A DNA stretch of 52,599 nt, taken from the NCBI GenBank assembly GCA_024637305.1, contig JAGXFI010000127.1:1-52599 (forward strand), read 5' to 3'. Source of the DNA: Sulfitobacter sp. (GTDB taxonomy: Bacteria > Pseudomonadota > Alphaproteobacteria > Rhodobacterales > Rhodobacteraceae). The number at the start of each line of letters is the position of its first letter. Position 1 is the first letter of the stretch. Shown here piece by piece: positions 1 to 52,599 of this stretch. The notes beneath the pieces are model-generated. The model was not told where the DNA came from. It searched no databases and was given only the letters and a program-made list of their open reading frames with translations. Position numbers and translations under genes: made by a program.

Positions 1-245
1 ACCGTCTCTCCGCCCTTGAGCAGATAGCGCCCGATCAGATCGGCGGCGGACAGATCGTCGTGGCAGGCGACCGTGTAGAGCGGCTTGCCCAGTTTCGCGG
101 CCATGTGTTCGACGAACCGTGTCTTGCCGCAGCCGGTCGGCCCCTTCAGAAGAAGGGGCAAACCGTTGTTATGTGCCATCTCGAACAGCTCGCATTCGCG
201 GCCCGAGGGTTGGTAGTGCGGGGTGGTCATCACGATATCTTTCAT
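1..245 (-). CDS. norQ: Nitric oxide reductase activation protein NorQ (MoxR/CbbQ-type AAA+ ATPase), N-terminal part
   Basis: The gene runs off the left edge, so only the first 81 codons are visible. The start is the ATG at 243-245, four bases after the norB stop codon on the same strand. The fragment contains a Walker A loop (GPTGCGKT, about residues 35-42) and then the stretch [20 protein letters not shown], typical of the CbbQ/NirQ/NorQ group. Members of this family are cytoplasmic AAA+ chaperone ATPases that, with a NorD-type partner, help insert or activate the metal centre of nitric oxide reductase. The place directly after norC and norB fits the norCBQD order of Rhodobacter-type denitrifiers. 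The rest of the gene and any norD lie outside the window. Confidence 0.9.
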
Positions 246-248
246 GAT

Positions 249-1598
249 TTATTCTCCTGCTACGGTCGCGTGCGGGCCGGGTTCGATGACTTCGCGCTTT
301 CGAACGACGAGCAGCGAATAGATGAACAAGAGCGCGCCGATCACCACACAAGCACCCGCGCCAAAGCGCATGATATAGAAGATCGACAGACTGTCCTGAA
401 CTTCCATGTAGTAGTCTCCGATCACACGTTGCATGTGGGTCTGGATGGTCCCTGCAAAGGTCAGCACGAAGGTCATGAAAGCCATCCCACCAGTCATCAG
501 CCAGAAGCTCACCATGTTGAGCACCTGATTGTACGGCTGGCGCTGACGCAGCAATGGCATTGCATAGGTGAAGATCGCGAGGTTCAGGGCGACATAGGCT
601 CCGTAAAAGGCCAGGTGCCCATGTGCCGCTGTGATCTGAGTGCCGTGGCTGTAGAAGTTGACGCCGTGCAAAGTGTGCAAAAAGCCCCAGACGCCGGCAC
701 CGAAGAAGGCAACGGTGGACGACCCCAGCGACCACAGGAGTGCCGCCTTGTTGGGGTGGTTGCGCTTGCCCTTCCAGACCATGACGAAGGCAAAGGACAT
801 CATCAGGAAGAACGGGATCACCTCGAAGGTCGAGAAGATCGAGCCGATCCATTGCCAGTACCCCGGCAGGCCGATCCAGTAGAAATGGTGCCCAGTGCCG
901 AGGATGCCCGAGAAAAGCGCAGTGGCGACGATGACATAGAGCCATTTTTCCACGACTTCGCGGTCAACACCGGTGAGCTTCAGGAGCAGGAAGGCAAGGA
1001 TCGCGGCCATCACCAGCTCCCAGGTCGCTTCGACCCAGAGGTGAACGACGAACCACCAGTACATCTTGTCCAGCGACAGGTTGTCGGGGTTGATGAAGGC
1101 AAAGATCCAGAGCAGCGAAAGCAGCCACAGCCCCATCAGCAGCACGTTGGTGATCGCGGTTTTCTTGCCCGCAAGAACCGTCATCGAGATATTGAACAGG
1201 AAGATGAGCGCGGCGACGAGGATGCCGATCTTGACCCAAAGGGGTTGTTCAAGAAATTCGCGCCCGCCGTGAATGCCGACAAGGTAGCTACCCACGGCAC
1301 CCAGCGTGCCGACAACCAGGATGATGAGTTGCAGATAGGCCAGCTTGACCGAATAGAGTTCACGCTCGGACTCTTCCGGGACCAGAAAAAATGCGGCCCC
1401 GAAAAAACCGAGCAGCAACCAGACGATCAACGCGTTGGTATGGATCATGCGGATGACGCTGAACGGCACCAGTTCCGACAGGAAGTTGGGCGAAATATAG
1501 ACCCATCCGGCCAGAAGTCCGCCAAGGACCTGAATGCCGAATAGCGCCATCGCGCAGACGAAATAGGCATATGCCACTTTTTGAGATTGGTATTTCAT
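249..1598 (-). CDS. norB: Nitric oxide reductase large subunit NorB
   Basis: 449 residues, the usual length for the catalytic subunit of cytochrome c-dependent NO reductase (cNOR). The protein is very hydrophobic with about 12 membrane segments. Conserved haem-copper-oxidase-type histidines are visible in HTNALIVWLLLGFF, VVHLWVEATWELVMAA, GTGHHFYWIG and AAHGHLAFYGAY, and supply ligands for haem b, haem b3 and the non-haem iron FeB. It reduces two NO to N2O using electrons from NorC at the outer face of the inner membrane. It lies 12 bp after norC and 3 bp before norQ, clearly one operon. The start ATG at 1598 follows a GGAGGAAT ribosome site. It lacks the N-terminal extension of quinol-fed qNOR, which agrees with the presence of norC. 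Confidence 0.97.
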   Translation of the reverse strand: MKYQSQKVAYAYFVCAMALFGIQVLGGLLAGWVYISPNFLSELVPFSVIRMIHTNALIVWLLLGFFGAAFFLVPEESERELYSVKLAYLQLIILVVGTLGAVGSYLVGIHGGREFLEQPLWVKIGILVAALIFLFNISMTVLAGKKTAITNVLLMGLWLLSLLWIFAFINPDNLSLDKMYWWFVVHLWVEATWELVMAAILAFLLLKLTGVDREVVEKWLYVIVATALFSGILGTGHHFYWIGLPGYWQWIGSIFSTFEVIPFFLMMSFAFVMVWKGKRNHPNKAALLWSLGSSTVAFFGAGVWGFLHTLHGVNFYSHGTQITAAHGHLAFYGAYVALNLAIFTYAMPLLRQRQPYNQVLNMVSFWLMTGGMAFMTFVLTFAGTIQTHMQRVIGDYYMEVQDSLSIFYIMRFGAGACVVIGALLFIYSLLVVRKREVIEPGPHATVAGE

Positions 1599-1610
1599 TG
1601 GTATTCCTCC

Positions 1611-2063
1611 TCAACCCGCGTCATTGGGCGGCCAGCCCTGCGTGTCGGTTTGATCGGCCCACCGCAAAAATTCCGCGAGTGCGCGGATTTCTTCTTCGGT
1701 GAGGTTGAAGTTCGGCATCTGGCGACGGCCTTCGATTCCGCTGGGCTGGGCTTCCATCCACCCTTGCAGGATTTCGAAAGCGGCCTCCGGGTCGTCCAGC
1801 ACACCCCATCGGGTCATGACGTTACCGACCTCGGGAGCGAAATAGGCACCTTCGCCATGCAAGGTGTGGCAGTTGATGCACGAATTGCGTTCCCAGACAT
1901 GTTTGCCCATCCTAACCTCTTTGGTCAGGGGCATGCCCGCTGTGGATTTCTCGACCACATATTTGTGGCTGTGGGCGGTCAGCCCGATAAAGACGACTAC
2001 GAAGAAGATCGAGCCTCCGTAGAATACGTTGCGCGCCCGCGATTTTGTAAGGAATTCAGCCAT
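1611..2063 (-). CDS. norC: Nitric oxide reductase cytochrome c subunit NorC
   Basis: 150 residues with one N-terminal membrane anchor (about residues 13-30) and a periplasmic monohaem cytochrome c domain. The haem site is CINCH (Cys62, Cys65, His66), followed by TLHGEGAYFAPE, a typical NorC sequence; a Met in RRQMPNFNL (about residue 117) is the likely distal haem ligand. NorC passes electrons from soluble carriers such as pseudoazurin or cytochrome c to NorB. It is the first gene of norCBQ. A palindromic NnrR-type box lies 61 bp upstream and a TACTAC -10-like element (minus strand, 2095-2100) lies 33 bp centre to centre from it, the spacing expected for an Fnr-family class II activator. Confidence 0.96.
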   Translation of the reverse strand: MAEFLTKSRARNVFYGGSIFFVVVFIGLTAHSHKYVVEKSTAGMPLTKEVRMGKHVWERNSCINCHTLHGEGAYFAPEVGNVMTRWGVLDDPEAAFEILQGWMEAQPSGIEGRRQMPNFNLTEEEIRALAEFLRWADQTDTQGWPPNDAG

Positions 2064-2123
2064 GTTTGGGCCTCCGTTCGGCGATTCATGTGCCGGTAGT
2101 AGCCCGCCGGTCGCGCAACAAGT

Positions 2124-2137
2124 TTGCGCCAGCGCAA
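2124..2137. promoter_or_regulatory. NnrR/Dnr-type operator between norC and the DUF1858 gene
   Basis: The sequence TTGCGCCAGCGCAA is a perfect palindrome, TTGCG-N4-CGCAA. It is close to the TTGCG-N4-CACAA motif known for NnrR in Rhodobacter sphaeroides. On the minus strand TACTAC at 2095-2100 is centred 33 bp away, and on the plus strand TAATTT at 2159-2164 is centred 31 bp away. Both fit a site centred near -41.5, so one box could activate norCBQ and the divergent small gene. Binding is inferred. Confidence 0.7.
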
Positions 2138-2201
2138 CGTCGAATGCATTTGAGCAAGTAATTTGAGCCGGTAGATAATGTACCAGTCAACGAGGTGCCT
2201 C

Positions 2202-2408
2202 ATGACGCGAATGCGACTCGAAAACCCTGATTTGCCGCTGGACGATCTGATGGCCAGCTGGCCGCAGACGATTCCGGTTTTCATGCGTCACAAGATGCTT
2301 TGCGTGGGATGTCTGGTGAATCCGTTTCATACGGTTAAGGACGCCTGCGCGGAATACGGGCTGGACGAAACCGCGTTTTACGCGGAACTCCGCCTTGCGA
2401 TCACGTAG
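2202..2408 (+). CDS. Small DUF1858 (disulfide-domain) protein
   Basis: 68 residues from the ATG at 2202, which has GAGGTG eight bases upstream. An in-frame ATG at 2178 overlaps a likely -10 (GATAAT, 2174-2179) and is less credible. The protein matches DUF1858, the small alpha-helical domain found next to hybrid cluster proteins and as a redox-disulfide module: LDDLMASWPQTIPVFMRHKM, then a CVGC motif and HTVKDACAEYGLD. The two cysteines could form a redox disulfide or bind iron-sulfur or iron. The last 8 bp overlap the convergent nnrR gene. Its position between norC and nnrR, sharing the NnrR box at 2124-2137, suggests a role under nitric oxide or low oxygen. No precise function is established. 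Confidence 0.85.
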   Translation: MTRMRLENPDLPLDDLMASWPQTIPVFMRHKMLCVGCLVNPFHTVKDACAEYGLDETAFYAELRLAIT

Positions 2409-3120
2409 CCTTCGGCCCCGTCAACAGCACCAGCTGATGGGGTTCGAGTACGGTGATGCGTTTCCGGCCACTTTCGACCAGACCCTGTTTTTCCCACGCG
2501 CTGAGCATGCGGCTGACGGTATGCAGCGTTGTTCCCGTCATTTCCGACAGATCCTGACGGGTAATGGGAAAATCGATCTCTATCCCCTTGGCGACCTTGC
2601 GACCCGTCTGGTTGATCAGTCGCAACAACGCATTCGCGATCCGTTGCTCGACCTGCTGGGTTGCCATCTCGACGATACGGGTATTCATCTCGCCGATACG
2701 CGTTCCGACGGTCTTGTAGGTCTCGGTGGCAAAGCCGTCATACTTCGCCACGAATTCCGGCCACAGCCGTCCGGGCCAGGACAACGCGATGGATTCTGCC
2801 GCCGTGATGGCCGTTGCAGGGTAGGTGTCCCGCCCGAGCGCCTGTGCGATGCCGAACAACTGGCCGCTGGGGATGTGCAGCGCGATCACCTGTTCACCTT
2901 CGGGCGTGATGCGCACCACACGGATATACCCGTCAAGCAGCATGTAAAAACGATCCGCCGGCGCGCCTTCCTCGAAAACGGTTGTTCCGGACTCAAATCG
3001 CCGCGGGCTCGCCTGATCGAGAATCTCGCGAATCTGTGGGCCGTCCAGCCTTGAAAAAGGCGGCACATGGCTCAACAGGCTTTCATCCAGCCGGGTTTGC
3101 GGGCGTTTTGCGTGTCTCAT
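2401..3120 (-). CDS. nnrR: Crp/Fnr-family NO-responsive regulator (NnrR/Dnr type)
   Basis: 239 residues: an N-terminal cyclic-nucleotide-binding-type beta barrel (about 15-135), a long dimerisation helix, and a C-terminal winged helix-turn-helix (about 170-230). The recognition region is TGTTLHTVSRMLSAWEKQG. The protein has no cysteine, so it cannot carry the Fnr [4Fe-4S] cluster; this is the NnrR/Dnr type, which senses NO, in Dnr through haem. At the residue where Fnr has the DNA-reading Glu (E-x2-SR) there is His, which fits operators with TTGCG rather than TTGAT half-sites. It is convergent with the DUF1858 gene and divergent from pseudoazurin-nirK. It is the obvious candidate to control the nor and nir units here. 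Confidence 0.9.
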   Translation of the reverse strand: MRHAKRPQTRLDESLLSHVPPFSRLDGPQIREILDQASPRRFESGTTVFEEGAPADRFYMLLDGYIRVVRITPEGEQVIALHIPSGQLFGIAQALGRDTYPATAITAAESIALSWPGRLWPEFVAKYDGFATETYKTVGTRIGEMNTRIVEMATQQVEQRIANALLRLINQTGRKVAKGIEIDFPITRQDLSEMTGTTLHTVSRMLSAWEKQGLVESGRKRITVLEPHQLVLLTGPKAT

Positions 3121-3161
3121 AGTCGCTTAATTTCACAATTCTTGCGCGGGAGCCACGTGAA

Positions 3162-3175
3162 TTGATCCAGATCAA
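3162..3175. promoter_or_regulatory. Fnr-consensus box between nnrR and pseudoazurin
   Basis: TTGATCCAGATCAA is an exact TTGAT-N4-ATCAA Fnr/FnrL consensus palindrome. It lies 42 bp upstream of the nnrR start and 33 bp (about three helical turns) centre to centre upstream of the second box at 3195-3208. It could let an oxygen-sensing FnrL act on nnrR, on pseudoazurin-nirK, or on both. No clear -10 stands at -41.5 spacing on either strand, so class I activation of the rightward promoter, or control of nnrR, are both open. Confidence 0.7.
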
Positions 3176-3194
3176 CAAAACCGGCTCGTTTCTA

Positions 3195-3236
3195 TTGCGC
3201 CAGGACAAAGATCAGACATGCGACGGGAGATATCTA
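3195..3236 (+). promoter_or_regulatory. NnrR-like box and -10 element of the pseudoazurin-nirK promoter
   Basis: TTGCGCCAGGACAA (3195-3208) matches TTGCG-N4-CACAA with one mismatch and has the same CCAG spacer as the other two boxes. A -10-like TATCTA at 3231-3236 is centred exactly 32 bp from the box centre, the class II spacing of Fnr-family activators. Transcription would then begin near 3243, which excludes the upstream ATG at 3218 as the pseudoazurin start and supports the one at 3266. Confidence 0.6.
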
Positions 3237-3265
3237 TCCATCAAACGAACATGAAAGGAAAAAAA

Positions 3266-3697
3266 ATGTTTCGTATGATCGCCTCCGGCCTCGCGCTTAG
3301 CGCCATTTTGAGCAGCCCGGTATTGGCTGAAACCTTCGAAGTAAAGATGCTCAACAAGGGCGAGGAAGGCACGATGGTCTTTGAGCCTTCGTTCGTTCGC
3401 ATCGCACCAGGCGACACGGTGGTTTTCGTCCCGACGGACAAGAGCCACAACGCCGAAAGCATCAAAGGCATGATGCCTGAGGGCGCTGAAGGGTTCACCG
3501 GCAAGATGAACAAGGAAGTCGAAGCCACGTTTGACGCCGAAGGTGTGTACGGCGTGATGTGCAAACCGCACTATGCAATGGGCATGGTGATGACGATCGC
3601 GGTCGGCGATGTCGATGCAGCACCTGAGGACTTCTTTGAGGGCCGTGTGCCCAAGAAGGCCAAAGAGCGCTTCGAAGCCCAGCTCGGCAATCTTTGA
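3266..3697 (+). CDS. paz: Pseudoazurin (periplasmic blue copper protein)
   Basis: 143 residues with a 21-residue signal peptide ending in SSPVLA, then ETFEVKML. The cupredoxin type 1 copper ligands are His61, Cys99, His102 and Met107 of the precursor (TDKSHNAES and [12 protein letters not shown]); after signal removal they become 40, 78, 81 and 86, the classical pseudoazurin numbering. It carries electrons from the bc1 complex to NirK, and possibly to NorC. The start at 3266 is chosen for the AAGGA ribosome site just upstream, the clean signal peptide and the promoter position; ATGs at 3218 and 3251 are in frame but less suitable. It lies directly upstream of nirK, its expected partner. Confidence 0.96.
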
Positions 3698-3720
3698 ACA
3701 AGACAACCACTCACGGCGAT

Positions 3721-3734
3721 GCCCGAAAACGGGC
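3721..3734 (+). other. Small GC hairpin between pseudoazurin and nirK
   Basis: GCCCG-AAAA-CGGGC forms a five-pair stem with an A4 loop, 23 bp after the pseudoazurin stop and 34 bp before the nirK start. There is no U tract, so it is not a good terminator. It could be an mRNA processing or stability element that sets different levels of the two proteins; this is inference only. Confidence 0.35.
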
Positions 3735-3768
3735 GCGCCTCTCAAACTCGAAAATGATGGAGGAAGAA

Positions 3769-4986
3769 ATGACAAAATTCATCAACCCAGGTCTTATGCA
3801 AACCAGCCGACGCAATGTCCTGCGCGGCTCCGTTCTGGCGGGCGCTGCGGCGCTGACCGGTGCAAGTGCGATGGCGGCTCCCCGCAGCCCCAAATTGCAC
3901 AAGGCGAACGCCACCTCTGCCAACCTCTATAAAGCGGCGGCAGAGCAAGCTGCGGAAAGCACAGCCGCTCCGGCAGATCTGACCGGCTATACCCGCGTCA
4001 GGCAGGAATTAGTGGCACCCCCGTTCGCACCGGAACACGAGCAGGTTGCGACCGGCGGCCCGAAGATCGTCGAGATCACCATGGACACCACCGAGCGTCT
4101 GATGGTCGTGGATGAAGACACCGGCGCGTCGATCTGGGCCTTGACCTTTAACGGCTCCGTTCCCGGTCCGCTGATCATCGTCCACGAAGGCGACATGGTC
4201 GAACTGACCCTGCGCAATCCGACCGACAGCATGATGGAGCACAACATCGACTTTCACGCGTCTACCGGCGCGCTGGGCGGTGGCGGCTTGACCCATATTT
4301 TTCCCGGCGAGGAAACAGTGCTGCGCTGGAAGGCGACCAAACCGGGCTGCTTTACCTATCACTGTGCCCCTGGTGGCGCGATGATCCCCTATCACGTCTG
4401 CCACGGCATGAACGGGGCGATCATGGTCCTGCCGCGCGACGGTCTGAAGGACAAGGACGGCAACCTGCTGAAATACGACACCATCGCCTATATAGGGGAA
4501 CAGGATTACTATCTGCCGAAAGATGAAAACGGCGATTACCGTTCTTACGCGGTGGCTGGCGAAGATTATACCGACAGCCTCGATGCAATGCGCACGCTCA
4601 CACCGACCCATTCGGTGTTCAACGGGGCCGTTGGTGCCTTGACCGGTGAAAATGCCCTGCGCAGCAAGGTGGGCGAGACTGTCCTGATGATCCACAACCA
4701 GGCCAACCGGGACACCCGTCCGCACCTGATCGGCGGCCATGGCGACTTTGTCTGGGAAGCATCGTTCAGCGAAGCACCGATGACCGGCATGGAGACATGG
4801 TTCGTCCGAGGCGGCAGCGCGGTAGCTGCGATGTATACCTTCGAGCAGCCCGGGGTTTACGCATATGTGAACCACAACCTGATCGAAGGCGCGATGCTCG
4901 GAGCAACCGCACATTTCGTTGTCGATGGCGAGTGGAACAATAACCTGATGGAGCAAGTCGTCGCACCACGTGCCTTCGCGACCTGA
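3769..4986 (+). CDS. nirK: Copper-containing nitrite reductase NirK
   Basis: 405 residues from the ATG at 3769 (AGGAAG five bases upstream); an upstream in-frame ATG at 3694 would overlap pseudoazurin. A twin-arginine signal is visible ([20 protein letters not shown]), so the folded protein is exported by Tat. Two cupredoxin domains follow. Ligands seen: HNIDFH (His158 for type 1 Cu, His163 for type 2), [12 protein letters not shown] (His198 type 2; Cys199 and His209 type 1), Met214, and a late type 2 His in HLIGGHGDF. The enzyme reduces nitrite to NO in the periplasm. The extra residue in the Cys-His loop and the long N-terminus resemble Rhodobacter-type NirK. It is the second gene of a paz-nirK-nirV unit. 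Confidence 0.97.
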
Positions 4987-5002
4987 TACGGAGAAAAAGA
5001 CC

Positions 5003-5752
5003 ATGACCACCACCGAAATCCATTCAACGACACCCCGCAACACTTTGCGCTGGGTGGGGTTGGCCGGGTCGGTGGCGGTCCTTTTCGGGGCCGCGTTCTT
5101 TCTGCGCGGCCCCGATCTGTTGTCACCGCCCGCGATGGCCGAAGAGCCGGTCGTCATGCAGGACGGTGCGCCGGTTTACGTCCAGAAATACGAGGTCAGC
5201 GTCGCTGAGTGGAATGCCTGCCACCAAGCCGGCGGTTGCACGCTGGCATTGCGCGCGCCCAATGGAAAATCTGAACTTACCACTCCCGCGACCGGGCTTT
5301 CCTTCGTAGACGTGGGCGAATACCTGACCTGGATCAGCTATGCGACCGGGCATGATTTTCGTCTGCCGACGCTTGCCGAATGGGAATACATGGCCGCAGA
5401 GGTGCTGCCCAAAGCTCCCGATCCGATCTTCACCTCGTCCGAACTGACATGGGCCTCCGCCTATCTGCTCAAACCGCAAACCAAGCGCTCGTTGCGTCCG
5501 CAAGGGTCTTTCGCGACCACCTCGCAAGGGATCGTCGATCTGGATGGCAGCGTTTGGGAATGGACCAGCGAATGCTTTACGGGCGCTTCGGGGGGAGAGA
5601 TCGCGCCGGACCGTTGTCCGGCCTTCTTTGTCGGTGGCGAACATATCGCCGCGATGTCCTATCTTGAACGCGATCCTGCCCGGGGTGGATGCGCCGTCGG
5701 TTCCCCACCTGCACATCTGGGGATGAGACTGGTATCCGACCAAGCGTTCTGA
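5003..5752 (+). CDS. nirV: NirV: formylglycine-generating-enzyme-fold protein of the nitrite reductase locus
   Basis: 249 residues from the ATG at 5003, with a GGAG ribosome site and only 16 bp after nirK. One N-terminal membrane segment (LRWVGLAGSVAVLFGAAFF) is followed by an exported SUMF1/FGE-sulfatase domain with the typical sequences YEVSVAEWNACHQAG, GHDFRLPTLAEWEYMA and DLDGSVWEWTSECF. NirV proteins accompany nirK in many denitrifiers. Their molecular job is not settled, and nirV mutants in Rhodobacter are reported to keep nitrite reductase activity. A maturation or accessory role for NirK is plausible but unproven. Co-transcription with paz and nirK is likely. Confidence 0.9.
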   Translation: MTTTEIHSTTPRNTLRWVGLAGSVAVLFGAAFFLRGPDLLSPPAMAEEPVVMQDGAPVYVQKYEVSVAEWNACHQAGGCTLALRAPNGKSELTTPATGLSFVDVGEYLTWISYATGHDFRLPTLAEWEYMAAEVLPKAPDPIFTSSELTWASAYLLKPQTKRSLRPQGSFATTSQGIVDLDGSVWEWTSECFTGASGGEIAPDRCPAFFVGGEHIAAMSYLERDPARGGCAVGSPPAHLGMRLVSDQAF

Positions 5753-5978
5753 GCGCATTCCGGGGCTGCCGGCCTATGGCTGCGGTTCCCGATCAAGCCG
5801 GAAATTAAAGAGGCTTTGCAAATGCTTGCCGTTCCGTCCAAGATGTCGGTGCTGGATGCCCTGAAGCAGAGCCTGTCAGATGCGCCGTGATCGACGCTTG
5901 TTTGCGACGCCTCATGGCTTGACAACCAGCGATGCCTTGGGCCTTGTTCGGCCGAATTTGATTGCAGGGAGAATTGCC

Positions 5979-7094
5979 ATGATGAAAACCCGCGCCGCCG
6001 TTGCCGTTGCCGCCGGAAAACCGCTCGAAATTATGGAAGTGAACCTCGAAGGACCCAAGCGCGGCGAGGTGTTGGTCGAAATCAAGGCGACCGGTCTGTG
6101 CCATACGGATGAATTCACCCGGTCCGGCGATGACCCCGAGGGTATTTTCCCCGCAATTCTGGGTCACGAAGGAGCCGGGATCGTGCTGGAGGTGGGCGAG
6201 GGCGTTACGACGCTTGAGGTTGGCGATCATGTGATCCCGCTGTATACGCCCGAATGTCGCGAATGCGAATATTGCCTGTCGGGCAAGACGAACCTGTGCC
6301 AGAAGATCCGGATCACCCAAGGTCAGGGTCTATTGCCGGACGGAACCACCCGGTTCTCGATGCAGGACGGTACGCCAATCCATCATTACATGGGGTGCTC
6401 GACCTTTGCCAATCATACCGTGGTGCCCGAGATTGCATTGGCGAAGGTGCGCAAGGATGCGCCGTTCGACAAGATCTGTTATATCGGCTGTGGCGTGACC
6501 ACAGGGATCGGGGCGGTCATCAACACCGCCAAGGTAGAGATCGGCGCGCGCTGTGTGGTCTTTGGTTTGGGAGGTATCGGTCTGAACGTCATTCAGGGCC
6601 TGCGGCTTGCCGGGGCGGACCAGATCGTGGGCGTGGACCTCAACGACGACAAGGCGGAGATAGGCACGTATTTCGGCATGACCGATTTCGTGAACCCGAC
6701 GAAAGTGGACGGCGACATGGTCGCGCATCTGGTCGAGCTTACCAAAGGTGGCGCGGATTATACGTTTGACGCGACCGGAAATACCAAGGTCATGCGCACG
6801 GCACTGGAGGCCGCGCACAAGGGCTGGGGCGAGTCGATCATCATCGGTGTGGCCCCTGCAGGTGCCGAGATCAGCACGCGCCCCTTCCAGTTGGTCACCG
6901 GCCGCGTCTGGCGCGGGACGGCTTTTGGCGGGGCCAAGGGACGGACGGATGTGCCCAAAATCGTCGATTGGTACATGGACGGCAAGATTGAGATCGACCC
7001 GATGATCACTCATAAGCTGACGCTTGACCAGATCAACGAAGGGTTTGACCTCATGCACGCGGGCAAGTCCATTCGCGCCGTGGTGGAGTTCTGA
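5979..7094 (+). CDS. adhI/frmA: S-(hydroxymethyl)glutathione dehydrogenase / class III alcohol dehydrogenase (GSNO reductase)
   Basis: 371 residues, the normal length of class III zinc alcohol dehydrogenases. Catalytic zinc ligands: Cys in GLCHTDEF, His-Glu in LGHEGAGIV and Cys in [12 protein letters not shown]. The structural zinc site is [17 protein letters not shown]. The NAD-binding Rossmann motif is [20 protein letters not shown]. These enzymes oxidise the formaldehyde-glutathione adduct and reduce S-nitrosoglutathione. The ATG at 5979 is chosen because GGGAG lies seven bases upstream; the longer frame to 5880 has no support. It follows nirV by 226 bp and precedes a catabolic cassette by 10 bp, so it could serve NO detoxification, formaldehyde removal, or the downstream pathway. 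A TTGACA-like -35 at 5919-5924 hints at its own promoter. Confidence 0.93.
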
Positions 7095-7104
7095 AGGTTG
7101 GCGG

Positions 7105-7581
7105 ATGACTGACCGGATGCCCATGAAACTCACCGTCAACGGCACCGAACACGAGATCGACGTCGAAGACGACATGCCGCTTTTGTGGGTGTTGCGCGAT
7201 GTGCTGGGGATCACGGGGCCGAAATACGGCTGCGGAATAGCGGCGTGCGGGGCCTGCACCGTGCATATGGACGGGGTCGCCGTGCGGTCGTGTCAGGTCG
7301 CGGCTGCGGATGTGGACGGGAAGATCACCACGATCGAAGGTCTTGGCACGCCCGAGGCACCGCACCCTGTACAGGCCGCGTGGATCGACCATCAAGTCGC
7401 CCAGTGCGGGTATTGCCAGTCCGGTCAGATCATGCAGGCAGCGGCTTTTCTGGGTTTCAACCCGGACCCTACGGATGACCAGATTGATGCGGCGATGGGG
7501 GGTAACCTCTGCCGCTGCGGGACTTATCCGCGTATCCGCGAAGCGCTCAAGTCCGCTGCGGCCAAGCTGGGCGCAGGGTAA
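7105..7581 (+). CDS. Molybdenum hydroxylase [2Fe-2S] small subunit (IorA/CoxS type)
   Basis: 158 residues. The N-terminal plant-ferredoxin-type cluster uses Cys43, Cys48, Cys51 and Cys63 ([13 protein letters not shown] ... RSCQ); the C-terminal helical domain carries the second cluster through QCGYCQSGQ and GNLCRCGTY. This is the electron-transfer subunit of two-component xanthine-dehydrogenase-family enzymes such as isoquinoline 1-oxidoreductase or aldehyde oxidases that pass electrons to a c-type cytochrome. There is no FAD subunit nearby. Its large partner is probably the gene at 10632-12872, three genes downstream, an unusual split. The start at 7105 has GAAGG upstream; ATG 7123 is an alternative. 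The 10 bp gap to the dehydrogenase suggests co-transcription. Confidence 0.9.
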
Positions 7582-7641
7582 CGCTGCGCTCGCGCGCGAA
7601 ATGACTTGACCGGCCCATACGTTAGCGACTGTTGTGGGAAC

Positions 7642-8682
7642 ATGAAACTTCTGGATACTCCCCGACCGCGAACACTCACGGGCTTGGACAGCATTCCGTT
7701 TCCGAGCGACGAAGCGGCCCGCGCGCAAGCGCTTGTGGCGCGCTGTCCGGTCGCTGGCGAAACCCCTCTGCAAAGCGCGCCCGCCATCGCCACGGAGGCA
7801 GCGGTGACCAGTGTGTGGCTCAAGGATGAGCGTGGGCGTATGGGGCTTGGCAGCTTCAAGGCGTTGGGTGCCGCCTATGTCATTGCCACTGCGGCACAGT
7901 CACAGGACGTCACCGGACAAACCTATGTCACGGCCAGCGCGGGCAATCACGGCATGTCCGTTGCAGCCGGTGCGGCGGCTTTCGGTGCTGCGTCGGTCGT
8001 CTATATCGCGCAGACCGTGCCCGACAGCTTTGCCGCGCGGTTGCAAGAACAGGGCGCGCGCGTCGTCCGCGAAGGGGCGACCTACGAAGACAGCATGAAA
8101 GCCGCCGAAGCCGCCGCCAAAGCGAACGGCTGGCAGCTTTTGTCCGACAGCTCCTGGCCCGGCTACACGGAAATCCCTCATTGCCTGATGGAAGGGTATC
8201 TGGTGCTGATGGCAGAGGCGATTTCGCAGGTATCCTCGCCCCCTACGCATATGTTCCTTCAGGCCGGTGTCGGCGGTCTGGCCTGTGCCTGCGCCGTGCT
8301 GGCGCGCAAGGCTTGGGGGTCCGCGCCGTGCATCATCGTGGTCGAGCCGGAGGCGGCTCCTGCGCTCTACGGTTCCATCGTCGCGGGCGAGGCACGCGAA
8401 ATGCCCGGACCGGTGTCGGAAATGGGCCGGTTGGATTGCAAGATGCCGTCGCTGATCGCGCTAAAGGGATTGGAGCGTGATGCGGATTTCTTTGCCACGA
8501 TCAGCGAAGACGAGGGACAGGCGGGGGCAGGGCTTGCGATGGTGGCAGGGTTTGCATCCTCCCCATCCGGAGCGGCAGGCATTTCCGGACTGATCGCCCT
8601 TGACGCGGAACAGCGTGCCAGTGTGGGTCTGGATGCGCAATCGCGGGTGCTTTGCATCCTCAGTGAAGGTCCCGCCACATGA
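7642..8682 (+). CDS. PLP-dependent ammonia-lyase-like enzyme (diaminopropionate ammonia-lyase / threonine dehydratase fold)
   Basis: 346 residues of fold type II PLP enzyme. The cofactor lysine is Lys73 in RMGLGSFKALGAAYV, and the phosphate/substrate loop is ASAGNHGMSVAAGAAAFG. The GLGSFKALGA sequence is closer to 2,3-diaminopropionate ammonia-lyase-like proteins than to biosynthetic threonine dehydratase; no ACT domain is present. Such enzymes eliminate ammonia from amino acids bearing a beta leaving group. The start at 7642 has a GGGA site close upstream. It overlaps the next gene by four bases (ATGA) and lies 60 bp after the iron-sulfur subunit. In ectoine-utilisation operons an EutB dehydratase-like enzyme occurs with EutA and an M24 hydrolase, as here, but the substrate of this set is unknown. 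Confidence 0.82.
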   Translation: MKLLDTPRPRTLTGLDSIPFPSDEAARAQALVARCPVAGETPLQSAPAIATEAAVTSVWLKDERGRMGLGSFKALGAAYVIATAAQSQDVTGQTYVTASAGNHGMSVAAGAAAFGAASVVYIAQTVPDSFAARLQEQGARVVREGATYEDSMKAAEAAAKANGWQLLSDSSWPGYTEIPHCLMEGYLVLMAEAISQVSSPPTHMFLQAGVGGLACACAVLARKAWGSAPCIIVVEPEAAPALYGSIVAGEAREMPGPVSEMGRLDCKMPSLIALKGLERDADFFATISEDEGQAGAGLAMVAGFASSPSGAAGISGLIALDAEQRASVGLDAQSRVLCILSEGPAT

Positions 8683-9824
8683 CACGCGGTTTTCCGGTGG
8701 CAGAATTCAAGTCCCGTACGGCACGCGCTCAAGCCCTGATGGCAAAGCACGACCTTGCGGCGCTGTTGCTGACCACGGAACCGGACGTGCGGTATTTCAC
8801 CGGTTTCCTGACACGTTTCTGGGAAAGCCCGACGCGACCTTGGTTCGTGATCTTGCCCGCCACCGGAAAGCCGGTCGCCGTGATCCCGTCCATCGGTGCG
8901 GCACTGATGGCCCAGACATGGGTCGAAGATATCCGGTGCTGGCGCGCGCCGGATCTGAAGGATGATGGCGTCAGCCTGCTGCGCGATGCGCTGAACGAGA
9001 TCGCGGGCGGGGGCCGGATCGGGGTGCCGTCCGGTCTGGAAAGCCACCTGCGAATGCCGCTGGCCGATTGGGCGCGCGTCCAGGACGGGGTGCACGCGAC
9101 AGTCGGCGACGATGCAGGCATCATGCAGCGTCTGCGCGCGGTAAAATCGCCCGCTGAGATCGCAAAGATCGAAAAAGCCTGCGCCATCGCCGGACGCGCC
9201 TTTGCCCGTGTGCAGGAAATTGCGCGCGAAGGTGTCCCGCTTTCACAGATATTTCGTGATTTTCAACGTCTCGGGCTGCAGGAGGGTGCGGATTGGGTGC
9301 CCTATCTTGCCGGGGCCGCAGCGCAGGGGGGATACGCGGATGTCATTTCACCGGCGAGCGATGCGCCGCTTGACAGGGGCGATGTGCTGATGCTGGACAC
9401 CGGCATGGTCTGGGACGGCTATTTCTGCGATTTCGACCGCAATTATTCGGTCGGCGCGCCTGCCGACGCCATTGCATCCGCCCATGCGCGCCTCATCGAT
9501 GCGGTGGATGCCGCCGCGGCTATTGCACGTCCGGGAACCACAGCAGCAGACTTGTTTCACGCCATGGATGCCATCGTCACGGAAGGCGCGGGCGGGTCGG
9601 ATGCAGGTCGGTTGGGCCATGCGTTGGGAATGCAGTTGACCGAAGGTTTATCGCTGATCCCTGAAGACCACACACCCTTGACCGAAGGCATGGTTCTTAC
9701 GCTGGAGCCAGGGATAGAGACGGCTCGTGGGAAGATATTGGTCCATGAGGAAGACATCGTCATCACCGCAACCGGCTGTCGATTTCTGTCACCGCGCGCC
9801 GATCGCGACATGGTGCAACTTTGA
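8679..9824 (+). CDS. M24-family metallohydrolase (Xaa-Pro peptidase / ectoine hydrolase-like)
   Basis: 381 residues in two parts: an N-terminal creatinase-type domain (about 1-145) and a C-terminal pita-bread domain. The five metal ligands are in place: Asp240 (MLDTG), Asp251 (CDFDRNY), His314 (GRLGHALGMQ), Glu343 (LEPGI) and Glu357 or Glu358 (LVHEEDIVI). The family covers Xaa-Pro aminopeptidase, creatinase and DoeA/EutD ectoine hydrolase, which open peptide, amidine or cyclic bonds. The gene context (ammonia-lyase before, EutA-like after, both joined by four-base overlaps) favours a small-molecule hydrolase of the DoeA kind over a peptidase. No neighbouring DoeB/EutE deacetylase or ectoine transporter is present, so ectoine itself is not proven as substrate. 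Confidence 0.85.
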   Translation: MTRGFPVAEFKSRTARAQALMAKHDLAALLLTTEPDVRYFTGFLTRFWESPTRPWFVILPATGKPVAVIPSIGAALMAQTWVEDIRCWRAPDLKDDGVSLLRDALNEIAGGGRIGVPSGLESHLRMPLADWARVQDGVHATVGDDAGIMQRLRAVKSPAEIAKIEKACAIAGRAFARVQEIAREGVPLSQIFRDFQRLGLQEGADWVPYLAGAAAQGGYADVISPASDAPLDRGDVLMLDTGMVWDGYFCDFDRNYSVGAPADAIASAHARLIDAVDAAAAIARPGTTAADLFHAMDAIVTEGAGGSDAGRLGHALGMQLTEGLSLIPEDHTPLTEGMVLTLEPGIETARGKILVHEEDIVITATGCRFLSPRADRDMVQL

Positions 9825-10558
9825 CCGACTATCCCTATACCCGCGCGGCTGAAGGGCCACGGGCGCTGGGTCTCATCGTCCTTCAGGCGGATGAAACCAT
9901 TGAAAGCGAATTTCGCCGTATGATCTCCGCTCAACAGCCGCTTTATGTCAGCCGAGTGCCAAGCGGAGCAGAGGTCACACCGGATACCCTGAACGAGATG
10001 TCGCACCACCTGACACGCGCCGCCAAATTGTTTCCGCGTCCTGTGCACTTTGCGTCCCTCGGCTATGGCTGCACATCTGCGAGCGCGCAGATCGGCGCGG
10101 CGCGCATCGCGGACCTGATCCGCCTTGGCACGGCGGCGGATCAGGTCACCGACCCGCTCACGGCCCTTATCGCCGCCTGCCGCGCGCTCGCGGTGACGCG
10201 GCTGGCGCTTTTGTCACCCTATACTGCCAACGTCTCTGACAGGTTGCGCGATGTCCTTTCGGGTGCAGGCATCGCCACCCCCGCCATGGGCAGCTTCAAC
10301 GAGGCGCGCGAGGAAAACGTCGTGCGCATCAGCCGCGCGTCGATCCGCGCTGCCGCGCTTGATCTGGCGGCGCAAGGCAACGTCGATGCGGTTTTCCTTT
10401 CCTGTACCAACCTGCGCACTCTTGACGTGATGGACGCGATCGAAACGGAAACATCACTGCCCTGTCTGTCAAGCAATCAGGTCATGGCGTGGCACATGAC
10501 ACATCCCGCCGGGATGGCCGCAAAAATTCCCGGAAAATTGGGGTTCATGCAGGGCTGA
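9821..10558 (+). CDS. EutA / maleate isomerase / Asp-Glu racemase-superfamily protein
   Basis: 245 residues, starting with TTG in a TTGA overlap with the M24 gene. Two cysteine motifs of the arylmalonate decarboxylase-maleate isomerase-EutA group are present: GYGCTSASAQIG (Cys84) and FLSCTNLRTLDV (Cys195). In this superfamily such cysteines act as acid-base or nucleophilic pair in racemisation, cis-trans isomerisation or decarboxylation without cofactor. EutA is a constant member of ectoine-utilisation operons although its reaction there is poorly defined. Here it follows the M24 hydrolase and the PLP enzyme, suggesting the three act on one substrate series. The start is set by overlap; no good ATG lies near it. 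Confidence 0.82.
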   Translation: MTDYPYTRAAEGPRALGLIVLQADETIESEFRRMISAQQPLYVSRVPSGAEVTPDTLNEMSHHLTRAAKLFPRPVHFASLGYGCTSASAQIGAARIADLIRLGTAADQVTDPLTALIAACRALAVTRLALLSPYTANVSDRLRDVLSGAGIATPAMGSFNEAREENVVRISRASIRAAALDLAAQGNVDAVFLSCTNLRTLDVMDAIETETSLPCLSSNQVMAWHMTHPAGMAAKIPGKLGFMQG

Positions 10559-10631
10559 TAAAGCGGTCTCCATTGCCAACCGGCGGGCGCTGGCCCAGAT
10601 GTACCCAAGCAGACGTGAAAAGGATCCTCTC

Positions 10632-12872
10632 ATGGGACGCGCCAGAACCATTGCCCGCCGCACATTTCTGATCGGATCAGCGGCGATCGCCGGTGGTGTC
10701 GCCTTTGGCGTCTATGCCGTCAGGACGCCACACGACAACCCGCTCAGGCAATCGCTCGCGCCGGGGGAGGCCACGTTCAACCCCTTCGTCAAGATTACCG
10801 GAGACGCGATCGTGCTGATCCTGCCGCATGCGGATGTGGGGCAGGGCGTGCAGTCTTTGCAAGCCGCCCTGATCGCAGAGGAGCTGGATGTCGATCCCGC
10901 GCACGTCACACTCAGCTTTGGTCAGCCCGACGCAGCCTATTACAACACTGCATTGGCCGCTGACCTGGCACCGTTCATGCCGTTTGATGACAGCCGCATG
11001 GCAAAGACTGTGCGCAGCGCGCTTGGGGGCGCGGCCAAGGTGATGGGCATCATGGCCACGGGCGGGTCCAGTTCGGTGCCCGACAGCTATGACAAGCTGC
11101 GCCATGCTGGTGCCGTCGCACGCGAAACGCTCAAACGTGCGGCCGCCGATCAGACAGGGCATGATGTGACCTCCCTGCGGACACAGGGCGGCGCGGTGAT
11201 TCTGCCTGACGGGGCGACGCTGCCCTATACTGCGCTTGCCGCGACCGCGGCGAGGGTGGAACCCGTGACGGAGGTGTCTCTGAGGGATCCGTCCGAATGG
11301 CGTCTTCTGGGCAAGCCCATGCAACGTACAGATATCATTTCAAAATCCACCGGCACGCAGACCTATGGGATCGACCTGAGGCTTGAGGGGATGGTTCACG
11401 CCGCCCTTTGTACCAATCCGCGACAGGGTGGGGCGATGCTGGGGTATGATGCGGGCGATGCCAAGAAGATGCGTGGCGTGATTGATGTCGTGCCTATTAC
11501 TGGCGGGGTCGCGGTCGTGGCCGACAATACCTGGCGGGCGTTTCAGGCGATTGAGGCGATCCGCTTTGACTGGGGACCGGCACCGTTCCCGGCTGAGATG
11601 CAAGGTCATTGGGACGCAGTCGCTGCCAGCTTCATCGAAGACAATCTCGACAAGACATGGCGCGACGAAGGCGATGTCGGCGCGGTGCTTGCCGCCGAAA
11701 CGCTTAGCGCGGAATACCGCAGCCCCTATGTCGCGCACCAGCCGCTTGAGCCGCTGAGTGCTGTCGTTCGCATATCCGATGGGGGAGCCGAGGTTTGGGC
11801 CGCGCACCAACTTCCGAGATTCCTGCAAGACAAGGTCGCGGCGGTTGCCGGATGCGCGCCGGAGGACGTGTTGTTCTACAACCAGTTTGCCGGCGGCAGC
11901 TTTGGTCACCGGCTGGAGTTCGATTTCATCACCCGTACCGCCGAGATCGCCGTGCAGATGAAGGGGACGCCGGTCAAGCTGACCTACCGCCGGGAGGAGG
12001 ATTTTATTCACGATTATCCGCGCCAGATTGGTATGGCGCGCGCGCAAGGCAAGGTGAAGGAAGGCAAGGTTGAGGCCTTTGCGCTGGATATCGCAACCCC
12101 TTCCGTGGCCGCATCGCAGGCCAGTCGTCTGGGCCAGCCAATCATGGGTCCGGACGGCCAGATCGTCGCCGGTGCATGGACCATGCCCTATGCGATCCCG
12201 CACCTGCGCGTGCGCGGATTCAGAACGCCCGAACTTGCGCCCGTCAGCTCCTGGCGCGCGGTCGGCGCACCTGTTGCGGGGTTCTTCGCCGAAAGCTGGC
12301 TGGACGAGCTGATCCACGCTGCTGGTGCCGATCCTCTTGCCGAGCGTTTGCGCCTTTGCACCAACCCCGTGCATATGAAGGTGCTGGAGGCTGTGGCCGA
12401 GATGTCGAACTGGGGGGGCAGCGCCATGTCCGCCGGGCAAGGGCGCGGGGTCGCTATGGTGGAATCCTTCGGCGTTCCCGTGGCAGAGGTCGTTGAAGTG
12501 ACCCAGACGCCGGAAGGCATTCGCATCGACAAGGTCTTTGTCGCGGCAGATGTGGGCCGCGTGCTGGACCCGGTCAATTTTGAAAACAACGTTCAGGGCG
12601 GGGTGATCTGGGGTCTTGGGCATGCGATAAATGCGGAGATTACCTTTAGCGACGGGGTCGCGGAGCAGGACAATTTCTATACCCATGAAGGTTTGCGCTT
12701 CCATCAGGCTCCGGAAATTACCGTGCGCGGATTGGAAAATGGCCCGTCGGTGCGCGGTATCGGGGAACCGCCAGTGCCGCCCGCCGCACCTGCGCTTGCC
12801 AATGCGATTTTCGCGGCGACTGGCCAACGGCTGCGCGAGATGCCGTTCAACAAGTTCATCGACTTCGCGTAA
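10632..12872 (+). CDS. Molybdopterin-binding large subunit of a xanthine dehydrogenase-family hydroxylase (IorB type)
   Basis: 746 residues from the ATG at 10632 with AGGA seven bases upstream. A twin-arginine signal begins the protein (ARRTFLIGSAAIAGG, residues 8 onward), so the assembled enzyme is probably exported by Tat and works in the periplasm. Molybdenum cofactor motifs include HADVGQGVQSLQ, FAGGSFGHRLEFD and WRAVGAPVAGF; the C-terminal GIGEPPVPPAAPA holds the catalytic glutamate that attacks at the molybdenum site. This is the IorB/aldehyde-oxidase branch without FAD domain. It pairs with the [2Fe-2S] subunit at 7105-7581. Substrate is unknown; N-heterocycles or aldehydes are usual for the family. 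It closes the cassette and is convergent with the GNAT gene. Confidence 0.9.
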   Translation: MGRARTIARRTFLIGSAAIAGGVAFGVYAVRTPHDNPLRQSLAPGEATFNPFVKITGDAIVLILPHADVGQGVQSLQAALIAEELDVDPAHVTLSFGQPDAAYYNTALAADLAPFMPFDDSRMAKTVRSALGGAAKVMGIMATGGSSSVPDSYDKLRHAGAVARETLKRAAADQTGHDVTSLRTQGGAVILPDGATLPYTALAATAARVEPVTEVSLRDPSEWRLLGKPMQRTDIISKSTGTQTYGIDLRLEGMVHAALCTNPRQGGAMLGYDAGDAKKMRGVIDVVPITGGVAVVADNTWRAFQAIEAIRFDWGPAPFPAEMQGHWDAVAASFIEDNLDKTWRDEGDVGAVLAAETLSAEYRSPYVAHQPLEPLSAVVRISDGGAEVWAAHQLPRFLQDKVAAVAGCAPEDVLFYNQFAGGSFGHRLEFDFITRTAEIAVQMKGTPVKLTYRREEDFIHDYPRQIGMARAQGKVKEGKVEAFALDIATPSVAASQASRLGQPIMGPDGQIVAGAWTMPYAIPHLRVRGFRTPELAPVSSWRAVGAPVAGFFAESWLDELIHAAGADPLAERLRLCTNPVHMKVLEAVAEMSNWGGSAMSAGQGRGVAMVESFGVPVAEVVEVTQTPEGIRIDKVFVAADVGRVLDPVNFENNVQGGVIWGLGHAINAEITFSDGVAEQDNFYTHEGLRFHQAPEITVRGLENGPSVRGIGEPPVPPAAPALANAIFAATGQRLREMPFNKFIDFA

Positions 12873-12932
12873 GGAGCGTAAAGAGCGTGAAAAAGCGATG
12901 TTGGCGACGCACCGCTTATCCCACGGCGTTCC

Positions 12933-13379
12933 TTACAGCTTGATATCGTATGTGACCCATTTCGTTTGCGCGGCCAGTCGGTCGTAAACCCCACGCGCGC
13001 GGTAGTTGTCGTCGGCGGTGATCCAGCGGATCACCGTCCAGCCGCGACGCCCGGCTTCATCCTTGAGCGCTTCGATCAACGCATCCGCAGCCCCCGTTCC
13101 GCGGGCGTCGGGATCGACGAAAAGATCATCCAGAAACCCGCCGGTCGCAGCCGCGAGCGGGCGCGCAAATTCTCGGTAATGTGCTAAACCGATAACCTTG
13201 CCGTCCGCATCTTCTGCGACAAAGCCGCAGGTTTGATGCGCTGGATCATGCAGCCACGACCACACGCGATCACGCATTTCCTGCGTTTGCGTCACCTTGT
13301 AGAAGATTGAATACCCTTCATAAAGTCTGTTCCAGGCATCCTTGTCGCCAGCGGCGACGGGGCGGACGGTAATTGTCAT
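12933..13379 (-). CDS. GNAT-family N-acetyltransferase
   Basis: 148 residues with the GNAT core: an N-terminal TITVRPVAAGDKDAWNRL strand-helix, central ADGKVIGLAHYRE, then the acetyl-CoA pyrophosphate loop LFVDPDARGTGAADALIEAL and a C-terminal ARGVYDRLAAQTKWVTYDI. It transfers an acetyl group from acetyl-CoA to an amine; the target is unknown. It lies 12 bp after the uronate-dehydrogenase-like gene and is probably the last gene of the five-gene minus-strand operon. It converges with the molybdenum hydroxylase gene across 60 bp that shows no convincing terminator. Confidence 0.85.
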   Translation of the reverse strand: MTITVRPVAAGDKDAWNRLYEGYSIFYKVTQTQEMRDRVWSWLHDPAHQTCGFVAEDADGKVIGLAHYREFARPLAAATGGFLDDLFVDPDARGTGAADALIEALKDEAGRRGWTVIRWITADDNYRARGVYDRLAAQTKWVTYDIKL

Positions 13380-13391
13380 GCTGCAACCCTT

Positions 13392-14228
13392 TCAGTCTTC
13401 CTTGCGGTCATCCACGATATTCATCTGCGACAACGCGCTTTGCCCAAGCGGGATCGACGCGAAGGGGCCGCCATGACACATCTGGCCCGCATCCTGCGGG
13501 TCTGCCGAGGGGGCTTCGGCCATGATCTTTTCCGCGAATTCCTCGGCATTGTCGCGCGGGCGATAACCGAGAAACGCGGCCTTGGTATTGTCGACCGGCA
13601 CGCGGTCATTGTTCGACACGCCGTAGATGATCGAGAACCCGACGATAGGCGTGTCGATTGCGCGGGTGACGAGCTGGATGAGATCGTCATAGCTTAGCCA
13701 CGATCCCAATGCGCGGGTGTTGGTGACCTGTGCGGCGCTCAGGATACGCAGATGCACGCTCTCCAATCCGCGCTTTTCCCAGTACATGCGGCCAAGGTCT
13801 TCGGTAAAGCACTTGGCGAGGCCATAGAATGTGTCCGGACGATGGGCGACGTCGGTGCCGATACGCTCGGTCTTGGGGTACATGCCGACTGCGTGGATCG
13901 ACGACGAATAAATCACCCGCTTGACACCGTGCTTATGCGCGGCCTCCCAAATGTTGTATGAACCTACAAAATTCGGGCCAAGCATTTCCTCGAACGGGAC
14001 TTCGTCCACGATGGCACCGAAATGCACGACCATATCCGCACCCTCCAGAAGCGGCGCGACATCGTCCATCTTGGCCAGGTCGGCTTGCGCCCAGCTCTCT
14101 CCGGGGTAGAGCTTTGCAGGGGCGTCCGCGATGTCAGTGCTAAGCAGTTCATCCGCCATTTTCGACAGGGGCTCACGCAGGTAAGAGCCAAGGCGCCCCG
14201 CGGCTCCGGTCAGTACGATCTTTTTCAT
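13392..14228 (-). CDS. udh: NAD-dependent epimerase/dehydratase-family protein, probable uronate dehydrogenase
   Basis: 278 residues of extended short-chain dehydrogenase fold. The NAD loop is TGAAGRLGSYL (residues 7-17), with an acidic TDIAD after strand 2 that favours NAD over NADP. The catalytic triad region is IYSSSIHAVGMYPKTERIG with Ser110 and then FYGLAKCF with Tyr135 and Lys139. The whole block from about 85 to 150 looks like bacterial uronate dehydrogenase, which oxidises galacturonate or glucuronate to the aldaro-lactone. The start at 14228 has GAGAGGAAA upstream; the longer frame is not needed. The C-terminal extra 20 residues are unusual. It follows the HpcH/GarL-type aldolase by 19 bp, and this pairing would suit hexuronate-aldarate breakdown, though a different sugar acid is possible. 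Confidence 0.78.
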   Translation of the reverse strand: MKKIVLTGAAGRLGSYLREPLSKMADELLSTDIADAPAKLYPGESWAQADLAKMDDVAPLLEGADMVVHFGAIVDEVPFEEMLGPNFVGSYNIWEAAHKHGVKRVIYSSSIHAVGMYPKTERIGTDVAHRPDTFYGLAKCFTEDLGRMYWEKRGLESVHLRILSAAQVTNTRALGSWLSYDDLIQLVTRAIDTPIVGFSIIYGVSNNDRVPVDNTKAAFLGYRPRDNAEEFAEKIMAEAPSADPQDAGQMCHGGPFASIPLGQSALSQMNIVDDRKED

Positions 14229-14247
14229 GCAGTTTCCTCTCTGAATT

Positions 14248-15021
14248 TCAAACCAGCTTGCCGCGCACAGTGGACAACAGCGTATCCGAACCCTTTGCCA
14301 GAAGCCCCGCATCCGATCCGCAAGCGACGAAACTGAACCCGTCGTTCAGCAATTCTGCCGCGAAGGCGGGGTCGGACACCAGCGTACCGACCGGCATCCC
14401 GCGTGCCATCAACGCGCGCGCCGCGGGACGGATATAGTTCCATATCTCCGGATTCATCGGATTGCCAAGAATGCCCATATCGGCCCCGATGTCCGCCGGG
14501 CCAAAGAAGACACCATCGACGCCTTTAACGTCGGCGAAGGCCACGGAGTTATCCACCGCCTGCATCGTTTCCAACTGGATCAGCACGGCGGTCTGTTTCT
14601 CGACTTCGGCGTAGTAGTCCTTGATCCGGCCAAAATGGTTGGCGCGAATGGTGCCTGCCACGCCCCGCTTGCCGTTTGGCGGATAGCGGGTGGCGGCAAC
14701 GGCTGCGCGTGCCTCTTCCAGGGTTTCGACCATCGGCAACAGCAACCCCGGCACGCCGAGATCCAAAAGCCGCTTGATCTTGACGGTATCGTTCCAATCG
14801 GGCCTCACGATGGGCGTTGTGGGCCAGGCCGAAAAGGCCTGTAGCTGTCCCAGGAGTGAGGCCAGTTCATTGGGCGAATGTTCCATATCCAGCAAGGCCC
14901 AGTCATAGCCGGCGGGTGCCACCGCTTCGGCGGCATAGGGGCTGCTCAGGCTGACCCACAAACCGATCTGCTGTTTTCCTGCCCGGATCGCTTTCAGAAA
15001 AGCGTTTTCTTTCAGGTTCAT
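14248..15021 (-). CDS. HpcH/HpaI-type aldolase (2-dehydro-3-deoxyglucarate aldolase / GarL-like)
   Basis: 257 residues, the GarL/HpaI length. Family marks are LLDMEHSPN (catalytic His), RPDWND (pyruvate-binding Arg), LLPMVETLEEA, RYPPNGKRG, IQLETMQAV (metal Glu) and GPADIGADMG (metal Asp). These class II aldolases reversibly cleave 2-keto-3-deoxy acids into pyruvate and an aldehyde such as tartronate or succinate semialdehyde, using Mg or Mn. It overlaps the upstream FAD oxidoreductase gene by four bases and precedes the uronate-dehydrogenase-like gene. Context fits aldarate or uronate breakdown; specificity for homologous aromatic-acid intermediates cannot be excluded, and the DsbA-fold isomerase upstream is of a type known from aromatic degradation. 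Confidence 0.88.
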   Translation of the reverse strand: MNLKENAFLKAIRAGKQQIGLWVSLSSPYAAEAVAPAGYDWALLDMEHSPNELASLLGQLQAFSAWPTTPIVRPDWNDTVKIKRLLDLGVPGLLLPMVETLEEARAAVAATRYPPNGKRGVAGTIRANHFGRIKDYYAEVEKQTAVLIQLETMQAVDNSVAFADVKGVDGVFFGPADIGADMGILGNPMNPEIWNYIRPAARALMARGMPVGTLVSDPAFAAELLNDGFSFVACGSDAGLLAKGSDTLLSTVRGKLV

Positions 15022-16208
15022 ATGACGGCTTTCTCCATAAACGGCTCGCCCCTGCCAACGCGGTTGACGTCAAAGGCGCTCAGGTCGAGGCTCCGGTATT
15101 GCCCATAAGCGATCAGTTCGGCCACGCCCCGACCCATTGCGGGGGATTGTTGCAGGCCGTGACCGGAAAAGCCATTGATGAAGATGAAATTTTCCAGGCT
15201 GTCCGCGCGCCCGATCAGCGCGTTCTGGTCAAGCAGGTTGTAGGCGTAGTGACCAACCCATTCGTTGATCAGCTTGAGCTGTTCAAACTGAGGAACGCGA
15301 ATTGCTATAGCGGGCCAGGCCTTGTTTTCCCAGATCGAATGATCGAATGCGAAATCATCGTAGGCGACGTCCGGGTCATCATCCGGTGGGCATCCTGCGA
15401 GGTAATAGCGGCCATCGCTGCGCATGTGGACACCGGACGGATCAATTGTCAGCGGCAGATCCTGCTCCAGCGGCTGTGCTGCGTCGAACACAAAACTATA
15501 GCGTTTTCGCGGCACTACCGGGATGTCGAGGCCAGCCATTTTCGCGGTCGCGGCGGCCCGTGGGCCCGACGCATTCACAAGCGTTCCGCATGTTATGATT
15601 TCGCCGCTGGCGAGGGTGACGCTTTCGACAGTTTTGTTAGCAGTGATCGCGGCGACCTCTCCCGCGATGTATTCAACGCCGTTGCGCCGTGCCATGCGCT
15701 TGAACCAATCGAACATGGTGCCGCCGTCAAAGTATCCTTCGTTGAGGGTGTTATGGTTGCCGGCAATGATGTCGTCGAGGTTGTAGAACGGATAGGTAGC
15801 GGCGATCTCGTCGCGGGTCATGTGGCGGGTGCCTGCGCCCAGCCGTGCCTGTACAGTTTGCGACGCCTTGAGTGCTGCCACAAAGGCAGGATCGTCGGCC
15901 AGATAGAGATAGCCATAGCTTTGCAGCGCCAGCGTCGGGACCTCCGGATTGCCCCCCATGAAGTCGCGGAAGTTGAGCACGAATTCGGCACCGAATTGTG
16001 ACACGCGGATGTTGGCCTCATTGGTGAACTGCTGGCGGATGCAGCTGTTGGTATGGGATGTGGAGGCAAAGCTGTAGGTTGGATCGCGCTCAATGACCAA
16101 AACACGGCCCATGAAACCTTGCATCTGTGTCAGCCACCATGCGGTAGACGATCCCATGATCGCGCCGCCGATGATAATCACATCATAAGTGTCGTATTTT
16201 GCCGTCAT
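15018..16208 (-). CDS. FAD-dependent oxidoreductase (DadA/sarcosine-oxidase-like, DAO family)
   Basis: 396 residues. The N-terminal dinucleotide loop VIIIGGAIMGSSTAWWL is followed by VIERDPTY, the typical FAD-binding start of the D-amino-acid oxidase superfamily; the C-terminal part has FIFINGFSGHGLQQSPAMGRG, which closes around the isoalloxazine. Substrate candidates are N-methyl amino acids, D-amino acids or 2-hydroxy acids. There is no signal peptide. It overlaps the aldolase gene by four bases and lies 45 bp after the DsbA-fold isomerase gene, so its substrate probably belongs to the same pathway. No specificity-defining residue could be recognised. Confidence 0.85.
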   Translation of the reverse strand: MTAKYDTYDVIIIGGAIMGSSTAWWLTQMQGFMGRVLVIERDPTYSFASTSHTNSCIRQQFTNEANIRVSQFGAEFVLNFRDFMGGNPEVPTLALQSYGYLYLADDPAFVAALKASQTVQARLGAGTRHMTRDEIAATYPFYNLDDIIAGNHNTLNEGYFDGGTMFDWFKRMARRNGVEYIAGEVAAITANKTVESVTLASGEIITCGTLVNASGPRAAATAKMAGLDIPVVPRKRYSFVFDAAQPLEQDLPLTIDPSGVHMRSDGRYYLAGCPPDDDPDVAYDDFAFDHSIWENKAWPAIAIRVPQFEQLKLINEWVGHYAYNLLDQNALIGRADSLENFIFINGFSGHGLQQSPAMGRGVAELIAYGQYRSLDLSAFDVNRVGRGEPFMEKAVI

Positions 16209-16253
16209 CGCCTGTCTCCCCGACCGATTGCGAAATCGCTAGCGCGGGGCGGG

Positions 16254-16865
16254 TCAGACTGTAAAGGGCTTCTTGATCGCCCGTTCGACCATCGGCAAAC
16301 GGTCCTGTCCGTAAAACATGTCGCCGCGCACAAAATAGGTGGGTGAACCGAAAACGTGTCGCGCAATCGCCTCGTCAGTATTCGCTTTAAATTGCGCTTG
16401 GATTTCGGGATCGCCCGCAACAGCAAGGAGCGCGTCGCCGTCCTGTCCGATCTCATCTGCCAACCGCTGTAGCGTCTTATAGTCAGAGATGTCTGCATCG
16501 TCACGCCAATGCGCCTGAAGGATGGCACGGGACAGCGGGCCGGGATCACCGGAGGCAATTATAATGCTGCTGGCCAGTGCAAGCGGCTTGTCGTGATAGG
16601 TCGGCCGGTGTCGCACCATTGGCAGGTTGCGCCATTCGGCCCAGCGGACCATCTCGCGGCCGAAGAAATACCTGACATGTTCTTTTGGCCGGTCACTGAT
16701 CTTGCTGCCGCCCGCAGCGGTCATCACCGGGGCAAGCTCCATAGGGCGGTGGATCACCTGCCAACCGGTGTCATTCGCAATCCGTTGCAATTCCCATGCC
16801 CCAAGATACGCGTAGGCGGAATGTGCCGAATAGAAATACTCGATTTGGTTCGTATCTTCCGGCAT
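16254..16865 (-). CDS. DsbA-fold 2-hydroxychromene-2-carboxylate isomerase-like protein
   Basis: 203 residues from the ATG at 16865, which has GGAG seven bases upstream. The thioredoxin-like start IEYFYSAHSAYAYLGAWEL has no CXXC but a serine-rich turn, as in the NahD/kappa-class GST isomerases; the C-terminal VFGSPTYFVRGDMFYGQDRL (cis-Pro turn and FxGQDR) is the family hallmark. NahD uses glutathione to isomerise 2-hydroxychromene-2-carboxylate in naphthalene breakdown, but most genomic members have unknown substrates. It is the first gene of the minus-strand operon running down to the GNAT gene. A glutathione-dependent isomerisation or dehalogenation step is a reasonable guess. Confidence 0.85.
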   Translation of the reverse strand: MPEDTNQIEYFYSAHSAYAYLGAWELQRIANDTGWQVIHRPMELAPVMTAAGGSKISDRPKEHVRYFFGREMVRWAEWRNLPMVRHRPTYHDKPLALASSIIIASGDPGPLSRAILQAHWRDDADISDYKTLQRLADEIGQDGDALLAVAGDPEIQAQFKANTDEAIARHVFGSPTYFVRGDMFYGQDRLPMVERAIKKPFTV

Positions 16866-17059
16866 GTCCAATCTCCATTTGTTTTCCAGCGTTCCCGATC
16901 TGTCGCTTTAAAGATTGAGTGAAAGTACAGGTCGCGGCAAGATGGTCCGATGAAAACGTCTTCGATAGACAATCCGCAATACGCGCGCTTTGGCCGTGAA
17001 ATATTTTCCCGGATGCGGATCGGCGCAAGGTTTCGTGGGAACAGCTTTGAGGGGCAGGG

Positions 17060-18715
17060 ATGAAAGATCACCTCGACACGCCGCCGCAAATGCCATTACG
17101 TCCCCCCGGTGACGTGATGCGCCTGTCCCGTATGGGGTCGATGTTTCCGACCCGGCTGTCGTTCCTGCGCAGCATGATCTGGCGTCTGGTGGCGGAGCGT
17201 GCCGTGATCGACCGCCCCGTATGGGAAATGGACGCTGAAGGCTTTGGTCACGCGGTCTATACGCTCGCTCTGGGCGGCCATAGATATTCGCTGGTTGCCG
17301 TGTCGTCCGACCTGCCGCAGGAATTGCGCACCGACCGCGTGATCGCGACGGCTTGGGACAGCGCCTATGTGCTTTACGATGGTGTTCCGGGGCCGGACGA
17401 CATCACGCGGATCATTTCCAATGCTCCGCTGCAAGAAGCCGGTCGCTTCTGCGAGCGGGATCTTGTTTTAAGTCGTGCAAACAAGTCGGTACGGTTGTTT
17501 TCTAATGTGGTTGACGCGCTGCGGTCCGGACGGCAGCCCGACGCGCGGATGATCCGTGACGTCGGCTATCTGATGCGCACGACAGCCGTATATGGAAACG
17601 GTAAGTTCGGCATCGCGGACCGCGCTCTGATCGCGGATCGACCGGGTCTTGAGGGGCCGTTCGCGGCTGAGATGCTGACTGTCTGGTTGATCCGTCATTT
17701 TACGCATGATCTGGTCGAACACGTCGGCGGTGCTTCGCTGGATCGTGCGTTGAAACGGCATCTGGGTATCGGGAACGCCACCGGCTTGGGAATGGCTCCG
17801 TTTCTGGTGAACCATCCTGTGCTTCTCAACAACTGGATGATGGCCCGTGAAACGGCACTGTCGCGGGTCAGGGCGCTGGATGCGCTCAACGCGGCGCAGA
17901 TCGCACGGCTGGGCGTGCTTGCCGCGCGCGCATCCGGGCATCTGACCGAATGGCGGGTGCCGGACGCGGATCATCAGGCACGCATTGACCGGCTAAGCCA
18001 AGACTGGAAGGCCACACAGGCGCTTTTGTCGCCAGACGCCCTTTCAAGGCAAAGACCGTTAGAGGCGGCCATGCAGGCGGTGACTGCCTGTTCAGAGGAT
18101 GTGCAGGAGTTGATGGTCGCCCTTTTGATCGAGCCGTTCGGGGAGCTGGTGGACGGCTTGAGCGCGTGTATGGCGGACCCTTACGGACCATTTGCGCCGC
18201 CGCTGGCGGATACATCCACCTTGCGCAACCAGATCGCGAAACACTGCGACTGGGCGCTTGAACCTGATTACGAAGCGCACGAAGCCTGCGGGCAATTCTG
18301 GTATGTTTCGGAGGCCAAACAGGAACCTCGACTTGGGCTGCGCTTCGAAGATCCGGGCGCGGAATTGGAAAGCCCGCTGGATATCGGTCGGCGGATCAAG
18401 GCACTGCATGATGCCCTGCCGGAGCAGGGCCAATCAGTCAGCGCCTTTCTGGCGGACCATCCCGAACACGCTTTGGCGGTTCAACGGGTGACACTGGCCG
18501 AACGCTATCCCTATGCTGAGATCCGCGACAATCTTATTGCCACGACCTGCCTGCCGATTGATATGCTTCGGTGCAAATTGTCGTTTTTCGGTGCGTCAAA
18601 ATTCGATCCGAAATCCGACCGCTGGACCCGTATAACCTTGTGTCAGGGCGCACCCTTGGCCGATGAACTGGACGCGGCGGCTGACGACTGGTGGTTGCCG
18701 GTGTTTGCCGCGTGA
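17060..18715 (+). CDS. Uncharacterised 551-residue protein
   Basis: I do not recognise a domain. The ATG at 17060 is preceded by GAGGGGCAGGG, a strong ribosome site. The protein is soluble-looking: no signal peptide, no membrane segment. It has an N-terminal LSRMGSMFPTRLSFLRSMIWRL region rich in Arg, a beta-rich middle (HRYSLVAVSSDL, VIATAWDSAYVLYDGVPG) and a long helical C-terminal half. Gly- and Arg-rich segments such as YGNGKFGIADR may be functional. It ends in a four-base GTGA overlap with the DUF3726-like gene, so the two are translated together and probably function together. It stands divergently from the catabolic operon across 194 bp in which I see no clear promoter. The composition matches its neighbours. 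Confidence 0.8.
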   Translation: MKDHLDTPPQMPLRPPGDVMRLSRMGSMFPTRLSFLRSMIWRLVAERAVIDRPVWEMDAEGFGHAVYTLALGGHRYSLVAVSSDLPQELRTDRVIATAWDSAYVLYDGVPGPDDITRIISNAPLQEAGRFCERDLVLSRANKSVRLFSNVVDALRSGRQPDARMIRDVGYLMRTTAVYGNGKFGIADRALIADRPGLEGPFAAEMLTVWLIRHFTHDLVEHVGGASLDRALKRHLGIGNATGLGMAPFLVNHPVLLNNWMMARETALSRVRALDALNAAQIARLGVLAARASGHLTEWRVPDADHQARIDRLSQDWKATQALLSPDALSRQRPLEAAMQAVTACSEDVQELMVALLIEPFGELVDGLSACMADPYGPFAPPLADTSTLRNQIAKHCDWALEPDYEAHEACGQFWYVSEAKQEPRLGLRFEDPGAELESPLDIGRRIKALHDALPEQGQSVSAFLADHPEHALAVQRVTLAERYPYAEIRDNLIATTCLPIDMLRCKLSFFGASKFDPKSDRWTRITLCQGAPLADELDAAADDWWLPVFAA

Positions 18716-19179
18716 AGGGGTCGCTTAACGAGGTGATGACCCTCGCGGCCAAGGCCGCACGCGGGGCAGGCGCGCCGCCCGCGCAGGCCGCCCAGTTCGG
18801 GCAGGCTGCGGTACAGCATCTGTGTGCCGGTCGGTCCGAGAAAGAATTGCGCGGCGCGTTGGAGGCCTTGCCCGAAGGCCCGATATTGTCGTTGCCGCTG
18901 TTGCTGGCGGACGCCGATGAAGGATTTGTGGAGAGTGAAGGGTTCGAAGGCCTCGCGCGCAGCTACGTCGAGGCATTGCCTTTCAAAGCGTCGCTTGACG
19001 CTGACATGATGTTGCGGTGCGACAGGGCCGTTCCGGCGCGACGAAAGTTTCTGGCGCGTTGCCGTTTATCGAATGATCTCATGGAACTATGGTGTGGTCT
19101 TGCGGCGAGACTTCTGGTACCGGAAAGCGATTCATCGCGTCGGTCAGGGGCTGGTGCGGGATTGACTGACAACGATTAG
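18712..19179 (+). CDS. DUF3726-like protein
   Basis: 155 residues, starting at GTG 18712 that overlaps the previous stop. The opening [20 protein letters not shown], followed by an Ala-rich helix and a [14 protein letters not shown] segment, resembles DUF3726, a small family mainly of Rhodobacterales and other proteobacteria without assigned function. It appears helical and cytoplasmic. The tail (from about 140) is low-complexity Ser/Arg/Gly and probably unstructured. The last four bases overlap the convergent truA gene. Function unknown; translational coupling ties it to the 551-residue protein. Confidence 0.7.
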
Positions 19180-19940
19180 AAAGGCGGCGCGTCATAGCCT
19201 ACGCCCGCCAGGTACAAGCCCTGCGGGGGGCTGACCGGACCGCAAGCGGCGCGGTCGCGGGCAGCAAGTGCATCCGCCACATCCTGAGGGGTCATCGTCC
19301 CTGCGCCGACCCGTTCCAGCGTCCCGACAAAGCTGCGCACCTGATTGTGCAGAAAGGATCGCGCGGCCACTTCAAAATGGATCTCCTGCCCGTGCGGCAG
19401 ATTTACCTGCCGAACCTCAAGCTTTTCAAGCGTCTTGATCGGCGTTTTGGCTTGGCAGATGGTTGAACGAAACGTCGTAAAATCATGATTTCCAATCAAC
19501 TTTCCCGCTCCGGTCTGCATTGCGTCGACGTCCAGATCGTGCTTGACCTGCCAGACCAGCCCCGCCTGATGGGTCGCGGGTGCGCGCCGCATCAGCAGGC
19601 GAAACAGGTAGCGTCGTTGGGTCGCTGAAAAACGGGCATGCCAGTTTTCGGAGACCTCTGTGCAGGCGGTGATCGCCACGGGGGCCGGTTTGAGGTGATA
19701 GTTCAAAGCCTCCGAAAGGCGGAAAGCACCCCAGTCACGTTCCATGTCGCAGTGGGCGACCTGAGCCAGCGCATGAACGCCCGCATCTGTCCGGCCCGCG
19801 GCGGCGATATTGTGAACGCGCGGCTCCAGCTTGGCGAGCGCGGCTTCGATGACGCCCTGGACCGATGACAGGCCGACCTGACGTTGCCAGCCGACGAAGG
19901 GGCCGCCGTGGTATTCGACTTGGAGGGCATATCTGGGCAT
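19176..19940 (-). CDS. truA: tRNA pseudouridine(38-40) synthase TruA
   Basis: 254 residues from the ATG at 19940. The family start [21 protein letters not shown] and the catalytic motif [14 protein letters not shown] with Asp52 are intact, as is the C-terminal [20 protein letters not shown]. TruA isomerises uridines 38, 39 and 40 in the anticodon arm of many tRNAs. The longer frame up to 20276 is not conserved-looking and would overlap the divergent ycjX gene. It overlaps the DUF3726-like gene by four bases at the 3' ends. In many alphaproteobacteria truA follows fmt; here it stands alone. Confidence 0.95.
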
Positions 19941-20031
19941 GGCGGAGGCTCTAGCGCGCTGCGGCGCTTCTGGCAATCCCGTGGCGGCATGCCTATGTTG
20001 CCATAACAGTTGCCAAGGGGCGAGGCAGGTT

Positions 20032-21447
20032 TTGGTCATTTCACAAATTGCCGACGGGATCTGGCGACAGGTCGAAGCGGTGCAGGACGGCGTGTCCGAG
20101 ACGTTTTTCGAACCGGTGATCCGTCTTGGTGTCACGGGTCTGGCACGCTCGGGAAAGACCGTATTCATTACATCTTTGGTGGCGAACCTGTTGGACCGTG
20201 GACGGATGCCGGGGCTGTTGGCGGCGTCCGAGGGCCGGATCGAGGCGGCGTTCTTGCAACCGCAGCCCGACGACACGGTGCCGCGTTTCGATTACGAATC
20301 GCATCTGGCGGCACTGACCGCGCGCGCACCGCATTGGCCCGACAGCACCCGCGCCATATCCGAACTCCGGCTGAGCCTGCGCGTGCGGCCAAACGGGTTG
20401 CTTGCAGGGTTGCAGGGGCCGCGAACGGTGCATCTGGATATCGTTGATTATCCCGGCGAATGGCTGCTCGATCTTGGGCTGATGGACATGACCTATGATG
20501 ATTGGGCGGCGCAGACGCTGTCGCGGATCAACACGCGCGGCGAAGCCTCGGCGTATCTGGCACTGGTTGCGCAGACTGATCCGCAATCGAAGCTGGAGGA
20601 ACCTGTTGCCAGAGCATTGGCGGAAATTTTCGCAGGCTATCTTCAGGCGGCGCGGGCTGTCGGGTATTCCGACTGCACGCCGGGGCGGTTTTTGTTGCCC
20701 GGTGATCTGGCCGGATCGCCTGTCCTGACCTTTGCGCCGCTGCCGGACGGCGGCGCTGATCCGCGAGGATCGCTGCGGCGCGAAATGGCGCGGCGTTTTG
20801 AAGCGTACAAGCGGCAGGTCGTCAGGCCGTTCTTTCGCGATCATTTCGCGCGCATTGATCGGCAGGTCGTGCTGGTGGATGCGCTGGGTGCCATCAATCA
20901 AGGACCGCGCGCGGTGGAGGACCTGCGCGCCGCGCTGGCGGAAACGCTGGGTGCGTTCCGTCCGGGCCGGAACGGTTTCCTCAGCAAGTTGTTGCGCGGC
21001 AAGCGTGTCGAGAAAATCCTGTTCGTCGCGACCAAGGCGGATCATCTGCACCACACGCAACACCCGGCGCTGACCGCGATCATGGAGGCGCTGGTGCGCG
21101 ATGCGCGCGAAAAGGCCCGCTTTGCAGGTGCCGATACGGCGGCAATGGCGATCGCGTCCCTGCGCGCCACGACCGAAGACCAGATGAACCACGACGGCGA
21201 AATGCTCAACGTCGTGCGTGGTACATTGCTGGAGACCGGCAAGGCCGCCGCGTTCTATCCGGGTGCCTTGCCGTCTGATCCGGCGCATCTGCTGACACCT
21301 GCGCGCTCGGGTGCCGAGAAATGGCTCGATCAGGATTACAAGATCATGCGGTTCGCGCCCGCACCCCTCACCTTGCGACCGGGTGATGGCCCGCCCCATA
21401 TCCGGCTGGATCGGGCTGTGGAGTTCCTGATCGGGGATCGTTTGTGA
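20032..21447 (+). CDS. ycjX: YcjX-family P-loop GTPase (DUF463)
   Basis: 471 residues, close to the 465 of E. coli YcjX. The start is TTG at 20032 with GAGG six bases upstream; the frame is open further but shows no conserved sequence. The P-loop is GLARSGKT (36-43), and the switch region [14 protein letters not shown] includes the DxxG motif as DYPG. YcjX is a dynamin-like or Ras-like stress GTPase of the phage-shock-associated set, usually encoded next to YcjF, which also appears two genes downstream here. A GTGA overlap links it to a GNAT gene. A role at the inner membrane under stress is inferred from family and neighbours. Confidence 0.92.
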
Positions 21448-21896
21448 GCGGAGATTGTGCAATCGCCGATGCGCGTGTCCTCGACGCAGGTACGCTGGGC
21501 GAGGTTATTGTCGAGGCCAACGCGCGGTTGTCCTGGCTACCGAAAGTCCACAGCGCCGCAGAGCAGATCATGTTCGTCGGTGACATGATCGACGCCGGTT
21601 GGGTCCGGGTCATGCGACAGGACTGGCGGGTGGTCGGCTTTCTGGCCCGCAGCGGAACGGAAATTCACGCGCTCTACCTGCGGCCCGAAGTGCAAGGCAA
21701 GGGAATGGCGCGCGCCTTGATGCATGACGCACAGGCGACGACGTCCCATCTTGGTCTGTGGAGCTTTGCCGACAATGCGCGCGCCTCGCGGTTCTACCGA
21801 AAGGCCGGTTTCGTCGAGACGGCGCGAACGGATGGTGCAGGCAATGATGCCGGTTTGCCGGATATTCGCTTTGAATGGCACAAAAAGGGCGCATGA
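21444..21896 (+). CDS. GNAT-family N-acetyltransferase
   Basis: 150 residues, GTG start overlapping the ycjX stop. The acetyl-CoA loop lies in [21 protein letters not shown], followed by [21 protein letters not shown], the typical C-terminal GNAT helix-strand. The opening residues are poorly conserved. It is sandwiched between ycjX and ycjF with overlaps at both ends, an arrangement that implies translation coupling and possibly modification of a protein or small molecule linked to the YcjXF system. The target is unknown. Confidence 0.85.
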
Positions 21897-22900
21897 TGGC
21901 AAAGGGACCGGTACTTTTCGATCTTGATGAGGAAACCCAGCGGCCTTCCGTCTCGGATGCGCCGCCCGTGGTGGACGTGGCGGTGGCGGAGCCGCAAGGT
22001 CAGGCGATGCAGATCGCGGCGCGGTTGGCGGCGCGCAAGCCATCGCGATTGGTAAGGCTGTTCTGGGGCTTGGCTGTTGCTGTGGTGGGCGCGCTTGTGT
22101 CGTTGGCCGCGTGGCAATTCGTCACCGACCTGATCGCCCGCAACCCGTTGATCGGCTGGGGCATGACGGTGTTGCTGGGGTCGTTTCTTGCCGTGCTGGC
22201 CTTGCTTTGTGTGCGTGAAGTCGCGGCATTCGGCAGGCTCGCGCGGTTGGACGGGTTGCGCCATGACGCAGGCACTGCTCTGGTCTCTGGGGACTTTGGG
22301 GATGCCCGGCGCGTGACAGACCGGTTGGTGGCTCTTTACGGCGGGCGCGAGGATACGCGCTGGGGCCGTGACCGGCTGGCAGAGTTGCGGGGCGATCAGA
22401 TGGATGCGCACGCCCTGCTGGCACTGGCGGAGGCGGAACTGCTCGCTCCGCTGGATCAAGCCGCCAGTCGCGAGGTCGAAGCGGCAGCGCGGCAGGTCGC
22501 GACGGTGACCGCGCTGGTGCCTCTTGCCCTCGCGGATGTTGCGGCGGCTCTTACCAGCAATTTGCGGATGATCCGCCGCATCGCAGAAGTTTACGGCGGA
22601 CGTTCCGGTTTTTTCGGATCCTGGCGTCTTACCCGTGCCGTGTTGTCACATCTGGTTGCGACGGGTGCGGTGGCCGTCGGCGATGATCTGCTTGAGCCGG
22701 TGCTGGGCGGCACGATCCTTGCCAAGCTCAGCCGGCGCTTTGGCGAAGGACTGGTCAACGGCGCGCTTACCGCCCGCGTCGGCGTCGCCGCGATGGAGGT
22801 CTGCCGGCCGCTTCCGTTCAGCGCGGGCAAACGCCCGAAGGTCCGCCGCATCATTCAACGAAGCCTCAGCGGGTTTCTTCCAGGCAGGAAACAGAGCTGA
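21893..22900 (+). CDS. ycjF: YcjF-family inner-membrane protein (DUF697)
   Basis: About 335 residues. The start ATG 21893 overlaps the GNAT stop; ATG 21896, one codon later, sits better after the AAGGG site and is an equal choice. A cytoplasmic N-terminal Pro-rich part is followed by two membrane segments ([21 protein letters not shown] and [20 protein letters not shown]) and a C-terminal DUF697 domain with [33 protein letters not shown], which is hallmark sequence. YcjF accompanies YcjX in phage-shock-type loci. Here psp genes are absent, as is common in alphaproteobacteria, so the pair probably acts in envelope maintenance on its own. Confidence 0.92.
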
Positions 22901-23031
22901 CACGCAGATCGCTGAGGGTATTTTCGCTGTATTTTCCGCCCAGAAACCGGCTCATGCGGGTTTTCCGTGCAGGTTTGTTAAAATTTGTTAACCTTACAGA
23001 AATGGCATTTCCGCGCCCAAAGGAGTTTCAC

Positions 23032-23598
23032 ATGTTTCGTCTTATTTCGGTCCTCATCCTGAGTAGTGCAATCGCGGCACCGGCCCTGGCACAATCCGGG
23101 GCGATCGAGGGGCCTGGCACGCAGCCTTGCTCAAAACTCGTCGAGGTCCGCCGCAATGATACCGGTGCCTATATGGCCTTTGGTGCCTGGGTCAGCGGAT
23201 TTTTGTCAGCGGCGAATGTCTATGAGGATGAAACCTACGATTTGACCCCTTGGCAGCCATTGGAAGTATCGTTGGCGCAGGTCGTGAAATATTGCGAGGC
23301 CAATCCGCAGCAATCGGTCATCAACGGCGTCAGCGCCTATATCACCTATCTGCGCGAGAATCGTATCAAGGAGCAATCCGATCTGGTCGACGCACGCAAC
23401 GGGGATCAGGTGATACGGCTCTATGCAGAGATGATCGCCCGCATTCGCACGGAATTGCGCAAGGGCGGTTATCTTGAGGCTGAGGGCACCGGGTTTGACG
23501 ATGCAGTGGTCGCCGCATTGGCACGTTTCCAGCGCGATAAGGGCTTGTCACGCACCGGATTGCCCGACCTGCGCACGATGTTGAAAATGTTCCCCTAG
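23032..23598 (+). CDS. Secreted protein with an HdeA-like domain and a C-terminal peptidoglycan-binding-like domain
   Basis: 188 residues. A signal peptide ends in AAPALAQ; the start at 23032 has AAAGGAG eight bases upstream. The middle part has a Cys pair (TQPCSKL and VVKYCEANP) and a GAWVSGFLSAANVYE helix like HdeA/Rap1a-type small periplasmic domains. The last 35 residues (FDDAVVAALARFQRDKGLSRTGLPDLRTM) match a PG_binding_1 motif (A-x-x-x-FQ-x-x-x-GL-x-x-x-G). A cell-wall-associated role is inferred. The upstream 130 bp contain an AT-rich stretch (TTTGTTAAAATTTGTTAACC) that may be the promoter. It stands between ycjF and the DUF2339 gene. Confidence 0.75.
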   Translation: MFRLISVLILSSAIAAPALAQSGAIEGPGTQPCSKLVEVRRNDTGAYMAFGAWVSGFLSAANVYEDETYDLTPWQPLEVSLAQVVKYCEANPQQSVINGVSAYITYLRENRIKEQSDLVDARNGDQVIRLYAEMIARIRTELRKGGYLEAEGTGFDDAVVAALARFQRDKGLSRTGLPDLRTMLKMFP

Positions 23599-23633
23599 AT
23601 CATGCGTAGCTTGGTGTTGTCCGGAGGCGCGCA

Positions 23634-26417
23634 GTGGAGGGCTTTTTGATCCTGATGGTGGTCATCGCCATCGCCGTTCCGGTTGTGGTGATCGTTATTC
23701 TGTTCGGGCATTTTTCGCTGCGTGGAAGGCTGGCACGGGCAGAGCAGTCGATACGTGATCTGCAAGACCATACCCAGATGCTGGAGCGCAGGCTGCGTGA
23801 TGAGGTTGCCGAGCCAATAGCCCCGGACGCGGAAAAATCCGCGCCGCAGGTCACCCCGCAAGGCGAAAGAGACCCCGTAAAGACGAAAAACCCGCCGCCG
23901 CTCCCGGATTACACGCCACCACCCCCACCGCGACCAAGCGAACCGCCACGGGCAACACCGGTTGCGGACATACTTGCGGCCTTTGGCTCTTGGTTGCAGC
24001 AAAACTGGTTTTACGCGGTCTCGGCGCTGTCGCTTGCGCTGGCGGGAATCTTTCTGGTGCAATACGGCATGGAAAACGGGCTGTTGCCCCCCCGCGCGCG
24101 CGTCTTCGCCGCGCTGGTGTTCGGGTCAGCGTTGGTGGGTGCCGGGGAATACATCCGCCGGCGCTTTGGCGACGACGAGCAAAGCGTGACGGCCTATCTG
24201 CCTTCGGTATTTTCAGGTGCGGGTATCGTCACCTTGTTCGGTGCGATCCTGTCGGCAAGGTTGCTGTATGACCTGATCGGCGGAGGGCCTGCCATGACCG
24301 GCATGGTGGCGATTGCACTGCTGGCGGTGGTGTTGGGCTGGCTGCACGGACCGCTCTTGGCGGCTGTCGGGGTGATCGGAGCTTTTGCTGCCCCCCTTGT
24401 GCTGGGCAGTTCGAGTTCGGATGCCAGCCTTTTGTTCGTCTATTTCACCATCGTCGCTGCACTGGGTCTGGGCGTCGATACAATCCGCCGGTGGAGCTGG
24501 GTGTCGGCGCTGACCGTGGTGCTGGGCTATCTAGCGGGGTGGGGGCTGTGGAGCACGTCCCGTACCACGCTGGACACGGCTGCGATTGTGTATTTCGCGG
24601 GTCTGCCCCTGCTGGCAATCATCATTCCCGCGCGAAGCCTGATGCCCGATCACGCAGGACGCGGTTTCGTTTCTGCAATGCTCAGGGATGTGGGCGACAA
24701 AACGGATGGGCGACGTCTGCCGGAATTTCCGACGCTGCTGGCGTTCGGTACCGTGGCCGCAAGCGCCTTTCTGCTTTTCACCTTCTGGCATTCCGGCGAG
24801 GTGGAGATATGGTTCAGCGTCTCGGCGCTGGCGGGTCTTACGATGGTGCTGATCATCTGGTCCACAAACGCGCGGGCGTTGCAGGAACTGGCAGCATTGC
24901 CCGGTGGGGTGCTTCTTTTGTCGGTCTTTGCGCAGGCAGAGGGCCGTTCCGCCACCTTCCGCGCCTTTCAATCCACCTATGAAGCGAACGCCGACGCTGG
25001 CTGGCCTTGGGCTGTGACCGGTCTTGTCGCGCTGGCTGTCCTGATTTCCATACTCGCGGTCTGGCGGTCGCTGAGCGGCGGAGCGCTGCGGTATGTCTGG
25101 GCCGTTGCCGGGGCAGTTTACGCACCCGCAATGGCAATCCTTCTCGAAGTCAGCTGGCGACCGGGCGCGGTGATCGGTGCCTATCCTTGGGGGCTGCACG
25201 CGGCGGCACTGGCTGCGATCATGGTGGTCTTTGCGGAACGTTTTGCCCGGCACGATGGTGAACACCGATTGCGGGTCAGTTTCGCCGTCATGTCTGCCCT
25301 GTCGTGTCTTGCCTTCGCGTTTGTCGTGGTTCTCAGCACGACCGCCCTTACGCTGGCGCTTGCGGTCACCGTCGTCACCGCCGCGGCACTGGATCAAAGA
25401 TGGAACCTCAGACCGCTGATGTATTTCATCGTCGTGGGTGTCGCTGTGCTTGGGTACCGACTTGTGGTTGATCCGGGGCTGGAATTCGGCCGGTACGGCT
25501 ATCTGCCCGAAATGTTGCTGGCCTATGGCGGGACATTCGCCGGGTTCGTTGTGGCGCTGTATTTGCTGCGCGGACTGGACCGGCCGGCGGGGCAGGTCGT
25601 GCTGGACAGCGCGGCCTGGTCCACGGGAGGCATGCTGCTGAGCTTGCTGATCCTGCGCTGGATCGACGCGCAGGCACCAGCGGGGTCGAGCAACAGTCAC
25701 TGGTCGCTGGGGCTGATCGCGTCGATCTGGCTGGGGCTCGGGCTGGCGCAGCTACAGCGCACCTGCGTGGGCGGGGCGCTATACCGTTTGCGTTTCGGTC
25801 TGGCCGGGCTGTTCTTTCTGTTCGGTGCAGGTGGGATCCTGACCGGATTGAGCGCGTCCAACCCGTTGTTCAACCGGTGGCAAGCGGAGCCTGTCCTAGG
25901 TCCTGCCCTTATCAACACGCTTGCTGCGGCGTATCTCTTGCCCGGACTGATCCTTTTGCTTGGTGCCATGCGCCTGCAACATGTGGACAAACGGCTGCGG
26001 TTCTTGCTTGCGGTTTCGGGCGGCGGGCTTGCGGTTTTTTGGATCATCCTCGTGATCCGGCACTTCTGGCAAGGGGCGGAAGGCGTGCCGATTTATCGCG
26101 GATTTGGACAACCGGAGCTTTACAGCTATACGATCGCGTTGTTGGCTACGGGGGCGGGGCTGTTCTATCAATCGCTCGCACGCCGCTCTGCCATCATGCG
26201 CAAAGCCGGACTTGCGGTGATCGGACTGGCCGTCGCAAAGGTGTTCCTGATCGATATTTCCGGTCTCGAAGGGTTGACGCGGGTATTCTCGTTGCTGGCG
26301 CTTGGCCTGTCGCTGGCGGGGCTTGCATGGCTCAACCGCTGGGCAAAAGGCACCTATGATGGTGGAAGCGATGGCGGGCACCCTCCCGCGCTGCCGGACG
26401 CCCCGTCAAAGATTTGA
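23634..26417 (+). CDS. Large DUF2339 polytopic membrane protein
   Basis: 927 residues from a GTG at 23634 with GGAGG six bases upstream. The N-terminus is a single membrane segment followed by a charged helical part (SLRGRLARAEQSIRDLQDHT, likely coiled coil) and a Pro-rich linker (about 80-110). From about residue 115 to the end run some 25 hydrophobic segments, the pattern of DUF2339. The C-terminal LAVAKVFLIDISGLEGLTRVFSLL is characteristic of the family. Function is unknown; members are often found in proteobacterial envelope loci and some are proposed to act in polysaccharide or cell-wall processes. It follows the secreted PG-binding-like protein by 35 bp and may be co-expressed. Confidence 0.88.
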   Translation: MEGFLILMVVIAIAVPVVVIVILFGHFSLRGRLARAEQSIRDLQDHTQMLERRLRDEVAEPIAPDAEKSAPQVTPQGERDPVKTKNPPPLPDYTPPPPPRPSEPPRATPVADILAAFGSWLQQNWFYAVSALSLALAGIFLVQYGMENGLLPPRARVFAALVFGSALVGAGEYIRRRFGDDEQSVTAYLPSVFSGAGIVTLFGAILSARLLYDLIGGGPAMTGMVAIALLAVVLGWLHGPLLAAVGVIGAFAAPLVLGSSSSDASLLFVYFTIVAALGLGVDTIRRWSWVSALTVVLGYLAGWGLWSTSRTTLDTAAIVYFAGLPLLAIIIPARSLMPDHAGRGFVSAMLRDVGDKTDGRRLPEFPTLLAFGTVAASAFLLFTFWHSGEVEIWFSVSALAGLTMVLIIWSTNARALQELAALPGGVLLLSVFAQAEGRSATFRAFQSTYEANADAGWPWAVTGLVALAVLISILAVWRSLSGGALRYVWAVAGAVYAPAMAILLEVSWRPGAVIGAYPWGLHAAALAAIMVVFAERFARHDGEHRLRVSFAVMSALSCLAFAFVVVLSTTALTLALAVTVVTAAALDQRWNLRPLMYFIVVGVAVLGYRLVVDPGLEFGRYGYLPEMLLAYGGTFAGFVVALYLLRGLDRPAGQVVLDSAAWSTGGMLLSLLILRWIDAQAPAGSSNSHWSLGLIASIWLGLGLAQLQRTCVGGALYRLRFGLAGLFFLFGAGGILTGLSASNPLFNRWQAEPVLGPALINTLAAAYLLPGLILLLGAMRLQHVDKRLRFLLAVSGGGLAVFWIILVIRHFWQGAEGVPIYRGFGQPELYSYTIALLATGAGLFYQSLARRSAIMRKAGLAVIGLAVAKVFLIDISGLEGLTRVFSLLALGLSLAGLAWLNRWAKGTYDGGSDGGHPPALPDAPSKI

Positions 26418-26441
26418 ACCAAAAGAACGCCTGACGCAGTC

Positions 26442-26470
26442 TTGCCCCTTGCTGGGTGCGACCCTATAAG
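26442..26470 (+). promoter_or_regulatory. Candidate sigma-70 promoter of the ileS leader
   Basis: TTGCCC (26442-26447) and TATAAG (26465-26470) are separated by 17 bp, the preferred spacing. Transcription would start around 26477-26479, just before the leader peptide ATG at 26481, making that start almost leaderless. No other good promoter lies between the DUF2339 stop and ileS. Confidence 0.6.
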
Positions 26471-26480
26471 CGTGGCCAAG

Positions 26481-26534
26481 ATGGATCGCATTACTTGCAT
26501 CATTCGAATTACTTCCCCGGCGCTCGTTTCCTGA
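26481..26534 (+). CDS. Putative isoleucine-rich leader peptide of ileS
   Basis: A 17-codon open frame reads MDRITCIIRITSPALVS. Four of the 17 codons are isoleucine (ATT, ATC, ATT, ATT), two of them adjacent, and the gene downstream encodes isoleucyl-tRNA synthetase. The stop codon lies within a strong hairpin. This is the layout of a ribosome-mediated attenuation leader: ribosomes stall at Ile codons when charged tRNA-Ile is scarce. No strong ribosome site precedes the ATG, but the likely transcription start is only a few bases upstream, so leaderless translation is possible. The inference rests on position, codon content and structure; conservation could not be tested here. Confidence 0.55.
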   Translation: MDRITCIIRITSPALVS

Positions 26535-26567
26535 GACGCCGGGCCAAGGTGCTTGAGATGCTCGCAC
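26516..26567 (+). promoter_or_regulatory. Candidate attenuator hairpins upstream of ileS
   Basis: First stem: CCCGGCGCTC (26516-26525) pairs with GAG-A-CGCCGGG (26533-26543), ten pairs with one bulged A and loop GTTTCCT. It begins six bases after the last Ile codon of the leader peptide, so a stalled ribosome would cover its left arm. Second stem: GTGC-TT-GAG (26549-26557) pairs with CTC-GCAC (26561-26567) around ATG. The second is followed only by AAAATTTCTCC, a poor U tract, so transcription termination is not certain; the mechanism could be translational. Confidence 0.45.
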
Positions 26568-26610
26568 TGACCTGAAAATTTCTCCGATACTGCAAAGAGG
26601 ACGCCAGCCG

Positions 26611-29529
26611 ATGTGCGCCGAAACGCCCGAGTACAAAGAAACACTGAACCTGCCCAAGACCGATTTCCCGATGCGCGCGGGTCTGCCCAAACGCGAGCCG
26701 GAATGGCTGGCGCGCTGGGAGAAGATCGGCGTCTATGATCGCCTGCGCGAGAAGGAAGGACGCGAAGTCTTTACGCTGCATGACGGTCCGCCCTATGCAA
26801 ACGGGCATCTGCATATCGGCCACGCGCTGAACAAGACGATCAAGGACATGATCGTCCGGTCCCATCAGATGATGGGATTTGATGCACGCTATATCCCCGG
26901 TTGGGATTGTCACGGTCTGCCCATCGAATGGAAGATCGAAGAACAGTACCGCAAGAAGGGGCGTGACAAGGATCAGGTCCCGATCAACGAATTCCGCGCC
27001 GAATGCCGCGAGTTTGCAAGCGGCTGGGTCGATATCCAGCGCGAGGAGTTCAAGCGTCTCGGCATCACGGGCAACTGGGCTAATCCCTATCTGACGATGG
27101 ATTTCCACGCCGAGCGGGTGATCGCCGAGGAATTCATGAAATTCCTGATGAACGGGACGCTTTATCAAGGCTCCAAGCCGGTGATGTGGTCACCGGTAGA
27201 GCAGACCGCCCTTGCCGAGGCAGAGGTTGAGTATCACGACAAGGACAGCTTTACCGTTTGGGTGAAGTTCAAGGTTGTACAGACGGGTGACGCGACGCTC
27301 GACGGGGCGCAGGTGGTTATCTGGACGACGACGCCCTGGACCATGCCTTCCAACAAGGCTGTAGTCTGGGGTGACGAAATTTCCTACGGCCTTTACGAAG
27401 TGACTGGTCGCCCCGAGGAATGTTGGGTCAATATCGGGGACCGCTATCTTTTGGCCGATAATCTGGCGGAGGACGTGCTAAGCCGGGCGCGGCTGGAAGA
27501 AGGCATGTATCGTCGCCTCTGCGACGTCAAACCGGAAGACCTGCGCAAGATCAAGCTAAAGCATCCCCTCGCCGGGGCCGAAGGGTCCAACGGCGAATGG
27601 GATGGACTGCGCGATTTCCGGGCGGCGGATTTCGTGACCGACACCGAAGGTACCGGTTTCGTCCATTGCGCCCCCAGCCACGGGCTGGAGGAATACGAAC
27701 TTTACCGCGATCTGGGCATGTTGGGCGAGGTCATTACCTACAACGTCAACCCGGATGGCCGGTTTCGCGACGACCTGCCGTTTTTCGGCGGCAAGGCGAT
27801 CCTCAAGCCGAATGGCAAGGAGGGCAACGCGAACGCGGCGATCATCGAAAAGCTTGTCGAGGTCGGTGGGCTGCTGGCGCGGGGCAAGATCACGCACAGC
27901 TATCCCCATTCATGGCGCTCCAAGGCTCCAGTTATCTATCGCAACACGCCGCAGTGGTTCGCGGCAATCGACAAGGTGGTCGGCGACGGGTTGGACATGC
28001 ACGGAAAAACGATCCGTGAACGTGCATTGACCGAGATCGACAATGTGAACTGGACGCCGAAATCCGGGCGCAATCGCCTGCATTCCATGATAGAGGCACG
28101 ACCCGACTGGGTGCTCAGCCGTCAACGCGCCTGGGGTGTCCCGCTGACCTGCTTTACCAAGAAAGGCGCTTTGCCCACGGACGAGGATTTCCTTCTGCGC
28201 AATCCGCAGGTCAATCGCCGCATCACCTCGGCGTTCGAGGCTGAGGGCGCTGATGCGTGGTATGAAGAGGGGGCGAAAAAGCGATTCCTCGAAGGCATCG
28301 TGAACCCTGATGATTACGAACAGGTGACAGACATCCTGGACGTTTGGTTCGACAGCGGTTCGACCCATGCCTTTACCCTGCGCGACCGGCCCGATGGCAC
28401 AGAAGACGGGATCGCGGACGTGTATATGGAAGGCACCGACCAGCACCGCGGATGGTTCCATTCTTCGCTGTTGCAATCGGTCGGGACGACCGGACATGCG
28501 CCCTATCGCAATGTGGTCACGCACGGTTTTACGCTGGATGCCAAGGGCATGAAGATGTCCAAATCCATCGGCAATACCATCGTGCCGCAAAAGATCGTGG
28601 ACCAGTACGGTGCCGACATCCTGCGGCTGTGGGTGGCACAGACCGATTACACGGCCGATCAACGCATCGGTGACGAGATCCTAAAGGGTGTTGCCGACAG
28701 CTACCGCCGCTTGCGCAATACGATGCGCTATATGCTGGGGTCCTTGAACGATTTCAGCGAGGCCGACCGTGTCGACCCCGCCGAGATGCCAGAGTTGGAG
28801 CGCTATATCCTGCACCGGCTTGCGGAGCTGGATGAAGTCGTCCGCGAAGGCTATGCGCGATTTGACTTTCAGGGTGTTTCTCAGGCGGTTTTCACTTTCG
28901 CCACGCTCGATTTGTCGGCGTTCTACTTCGATATCCGCAAAGACGCGCTTTATTGTGATGGCGACACGCTGCGGCGGCGGTCGGCCCGGACGGTTCTGGA
29001 TATCTTGTTCCACCGCCTGACGACGTGGCTGGCCCCCGTGCTTGTTTTCACGATGGAAGAAGTCTGGCTTGAGCGTTTCCCTGGCGAAGAAAGCTCGGTG
29101 CATCTGGTAGATATTCCTGAGACGCCGAAATCGTGGTTGAACGCAGAACTGGCGGCGAAATGGGCAAAGGTGCGTGCCGCACGGCGCGTCGTGACGGCGG
29201 CTCTCGAAGTGGAGAGGACTGGGAAAGTCATCGGCGCCTCGCTTGAGGCTGCACCGATCGTTTACGTTGCGGACCCTGCACAGCGGGCAGCGCTCCAGAG
29301 CGTGTCCTTCGAGGATGTCACGATCACTTCGGACATCGAGGTAACGGGCGATCCTGCGCCCGAAAACGCCTTCCGGATGCCGGAGACAGGGGGCGTCGCA
29401 GTCGTCTTCGCCAAGGCGAAGGGTGACAAATGCGCGCGCTGCTGGAAGGTTCTGCCGGATGTCGGCACGCACAACCATACAGGTGTATGTGCGCGCTGCG
29501 ATGAGGCGGTTGCGCAGGTTTCGGATTGA
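26611..29529 (+). CDS. ileS: Isoleucyl-tRNA synthetase
   Basis: 972 residues. Class I synthetase signatures are complete: GHLHIGHALN (HIGH, about residue 67), the IleS-specific GWDCHGLPIEWKIEE, the editing (CP1) domain with VIWTTTPWTMPSN, and the KMSKS loop KGMKMSKSIGN (about 647). The C-terminus has the zinc-binding CARCWKVLPDVG ... CARCDEA. It charges tRNA-Ile and hydrolyses mischarged Val-tRNA-Ile. The ATG at 26611 is preceded by AGAGGA. It stands behind a promoter, an Ile-rich leader peptide and two hairpins, which suggests control by the level of charged tRNA-Ile. It is followed by ogt after 31 bp. Confidence 0.98.
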   Translation: MCAETPEYKETLNLPKTDFPMRAGLPKREPEWLARWEKIGVYDRLREKEGREVFTLHDGPPYANGHLHIGHALNKTIKDMIVRSHQMMGFDARYIPGWDCHGLPIEWKIEEQYRKKGRDKDQVPINEFRAECREFASGWVDIQREEFKRLGITGNWANPYLTMDFHAERVIAEEFMKFLMNGTLYQGSKPVMWSPVEQTALAEAEVEYHDKDSFTVWVKFKVVQTGDATLDGAQVVIWTTTPWTMPSNKAVVWGDEISYGLYEVTGRPEECWVNIGDRYLLADNLAEDVLSRARLEEGMYRRLCDVKPEDLRKIKLKHPLAGAEGSNGEWDGLRDFRAADFVTDTEGTGFVHCAPSHGLEEYELYRDLGMLGEVITYNVNPDGRFRDDLPFFGGKAILKPNGKEGNANAAIIEKLVEVGGLLARGKITHSYPHSWRSKAPVIYRNTPQWFAAIDKVVGDGLDMHGKTIRERALTEIDNVNWTPKSGRNRLHSMIEARPDWVLSRQRAWGVPLTCFTKKGALPTDEDFLLRNPQVNRRITSAFEAEGADAWYEEGAKKRFLEGIVNPDDYEQVTDILDVWFDSGSTHAFTLRDRPDGTEDGIADVYMEGTDQHRGWFHSSLLQSVGTTGHAPYRNVVTHGFTLDAKGMKMSKSIGNTIVPQKIVDQYGADILRLWVAQTDYTADQRIGDEILKGVADSYRRLRNTMRYMLGSLNDFSEADRVDPAEMPELERYILHRLAELDEVVREGYARFDFQGVSQAVFTFATLDLSAFYFDIRKDALYCDGDTLRRRSARTVLDILFHRLTTWLAPVLVFTMEEVWLERFPGEESSVHLVDIPETPKSWLNAELAAKWAKVRAARRVVTAALEVERTGKVIGASLEAAPIVYVADPAQRAALQSVSFEDVTITSDIEVTGDPAPENAFRMPETGGVAVVFAKAKGDKCARCWKVLPDVGTHNHTGVCARCDEAVAQVSD

Positions 29530-29560
29530 GGTCCGCGCGATTGCATCGAATAACCGGAAC

Positions 29561-30016
29561 ATGATGCAACGCACGGTTCCCTCGCAATTCGGCGATCTGA
29601 CCCTGTCCGCAACGGACGGGGTCATCGTCGGATTGTCGTGGGGCGTTGCGCCACATCAGGACGCCAGCGATTTATTGGACGAAGCGGCGCGGCAACTGGT
29701 GGCCTATGATGCGGGTGAACTGAAAGCCTTCGATCTCCCGCTGCGCATCTTTGGCACAGCGTTCAAGCGCGAGGTCTGCGCCGCCATGTCGGACATTCCT
29801 TTTGGCGAGACGGTCACCTACGGAGATATCGCCAAGGCGCTGGGCGTGCCTGCGCAGGCAGTTGGGCAGGCCTGCGGCGGCAATCCGATTCCGGTGATCA
29901 TCCCGTGTCATCGCGTTCTGGGGGCCAAAGGGCTGACCGGCTTTTCCGGAGCGGGCGGAGTCGAGACCAAAGTCGCCCTGCTTCGGCACGAAGGCGCGGG
30001 CGGATTTCTTATCTGA
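29561..30016 (+). CDS. ogt: Methylated-DNA-[protein]-cysteine S-methyltransferase
   Basis: 151 residues from the ATG at 29561. The active-site motif is IPCHRVLG, and the helix-turn-helix-like ETVTYGDIAKALGVPAQAVGQACGGNP holds the DNA-binding part with the Arg finger position replaced by Gln-Ala (AVGQA in place of the usual AVGxA), still within family variation. The protein removes the alkyl group from O6-methylguanine by suicide transfer to its cysteine. The longer frame to 29423 lies inside ileS and is rejected. It may be transcribed with ileS. The 3' end overlaps the convergent pcs gene by 8 bp. Confidence 0.92.
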   Translation: MMQRTVPSQFGDLTLSATDGVIVGLSWGVAPHQDASDLLDEAARQLVAYDAGELKAFDLPLRIFGTAFKREVCAAMSDIPFGETVTYGDIAKALGVPAQAVGQACGGNPIPVIIPCHRVLGAKGLTGFSGAGGVETKVALLRHEGAGGFLI

Positions 30017-30713
30017 GCGACTGGCCGCGTTCATAGAGGAACTGCTGCGCGATGCCGGCAAAGGTCAGGTAAAGCGACGTGACCACCAGGCCCCACTGTG
30101 CCCAGCTTTCCGGATGAAAATTCACCACGGCTGCCCATCCGGCAAAGAACGTCCATGCCATCGCCATTGGCAGCGTGACCGGGCGCCAGCGTTCAGTGCG
30201 GACGGGGTGCACGAATTTCAGCGGTACGAACATTGTGATGGACAGGAAGGTCACGAGGACCAGACTGGTATACCATTGCAGATCCAGCGCAAAGATCACC
30301 AGCACCAGCATATTCCAGCAGCCCGGAAACCCGGAAAAGCTGTTGTCCTTGGTTTTCATGCGCGTATCCGCGAAATAAAGCGCCGAGGTGAAGGTGACGA
30401 TGATGATCATCAACCAGCCGCTCCAGCCATCCATCAGGCCGGACGTGAACAGCGCGAAGGCTGGAATGAATACATAGGTCAGATAGTCGATGATGAGGTC
30501 CAATAGGACACCATCGAATTCCGGCGCGTTCTTGTTCACATCGTATTTGCGGGCCAGCGGACCGTCGATACCATCCACGAAAAATGCGACGACGAGCCAG
30601 AAAAACATCACGTCATAGCGCGCCTGGACCGCGGCGAGCATCGCCAGCATAGCAAAGACAGCACCTGTGGCGGTCAGCAAGTGTACGAGAAGGGCTTTGT
30701 GTGCGGCTGTCAT
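30009..30713 (-). CDS. pcs: Phosphatidylcholine synthase
   Basis: 234 residues with about eight membrane segments. The CDP-alcohol phosphotransferase motif is DGPLARKYDVNKNAPEFDG then LLDLIID, that is DG-x2-AR-x(n)-G-x3-D-x3-D, and the sequence FSGFPGCWNMLVLVIFAL is typical of Pcs. It condenses CDP-diacylglycerol with choline directly to phosphatidylcholine, a route found in alphaproteobacteria and some other symbionts and marine bacteria. It is a single gene, 47 bp downstream of xerC on the same strand; co-transcription with xerC is possible. Confidence 0.93.
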   Translation of the reverse strand: MTAAHKALLVHLLTATGAVFAMLAMLAAVQARYDVMFFWLVVAFFVDGIDGPLARKYDVNKNAPEFDGVLLDLIIDYLTYVFIPAFALFTSGLMDGWSGWLMIIIVTFTSALYFADTRMKTKDNSFSGFPGCWNMLVLVIFALDLQWYTSLVLVTFLSITMFVPLKFVHPVRTERWRPVTLPMAMAWTFFAGWAAVVNFHPESWAQWGLVVTSLYLTFAGIAQQFLYERGQSLR

Positions 30714-30760
30714 CTGACCTGTCTCGCAAATCGGGGGCGGGGATGCAAAAGGAAAAGCGT

Positions 30761-31687
30761 TCAGGCTTTGGGATGTGAAGCGTTGTAGACCTCAAGCAAG
30801 CGCACGGTGTCCACCGCAGTATAGGCCTGCGTTGTGCTAAGCGAAGCATGGCCGAGCAGTTCCTGAATGGCGCGCAGATCTCCGCCAGCGTCCAAAAGAT
30901 GCGTGGCAAAGCTGTGGCGCATGGCGTGCGGGGTTGCCGAGGCAGGGAGGCCAAGCTGCATGCGCGCCGACGCCATGACCTTCTGGATCGCTCCGGGGGA
31001 CAGTTTGCCGCCACGTATTGCGCGAAACAGGGGAGCCTGCGGTTCTTGGTGAAACGGGCACAGCCGCAGATAGGCCGCTACCGCTTGTTGTGCGGCAGGC
31101 AAGACCGGAACGACCCGTTCCTTGCCGCCCTTGCCGCTGATCCGCAGCACGTCGGGCAGGGGAGCGTCCGCACCCATGAGACCAAGCGCCTCGGAAATCC
31201 GAAGACCGCAACCCCACAGAAGCGTCAGCACCGCGATGTCGCGTGCAGCAACCCAAGGGGCACGGGCCTGCTCGCCGACGCAGTCGATCAGCTCTTTCGC
31301 CGCGTCCACGGCAAGAGGTCGCGGCAGCTTTCTGGTGAACTTTGGCGCGCGGGTCATCAGGACGGCGGTAGGTTCGAAACCTTCACGCTCGGACAGCCAG
31401 CGATAGAATGCTTTGACCGCCGACAGTTTGCGCGCCATCGAACGCGACCCGACGCCGGTGGTGCGGGTCTGCGCCATCCACGCGCGCATGTCGCTGACAG
31501 TAATCGCGGCAAGTGCCGCCAGACCCTGATGACTGCCGTGGTGCATCGCCATGAACGCGAGGAATTCCGTGACATCCCCCTGATAGGCGGTAACCGTATT
31601 TTCCGCTGCACCCTTGAGAGCGCGCTGATGGGAAAGCCAGGTTTGCAGCGCGTCACGCGCTACCGGGCTGATCAGCGTGGCCGTCAA
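30761..31687 (-). CDS. xerC: Tyrosine recombinase XerC
   Basis: 308 residues. The N-terminal SAM-like core-binding domain (about 10-100) is followed by the catalytic domain with the five tyrosine-recombinase residues in GCGLRISEALGL (Arg), GKGGKERVVPV (Lys), HAMRHSFATHLL (His and Arg), LGHASLSTTQ (His) and TTQAYT (Tyr). With XerD it resolves chromosome dimers at dif near the cell-division septum. The start is TTG at 31687, overlapping the stop of the DUF484 gene, a pairing seen in many proteobacteria. No prophage or integron genes surround it, so it is the chromosomal Xer rather than an integrase. Confidence 0.95.
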   Translation of the reverse strand: MTATLISPVARDALQTWLSHQRALKGAAENTVTAYQGDVTEFLAFMAMHHGSHQGLAALAAITVSDMRAWMAQTRTTGVGSRSMARKLSAVKAFYRWLSEREGFEPTAVLMTRAPKFTRKLPRPLAVDAAKELIDCVGEQARAPWVAARDIAVLTLLWGCGLRISEALGLMGADAPLPDVLRISGKGGKERVVPVLPAAQQAVAAYLRLCPFHQEPQAPLFRAIRGGKLSPGAIQKVMASARMQLGLPASATPHAMRHSFATHLLDAGGDLRAIQELLGHASLSTTQAYTAVDTVRLLEVYNASHPKA

Positions 31688-32406
31688 GACAGCCAGCGGC
31701 GCATTGCCCGTTCGAACACGCCGGTAAAGAACGCCAACAGGTCTGTGCCATGTTGCGGACCGAACATATGCGGATCTTCCGCGCCTATCACCAGCATGCC
31801 GGGCAACCGGCCTTCGCCGAAATCGAGTTTGAGGCAGGCTTCGGAGCCGATCCAGATATGGTTCGCGCCGAACACCTGTTCGGATGCGTTCTGCACCTGA
31901 CGCAAAGTGACCTGACGCACCGTGCCGCCGCGCCCCTGAGTAAGGTAATCATCGATAAAACCCGGTTCGGCCACGCTGAGAACATCGCCCAGCCGTTTGA
32001 CGGCAGGATCATTGTCGTTCTGGACGGATTCCAAAACCAGTCGCACCGCGTCTACACGCAGGATGTCCGCCACATCGCCGCCCAGATCGCGCAGGAAGCT
32101 TTCGAATTCGACCGGATCGAGCATCCGCAAGATCGCACGATGAATTTGATTGGTCCCGGCAAGATTTTCGTATGCCGCCGCAATCACACTGCGGTGCGTG
32201 TCTTCGAGACGGTCTAGCCGCGTCTCCAACCGCTCCATTGCGATGCCGCGCAGGTCGACGATATTGCCGCCCATGGCGCGCTCGTTCGCGGCAATCAACG
32301 CCTGCATCACGTCGCTGTCATCCAGGATGAGGTCTGGACGCAGAATGATCGCTTCACGCAGTTCATCGTCGATCTTGGGCTGGGCCAATTTCGGTGTAGG
32401 GCTCAT
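31684..32406 (-). CDS. DUF484 (GAF-like) protein upstream of xerC
   Basis: About 240 residues from the ATG at 32406 (AGAGAG upstream); a start at 32436 would add ten residues. The family opening IDDELREAIILRPDLILDDSDVMQALI, a long coiled-coil helix (about 55-90) and a C-terminal GAF-like region ending EDPHMFGPQHGTDLLAFFTGVFERAMRRWLS match DUF484, which neighbours xerC in many proteobacteria. Biochemical role unknown. Translational coupling to xerC through TTGA overlap. A promoter is likely at 32459-32487. Confidence 0.9.
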   Translation of the reverse strand: MSPTPKLAQPKIDDELREAIILRPDLILDDSDVMQALIAANERAMGGNIVDLRGIAMERLETRLDRLEDTHRSVIAAAYENLAGTNQIHRAILRMLDPVEFESFLRDLGGDVADILRVDAVRLVLESVQNDNDPAVKRLGDVLSVAEPGFIDDYLTQGRGGTVRQVTLRQVQNASEQVFGANHIWIGSEACLKLDFGEGRLPGMLVIGAEDPHMFGPQHGTDLLAFFTGVFERAMRRWLS

Positions 32407-32458
32407 GCTGCTCTCTTTTTCGTTTTCCAGCTTCATAACACGCTCTGCTTTTCAAATC

Positions 32459-32487
32459 TGTATAAAATTTAATTGAGAATTCGTTAA
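32459..32487 (-). promoter_or_regulatory. Candidate promoter of the DUF484-xerC-pcs unit
   Basis: On the minus strand TTAACG (32487-32482) and TATACA (32464-32459) are 17 bp apart in a clearly AT-rich stretch. Transcription would start near 32452, upstream of both possible DUF484 starts. Confidence 0.5.
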
Positions 32488-32644
32488 CTCGAGTGGTTCA
32501 ATCCTTGCGGGACTGTGTCGCAGAATCGAATATTGGGTACTGGGAACAATAGTCTCGTCATGTCCAAAGACTAGCAGTCAGTTCAGGGTCCGACAAAGCT
32601 TCAAGTTGCTGCAGGCTTGCGATTGTTCGGAGCTTTGCAAGATT

Positions 32645-32667
32645 GCCGGCCGATGTTGTCGGCCGGC
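32645..32667 (-). terminator. Perfect 9-bp hairpin after the transaldolase gene
   Basis: GCCGGCCGA-TGTTG-TCGGCCGGC is a perfect stem of nine pairs with a five-base loop, 18 bp downstream of the tal stop on the minus strand. It is followed on that strand by AATCTTGC, not a true U run, so termination may be partial. The remaining bases up to the DUF484 gene hold only the candidate promoter. Confidence 0.5.
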
Positions 32668-32685
32668 CACGCTCAAGCGGTCGCG

Positions 32686-33339
32686 TTAAAGGATCTTCTG
32701 TCCCGTTTTTGCCCAGTCTTTCATGAACTGGTCCAGACCCTGCTGGGTCAGGGGATGCGCGGCCAGTTTCTTAATGACTTCTGGGGGCGCAGTGATCACG
32801 TCGGCACCAATGCGGGCGCAATCCTGCACATGATTCACCGACCGGATGGAAGCGGCGAGGATGTTGGTCTCGAAACCGTAGTTGTCATAGATGGTGCGGA
32901 TATCTTCGATCAACTCCATCCCGTCGAGGTTGATGTCGTCGAGACGTCCGATGAAAGGCGAGATGAACGTGGCACCCGCCTTGGCCGCGAGCAGCGCCTG
33001 ATTGGCGGAAAAGCACAGCGTGACATTGACCATCTTGCCCTCTTCCGACAGCACCTTGCACGCCTTGAGGCCGTCCCAGGTCAGGGGAAGTTTCACGGCG
33101 ATATTCTCCGCGATCTCGGCCAGTTTGCGGCCTTCCGCGATCATTTCGTCCGATTTCAGCGCGACCACCTCAGCGGAAACGGGACCGGATACGATCCCGC
33201 AGATTTCCTTTGTCACCTCCAGAATGTCGCGGCCCGATTTCAGAATCAGGGAAGGGTTCGTGGTGACCCCGTCTACCATCCCCAGATCGTTAAGCTCGGC
33301 GATTGCGTCAATTTCGGCAGTATCTACGAAGAATTTCAT
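32686..33339 (-). CDS. tal: Transaldolase (217-residue fructose-6-phosphate aldolase/TalC type)
   Basis: 217 residues from the ATG at 33339, opening with [18 protein letters not shown] and [15 protein letters not shown], the signature of the short transaldolase family. The Schiff-base lysine is in [28 protein letters not shown] and [10 protein letters not shown] complete the barrel. It moves dihydroxyacetone units between sugar phosphates in the pentose phosphate pathway. The frame extends upstream to 33456 but that part lies over the priA start and is not conserved-looking. It is divergent from priA and ends before a strong hairpin. Confidence 0.95.
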
Positions 33340-33457
33340 GCGGCTTCCTTCCGGGTTGGACTGGCGCGCAAAGCGCGGTATCTGTTGGCGTGGATGTAGC
33401 GCATCATTGCCGCTGCCGAAACCCTCAAATCCATTCCGACAACCGGAGAGCCGCAAC

Positions 33458-35653
33458 GTGAGCGCCCCTGAATTCTTTGACGAAGGCGCGTTGGTTGCGG
33501 TGCTGACGACGCAACCGCTGGACCGCGCGCTGGATTACAAAGCGCCAGAAGGCGGGTGTCATCTGGGCGCATTCGTCGAGGTGCCGTTGGGTCCGCGCAA
33601 GGTTTTGGGCGTGATCTGGGGGCCGGGCAAGGGCGATTTCGACTATAATAAAGTGCGTTCGGTCATTCGGGCGTTGGACGCGCCCCCCATGCGTCTGGAG
33701 ATGCGCGAATTTTTGCGACGGGCGGCCGATTATACCCTGACGCCGATGCCCGCGATGCTGCGCCTTGCCACCCGTGCGCCGGGGCTTGGCGATCCGCCGT
33801 CGATGCGCAAGGTCTACCGCCGCGGCGGGGCGGAGCCTGACCGTATGACCGACGCCCGCCGCCGCGTGCTCGAGACGCTGGCGGAATATGGTGATCTGTC
33901 TTTTACGCTCAGGGAGCTTGCAGAATTGGCGGGCGTCACCGCGACCGTAATCAAAGGGCTGGTCACTCAGGGCGCGGTGCATGAAGAGGACAGCCCCCGT
34001 GATTTGCCTTTTCCCCGACTGGATCCCGACTTGCCGGGCAAGGAACTGACCGAGGATCAGGCTGCAGGCGCGGCGATCCTGGCTGCGGCCGTGAAGTCAG
34101 AGGCTTACGGCACGACCTTGCTGCGCGGGGTGACCGGGTCCGGCAAGACCGAAGTGTATCTCGAAGCCGTCGCGGCGGCGCTGGCGACCGGACGTCAGGC
34201 GCTGGTGCTGTTGCCGGAAATCGCGCTGACGGCGGAGTTTCTGACACGGGTACAGGCGCGGTTCGGGGCCAAGCCGGCGGAATGGCATTCGGGTGCCACG
34301 ATGACCGAACGCCGCCGCATCTGGCGAATGGTGGGGCAGGGTCAGGCGCAACTGGTCATCGGCGCACGGTCCGCCTTGTTCCTTCCGTTCCAGAATCTCG
34401 GGTTGATCGTCGTGGATGAGGAACACGACACTTCTTACAAGCAAGAAGACGGCGTGCTGTATAATGCGCGCGACATGGCCGTGCTGCGGGCATCCGTTTG
34501 CGGGGCGCAGGTGGTTCTGGCCTCCGCGACGCCGTCACTGGAAAGCTGGAGCAATGCGCAGGCGGGCAAGTACCGCAAGCTCGAATTGACGTCGCGCTTC
34601 GGTTCGGCGGTCATGCCGCAGATGGGCGCGATAGACATGCGCACCGAAGGATTGCCGAGCGACAGGTGGATTTCACCGCAGCTGAAGGCCGAGGTGGACA
34701 AGAGACTGGAGGCAGGCGAGCAGGCGATGCTGTTTATAAATCGTCGCGGTTATGCGCCGGTGACACTGTGCCGGGCCTGCGGCCACCAGATCGGATGCGA
34801 CCACTGCGACGCGCGCATGGTCGAGCATCGTTTCCTCAAGCGCCTCGTGTGCCATCAGTGCGGAGAGAGCAAACCGATGCCCGAGGCTTGCCCTTCGTGC
34901 GAGGCCGAAGGGCGGCTGGCTCCTGTCGGGCCGGGCGTCGAGCGGCTGGGTGAGGAAGCCGCAGCGCTTTGGCCTGACGCCCGGGTCGCGACGCTGAGTT
35001 CGGACATGTACGGCAGCGCGCGGGCGCTGAAGGCCGAGATTGCGGGGATCGCGCAGGGGACTGCCGACATCATCATCGGAACGCAACTGGTCGCCAAGGG
35101 GCACAATTTTCCAAACCTGACACTTGTCGGTGTCATCGATGCGGATCTGGGACTGATGGGATCCGACCTGCGCGCGGCGGAGCGTACGTTCCAGTTGATG
35201 CGACAGGTGGCGGGACGCGCAGGGCGCGCGGACAAGCCGGGGATGGCGCTTTTGCAAACCTATCAGCCCGAGCATCCGGTAATCCGGGCGATCCTCGCGG
35301 GTGATGAAGAGGCATTCTGGAGCGCGGAGGCAAAGGAGCGCCAACATGCGGGTGTTCCACCCTACGGGCGGCTTGCCGGGATCATCCTGAGCGGGCAGGA
35401 CGCGGCGGCGGTGTTTGATGCGGGCAATACACTGGCCCGCAATGACGGTGCGCTACGTGCCGTCGGGGCGCAGGTTTTCGGACCTGCCCCGGCCCCGATT
35501 GCGCGGGTGCGCGGGCGTCATCGCGTCCGGCTTTTGGTCAAGGCGGATAAATCGGTGGCCCTGCAGGACGCTCTGGCCCGCTGGATCGCGCCGCTTCGTC
35601 TGAAGGGGGACATGCGGCTGGCCGTGGATATCGACCCGCAAAGTTTCTATTAG
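33458..35653 (+). CDS. priA: Primosomal protein N', replication restart helicase PriA
   Basis: 731 residues from GTG 33458 with GGAGAG upstream; the frame upstream to 33002 covers tal and is spurious. The N-terminal 3' DNA-binding part is followed by helicase motifs [14 protein letters not shown] (Walker A, about 224) and [15 protein letters not shown] (DEAH type). The zinc region [17 protein letters not shown] ... CHQCGES ... CPSC carries the cysteines of two zinc sites, then the second RecA lobe with [19 protein letters not shown] and [13 protein letters not shown]. PriA reloads the replisome at collapsed forks. Divergent from tal with 118 bp between. Confidence 0.97.
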
Positions 35654-35751
35654 GTGGCGGTCGTCGAATTGGATATTTGAAGAACAATGAACGAGGGCAA
35701 CCGCGCATCCGGGACGCTCTTTTACACTCGTCAATCGCATTTTTGAGGCGT

Positions 35752-36996
35752 ATGGCAGAGTACATGACCCAGTTTGTGAAACTTGCGGATGCCAAGCATC
35801 AGCCGTTCTGGCGCAGGCCCGTCGCGCTTTTGTTCCTGATGGCGCTCGCGATGCCGATCGCGTTCAACGTCTGGTCTGCATTGCTCAACAATTTCGTGAT
35901 CGAGGTCGCTGATTTCGACGGCTCCGACATCGGGCTGTTGCATACGATTCGCGAGATTCCCGGATTTCTGGCCGTGGGCGTGATCGCGATCATCATTTTC
36001 GTGCGCGAACAGGTGCTTGGGTTGGTCTCGCTGATCCTGCTGGGGGTTGCGACCGCCTTGACGGCCTGGTTTCCGTCGATGGGCGGGATCCTGACCATTA
36101 CCATGCTCAGTTCCATCGGGTTTCATTATTACGAAACGGTCAACCAGTCGCTGCAACTGCAATGGTTGAAAATCGAGGACGCGCCGCGGATGATCGGCTG
36201 GCTGATGGCAGCAGGTTCTGCTGCGACGCTGGTGGCGTATCTTGCGATCATCTCGGTATGGGAAACGCTCGGGCTGACTTACAATATCGTTTACATGATC
36301 GGCGGAGGGATCACTGTCGTGATCGCTGTTTTCGCCTTGATTGCTTATCCGCAGTTCGAGGCCCCGACGCCGCAGACAAAGAAGATGGTGCTGCGGCGAC
36401 GCTACTGGCTTTACTATGCGCTGCAATTCATGTCGGGCGCGCGGCGACAGATCTTCGTGGTGTTCGCAGGCTTCATGATGGTTGAGCGTTTTGGATTTGA
36501 GGTCCATGAGATCACGACGCTCTACCTGATCAATCTGATCGCCAACATGATATTCGCACCGTTGATGGGGCGCGCTGTGGGGTATTTCGGCGAACGTCGC
36601 GCCCTGGGATTTGAATATATCGGCCTGGTCTGTGTTTTCCTGGCTTATGGTGGTGTCTACTACCTTGGCTTAGGCGTGGTGATTGCCGCCACCTTGTATG
36701 TGTTGGATCATATATTTTTCGCGCTGGCGCTGGCGTTGAAGACATATTTTCAGAAAATCGCCGACCCGGCGGATATTGCGCCGACTGCGGCGGTCGCGTT
36801 CACGATCAACCATATCGCTGCGGTTTTCCTTCCTGTTCTGTTGGGATTGCTGTGGCTGGTGTCTCCGGCGATGGTTTTCCTGTTGGCCGCAGGTATGGCG
36901 GCGGTGTCATTCATGCTCGCGATGCTGATCCCGCGACACCCGTCTCCGGGGAATGAAACCATATGGGCCACCCCCGCACCCGCCGCCGCGGAATAG
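35752..36996 (+). CDS. MFS transporter
   Basis: About 414 residues with 12 membrane segments. The start at 35752 follows GAGG closely; ATG 35764 (MTQFVKLADAKH) is equally possible. MFS character is shown by the two six-helix halves with a central cytoplasmic loop (FEAPTPQTKKMVLRRRYWLYY) and a weak motif A-like MGRAVGYFGERRALGFEYIG in the second half. The loop-helix FHYYETVNQSLQLQWLK is distinctive. I cannot name a substrate. The 3' end overlaps the MATE gene by 34 bp in another frame, so the two transporters are probably co-transcribed. Confidence 0.85.
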   Translation: MAEYMTQFVKLADAKHQPFWRRPVALLFLMALAMPIAFNVWSALLNNFVIEVADFDGSDIGLLHTIREIPGFLAVGVIAIIIFVREQVLGLVSLILLGVATALTAWFPSMGGILTITMLSSIGFHYYETVNQSLQLQWLKIEDAPRMIGWLMAAGSAATLVAYLAIISVWETLGLTYNIVYMIGGGITVVIAVFALIAYPQFEAPTPQTKKMVLRRRYWLYYALQFMSGARRQIFVVFAGFMMVERFGFEVHEITTLYLINLIANMIFAPLMGRAVGYFGERRALGFEYIGLVCVFLAYGGVYYLGLGVVIAATLYVLDHIFFALALALKTYFQKIADPADIAPTAAVAFTINHIAAVFLPVLLGLLWLVSPAMVFLLAAGMAAVSFMLAMLIPRHPSPGNETIWATPAPAAAE

Positions 36997-38393
36997 CCCC
37001 GGTGGAGCAGGGCCGTTTCCTCAGCGGGTCCACCATGGGTCATGTGGTCCGCATGACGGCGACAGGCGCGTTGGGGATCACGTTTGTCTTTCTGGTGGAT
37101 GCCGCCGGTCTTTTGTGGATATCGCAACTGGGTGATCCGCAACTTGTCGCGGCCATCGGCTTTGCCTTTGCGATCCAGTTCTTTTCGGTGTCCGTCGGCG
37201 TCGGCCTGATGATTGCCTCTACCGCCATGATTTCGCGGGCAATCGGACAGGGCGATCGGGTGCTGGCACGGCGGCAGGCCGGTGCTGCGGTCGTGATCGC
37301 GGCAGTGGTGCAGGCGCTGGTGGCGGGGACGATCATCCTTTTCAGACATCCGCTGCTGGACATGGCCGGCGCAGACGGAGAGACCGCGCGCCTCGCTGCG
37401 CGCTATCTGGCGATCACCATGCCTTCGCTCGTCATCATGGCGGTGGGCCTGATCTGCAGCGGGGCTTTGCGGGCCGAAGGTTACGGGGCCAAGGCGATGT
37501 ATGTCACGATGCTGTCAGGGTGCCTGCTTATGGTTTTGGATCCTGTGCTGATCCTCTGGCTTGGATGGGGGCTTGATGGTGCTGCGATCGGGTTGTTCGT
37601 ATTTCGTATCGCGCTGGTGAGCTTGGGGATCTATTTTGCCGGTATCCAGATGAAGTTGATTACATTTCCCAACATGGGTGATGTGCGCGAAATTGCACGG
37701 CCCTATCTGGTCATAGCCGGTCCGGCTATTGCCACCCAGATGTCCACGCCCGCCGGGAACTATCTGCTGACGCTGGTGATGGCACCGTTCGGCGATGATG
37801 CTGTTGCCGCGTGGGCGGTGGTCGGGCGGCTGACTGTTGTGGTGTTTGGCGGCATCTTTGCGCTCTCGGGGGCCATCGGCGGTATTTTCGGCCAGAACTT
37901 TGGGGCAGGGCAATACGACCGGCTGCGCAGCACCTATCGCGACGCGCTGATCTTTTGCCTTGCCTACACATTGGTTGCCTGGGGCGTTTTACTGGCGGCG
38001 GTGCCTTATGTTATCGACGCCTTCGCCCTGACAGGCCAGGGGGCAGAGGTCTTGCGTGCCTTTGCCGTGGTCGGTGTCGGCGGCTTCATCTTTTTCGGCG
38101 CGCTTTTCGTGTCGAACGCGGCGTTCAATAACCTGGGGCGTCCGGGACGGTCGACTTTGGTGAACTGGACCAAGGATGGCGTGCTCAGCTTTCCGCTCGC
38201 GACAATGTTCGCAGCCACTTTCGGCGCGCCGGGAGTGATTTATGGACAGGCCGGGGCCGGGATCATCGTGGGCGCGCTGTCGGCGCTGTGGGGGTGGTAT
38301 TTTGTCCGCCAACTACGGGCACCGAACGCGGCGGTGCTTGACCCGGCCGTGCCGCGCCCCTACCCGAACCCTGACAGACACAGGAGCCGCTGA
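36963..38393 (+). CDS. MATE-family efflux transporter
   Basis: 476 residues, 12 membrane segments in two similar halves (MATE/NorM fold). The start ATG 36963 has GGGGAA upstream. Typical stretches are FLVDAAGLLWISQLGDPQLVA in the first helices and GRLTVVVFGGIFALSGAIGG and NFGAGQYDRLRSTYRDAL in the second half. It exports cationic drugs or metabolites in exchange for Na+ or H+; substrate unknown. It overlaps the MFS gene upstream and shares its last base with the ATG of prmA, so a three-gene unit is likely. Confidence 0.9.
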   Translation: MGHPRTRRRGIAPVEQGRFLSGSTMGHVVRMTATGALGITFVFLVDAAGLLWISQLGDPQLVAAIGFAFAIQFFSVSVGVGLMIASTAMISRAIGQGDRVLARRQAGAAVVIAAVVQALVAGTIILFRHPLLDMAGADGETARLAARYLAITMPSLVIMAVGLICSGALRAEGYGAKAMYVTMLSGCLLMVLDPVLILWLGWGLDGAAIGLFVFRIALVSLGIYFAGIQMKLITFPNMGDVREIARPYLVIAGPAIATQMSTPAGNYLLTLVMAPFGDDAVAAWAVVGRLTVVVFGGIFALSGAIGGIFGQNFGAGQYDRLRSTYRDALIFCLAYTLVAWGVLLAAVPYVIDAFALTGQGAEVLRAFAVVGVGGFIFFGALFVSNAAFNNLGRPGRSTLVNWTKDGVLSFPLATMFAATFGAPGVIYGQAGAGIIVGALSALWGWYFVRQLRAPNAAVLDPAVPRPYPNPDRHRSR

Positions 38394-39259
38394 TGCCCAC
38401 CTTTACCGCCCTTACGACCCTCATGGGCCGCGATGCCGCCTATGCCTTGGGGGATGCGCTGGAACAGCTTGATCCGACTGGTGTCGGCGTTTTCGAGGTT
38501 GAGGACGGATCGGGCCAATGGGAGGTCGGCGGCTATTTCGAGGAGGCCCCGGACGAGACTGCACTCGCGGTGCTGGCCGCAGCAATGGGCGCGAAACCTT
38601 TCAGCGTGTCCGAATTGCCCGAAACCGATTGGGTCGCCCATGTCCGGCGCGAACTGGCTCCGGTGGAGGCTGGCCGCTTTTTTGTCTATGGCAGTCATGA
38701 TGCCGATAAAGTCCCTGACGGCTGTGAGCCGCTTTTGATTGAGGCGGCGATGGCGTTTGGTACGGGGCATCATGGCACGACGCTGGGGTGTCTGCGTGCG
38801 CTGGACCGGCTGGCGGCTGACGGGTTCCACGGTCACAGCGTTGCAGACATCGGCTGCGGGACGGCTGTTCTGGCTATGGCTGCGGCGCGGATCTGGCCAG
38901 AAAACGTGCTGGCGAGCGATATCGACGAGGTTGCGGTTGAGGTCGCGCAGGTGAATGTTCGCGCCAACGGACTGGAAGGGCGCGTGCATTGCGTCGAAGC
39001 GGCAGGGCTGGATCACCCGGAAATCGCGGCTGCTGCGCCGTTTGACCTTATTTTTGCCAATATTCTGAAAGGGCCTTTGATCGCATTGGCCGCTGATCTG
39101 GTCGCAGCGCTTTCGCCGAACGGATTCGCGATTCTTTCCGGGATTCTCAACGAACAGGCGGATGAAGTTGCAGAGGTTTATGCACGCTCCGGCACCAATA
39201 CGCTGCACCGCGAAAGTATTGGTGACTGGACCACGCTCACCCTCCAGAAAACCCGCTAG
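38393..39259 (+). CDS. prmA: Ribosomal protein L11 methyltransferase
   Basis: 288 residues. N-terminal L11-recognition domain, then a class I methyltransferase domain with VADIGCGTAVLAMAAARIWP (AdoMet motif I), VLASDIDEVAVEVAQVN (motif II) and FDLIFANILKGPLIALAADL, whose NILKGPL is the PrmA variant of motif IV. The conserved block AMAFGTGHHGTTLGCLRAL precedes motif I and identifies PrmA. It trimethylates L11. The ATG overlaps the MATE stop codon by one base. Confidence 0.95.
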   Translation: MPTFTALTTLMGRDAAYALGDALEQLDPTGVGVFEVEDGSGQWEVGGYFEEAPDETALAVLAAAMGAKPFSVSELPETDWVAHVRRELAPVEAGRFFVYGSHDADKVPDGCEPLLIEAAMAFGTGHHGTTLGCLRALDRLAADGFHGHSVADIGCGTAVLAMAAARIWPENVLASDIDEVAVEVAQVNVRANGLEGRVHCVEAAGLDHPEIAAAAPFDLIFANILKGPLIALAADLVAALSPNGFAILSGILNEQADEVAEVYARSGTNTLHRESIGDWTTLTLQKTR

Positions 39260-39318
39260 TTTTCCGCTCAATTATGGTGTTTTCGACGCAATTGCCCAGA
39301 AATTGCCACAATTCGATC

Positions 39319-39334
39319 TTAAGACTTCTTTAAC
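39319..39334 (+). promoter_or_regulatory. Full-consensus CtrA box
   Basis: TTAAGACTTCTTTAAC is TTAA-N7-TTAAC, an exact match to the alphaproteobacterial CtrA binding consensus. It lies 33 bp upstream of the ATG of the small membrane protein at 39368, a usual place for a CtrA-activated promoter. In Rhodobacterales CtrA controls motility, gene transfer agents, quorum-sensing output and cell differentiation. One occurrence by chance in this AT-poor genome is not common but cannot be excluded. Confidence 0.6.
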
Positions 39335-39367
39335 GACGGTGGGGGCCGTTTGTTGAAGAGTTATACC

Positions 39368-39712
39368 ATGGTCGAAACACACCAACATTTTGCCAATCGC
39401 TTGGATACGCTGGGTGCAAAACACAGAAAGCTCGCGCGCGGTTATACGACGCAGTTGGACAAGAATGGTCTGATCGTCGCCAAGCCAAAACGCGCACGTC
39501 GTCATTTTCCGGTAAAGGGTCTGTTGCTGCTGCTCTTTGCGTTCATCTCATTCAAGGCGTTCATGCTTTCGGTGAACGGACCAGAGGCGTACAATGACCG
39601 TCTCTCCAAGCTCGAAGCAGGCACAATCTTCGAAAGTTTCGGTGCCAAGGTGATGAGTCTTGACCCTGCAACCGTAGCGCTGGCGCAGATCATGGGGCCT
39701 TTGATGCGCTAG
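39368..39712 (+). CDS. Small single-pass membrane protein, unknown function
   Basis: 114 residues from ATG 39368 with GAAGAG eight bases upstream. A cytoplasmic, basic N-terminal part (LGAKHRKLARGYTTQLDKNG, then KPKRARRHFP) leads into one membrane segment (VKGLLLLLFAFISFKAFML) and a short periplasmic tail (about 45 residues). I do not recognise a family. The CtrA box upstream suggests cell-cycle- or differentiation-linked expression. It ends just before a strong bidirectional terminator, so it is a single-gene unit. Confidence 0.75.
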   Translation: MVETHQHFANRLDTLGAKHRKLARGYTTQLDKNGLIVAKPKRARRHFPVKGLLLLLFAFISFKAFMLSVNGPEAYNDRLSKLEAGTIFESFGAKVMSLDPATVALAQIMGPLMR

Positions 39713-39777
39713 CGACTGGCGTCCTGGAGAAAAAGAACACGCAAGCTGATCTTTCCAGAAAGCATATTTCACGACGA

Positions 39778-39811
39778 AAAAGCCGCGCCTCTTTTCAGAG
39801 CCGCGGCTTTT
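39778..39811. terminator. Bidirectional rho-independent terminator
   Basis: AAAAGCCGCG (39778-39787) and CGCGGCTTTT (39802-39811) form a perfect ten-pair stem with a 14-base loop, with U tracts on both strands. It lies between the convergent small membrane protein gene and the DUF1127 gene and can stop transcription from both sides. Confidence 0.9.
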
Positions 39812-39825
39812 CTGTTCGAGCCGTT

Positions 39826-39842
39826 GGCGGGTGTTCCCCGCC
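39826..39842 (-). other. Additional hairpin 3' of the DUF1127 gene
   Basis: GGCGGG-TGTTC-CCCGCC, six GC pairs, lies 10 bp after the DUF1127 stop on the minus strand and 15 bp before the terminator. The DUF1127 transcript would therefore end in two stacked hairpins. In Rhodobacter some DUF1127 mRNAs are processed into small RNAs at their 3' end; a similar fate here is only a possibility. Confidence 0.4.
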
Positions 39843-39851
39843 TGACTGCAT

Positions 39852-40070
39852 TCAGCGGATCAGGTATGACCGTGCAACGCTGTCGATGTCGCCACGGACA
39901 AGGCCGATATCTTCAAGTTCGCGGTCGGTGAGACCAGACAACGCTTTGCGTGTAGCGCGCGCGTCGTTCCAGTCGATGATCGCGGTGAATACTTCGCCGG
40001 TAAATGCGGCGAGACGGTTCGCAGCGGATGCTACGCCGTAATTGGTTCGGGTGGTGTCAAGCGCTGCCAT
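39852..40070 (-). CDS. DUF1127 (YjiS-like) small protein
   Basis: 72 residues. The N-terminal half is Ala/Thr-rich; the C-terminal half has the arginine-aspartate pattern of DUF1127: DWNDARATRKALSGLTDREL followed by EDIGLVRGDIDSVARSYLIR. Small DUF1127 proteins in alphaproteobacteria bind RNA or affect phosphate and carbon metabolism and stress responses (for example CcaF1 in Rhodobacter). An AAGGAC ribosome site precedes the ATG. It is a single-gene unit closed by two hairpins. Confidence 0.9.
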   Translation of the reverse strand: MAALDTTRTNYGVASAANRLAAFTGEVFTAIIDWNDARATRKALSGLTDRELEDIGLVRGDIDSVARSYLIR

Positions 40071-40414
40071 TGGAGCCGTCCTTTTATATTAGTGTTCAAC
40101 CGGAGAACCGGCGGTATGAGCGGCAGATAGGCTCAACTCTGCACTTGCACAATTGTCAAAAACGCATGTGTGCCATGCGCGCATTGCAACTGTAAAAGAG
40201 ACATTTAAGAGTATGAATTATTTGTGAAAAAAAGCGTTCTTACATGTCGTAATCAGGCCGGATAACGGCGCGATCCGACATCTTTGCTGCAGTGCGGCAT
40301 TGTTGCGACCAGTTTGTCATCAAAAACGACTGGAGGCGGTTAAGGCTTGGCGGATGTTCGCCTTTCGTGCTAGTGCATCAAAAAAACAACAGAAACGGGG
40401 CTTTGGGCGGTAAA
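40071..40414. other. 344-bp intergenic region between DUF1127 and ruvC
   Basis: It is AT-rich compared with its surroundings. On the minus strand it holds the leader of the DUF1127 gene, including a perfect TTGACA at 40154-40159 for which no -10 stands at normal spacing. On the plus strand TTGGCG (40347-40352) and a weak CTAGTG (40070+300, that is 40370-40375) flank a LexA-like box. No open frame with a ribosome site and no tRNA-like fold is seen. Confidence 0.6.
40356..40370 (+). promoter_or_regulatory. LexA-like SOS box upstream of ruvCAB
   Basis: GTTCGCCTTTCGTGC matches the alphaproteobacterial LexA operator GTTC-N7-GTTC with one mismatch (GTGC for the second half). It lies 45 bp before the ruvC start and between plausible -35 and -10 elements, where a repressor would block transcription. 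ruvAB is an SOS unit in several bacteria, which supports the call. Confidence 0.45.
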
Positions 40415-40918
40415 ATGCGTATCATTGGAATCGATCCGGGGCTGCGGAATCTCGGTTGGGGCGTGATCGACGTCGCCGGCAGCCGTCTGAGCCATGTCGC
40501 GAATGGCGTTTGCGTGTCCCAAGGGGATGAACTGGCCATGCGTTTGCTGTCGCTGTATGATCAGTTGACCAGCGTCTTTGCCCGCTACCGTCCGCAGGGT
40601 GCAGCGGTCGAGCAGACATTCGTGAACAAGGACGGCGCAGGTACGCTCAAGCTGGGTCAGGCACGGGGCATTGCGATGCTGGTACCGGCGCAAGCGGGGC
40701 TGAGCGTCGGGGAATACGCGCCGAACACGGTCAAGAAGACAGTCGTTGGCGTCGGTCACGCGGACAAGGGGCAGGTGGCGCATATGGTTCGGATACAATT
40801 GCCCGGGATCGAGATCGCAGGGCCCGATGCGGCGGATGCGCTGGCCATCGCGATCTGTCATGCGCATCATGGCGGTGCGTCTGCATTGGCCGCTGCTGTC
40901 GCGAGGGCGCAGGCATGA
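40415..40918 (+). CDS. ruvC: Holliday junction resolvase RuvC
   Basis: 167 residues from ATG 40415. The catalytic acidic residues are in [12 protein letters not shown] (Asp7), [11 protein letters not shown] (Glu) and [14 protein letters not shown] (two Asp). It is the endonuclease that cuts Holliday junctions with RuvAB. The frame upstream of 40415 has no conserved sequence. ruvC, ruvA and ruvB follow in one unit; ruvC and ruvA overlap by four bases. Confidence 0.97.
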
Positions 40919-41562
40919 TCGGCAAGATCAGCGGCAGGATCGAATACCGGGCAGGCGATCACGTCCTGATCGACGTGCGCGGTGTCGGTTATCTGGTTTA
41001 TTGCTCGGACCGGACATTGGCCGGATTGCCAGGTGCGGGCGAGGCGGCGTCGCTGTATACTGATTTGCTGGTGCGTGAGGACGTTCTGCAACTGTTTGGC
41101 TTTGCTACGCTTGTCGAGAAAGAATGGCACCGCCTGCTGACTTCGGTGCAGGGAGTCGGAGCCAAGGCATCCTTGGCAATCCTCGGAGCGTTGGGAGCGG
41201 ACGGCGTAAGTCGCGCGATCGCCTTGGGGGATTGGAATTCCGTCAAGGCGGCCAAGGGCGTTGGCCCGAAGCTGGCGCAGCGCGTGGTGCTGGACCTCAA
41301 GGACAAGGCACCGTCCGTCATGGCCATGGGCAGGACAGTGGCCCAAATGCCGGGCGATGGGCAAGGGGATGTGATCGAAGCGATGCCTGTGCCGAACCTC
41401 GCAAGCTCGGCGCAGGCCGAAGCGCTGTCAGCGCTCGGGAATCTCGGCTATGGCCCTGGAGAGGCGGCGGGTGCCGTCGCGCAGGCGGCGGGCGAGACAC
41501 CCGAGGCGGAAACGCCCGCTTTGATCCGTGCCGCGTTGAAACTTCTGGCTCCCAAGGGTTAG
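40915..41562 (+). CDS. ruvA: Holliday junction DNA helicase subunit RuvA
   Basis: 215 residues. N-terminal OB-fold [20 protein letters not shown] and [10 protein letters not shown], then the paired helix-hairpin-helix motifs [13 protein letters not shown] and [19 protein letters not shown], and a flexible linker before the C-terminal RuvB-binding domain ([21 protein letters not shown]). It tetramerises on the junction and loads RuvB. ATGA overlap with ruvC. Confidence 0.97.
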
Positions 41563-41604
41563 GGTGCGCCCATCGGGCCATTGGCCCCTTTCACCGGAGT
41601 GAGA

Positions 41605-42624
41605 ATGACCGAAATCGACCCCACCGTCAGGCCCCAGCCGCTCCCCGAGGATATGGACCGTGCGTTGCGGCCGCAGATGCTGGACGAATTCGTGGGGCAG
41701 GCAGACGCGCGTGCGAACCTCAAGGTTTTCATCCAGTCGGCGCGGCAGCGGGGCGAGGCGATGGATCACACGTTGTTTCATGGCCCTCCGGGGCTCGGCA
41801 AGACGACGCTGGCGCAGATCATGGCGCGCGAGCTGGGTGTGGGGTTTCGCATGACGTCCGGCCCCGTTCTGGCCAAAGCGGGCGATCTGGCGGCGATCCT
41901 GACCAATCTCGAGGCGCGAGACGTGTTGTTCATCGACGAAATCCACCGCCTCAATCCGGCGGTCGAGGAAGTGTTGTATCCTGCACTGGAAGATTTCGAG
42001 TTGGATCTGGTCATCGGTGAAGGGCCGGCGGCCCGCACGGTGCGAATCGAATTGCAGCCCTTTACGCTGGTTGGCGCGACGACGCGGATGGGCCTTCTGA
42101 CGACGCCTTTGCGGGACCGGTTCGGGATACCGACGCGCCTGGAATTCTACAGTGAGGATGAATTGTTCATCATCGTGGACCGCAATGCGCGCAGGCTGGG
42201 TGCCCCGGCGGATGAACACGGTGCGCGCGAGATCGCAAAGCGCGCGCGCGGCACACCGCGTATCGCGGGGCGTTTGTTGCGTCGTGTCGTGGATTTCGCA
42301 CTGGTCGAGGGTGACGGACGGGTCACGCGCGAACTTGCGGACATGGCGCTGACACGGTTGGGCGTGGACCACCTTGGGCTAGATGGGGCGGATCGCCGGT
42401 ATCTGAATCTGATCGCCGAGAATTATCAGGGCGGCCCTGTCGGGATCGAGACGATCTCGGCAGCGCTGAGCGAGGCGCGCGATGCGCTGGAAGAAGTGAT
42501 TGAGCCATTCTTGCTGCAGCAGGGCCTGATCCAGAGAACGCCACGCGGGCGCATGTTGGCCGCCAAGGCCTGGACGCATCTGGGGCTTTCCGCGCCCAAG
42601 CGGGCTGGCGATCTGTTCGACTGA
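41605..42624 (+). CDS. ruvB: Holliday junction branch-migration ATPase RuvB
   Basis: 339 residues from ATG 41605 (GGAGTGAG upstream). AAA+ motifs are [14 protein letters not shown] (Walker A), [16 protein letters not shown] (Walker B) and [18 protein letters not shown] (sensor 1 and arginine finger region). The C-terminal winged helix includes [19 protein letters not shown]. It drives branch migration with RuvA. The gap of 42 bp after ruvA is short and the three genes form one operon. Confidence 0.98.
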
Positions 42625-42640
42625 GACCGGTCAGGAGTAT

Positions 42641-43279
42641 TTGACGATCATGCAAACAGGAGCAAATGACATCGAGGAACTGTTCACCCGCGAGGACGGG
42701 CAGTTCCTGTTCGCCCGTTGGGGGCGACCGATCTGCCCGGTGGTGTTCGGTGTCGATGATGCCACCCTTGCCGTCATAAAAGGCGCGCTGGAAGCTGTCG
42801 TCGAGGTCGCCGGTCATGAAACGGGCAACATGGACGCGGAGCTTGGCTCCAACCTGATGATGTTTTTCTTCGAAGACTGGGCAGAGTTGCCGCAAGTGCC
42901 GGGGATGGCCCGGCTGGTCCCGGATCTTGGACCTTTGGTCGCACGGCTTGAGGCGGCGGATGCCAATCAGTACCGGTTCTTCCGGTTCGATGAGCATGGC
43001 GCGATCAAGGCTTGTTTCGTATTTCTGCGCATGGACGTGCATCTCAAGGCAGTGCCTGCGTACACGCTGGGGCTAAGCCAGATCGTACAGTCGATGCTGT
43101 TGTGGTCCGATAAGGCCTTTCGCGAAACCTCCGCCCTGGTCGTTGCGGGCGATCACGTTGTGCTTCGGCCTGAAATTTCGGCGCTGATGCGGGCGGCCTA
43201 TGATCCGGTGTTGCCGGTCGCGGCGCAGGACAGCGCGCATGCGCTACGGCTCGCGGCGCGGATAGGAATGATGCAATGA
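42641..43279 (+). CDS. Uncharacterised protein between ruvB and ybgC
   Basis: About 212 residues. The start is uncertain: TTG 42641 lies close behind AGGAG, ATG 42650 is further from it. I recognise no family. The protein is acidic and soluble-looking, with FTREDGQFLFARWGRPICPVVFGV near the start and GLSQIVQSMLLWSDKAF in the second half; no signal peptide or membrane segment. A short Phe-rich strand (NLMMFFFEDWAEL) may be structural core. It ends in an ATGA overlap with ybgC, so it is translated with the tol-pal-linked thioesterase. Confidence 0.8.
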   Translation: MTIMQTGANDIEELFTREDGQFLFARWGRPICPVVFGVDDATLAVIKGALEAVVEVAGHETGNMDAELGSNLMMFFFEDWAELPQVPGMARLVPDLGPLVARLEAADANQYRFFRFDEHGAIKACFVFLRMDVHLKAVPAYTLGLSQIVQSMLLWSDKAFRETSALVVAGDHVVLRPEISALMRAAYDPVLPVAAQDSAHALRLAARIGMMQ

Positions 43280-43662
43280 CACACCGGTTCGATATCCGCA
43301 TCTTTTACGAAGATACCGATATGGCGGGGATCGTCTATTACGCCAATTACCTGCGCTACATCGAGCGGGCCCGCAGCGATATTGCCGAACAACTGGGGAT
43401 CGACCAGCGCGCGATGCGCGAGCAGGGGGTCGTGTTCGCGGTCACCCGTGTGGAGGCGGATTATATCCAAGCCGCACGGTTTGGAGACCGGCTGGTGGTT
43501 GAGACCACCCATGACGCGAAAGGTCCCGTTCGCTGGATGTTCGATCAGCAGGTTCTGCGCGACGGGCAGTTGATTTTTCGCGCCAAGGTCACCGCGATCT
43601 GCATGACGGCTGAGGGTAAACCCATGCGATTGCCAGCAAAACTCCGCCAATCGGAATTGTGA
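43276..43662 (+). CDS. ybgC: Tol-Pal-associated acyl-CoA thioesterase YbgC
   Basis: 128 residues, 4HBT hot-dog fold. The signature is FYEDTDMAGIVYYANYLRYIERAR with the catalytic Asp, followed by GVVFAVTRVEADYIQAARFGD. YbgC hydrolyses acyl-CoA or acyl-ACP thioesters and in many proteobacteria is the first gene of the tol-pal operon, as here. It overlaps the unknown protein upstream by four bases and precedes tolQ by 112 bp, which may contain a separate tolQ promoter. Confidence 0.95.
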   Translation: MTHRFDIRIFYEDTDMAGIVYYANYLRYIERARSDIAEQLGIDQRAMREQGVVFAVTRVEADYIQAARFGDRLVVETTHDAKGPVRWMFDQQVLRDGQLIFRAKVTAICMTAEGKPMRLPAKLRQSEL

Positions 43663-43774
43663 TCGGCGGGGGTGCGCCAAGGCTCTCGCTTTCTGGCTTG
43701 TGCTGAGGTAGATTCGTGCCAAACGGAGCCCGATAAAGCGGCCCGCAAGGCGTAACGAGCAAAGAGCAGGAAAC

Positions 43775-44470
43775 ATGCAGACAGCATTAATCGCAGCCCA
43801 AGTTGGGGGCAGCATATCCGTATGGTCAATGTTCGCAGAGGCGACGTTCACCGTTAAACTCGTGATGTTGCTGCTGGTCGTGGCCTCGTTCTGGTCGTGG
43901 TCGATCATCGTGCAGAAGATCATCCAGTATCGCGCCGCCAAGCGCGAAGCAGAGGCTTTCGACCGCGCCTTCTGGTCGGGTGAACCGCTGGACACGCTTT
44001 TCGACAGCATCGGTGCAGAGCCTTCGGGTCCGTCAGAGAATATTTTCGCCGCCGGAATGACTGAATGGCGGCGCTCGCATCGCGAGGATGGCGGGTTGAT
44101 CCCCGGTGCCACGGCGCGGATTGACCGGTCGATGGACGTGGCGATCGCCAAGGAGGCCGAGCGCCTGCAAAAAGGTCTGCCGGTGTTGGCGACGGTGGGG
44201 TCAACCGCCCCCTTTGTGGGGCTGTTCGGAACGGTCTTTGGTATCATGAACGCCTTCATCGAGATTGCCGAGCAACAGAACACCAACCTCGCCGTCGTCG
44301 CGCCGGGGATCGCGGAGGCGCTGCTGGCCACCGGGCTGGGCCTGATGGCTGCGATTCCGGCTGTTGTGTTCTACAACAAGCTGAGCGCGGACAGCGACCG
44401 GCTGCTGGGTGGCTACGAAGCTTTCGCCGACGAGTTTGCCACCATCCTCAGCCGTCAACTGGACAGCTGA
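43775..44470 (+). CDS. tolQ: Tol-Pal motor subunit TolQ
   Basis: 231 residues with three membrane segments: LVMLLLVVASFWSWSIIV near the N-terminus, and LPVLATVGSTAPFVGLFGTVFGIMNAFI and GIAEALLATGLGLMAAIPAVVFYN in the C-terminal half, the MotA/TolQ/ExbB signature. TolQ pentamers with TolR form the proton channel that powers TolA. The ATG at 43775 has GCAGGAAAC upstream. Confidence 0.97.
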   Translation: MQTALIAAQVGGSISVWSMFAEATFTVKLVMLLLVVASFWSWSIIVQKIIQYRAAKREAEAFDRAFWSGEPLDTLFDSIGAEPSGPSENIFAAGMTEWRRSHREDGGLIPGATARIDRSMDVAIAKEAERLQKGLPVLATVGSTAPFVGLFGTVFGIMNAFIEIAEQQNTNLAVVAPGIAEALLATGLGLMAAIPAVVFYNKLSADSDRLLGGYEAFADEFATILSRQLDS

Positions 44471-44473
44471 GCA

Positions 44474-44944
<471 letters not shown>

Positions 44945-44948
44945 TCCG

Positions 44949-46049
44949 ATGAACACCGGGCACGTCATCTCGGGGGTAGGGCATATTGGCCTGATCGGCT
45001 GGATGTTCCTTGGCGGGTTCATCAATCCGCAGCCCACGCCATTCGAGGTGACTGAGGTGGCCGTGATTTCCGGTGCCGAGTTTCAGGCAATGATAGACGC
45101 ACGTCAGGCACCCGCAGAGATAACCGAGACGGCGCAACCAGCGGCCCCGGTGGTGACGCCCGACGCCCCGGAGGTCGATGCCGAGCCTGAACCGGCGGAA
45201 CCTGAAACACCGCCGCCTGTGCCGGAGGTTGCCGAGGAAACGCCGCAAGAGCCTCCGACACCCGAAGAGACACCAGTTCCCGAAGTCAGCGAGGTTGCTC
45301 CCGAAGCGCCCGAGCCACCAGCCGAGGTGACGGTCGAAACCCCAGAAGTTGCCGAGCGCCCCGTTGAGCGGCCAGCGGACCGTATTGCGCCTACGCCTGC
45401 ACCCGCCCCCGAAGAGGACGTGCGTCCGTCCGAGACTGCCGAACCTGCGGTCACGCCTGAGGACACGGGTGAAACCGTCGAGCCGCCGCGCGAGGCGGCC
45501 GTGGTTCCCGAGGCAACCGACCGCACCGTGACAGAGGCGGATGAATCCCCCAAGGCGGCGGTGACGGCATCGCGTCGTCCGCCAGCCCGCCGCCCGGAAC
45601 CGCCGGCCCCCCGCCGCGTGGCAGAGACACCGACACCTGCGGCACCGACCGAAAGCGATACGGATGCTGCCGTACAGGCGGCCCTCGATTCCGCGCTGAG
45701 CAGTGCGACCGCGGATGTACCAACCGGCCCGCCGTTATCCTCGGGGGAAAAAGACGCCCTGCGGCTCGCGGTGCAGGGGTGCTGGGTCGTTGATCCGGGC
45801 GCACAATCTGCCGGTGTGACAGTCACTATCGCGATGTCGATGGAACAAAATGGCACAGTTGTGCAATCTTCCCTACGGATGATCGGCAGTGAAGGTGGCG
45901 ACGCCGGCGCTGTGGACGCGGCATTCCAGTCTGCGCGCCGTGCAATACTGCGCTGTCAAAAAGGCGGTTATGATCTACCGGCTGACAAATACGGCCAGTG
46001 GCAAGAAATAGAAATGACCTTCAATCCTGAAAGGATGCGGATCAGATGA
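44949..46049 (+). CDS. tolA: Tol-Pal energy-transducing protein TolA
   Basis: 366 residues in three parts: an N-terminal membrane anchor ([19 protein letters not shown]), a long Pro/Glu/Ala/Val-rich periplasmic stretch (about 45-245), and a C-terminal TolA domain (about 250-366) with [20 protein letters not shown] and [11 protein letters not shown]. It spans the periplasm and passes motor force to TolB-Pal. The acidic Pro-rich middle replaces the Lys/Ala helix of E. coli TolA, as in other Rhodobacterales. It starts four bases after tolR and overlaps tolB by four bases. Confidence 0.93.
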
Positions 46050-47368
46050 GTATGCGGTTAATGATCGTCGGTTTGGCGCTTGTGGCGTCGTTTGGCCTGT
46101 CGCGTGGCTTGGAAGCGGAGCCGCTGAGGATCACCATCGAGGAAGGGATCATCGAGCCCTTGCCCATCGCCATTCCGGATTTTCAGGCAGAGACCGGCGA
46201 AGCAGGACAGTTGTCGCGCGATATTGCCCGCGTGGTCGCCCAGGATCTGACGGGAACGGGATTGTTCCGCGAAATCCCCGCATCCGCATTTATTTCGACG
46301 GTCAGCGATTTCGGCGCGGCGGTGCAATATGCCGACTGGAAGGCAATCAACGCGCAGGCTCTGGTTACCGGGGCCGTCAGTGTGACGGGTGGCAACGTCA
46401 ACGTGAAATTCCGTCTTTACGACGTATTCTCGGGGGCGGAACTTGGGGCAGGGCTGCAATTTTCCGGCACGACCGAAGGCTGGCGACGCATGGCCCACAA
46501 GGTGGCGGACGAGGTCTACAGCCGGATTACCGGCGAGGGCAAATATTTCGATAGCCGTGTCGTTTACGTATCCGAGACAGGACCGAAGGATGATCGCAAG
46601 AAACGGTTGGCGATCATGGACTATGACGGTGCCAACGTACAATTCCTGACCGACAGCAGCTCGATCGTGCTGGCCCCGAGGTTCTCGCCCGATGGCAATC
46701 GTATCCTGTACACCAGCTATGAAAGCGGGTTTCCGCGCATTTATGTGTTGGACATCGGATCGGTCCAGCGGCGTGTTCTGGAAAGCGGCGAAGGCACCAT
46801 GAGCTTTGCGCCGCGCTTTTCTCCCTCTGGTCAGACCGTGGTATTTTCGCTGACGACAGGCGGGAACACAGATATCTACACGATGGACATCGCAAGCGGT
46901 CAGACTGTTCGCCTGACCAATACACCGTCCATCGAAACCGCGCCCAGCTTCTCGCCCGACGGCAACCAGATCGTGTTCGAAAGTGACCGATCAGGCAGTC
47001 AACAGCTCTACATCATGTCCAGCACCGGGGGTGAAGCGACGAGAATCTCTTTTGGTGCAGGGCGTTACGGAACGCCTGTGTGGTCGCCTCGGGGTGATCT
47101 GGTGGCCTTTACCAAGCAGAATGCGGGACGGTTCCATATCGGTGTCATGCGGTTGGACGGATCGGAGGAACGGTTGCTGACCGCGTCGTTCCTGGATGAG
47201 GGGCCGACTTGGGCACCCAATGGCCGTGTCATCATGTTCGCGCGTGAGACCCAAGGCGAGGGGGGCGCGTCGTCGCTCTATACCGTCGACGTCACGGGAC
47301 GGGTTTTGAAACCGGTGCGAACCCCTGAAGGCGGGTCCGACCCTTCTTGGTCGCCCTTGCAAAAGTAA
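46046..47368 (+). CDS. tolB: Tol-Pal periplasmic beta-propeller protein TolB
   Basis: 440 residues with a signal peptide ([20 protein letters not shown]) and an N-terminal TolB domain (about 25-170). It is followed by six-bladed propeller repeats, each with the phrase FSPDGN or similar: [56 protein letters not shown] and [15 protein letters not shown]. It binds Pal and TolA. ATGA overlap with tolA. Confidence 0.97.
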
Positions 47369-47452
47369 TGAACGCGGCGCTTTCCAGACGGCGCGGCCCT
47401 GTGATAGACAGCGACAAAACAATAACGCTCCTGACCGTGAGGCTCGAATAAA

Positions 47453-47980
47453 ATGACTTTCAAATTTCCTGCGATAGTGCTGATGGGCGCGCTTGCGCTT
47501 TCTGCTTGTACCAATCCCGACCGCTTTGGTGGCCAAGGCGGTTTTGGCAGCGGCAATCCGACGGGCGGCGCGCCGCTGAACGGTGTTGTGCCTGGCAGCG
47601 CCAATGATCCTGCGTCCAGCGCTTATTTTCAGCAGGCGGTCGGCGACCGGGTCCTGTTTCAGGTGGATCAATCCAACCTGACGCCGGAAGGGCAGGCGAC
47701 GCTTGACGGTCAGGCCGCGTGGCTGATGACCAATATGAACTATCAGGCGGTGATCGAGGGTCACGCAGATGAGCAGGGTACCCGTGAATACAACCTTGCT
47801 CTGGGCGCACGTCGCGCCAATGCGGCGCGCGAATATCTGATTTCACGCGGTGTTCCCGCCGCGCGGCTTACGACGATCAGCTACGGCAAGGAGCGCCCGA
47901 TCGAGATCTGTTCGAACGAGGCATGTTATTCCAAGAACCGCCGCGCAGTGACCGTCCTGGCGGGCGGTCTGACAAGCTAG
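47453..47980 (+). CDS. pal: Peptidoglycan-associated lipoprotein Pal
   Basis: 175 residues. The lipobox is LALSACTNP, so the protein is a lipoprotein anchored at Cys of about position 22. The C-terminal OmpA-like domain has GDRVLFQVDQSNLTPEGQA, VIEGHADEQGTREYNLALG and RRAVTVL, the peptidoglycan-binding signature. A Gly/Asn-rich linker joins the two parts. Its 84-bp gap after tolB may include a promoter, as pal is often more strongly expressed than tolB. Confidence 0.97.
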   Translation: MTFKFPAIVLMGALALSACTNPDRFGGQGGFGSGNPTGGAPLNGVVPGSANDPASSAYFQQAVGDRVLFQVDQSNLTPEGQATLDGQAAWLMTNMNYQAVIEGHADEQGTREYNLALGARRANAAREYLISRGVPAARLTTISYGKERPIEICSNEACYSKNRRAVTVLAGGLTS

Positions 47981-47990
47981 GGGTGGCGGC

Positions 47991-48806
47991 ATGCGGTTTG
48001 CACTCATCATCGCGCTTGCGATCGGTTTCGGTCCTGTGTCCGCGCTGGCACAGGACGATCAGACATTGGCCGACATCCGCCAGCAACTGACCATCCTCAA
48101 CGTTGAAGTGCAGAAACTGCGCCGCGAATTGTCCACAACCGGGATGGCGACGGTGGACACGTCTGGTGGATCGGTTCTGGACCGCGTGAACACGATGGAA
48201 AGCGAACTGCAACGACTGACATCCAAGACCGAAGAGCTTGAATTTCGTATCAACCGCGTAGTCAGCGACGGAACAAAGCGAATCGGAGATCTCGAATTCC
48301 GGCTGGTGGAGTTGGAGGGCGGCGATGTGTCGCAACTGTCCGAAACTTCTACTCTGGGTGGCGCAAATGAAACCGCGACGCCCGCACCTGTCGGGACACT
48401 GCAAACAAACGAGACCCAGCTTGCCGTCGGTGAAGAGGAAGACTTCAAACGGGCGCAGGAGGCGCTCGCTTCCGGTGACTTTCGCACCGCCGCAGAGCAG
48501 TTTAAGACCTTTAATGAGACCTATCCGGGCGGCCCGCTAGCCGCCGAAGCGGAGCTGCGTCGTGGCGAGGCTCTAAACAGTGTCGGCGACACGCGAGAGG
48601 CTGCACGCGCTTTTCTCGCCAGTTTTGGTGCTGCTCCGGAAGGGCCGCTGGCGCCGCAATCGCTTTTTGAACTGGGCCGCGCATTGGGTAGCTTGGGTCA
48701 GACCCAAGAGGCATGTGTGACATTGGCTGAGGTCATCGCCCGTTTCCCTCAGTCCCCTTCCGCTGGTCAGGCGGCAGGGCAGAGACAGGCGTTGGGCTGT
48801 TCCTAG
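47991..48806 (+). CDS. cpoB: Tol-Pal cell division coordinator CpoB (YbgF)
   Basis: 271 residues: signal peptide ending ALAQ, an N-terminal coiled-coil (about 20-110) with LADIRQQLTILNVEVQKLRR, a Thr/Ala-rich linker and a C-terminal tetratricopeptide domain with FKRAQEALASGDFRTAAEQF, then AEAELRRGEALNSVGDTREA and LGRALGSLGQTQEACVTL. CpoB links outer-membrane constriction to septal peptidoglycan synthesis. It starts 10 bp after pal. Confidence 0.94.
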   Translation: MRFALIIALAIGFGPVSALAQDDQTLADIRQQLTILNVEVQKLRRELSTTGMATVDTSGGSVLDRVNTMESELQRLTSKTEELEFRINRVVSDGTKRIGDLEFRLVELEGGDVSQLSETSTLGGANETATPAPVGTLQTNETQLAVGEEEDFKRAQEALASGDFRTAAEQFKTFNETYPGGPLAAEAELRRGEALNSVGDTREAARAFLASFGAAPEGPLAPQSLFELGRALGSLGQTQEACVTLAEVIARFPQSPSAGQAAGQRQALGCS

Positions 48807-48810
48807 TCCG

Positions 48811-50067
48811 GTGGTGCGGTCGCTGGAAGAACAGGTCCGGCGGGCATTTCCGCAAATAATCCCCTCGAAACTCGGGGTGGCCGTTTCTGGGGGAAGCGAT
48901 TCTGTTGCGTTGCTGCACCTACTTGTCCGCCAGCTGGAAAATCATGACGTGCGGGTGCGCGCTGTCACCGTCAACCACAACCTGCGCGAAGGGGCAGCCG
49001 CCGAAGCGCGCGATGTCGGATCGCTTTGCCAGACGCTCGGTGTGGCGCATGATGTGCTGGAATGGACGGATTGGGACGGCAAGGGCAACCTTCAGAACGA
49101 AGCGCGCGGCGCGCGCTATGGGCTGATGGCAGACTGGGCGCGACAACATGGCGTCCCGGTGATGGCACTTGGGCACACCGCAAATGACCAGGCAGAAACC
49201 GTGTTGATGCGCCTTGCGCGCCGCTCGGGTGTGGACGGGTTGGCCGGCATGGCGGCCCGGCATGTCGCGCATGGGATTGATTGGATAAGGCCCTTACTGG
49301 GGATCGAACGGCAAACCTTGCGCGACTATCTGGTGTCCCACGGGGTGGGCTGGACCGAGGATCCCTCGAACGATGACATCGGATTTGATCGCATCAAGGC
49401 GCGGCGCGCACTGGTCGATCTTGGGGCTTTGGGTATCGACGTGGACACGCTTACCACTGTTGCGCATAACATGGCCGAAGCACGCAAGGCTCTGAATTGG
49501 CAGACATTTCTCGTCGCGCGCGAATTTGCGTGTGTCGATGCCGGGGCCGTCGTCCTTTGCGCCCGCAAATTGGGCACGCAACCCAATGAGATCCGGAGGC
49601 GTCTGTTGGTCCATGCGATCAGCTGGATTTCCGGCAAAGGCTATCCGCCACGACGCGAGGCTGTTGCGGCGTTGCTGCGTGCCCTTGCCGAAGGCAGCGG
49701 CAGTACGCTCGATGGCTGTCAGGTCACAATGCACCAAGATCAGGTCTGGATTTTCAGGGAATACCGGGTGGTTTCGCAGACCCGGTGCAGCCCTTGCGAA
49801 TTATGGGACGGTCGCTGGCGGTTGCATGGCACGCATCCGATGCCTGCACGCGAAGGGCTTGAGGTGCGTGCGCTGGGCGAGGATGGTCTGACCCGCATCG
49901 CCAATTGGCGTGAAACGCTCCGTCCGCGCGCGCTGCTGTTAGGCTCTCCATCGGTCTGGCAGGGCGACGATCTGATCGCGGCACCCGCCGCACAACCGGA
50001 CGGGACATGGCGCGCTGAACTGGACGGTGGCGAAGAACCATTCTTTGCCGGACTATTATCGCATTGA
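48811..50067 (+). CDS. tilS: tRNA(Ile)-lysidine synthase TilS
   Basis: 418 residues from GTG 48811 (GTG 48814 is one codon later). The PP-loop is VAVSGGSDSVALLHLL, followed by RVRAVTVNHNLREGAAAEAR and GHTANDQAETVLMRLARRSG, all TilS marks. It makes lysidine at position 34 of tRNA-Ile(CAU), so that AUA is read as isoleucine. It is 4 bp after cpoB and followed by ftsH, an order common in alphaproteobacteria. Confidence 0.96.
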   Translation: MVRSLEEQVRRAFPQIIPSKLGVAVSGGSDSVALLHLLVRQLENHDVRVRAVTVNHNLREGAAAEARDVGSLCQTLGVAHDVLEWTDWDGKGNLQNEARGARYGLMADWARQHGVPVMALGHTANDQAETVLMRLARRSGVDGLAGMAARHVAHGIDWIRPLLGIERQTLRDYLVSHGVGWTEDPSNDDIGFDRIKARRALVDLGALGIDVDTLTTVAHNMAEARKALNWQTFLVAREFACVDAGAVVLCARKLGTQPNEIRRRLLVHAISWISGKGYPPRREAVAALLRALAEGSGSTLDGCQVTMHQDQVWIFREYRVVSQTRCSPCELWDGRWRLHGTHPMPAREGLEVRALGEDGLTRIANWRETLRPRALLLGSPSVWQGDDLIAAPAAQPDGTWRAELDGGEEPFFAGLLSH

Positions 50068-50091
50068 ACATGGCGTCATCGTCTCTATCTT
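50064..50091 (+). promoter_or_regulatory. Candidate promoter of ftsH
   Basis: TTGAAC (50064-50069) and TATCTT (50086-50091) are 16 bp apart. The -10 context TCTATCTTAG also resembles the RpoH-type -10 of alphaproteobacteria, and ftsH is a heat-shock gene in E. coli. It begins right at the tilS stop, 78 bp before the ftsH start. Confidence 0.4.
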
Positions 50092-50145
50092 AGTAGGGTA
50101 CGCACGCTGCGGCGCTCGCCGTGGACATCTGTAGGAGAAGTTTCC

Positions 50146-52068
50146 TTGGGCAATTTTCGCAACCTCGCCTTCTGGGCTGTATTACTGCTGCTAATTCTGG
50201 CGCTGTTCAATCTGTTTGGCGGCAATGGTGGCAGCGGGCTCCAAAACCGCGAGATCAGTTATTCCGAGTTCGTGTCGGCCGTTGAATCCGGTCAGGTGAG
50301 CAACGTCACCCTTGATGGCGAACAAGTCCGCTTTCGTCGCGCTGACGGGGGGGACTATCTGACGATTCTTCCCTCGGACGCAGAGATCACCACGCTTCTG
50401 CTAGACAACAACATTCCGGTGCGCGCTGAAAAGCAGCAGGAATCGGGTCTGCAGTCCTTTCTGATGGCGATTTTCCCCATCCTTCTGCTGATTGGTGTCT
50501 GGATCTACTTCATGAACCGCATGCAGGGTGGCGGCAAAGGCGGTGCCATGGGCTTTGGCAAGTCCAAGGCGAAGATGCTGACTGAAAAACATGGTCGTGT
50601 GACGTTTGACGACGTGGCCGGCATCGACGAAGCCAAGGAAGAGCTTGAGGAAATCGTCGAATTCCTGCGCAATCCGCAGAAATTCAGCCGTCTTGGCGGG
50701 AAGATCCCCAAAGGCGCGTTGCTTGAAGGCCCTCCGGGTACTGGTAAGACGCTGCTGGCACGGGCCATTGCAGGTGAGGCTGGCGTGCCGTTCTTCACCA
50801 TCTCCGGTTCCGATTTTGTCGAAATGTTCGTCGGTGTGGGTGCGTCGCGTGTCCGTGACATGTTCGAGCAGGCCAAGAAAAACGCGCCTTGCATCGTGTT
50901 CATCGACGAAATCGACGCGGTGGGTCGCCACCGTGGTGCAGGTTACGGCGGCGGGAACGACGAACGCGAACAGACCCTCAACCAGCTTTTGGTCGAAATG
51001 GATGGTTTTGAGGCCAATGAGGGCGTAATCATCATCGCCGCGACCAACCGCAAGGACGTTCTGGACCCCGCGCTGTTGCGTCCCGGCCGTTTCGACCGCC
51101 AGGTGTCTGTCGGCAATCCTGACATCAAGGGTCGCGAAAAGATACTTGGTGTTCATGCTCGCAAGACGCCTCTTGGACCTGATGTCGATTTGCGGATCAT
51201 TGCACGCGGGACGCCCGGTTTCTCCGGTGCTGACCTCGCGAATCTCGTGAACGAGGCAGCGCTGACTGCCGCGCGTCTGGGGCGCAGGTTTGTCGCCATG
51301 ATGGATTTCGAATCCGCCAAGGACAAGATCATGATGGGCGCGGAACGCCGTTCCATGGTGTTGACGCAGGAGCAGAAGGAAAAGACCGCCTATCACGAAG
51401 CGGGGCATGCCATCGTCGGTATTTCGCTTCCCAAGTGCGATCCGGTCTACAAGGCCACGATCATCCCGCGCGGTGGTGCGTTGGGCATGGTGATGAGCCT
51501 GCCCGAAATGGACAAGCTGCAGATGTTCAAGGATGAGGCGGAACAGAAGATCGCCATGACGATGGCTGGCAAGGCTGCTGAAATCTTTAAATATGGTCCT
51601 GATTCTGTGTCGTCCGGTCCGATGGGTGACATCATGCAGGCCAGCCAGCTGGCCCGTGGCATGGTCATGCGGATGGGTATGTCCGACAAGGTCGGCAACA
51701 TCGACTATTCCGAAGCTGCCGCTGGTTATCAGGCCAACGGCGGGGCGGGTGGATTTTCGGTTTCTGCCGCGACGAAAGAGTTGATCGAGAGCGAGGTAAA
51801 ACGCCTCATCGACGACGGCTATGCTCGCGCTTACAAGATCATCGAGGACAACGCGGAGAAGTTTGAGCGCCTTGCCCAAGGGTTGCTGGAATATGAAACG
51901 CTGACCGGCGACGAGATCAAGCGTGTGATCGAAGGCAAACCGCCCACTGACCCGGATGAGAAAGATAAACCCGACGAAGGCAGCGCGCCTTCGGTGACTG
52001 CAATCCCCAAGGCAAAAGGCAAGAAGACGCCTCCGTCAGGCGGGCTGGAGCCGGAACCTTCGGTTTAA
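50146..52068 (+). CDS. ftsH: ATP-dependent zinc metalloprotease FtsH
   Basis: 640 residues, starting with TTG 50146 behind AGGAGAAG. Two N-terminal membrane segments (about 7-23 and 104-123) flank a periplasmic domain; then AAA+ with Walker A GPPGTGKT (195-202), Walker [17 protein letters not shown], and the second region of homology [20 protein letters not shown]. The protease site is HEAGH (about 417-421). It degrades membrane and regulatory proteins. The C-terminal Pro/Asp/Lys-rich tail is unstructured. A terminator follows. Confidence 0.98.
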
Positions 52069-52090
52069 CATTCAGGTTCAATCTGAAATG

Positions 52091-52122
52091 AAGGCCTCGC
52101 ATAACGCGGGGCCTTTTCTTTT
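52091..52122 (+). terminator. Rho-independent terminator after ftsH
   Basis: AAGGCCTCGC (52091-52100) pairs with GCGGGGCCTT (52106-52115), ten pairs including one G-U, with a five-base loop, followed by TTTTCTTTT. It lies 22 bp after the ftsH stop and closes the ybgC/tol-to-ftsH group. Confidence 0.9.
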
Positions 52123-52169
52123 AGGAAACCTTTGATCAATCTGCGCCAAAAGCCCGAGGAGATCCTGCA

Positions 52170-52599
52170 ATGCCCGCACTCAAACCCACCGAATTTTATG
52201 CGACGATCACATGGCTCGGCGTTGTCGCTGACAGCAAAAAGGATCTGCGAGCGAAAGCTTTGGTCGAGGTCCACGCGGGATTTGCGGGTTTTGAAGGGGA
52301 AGGCCATGGTGGGCTGACGCGGCCTTCTTGTGTTCGCACGAAAGAGCAGTACCCCAAAGGCACTGAAATCAGAAATGTGCGGCAATTGTCGGTATTGTCG
52401 GCAGAAGAAATGGCGCTGATCGCGGCAGAGATGGAGATGAGCACTCTGGACCCCGTGCATCTCGGCGCGTCCATGGTGATCGAGGGCATCCCCGATTTCT
52501 CGCACGTTCCTCCCAGCTCCCGCCTGCAGGGGCCATCAGGTGCCACGATCACGATTGATATGGAAAACCGCCCCTGCGTCCTGCCGGGTCACGAAATCG
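52170..52599 (+). CDS. MOSC-domain protein, N-terminal part
   Basis: 143 codons are visible before the right edge. The ATG at 52170 has GAGGAG eight bases upstream. The MOSC core is clear: EGEGHGGLTRPSCVRTKEQY, then GTEIRNVRQLSVLSAEEMAL and PVHLGASMVIEGIPDFSHVP, with the conserved Cys not yet reached or in PSC. MOSC domains bind sulfur carriers and molybdenum cofactor and may take part in cofactor sulfuration or in reduction of N-hydroxylated compounds. A link to the molybdenum hydroxylase at 7105-12872 is possible but distance makes it weak. Confidence 0.85.
   Translation, partial: MPALKPTEFYATITWLGVVADSKKDLRAKALVEVHAGFAGFEGEGHGGLTRPSCVRTKEQYPKGTEIRNVRQLSVLSAEEMALIAAEMEMSTLDPVHLGASMVIEGIPDFSHVPPSSRLQGPSGATITIDMENRPCVLPGHEI

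Follow-up and report, generated by a model that had tools for sequence, protein, structure and literature searches.

The window, that is, the 52,599-nucleotide stretch of Sulfitobacter sp. DNA analysed here, harbours the following predicted genes in the region of interest:

5985..7094, + strand, class III alcohol / S-(hydroxymethyl)glutathione dehydrogenase (TIGR02818, 609.5 bits for a cut-off of 543.95; exact start uncertain, longest ORF from 5880)
7105..7581, + strand, IorA-like 2Fe-2S small subunit of a molybdenum hydroxylase (Pfam Fer2 and Fer2_2)
7642..8682, + strand, fold-type II PLP beta-lyase of the diaminopropionate ammonia-lyase group, short 'KAD' subtype (Pfam PALP; ATG 7642 the most likely start, longest ORF from TTG 7606)
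8679..9824, + strand, M24 hydrolase with an intact five-ligand metal site (Pfam Peptidase_M24 and Creatinase_N)
9821..10558, + strand, racemase-like enzyme of the EutA-like / arylmalonate decarboxylase / maleate isomerase superfamily (Pfam Amdase)
10632..12872, + strand, IorB-like molybdopterin large subunit with a Tat-type N-terminus (Pfam MoCoBD_1/2; longest ORF from 10599)

An earlier, sequence-only reading had described the last five genes as a same-strand cassette, and its layout was confirmed: all five ORFs are on the + strand, both the PLP lyase/M24 and the M24/EutA-like overlaps are of exactly four bases, the two hydroxylase subunits lie at opposite ends, and IorB opens with the Tat-like motif ARRTFLIG (judged by eye). 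The run is nevertheless longer than described: the class III alcohol dehydrogenase gene, also on the + strand, stops at 7094 and leaves ten bases to IorA.

What is conserved as a unit are the three inner genes (7642–10558), the triplet of PLP lyase, M24 and EutA-like genes. For the census, 143 loci were considered and 114 distinct ones kept, after removal of 26 with no M24 protein at ≥45% identity and three repeats. A lyase gene is present within 6 kb of the M24 gene in 92 of these loci, an EutA-like gene in 100 and both in 86, while neither occurs within 6 kb in 36 control loci of unlinked IorAB genes. The association is far beyond chance, and the idea that hydrolase, racemase and PLP lyase act together is well supported. 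Many Rhodobacteraceae have the triplet, whereas its occurrence in other Alphaproteobacteria is sparse. More distant M24 relatives (36–43% identity, 15 class-level loci, L225–L239) mostly have neither lyase nor EutA-like gene next to them. By lyase type, the 114 loci comprise 78 KAD, 12 KDD, 2 untyped and 22 with none within 6 kb, eight of the latter also being devoid of an EutA-like gene over that distance. Some lyase-less loci are contig ends or gene-calling failures, and several look real (L061, L064, L210).

The lyase had been taken for an EutB-type enzyme, a candidate that we rejected: it scores 62 and 43.1 bits with the EutB models NF005680 and TIGR02991, far below their cut-offs of ~413, and far higher, 254.5 bits, with the diaminopropionate ammonia-lyase model NF006058 (cut-off 276). 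The best model outside the diaminopropionate lyases gives 77.8 bits. The 13 best PDB matches of its structural model (pLDDT 90) are chains of the E. coli and Salmonella diaminopropionate ammonia-lyases, and by sequence and model the protein is assigned to this group. We take K77, D120 and D189 of YgeX as the reference positions of diaminopropionate ammonia-lyases. The window lyase, which is shorter than YgeX, retains K77 and D189 and has an Ala in place of D120, like 34 of 36 aligned lyases (itself included); the other two have Asp. The tree separates the lyases that have D120 from those that lack it, both sides with full support, at a junction where the program warns of long branches meeting. 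Because the window lyase scores below the family cut-off and has no D120 equivalent, its substrate may differ from diaminopropionate.

Nor is the M24 hydrolase of the DoeA type, as had been proposed: it scores 60.5 bits with TIGR02993, for a cut-off of 613. Its D240, D251, H314, E343 and E357, which we take to be the metal ligands by analogy with prolidases, are invariant in 17 aligned rows, as in M24B peptidases with five ligands. At least four of them are missing from a true DoeA, that of L209, in which the first four columns are Glu, Pro, Tyr and Met, the fifth being ambiguous. The fold and the five ligands are common to the window protein and the prolidase and PepQ-PepE 'pita-bread' M24B peptidases, but both auxiliary histidines, presumably catalytic, are replaced (YADVI and QLTE instead of SALPH and EVHE). 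The prolidase (PepQ) model yields 90 bits for a cut-off of 630. With the predicted structure (pLDDT 90), PepE and prolidases are the best PDB matches; DoeA chains come from rank 13 on, with TM-scores similar to those of prolidases, and creatinase at rank 34. Given the distance from the prolidase cut-off, the absence of the auxiliary histidines and the nearly equal fit of DoeA folds, amide hydrolysis is itself a putative activity.

For the third protein, the best curated match is TIGR02990 (EutA), with 128.7 bits for a cut-off of 318, which makes it a superfamily relative of EutA. C84 and C195 are invariant in 17 rows and correspond to the two active-site cysteines of the Asp/Glu/hydantoin racemase superfamily, and from its sequence the enzyme looks racemase-like.

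A sister branch of the triplet provides further indications. In L060, the lyase passes the NF006058 cut-off of 276 with 470.3 bits, and the neighbouring deacetylase is nearest to DoeB2, the N2-acetyl-diaminobutanoate deacetylase (324.8 bits, cut-off 550). Clusters of M20D deacetylase, diaminopropionate ammonia-lyase, M24 and EutA-like genes with a divergent AsnC gene were found in L060, L219, L241 and L242. M20D genes occur in 5 of 12 KDD versus 2 of 78 KAD loci (p 3e-4), and EutA-like genes in 76 of 78 KAD versus 9 of 12 KDD loci (p 0.016), both comparisons involving loci that are not phylogenetically independent. No one transporter accompanies the module consistently across loci.

From the group of the lyase, the metal ligands of the M24 protein, the racemase-type cysteines and a sister branch that has a full diaminopropionate ammonia-lyase and, in five of its 12 loci, an M20 deacetylase, we favour, with middling confidence, a hydrolase/racemase/beta-lyase route for a compound of the 2,3-diaminopropionate type, IorAB being a separate exported enzyme. 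What each enzyme does, in which order and on what class of substrate, we infer from the observed gene content and order, protein families, active-site residues, distribution and trees. An amino acid of the 2,3-diaminopropionate type (with a beta-amino substituent) would be released by the metal-dependent M24 enzyme, through hydrolysis of an N-acyl or peptide-like derivative or of a cyclic amide or amidine. The EutA-like enzyme with its two cysteines would invert the alpha carbon of this amino acid, and the PLP enzyme would then eliminate the beta substituent, so that ammonia and an oxo acid, for instance pyruvate, are formed. Clusters of the sister branch often include an M20 deacetylase and a regulator of the Lrp/AsnC family as well, and their lyase is a full diaminopropionate ammonia-lyase. 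IorAB would be a distinct exported molybdenum oxidoreductase that came to stand beside the module in a Sulfitobacter-centred lineage and whose genes have been split around the triplet in the window genome.

The triplet looks like a small, common marine-bacterial pathway, apparently undescribed, for the breakdown of a diamino acid or derivative. A known parallel is the reductive uric acid pathway, in which, according to PMC12507026, a metallohydrolase (YgeY) frees 2,3-diaminopropionate and a fold-type II PLP lyase (YgeX) converts it to pyruvate and ammonia, as we propose here; the E. coli pair releases pyruvate from 3-ureido-2-aminopropionate. A molybdenum hydroxylase, XdhD, belongs to that cluster too, where the window has a Tat-type IorAB instead, and the cluster as listed has no EutA-like gene. 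YgeY is an M20 protein, in contrast with the M24 hydrolase of the window, and none of SsnA, HyuA, YgfK and YgeW was recognised in the window cassette. Much of the Rhodobacteraceae has this trio, its members probably annotated one by one as aminopeptidase, dehydratase and EutA, and it could now be tested as a catabolic module. Should the proposed chemistry be right, it would suggest that the sea holds a diamino-acid nutrient or osmolyte that has gone unrecognised, and caution would be needed before EutA-like and M24 genes are taken as signs of ectoine use.

With a Fer2/Fer2_2 small subunit and a MoCoBD large subunit bearing a Tat signal (by eye), the IorAB proteins resemble isoquinoline 1-oxidoreductase and the aldehyde dehydrogenase 8gy3, but their genes are split around three others. 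The best PDB sequence match of IorB is chain 8gy3_C, the aldehyde dehydrogenase large subunit (E 1.6e-48), and the substrate is perhaps an aldehyde. The split was seen only in the window: IorA directly precedes IorB in all 44 further IorAB loci that were retrieved, the distant pair of L224 among them; in three of the 44, IorA was missed by the gene caller and detected by tblastn only. The five genes had been proposed to form one pathway, which is weakened by their rarely being together, although a link within the Sulfitobacter-centred lineage is still conceivable. IorB lies within 10 kb of the lyase in at least four of 248 family genomes (gene positions read by eye), and in one of these linked genomes, G055, the M24 and EutA-like genes are elsewhere; both halves are common apart. 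Among the genomes seen, IorAB normally forms its own pair and adjoins the triplet only in that lineage, mostly in the order IorA, IorB, cytochrome c, triplet. The association is loose, and the window holds a rearranged copy in which IorA and IorB are split around the triplet.

That IorAB lies near the triplet through neutral, lineage-specific synteny, and that the gene order in the window reflects a chance rearrangement or assembly error, has a substantial chance of being right, somewhat short of even. This explanation concerns IorAB only and is compatible with the diaminopropionate-type route. It agrees with the restriction of the linkage to Sulfitobacter-like genomes among those seen and with the draft state of the window genome (183 contigs, 91.9% complete). 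The intergenic spacings, 60 and 73 bases, and the properly placed start codons speak against it, as does the fate of IorB, apparently exchanged in its slot and not lost. The linked lyases fall in one 12-row group of weak support (88), which also contains four unlinked rows, whereas a single clade of the six linked IorB was rejected (AU p 5.6e-8, for a group named after the trees were seen), so that one large subunit has seemingly taken the place of another. This is a weak argument that IorAB and the triplet are functionally linked, and IorAB may matter to the module rather than being a bystander.

In an amended form of the earlier reading, IorAB would oxidise an aldehyde or N-heterocycle in the periplasm and the triplet would degrade the imported product, as one pathway of the Sulfitobacter-centred lineage. 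We consider this doubtful. In its favour, different IorBs apparently filled the same slot beside grouped lyases, the window rearrangement kept all five genes together, and the order IorA-IorB-(cytochrome c)-PALP-M24-EutA recurs in L077, L116, L117, L129 and L160, the last without the cytochrome gene. All linked genes but M24 are present in L037, PALP alone is beside IorAB in L076, and L224 has a distant M24-IorA-IorB run. The alcohol dehydrogenase gene ADH3 also precedes IorA in the first five of these loci, in L037 and in L076. The window IorA groups with five IorA proteins of the linked lineage (support 89/96); few branches of that tree are firm. Against it, few family genomes are linked, IorB-like matches at E≤1e-60 are present in 169 of the 248, the stretches of 36 unlinked IorAB loci contain no triplet gene, and near relatives of the linked modules (L032, L147, L149, L152) have no IorAB beside the triplet. 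A cytochrome c-like gene is beside IorAB in 14 of the clustered loci, and no such partner was found in the window genome by a search that had no positive control. Together, the split hydroxylase and the apparent large-subunit exchange in one conserved slot would make an unusual example of a heteromeric molybdenum enzyme with a replaced subunit.

It is unlikely that the triplet serves (hydroxy)ectoine use in an accessory role, handling a side product or stereoisomer from that pathway. PMC5924519 and PMC13188858 describe eutABCDE/doeAB clusters that, like the window, encode together an M24 hydrolase, an EutA-superfamily racemase and a PLP lyase, and that share AsnC and a DoeB2-like deacetylase with the sister branch; the former source proposes that EutA inverts a stereocentre on behalf of EutB, the PLP enzyme, a function that would suit an accessory role. 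DoeA is encoded within 6 kb in four of the 114 loci (L050, L053, L137, L209), with DoeB in L209. A Pot-type ABC cluster (binding protein and permeases) lies within 6 kb in 11 of 114 loci versus none of 36 controls, the corresponding ATPase family alone in 20 of 114 versus four of 36. Another contig of the window genome encodes a near-cut-off DoeA (609.5 for 613 bits) with Pot ABC genes, an ArgE-like M20 protein (by eye) and an aminotransferase. Nevertheless, 110 of the 114 loci have neither DoeA nor DoeB within 6 kb, the inner genes usually not being next to doeA or doeB. The lyase is not EutB, the M24 protein has the metal site that DoeA lacks, and the cassette contains no EutC, EutE or ectoine transporter. 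All three inner proteins fall far below the EutD, EutA and EutB cut-offs, in agreement with the earlier view that this is not the standard ectoine pathway. TIGR02994 (DoeB/EutE) gave no match in the 91.9% complete window genome, in a search of unproven sensitivity as no control genome reached the cut-off.

More improbable still is an amidinohydrolase-type M24 enzyme that releases urea from a guanidino or ureido amino acid as creatinase does, the lyase removing the remaining amine: urease accessory genes (named by eye) lie within 6 kb in six of 114 loci versus none of 36 controls, an agmatinase-family gene is beside the Pot cluster in L131, L218 and L221 have ureohydrolase-like genes (by eye), creatinase is among the structural matches and albizziin is a urate-route intermediate according to PMC12507026, but most loci have no urease or ureohydrolase gene nearby, prolidases and not creatinase match best in sequence and structure, and three of the six urease loci (L147, L149, L160) have closely related lyases.

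Extending the favoured 2,3-diaminopropionate-type route, we speculate, with low confidence, that a counterpart of the ectoine pathway for 2,3-diaminopropionate, so far undescribed, exists in Alphaproteobacteria. It would comprise an Lrp-regulated M24 ring/amide hydrolase, an M20 deacetylase, a racemase and diaminopropionate ammonia-lyase, acting on an N-acyl or cyclic diaminopropionate compound, e.g. a ring-contracted ectoine analogue. The Rhodobacteraceae triplet would be its streamlined branch, fed in Sulfitobacter relatives by a periplasmic molybdenum oxidase whose large subunit can be exchanged. There is no deacetylase gene beside the window module; the window genome contains four good M20D matches, and the three that were compared are only 40–43% identical to the M20D protein of L060.

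All five genes first described are present in the window, and both inner overlaps of the triplet formed by the PLP lyase, M24 and EutA-like genes are four bases long. The features are as follows.

7105-7581, + strand, IorA, small subunit of an exported molybdenum hydroxylase
7642-8682, + strand, PLP-dependent lyase (PALP)
8679-9824, + strand, M24 protein
9821-10558, + strand, EutA-like protein
10632-12872, + strand, IorB, large subunit of the hydroxylase

The starts at 7642 and 10632 are the likely ones, based on coding-score calls and the sequence. A class III alcohol dehydrogenase gene (ADH3) ends ten bases 5' of IorA; thus, the same-strand run is longer than first reported. A promoter and terminator scan of 5600-13100 yielded sites no more numerous than in shuffled sequences. 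Directly left of ADH3, denitrification genes, named mostly by eye, occupy positions 3-5752 (norQ-, norB- and norC-like genes, an Nnr-type regulator, a pseudoazurin-like gene, nirK and a SUMF1/nirV-like gene), among them, again by eye, those for a copper nitrite reductase and a nitric oxide reductase.

The sequence-only reading took the lyase for an EutB-type enzyme, which its score of 62 bits on the EutB model (cut-off 413) contradicts. The diaminopropionate ammonia-lyase model gives it 254.5 bits, under the cut-off of 276, and the first matches of its predicted structure (pLDDT 90) are the Escherichia coli and Salmonella diaminopropionate ammonia-lyases. Relative to YgeX, the lysine and the second aspartate are kept and D120, which we take to serve one enantiomer, is replaced by alanine, as in 34 of the 36 aligned lyases, the window's included; the other two have Asp. 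YgeX is stated to be equally active on L and D substrates (PMC12507026), and in the relevant part of PMC6754898 it is named solely as one of the PALP proteins. Lyases with Asp at this position ('KDD', as opposed to 'KAD' lyases without it) form one group in the lyase tree, for which the program gives a long-branch warning. The lyase of L060, a sister-branch locus, is above the diaminopropionate ammonia-lyase cut-off.

Sequence and structure comparisons place the M24 protein closest to prolidases, although it scores 90 bits on the PepQ model, far below the cut-off of 630, and has other residues in place of the two histidines that prolidases usually carry. Its five metal ligands are invariant in 17 relatives. 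DoeA chains appear from rank 13 in the fold comparison, with TM-scores similar to those of prolidases. A true DoeA (L209; 756.2 bits, cut-off 613) has Glu, Pro, Tyr and Met at the first four ligand positions, the fifth column being ambiguous.

The EutA-like protein reaches 128.7 bits on the EutA model (cut-off 318). It has two cysteines, invariant in the relatives aligned, and its nearest solved relative is arylmalonate decarboxylase, which in its wild-type form has one of the two. Ethanolamine EutA (PF06277) is the wrong family for this protein, and a weak match to it was disregarded.

These features suggest a route in which the M24 enzyme would act on a precursor that is cyclic, peptide-like or an amide and release an amino acid of the 2,3-diaminopropionate type; the alpha carbon would be inverted by the EutA-like enzyme, and the PLP lyase would eliminate the beta substituent. 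The last steps resemble those of the reductive urate pathway with YgeY and YgeX (PMC12507026), and the gene layout resembles that of the hydroxyectoine genes, where EutA has been proposed to invert the stereocentre for EutB (PMC5924519). Judged from sequence, the triplet is nevertheless a member of neither system. The ectoine pathway proper is ruled out by model cut-offs and active-site residues. DoeB was not found in the window genome (91.9% complete), in a search in which no control genome reached the cut-off. Elsewhere in that genome (L263:1-14000, contig 104), a DoeA-like gene that narrowly misses the cut-off neighbours an ArgE-like M20 gene (by eye), a class III aminotransferase gene and two sets of Pot-type ABC genes; together they may form an ectoine-type cluster that uses a different transporter. 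Ectoine-type chemistry may therefore exist in this cell independently of the triplet.

Of 248 family genomes, 148 have EutA-like matches (E<=1e-10, counting distant ones) and 130 have PALP matches (E<=1e-35); of 337 genomes from the class, 48 have M24 matches (E<=1e-45). Among 249 phylum-drawn genomes, a sample whose out-of-class share is not given, the 14 with an M24 match all belong to the window's class. Neighbourhood genes were called with a codon-usage caller trained on the triplet genes; starts and small genes are approximate. From 143 loci, 26 without an M24 protein of >=45% identity and three repeats were dropped; the 26 include L037 and L076, where IorAB is linked to triplet genes, the distant L225-L239, mostly devoid of the triplet, and L163, whose M24 was lost by the gene caller. 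As the loci were picked from M24, EutA-like, PALP and IorB match lists, shares among the remaining 114 are not population frequencies. Within 6 kb of M24, 78 have KAD lyases, 12 KDD, two untyped ones and 22 none; an EutA-like gene is found in 100, and both partners in 86. The EutA-like gene accompanies 76/78 KAD and 9/12 KDD lyases (p 0.016, the loci not being phylogenetically independent). By the logic proposed, a lyase without D120 would need a racemase, which fits this near-universal association with KAD lyases. M20D deacetylase genes occur in 5/12 KDD loci versus 2/78 KAD loci; the nearest model of the L060 M20D is DoeB2, below its cut-off.

No single transporter is general to triplet loci among the recurrent neighbours. 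Pot-type ABC clusters lie within 6 kb in 11/114 loci versus 0/36 control loci with unlinked IorAB, and the Pot-type ATPase family alone in 20/114 versus 4/36. In L131 and L137, the triplet, the transporter and a creatinase-like M24 gene are all on one strand. The Pot-type transporter near the triplet's M24 (L131, L137, L140 and eight more loci) is a candidate uptake system for the substrate. L131 also harbours an agmatinase-family gene, and L137 divergent ArgE-like and DoeA genes. AsnC-type regulators are found in nine loci. Urease accessory genes, named by eye, lie within 6 kb in 6/114 loci versus 0/36 controls and adjoin the triplet (L034, L129, L147, L149, L160, L162). MeTr/MetF genes show the same counts (6/114 versus 0/36, within 6 kb); the MeTr-MetF-98-aa protein loci also carry ppx- and rlmE-like genes (by eye), and this corrinoid methyltransferase link was read as synteny of a few genera rather than a pathway. 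The dnaA/dnaN neighbours of 10 loci were read as housekeeping synteny.

IorB-like matches occur in 169 of 248 family genomes (E<=1e-60), and linkage of IorAB to triplet genes in at least four of the 248, by eye on place lists: the window genome, G212 (L077), G187 (L037, without M24) and G055 (L076, PALP only). Linked named records are Sulfitobacter sp. HGT1, uncultured Sulfitobacter, S. sabulilitoris and Pseudosulfitobacter koreensis. Where the pair is unlinked (36 loci fetched), the two subunit genes are adjacent, IorA first, and the stretches contain none of the triplet genes. The usual linked order is ADH3 ... IorA-IorB-(cytochrome c)-PALP-M24-EutA, and that of the window IorA-PALP-M24-EutA-IorB. 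No cytochrome c homologue was found in the window genome, in a search without a positive control. In G055, of the same genus, PALP adjoins IorAB-cytochrome and a gene of the MttB family; ~0.85 Mb away (L050) lie M24 and an EutA-like gene, the match to the latter being reported with one internal TAG.

In the lyase tree, the linked sequences share a 12-row group (support 88) with four unlinked rows, and six linked IorA cluster at 89/96 in a tree with 4/38 branches starred. For the six corresponding IorB, monophyly is rejected (p 5.6e-8), the tested groups having been named after the trees were seen and the L037 and L160 IorB lying outside them. The large subunit thus appears to have been exchanged in place, with the slot and small subunit retained. 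A clade of the window, L129, L077 and L117 IorB is not rejected (p 0.665; the quick tree missed a better one), so a separate exchange need not be assumed for the window's IorB; the discordance is firm for L076/L116 versus the others.

A search of titles and abstract openings in the open-licence PMC literature found no paper on the PALP-M24-EutA-like triplet. For Neorhizobium galegae, a diaminopropionate ammonia-lyase and a hippurate hydrolase are listed at nearby locus tags, with no pathway given in that part of PMC4417242. The initial observation was good and its assignment partly wrong; what is new is the triplet, inclined to diaminopropionate chemistry, and also the split, apparently exchangeable hydroxylase, rather than a proven five-gene pathway. 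M24 and IorAB may have become linked a second time, independently, in a genome of another family: L224:8750-12746 has, in this order on one strand, genes for an M24 protein (47% identity), IorA (55%) and a distant IorB (33%).
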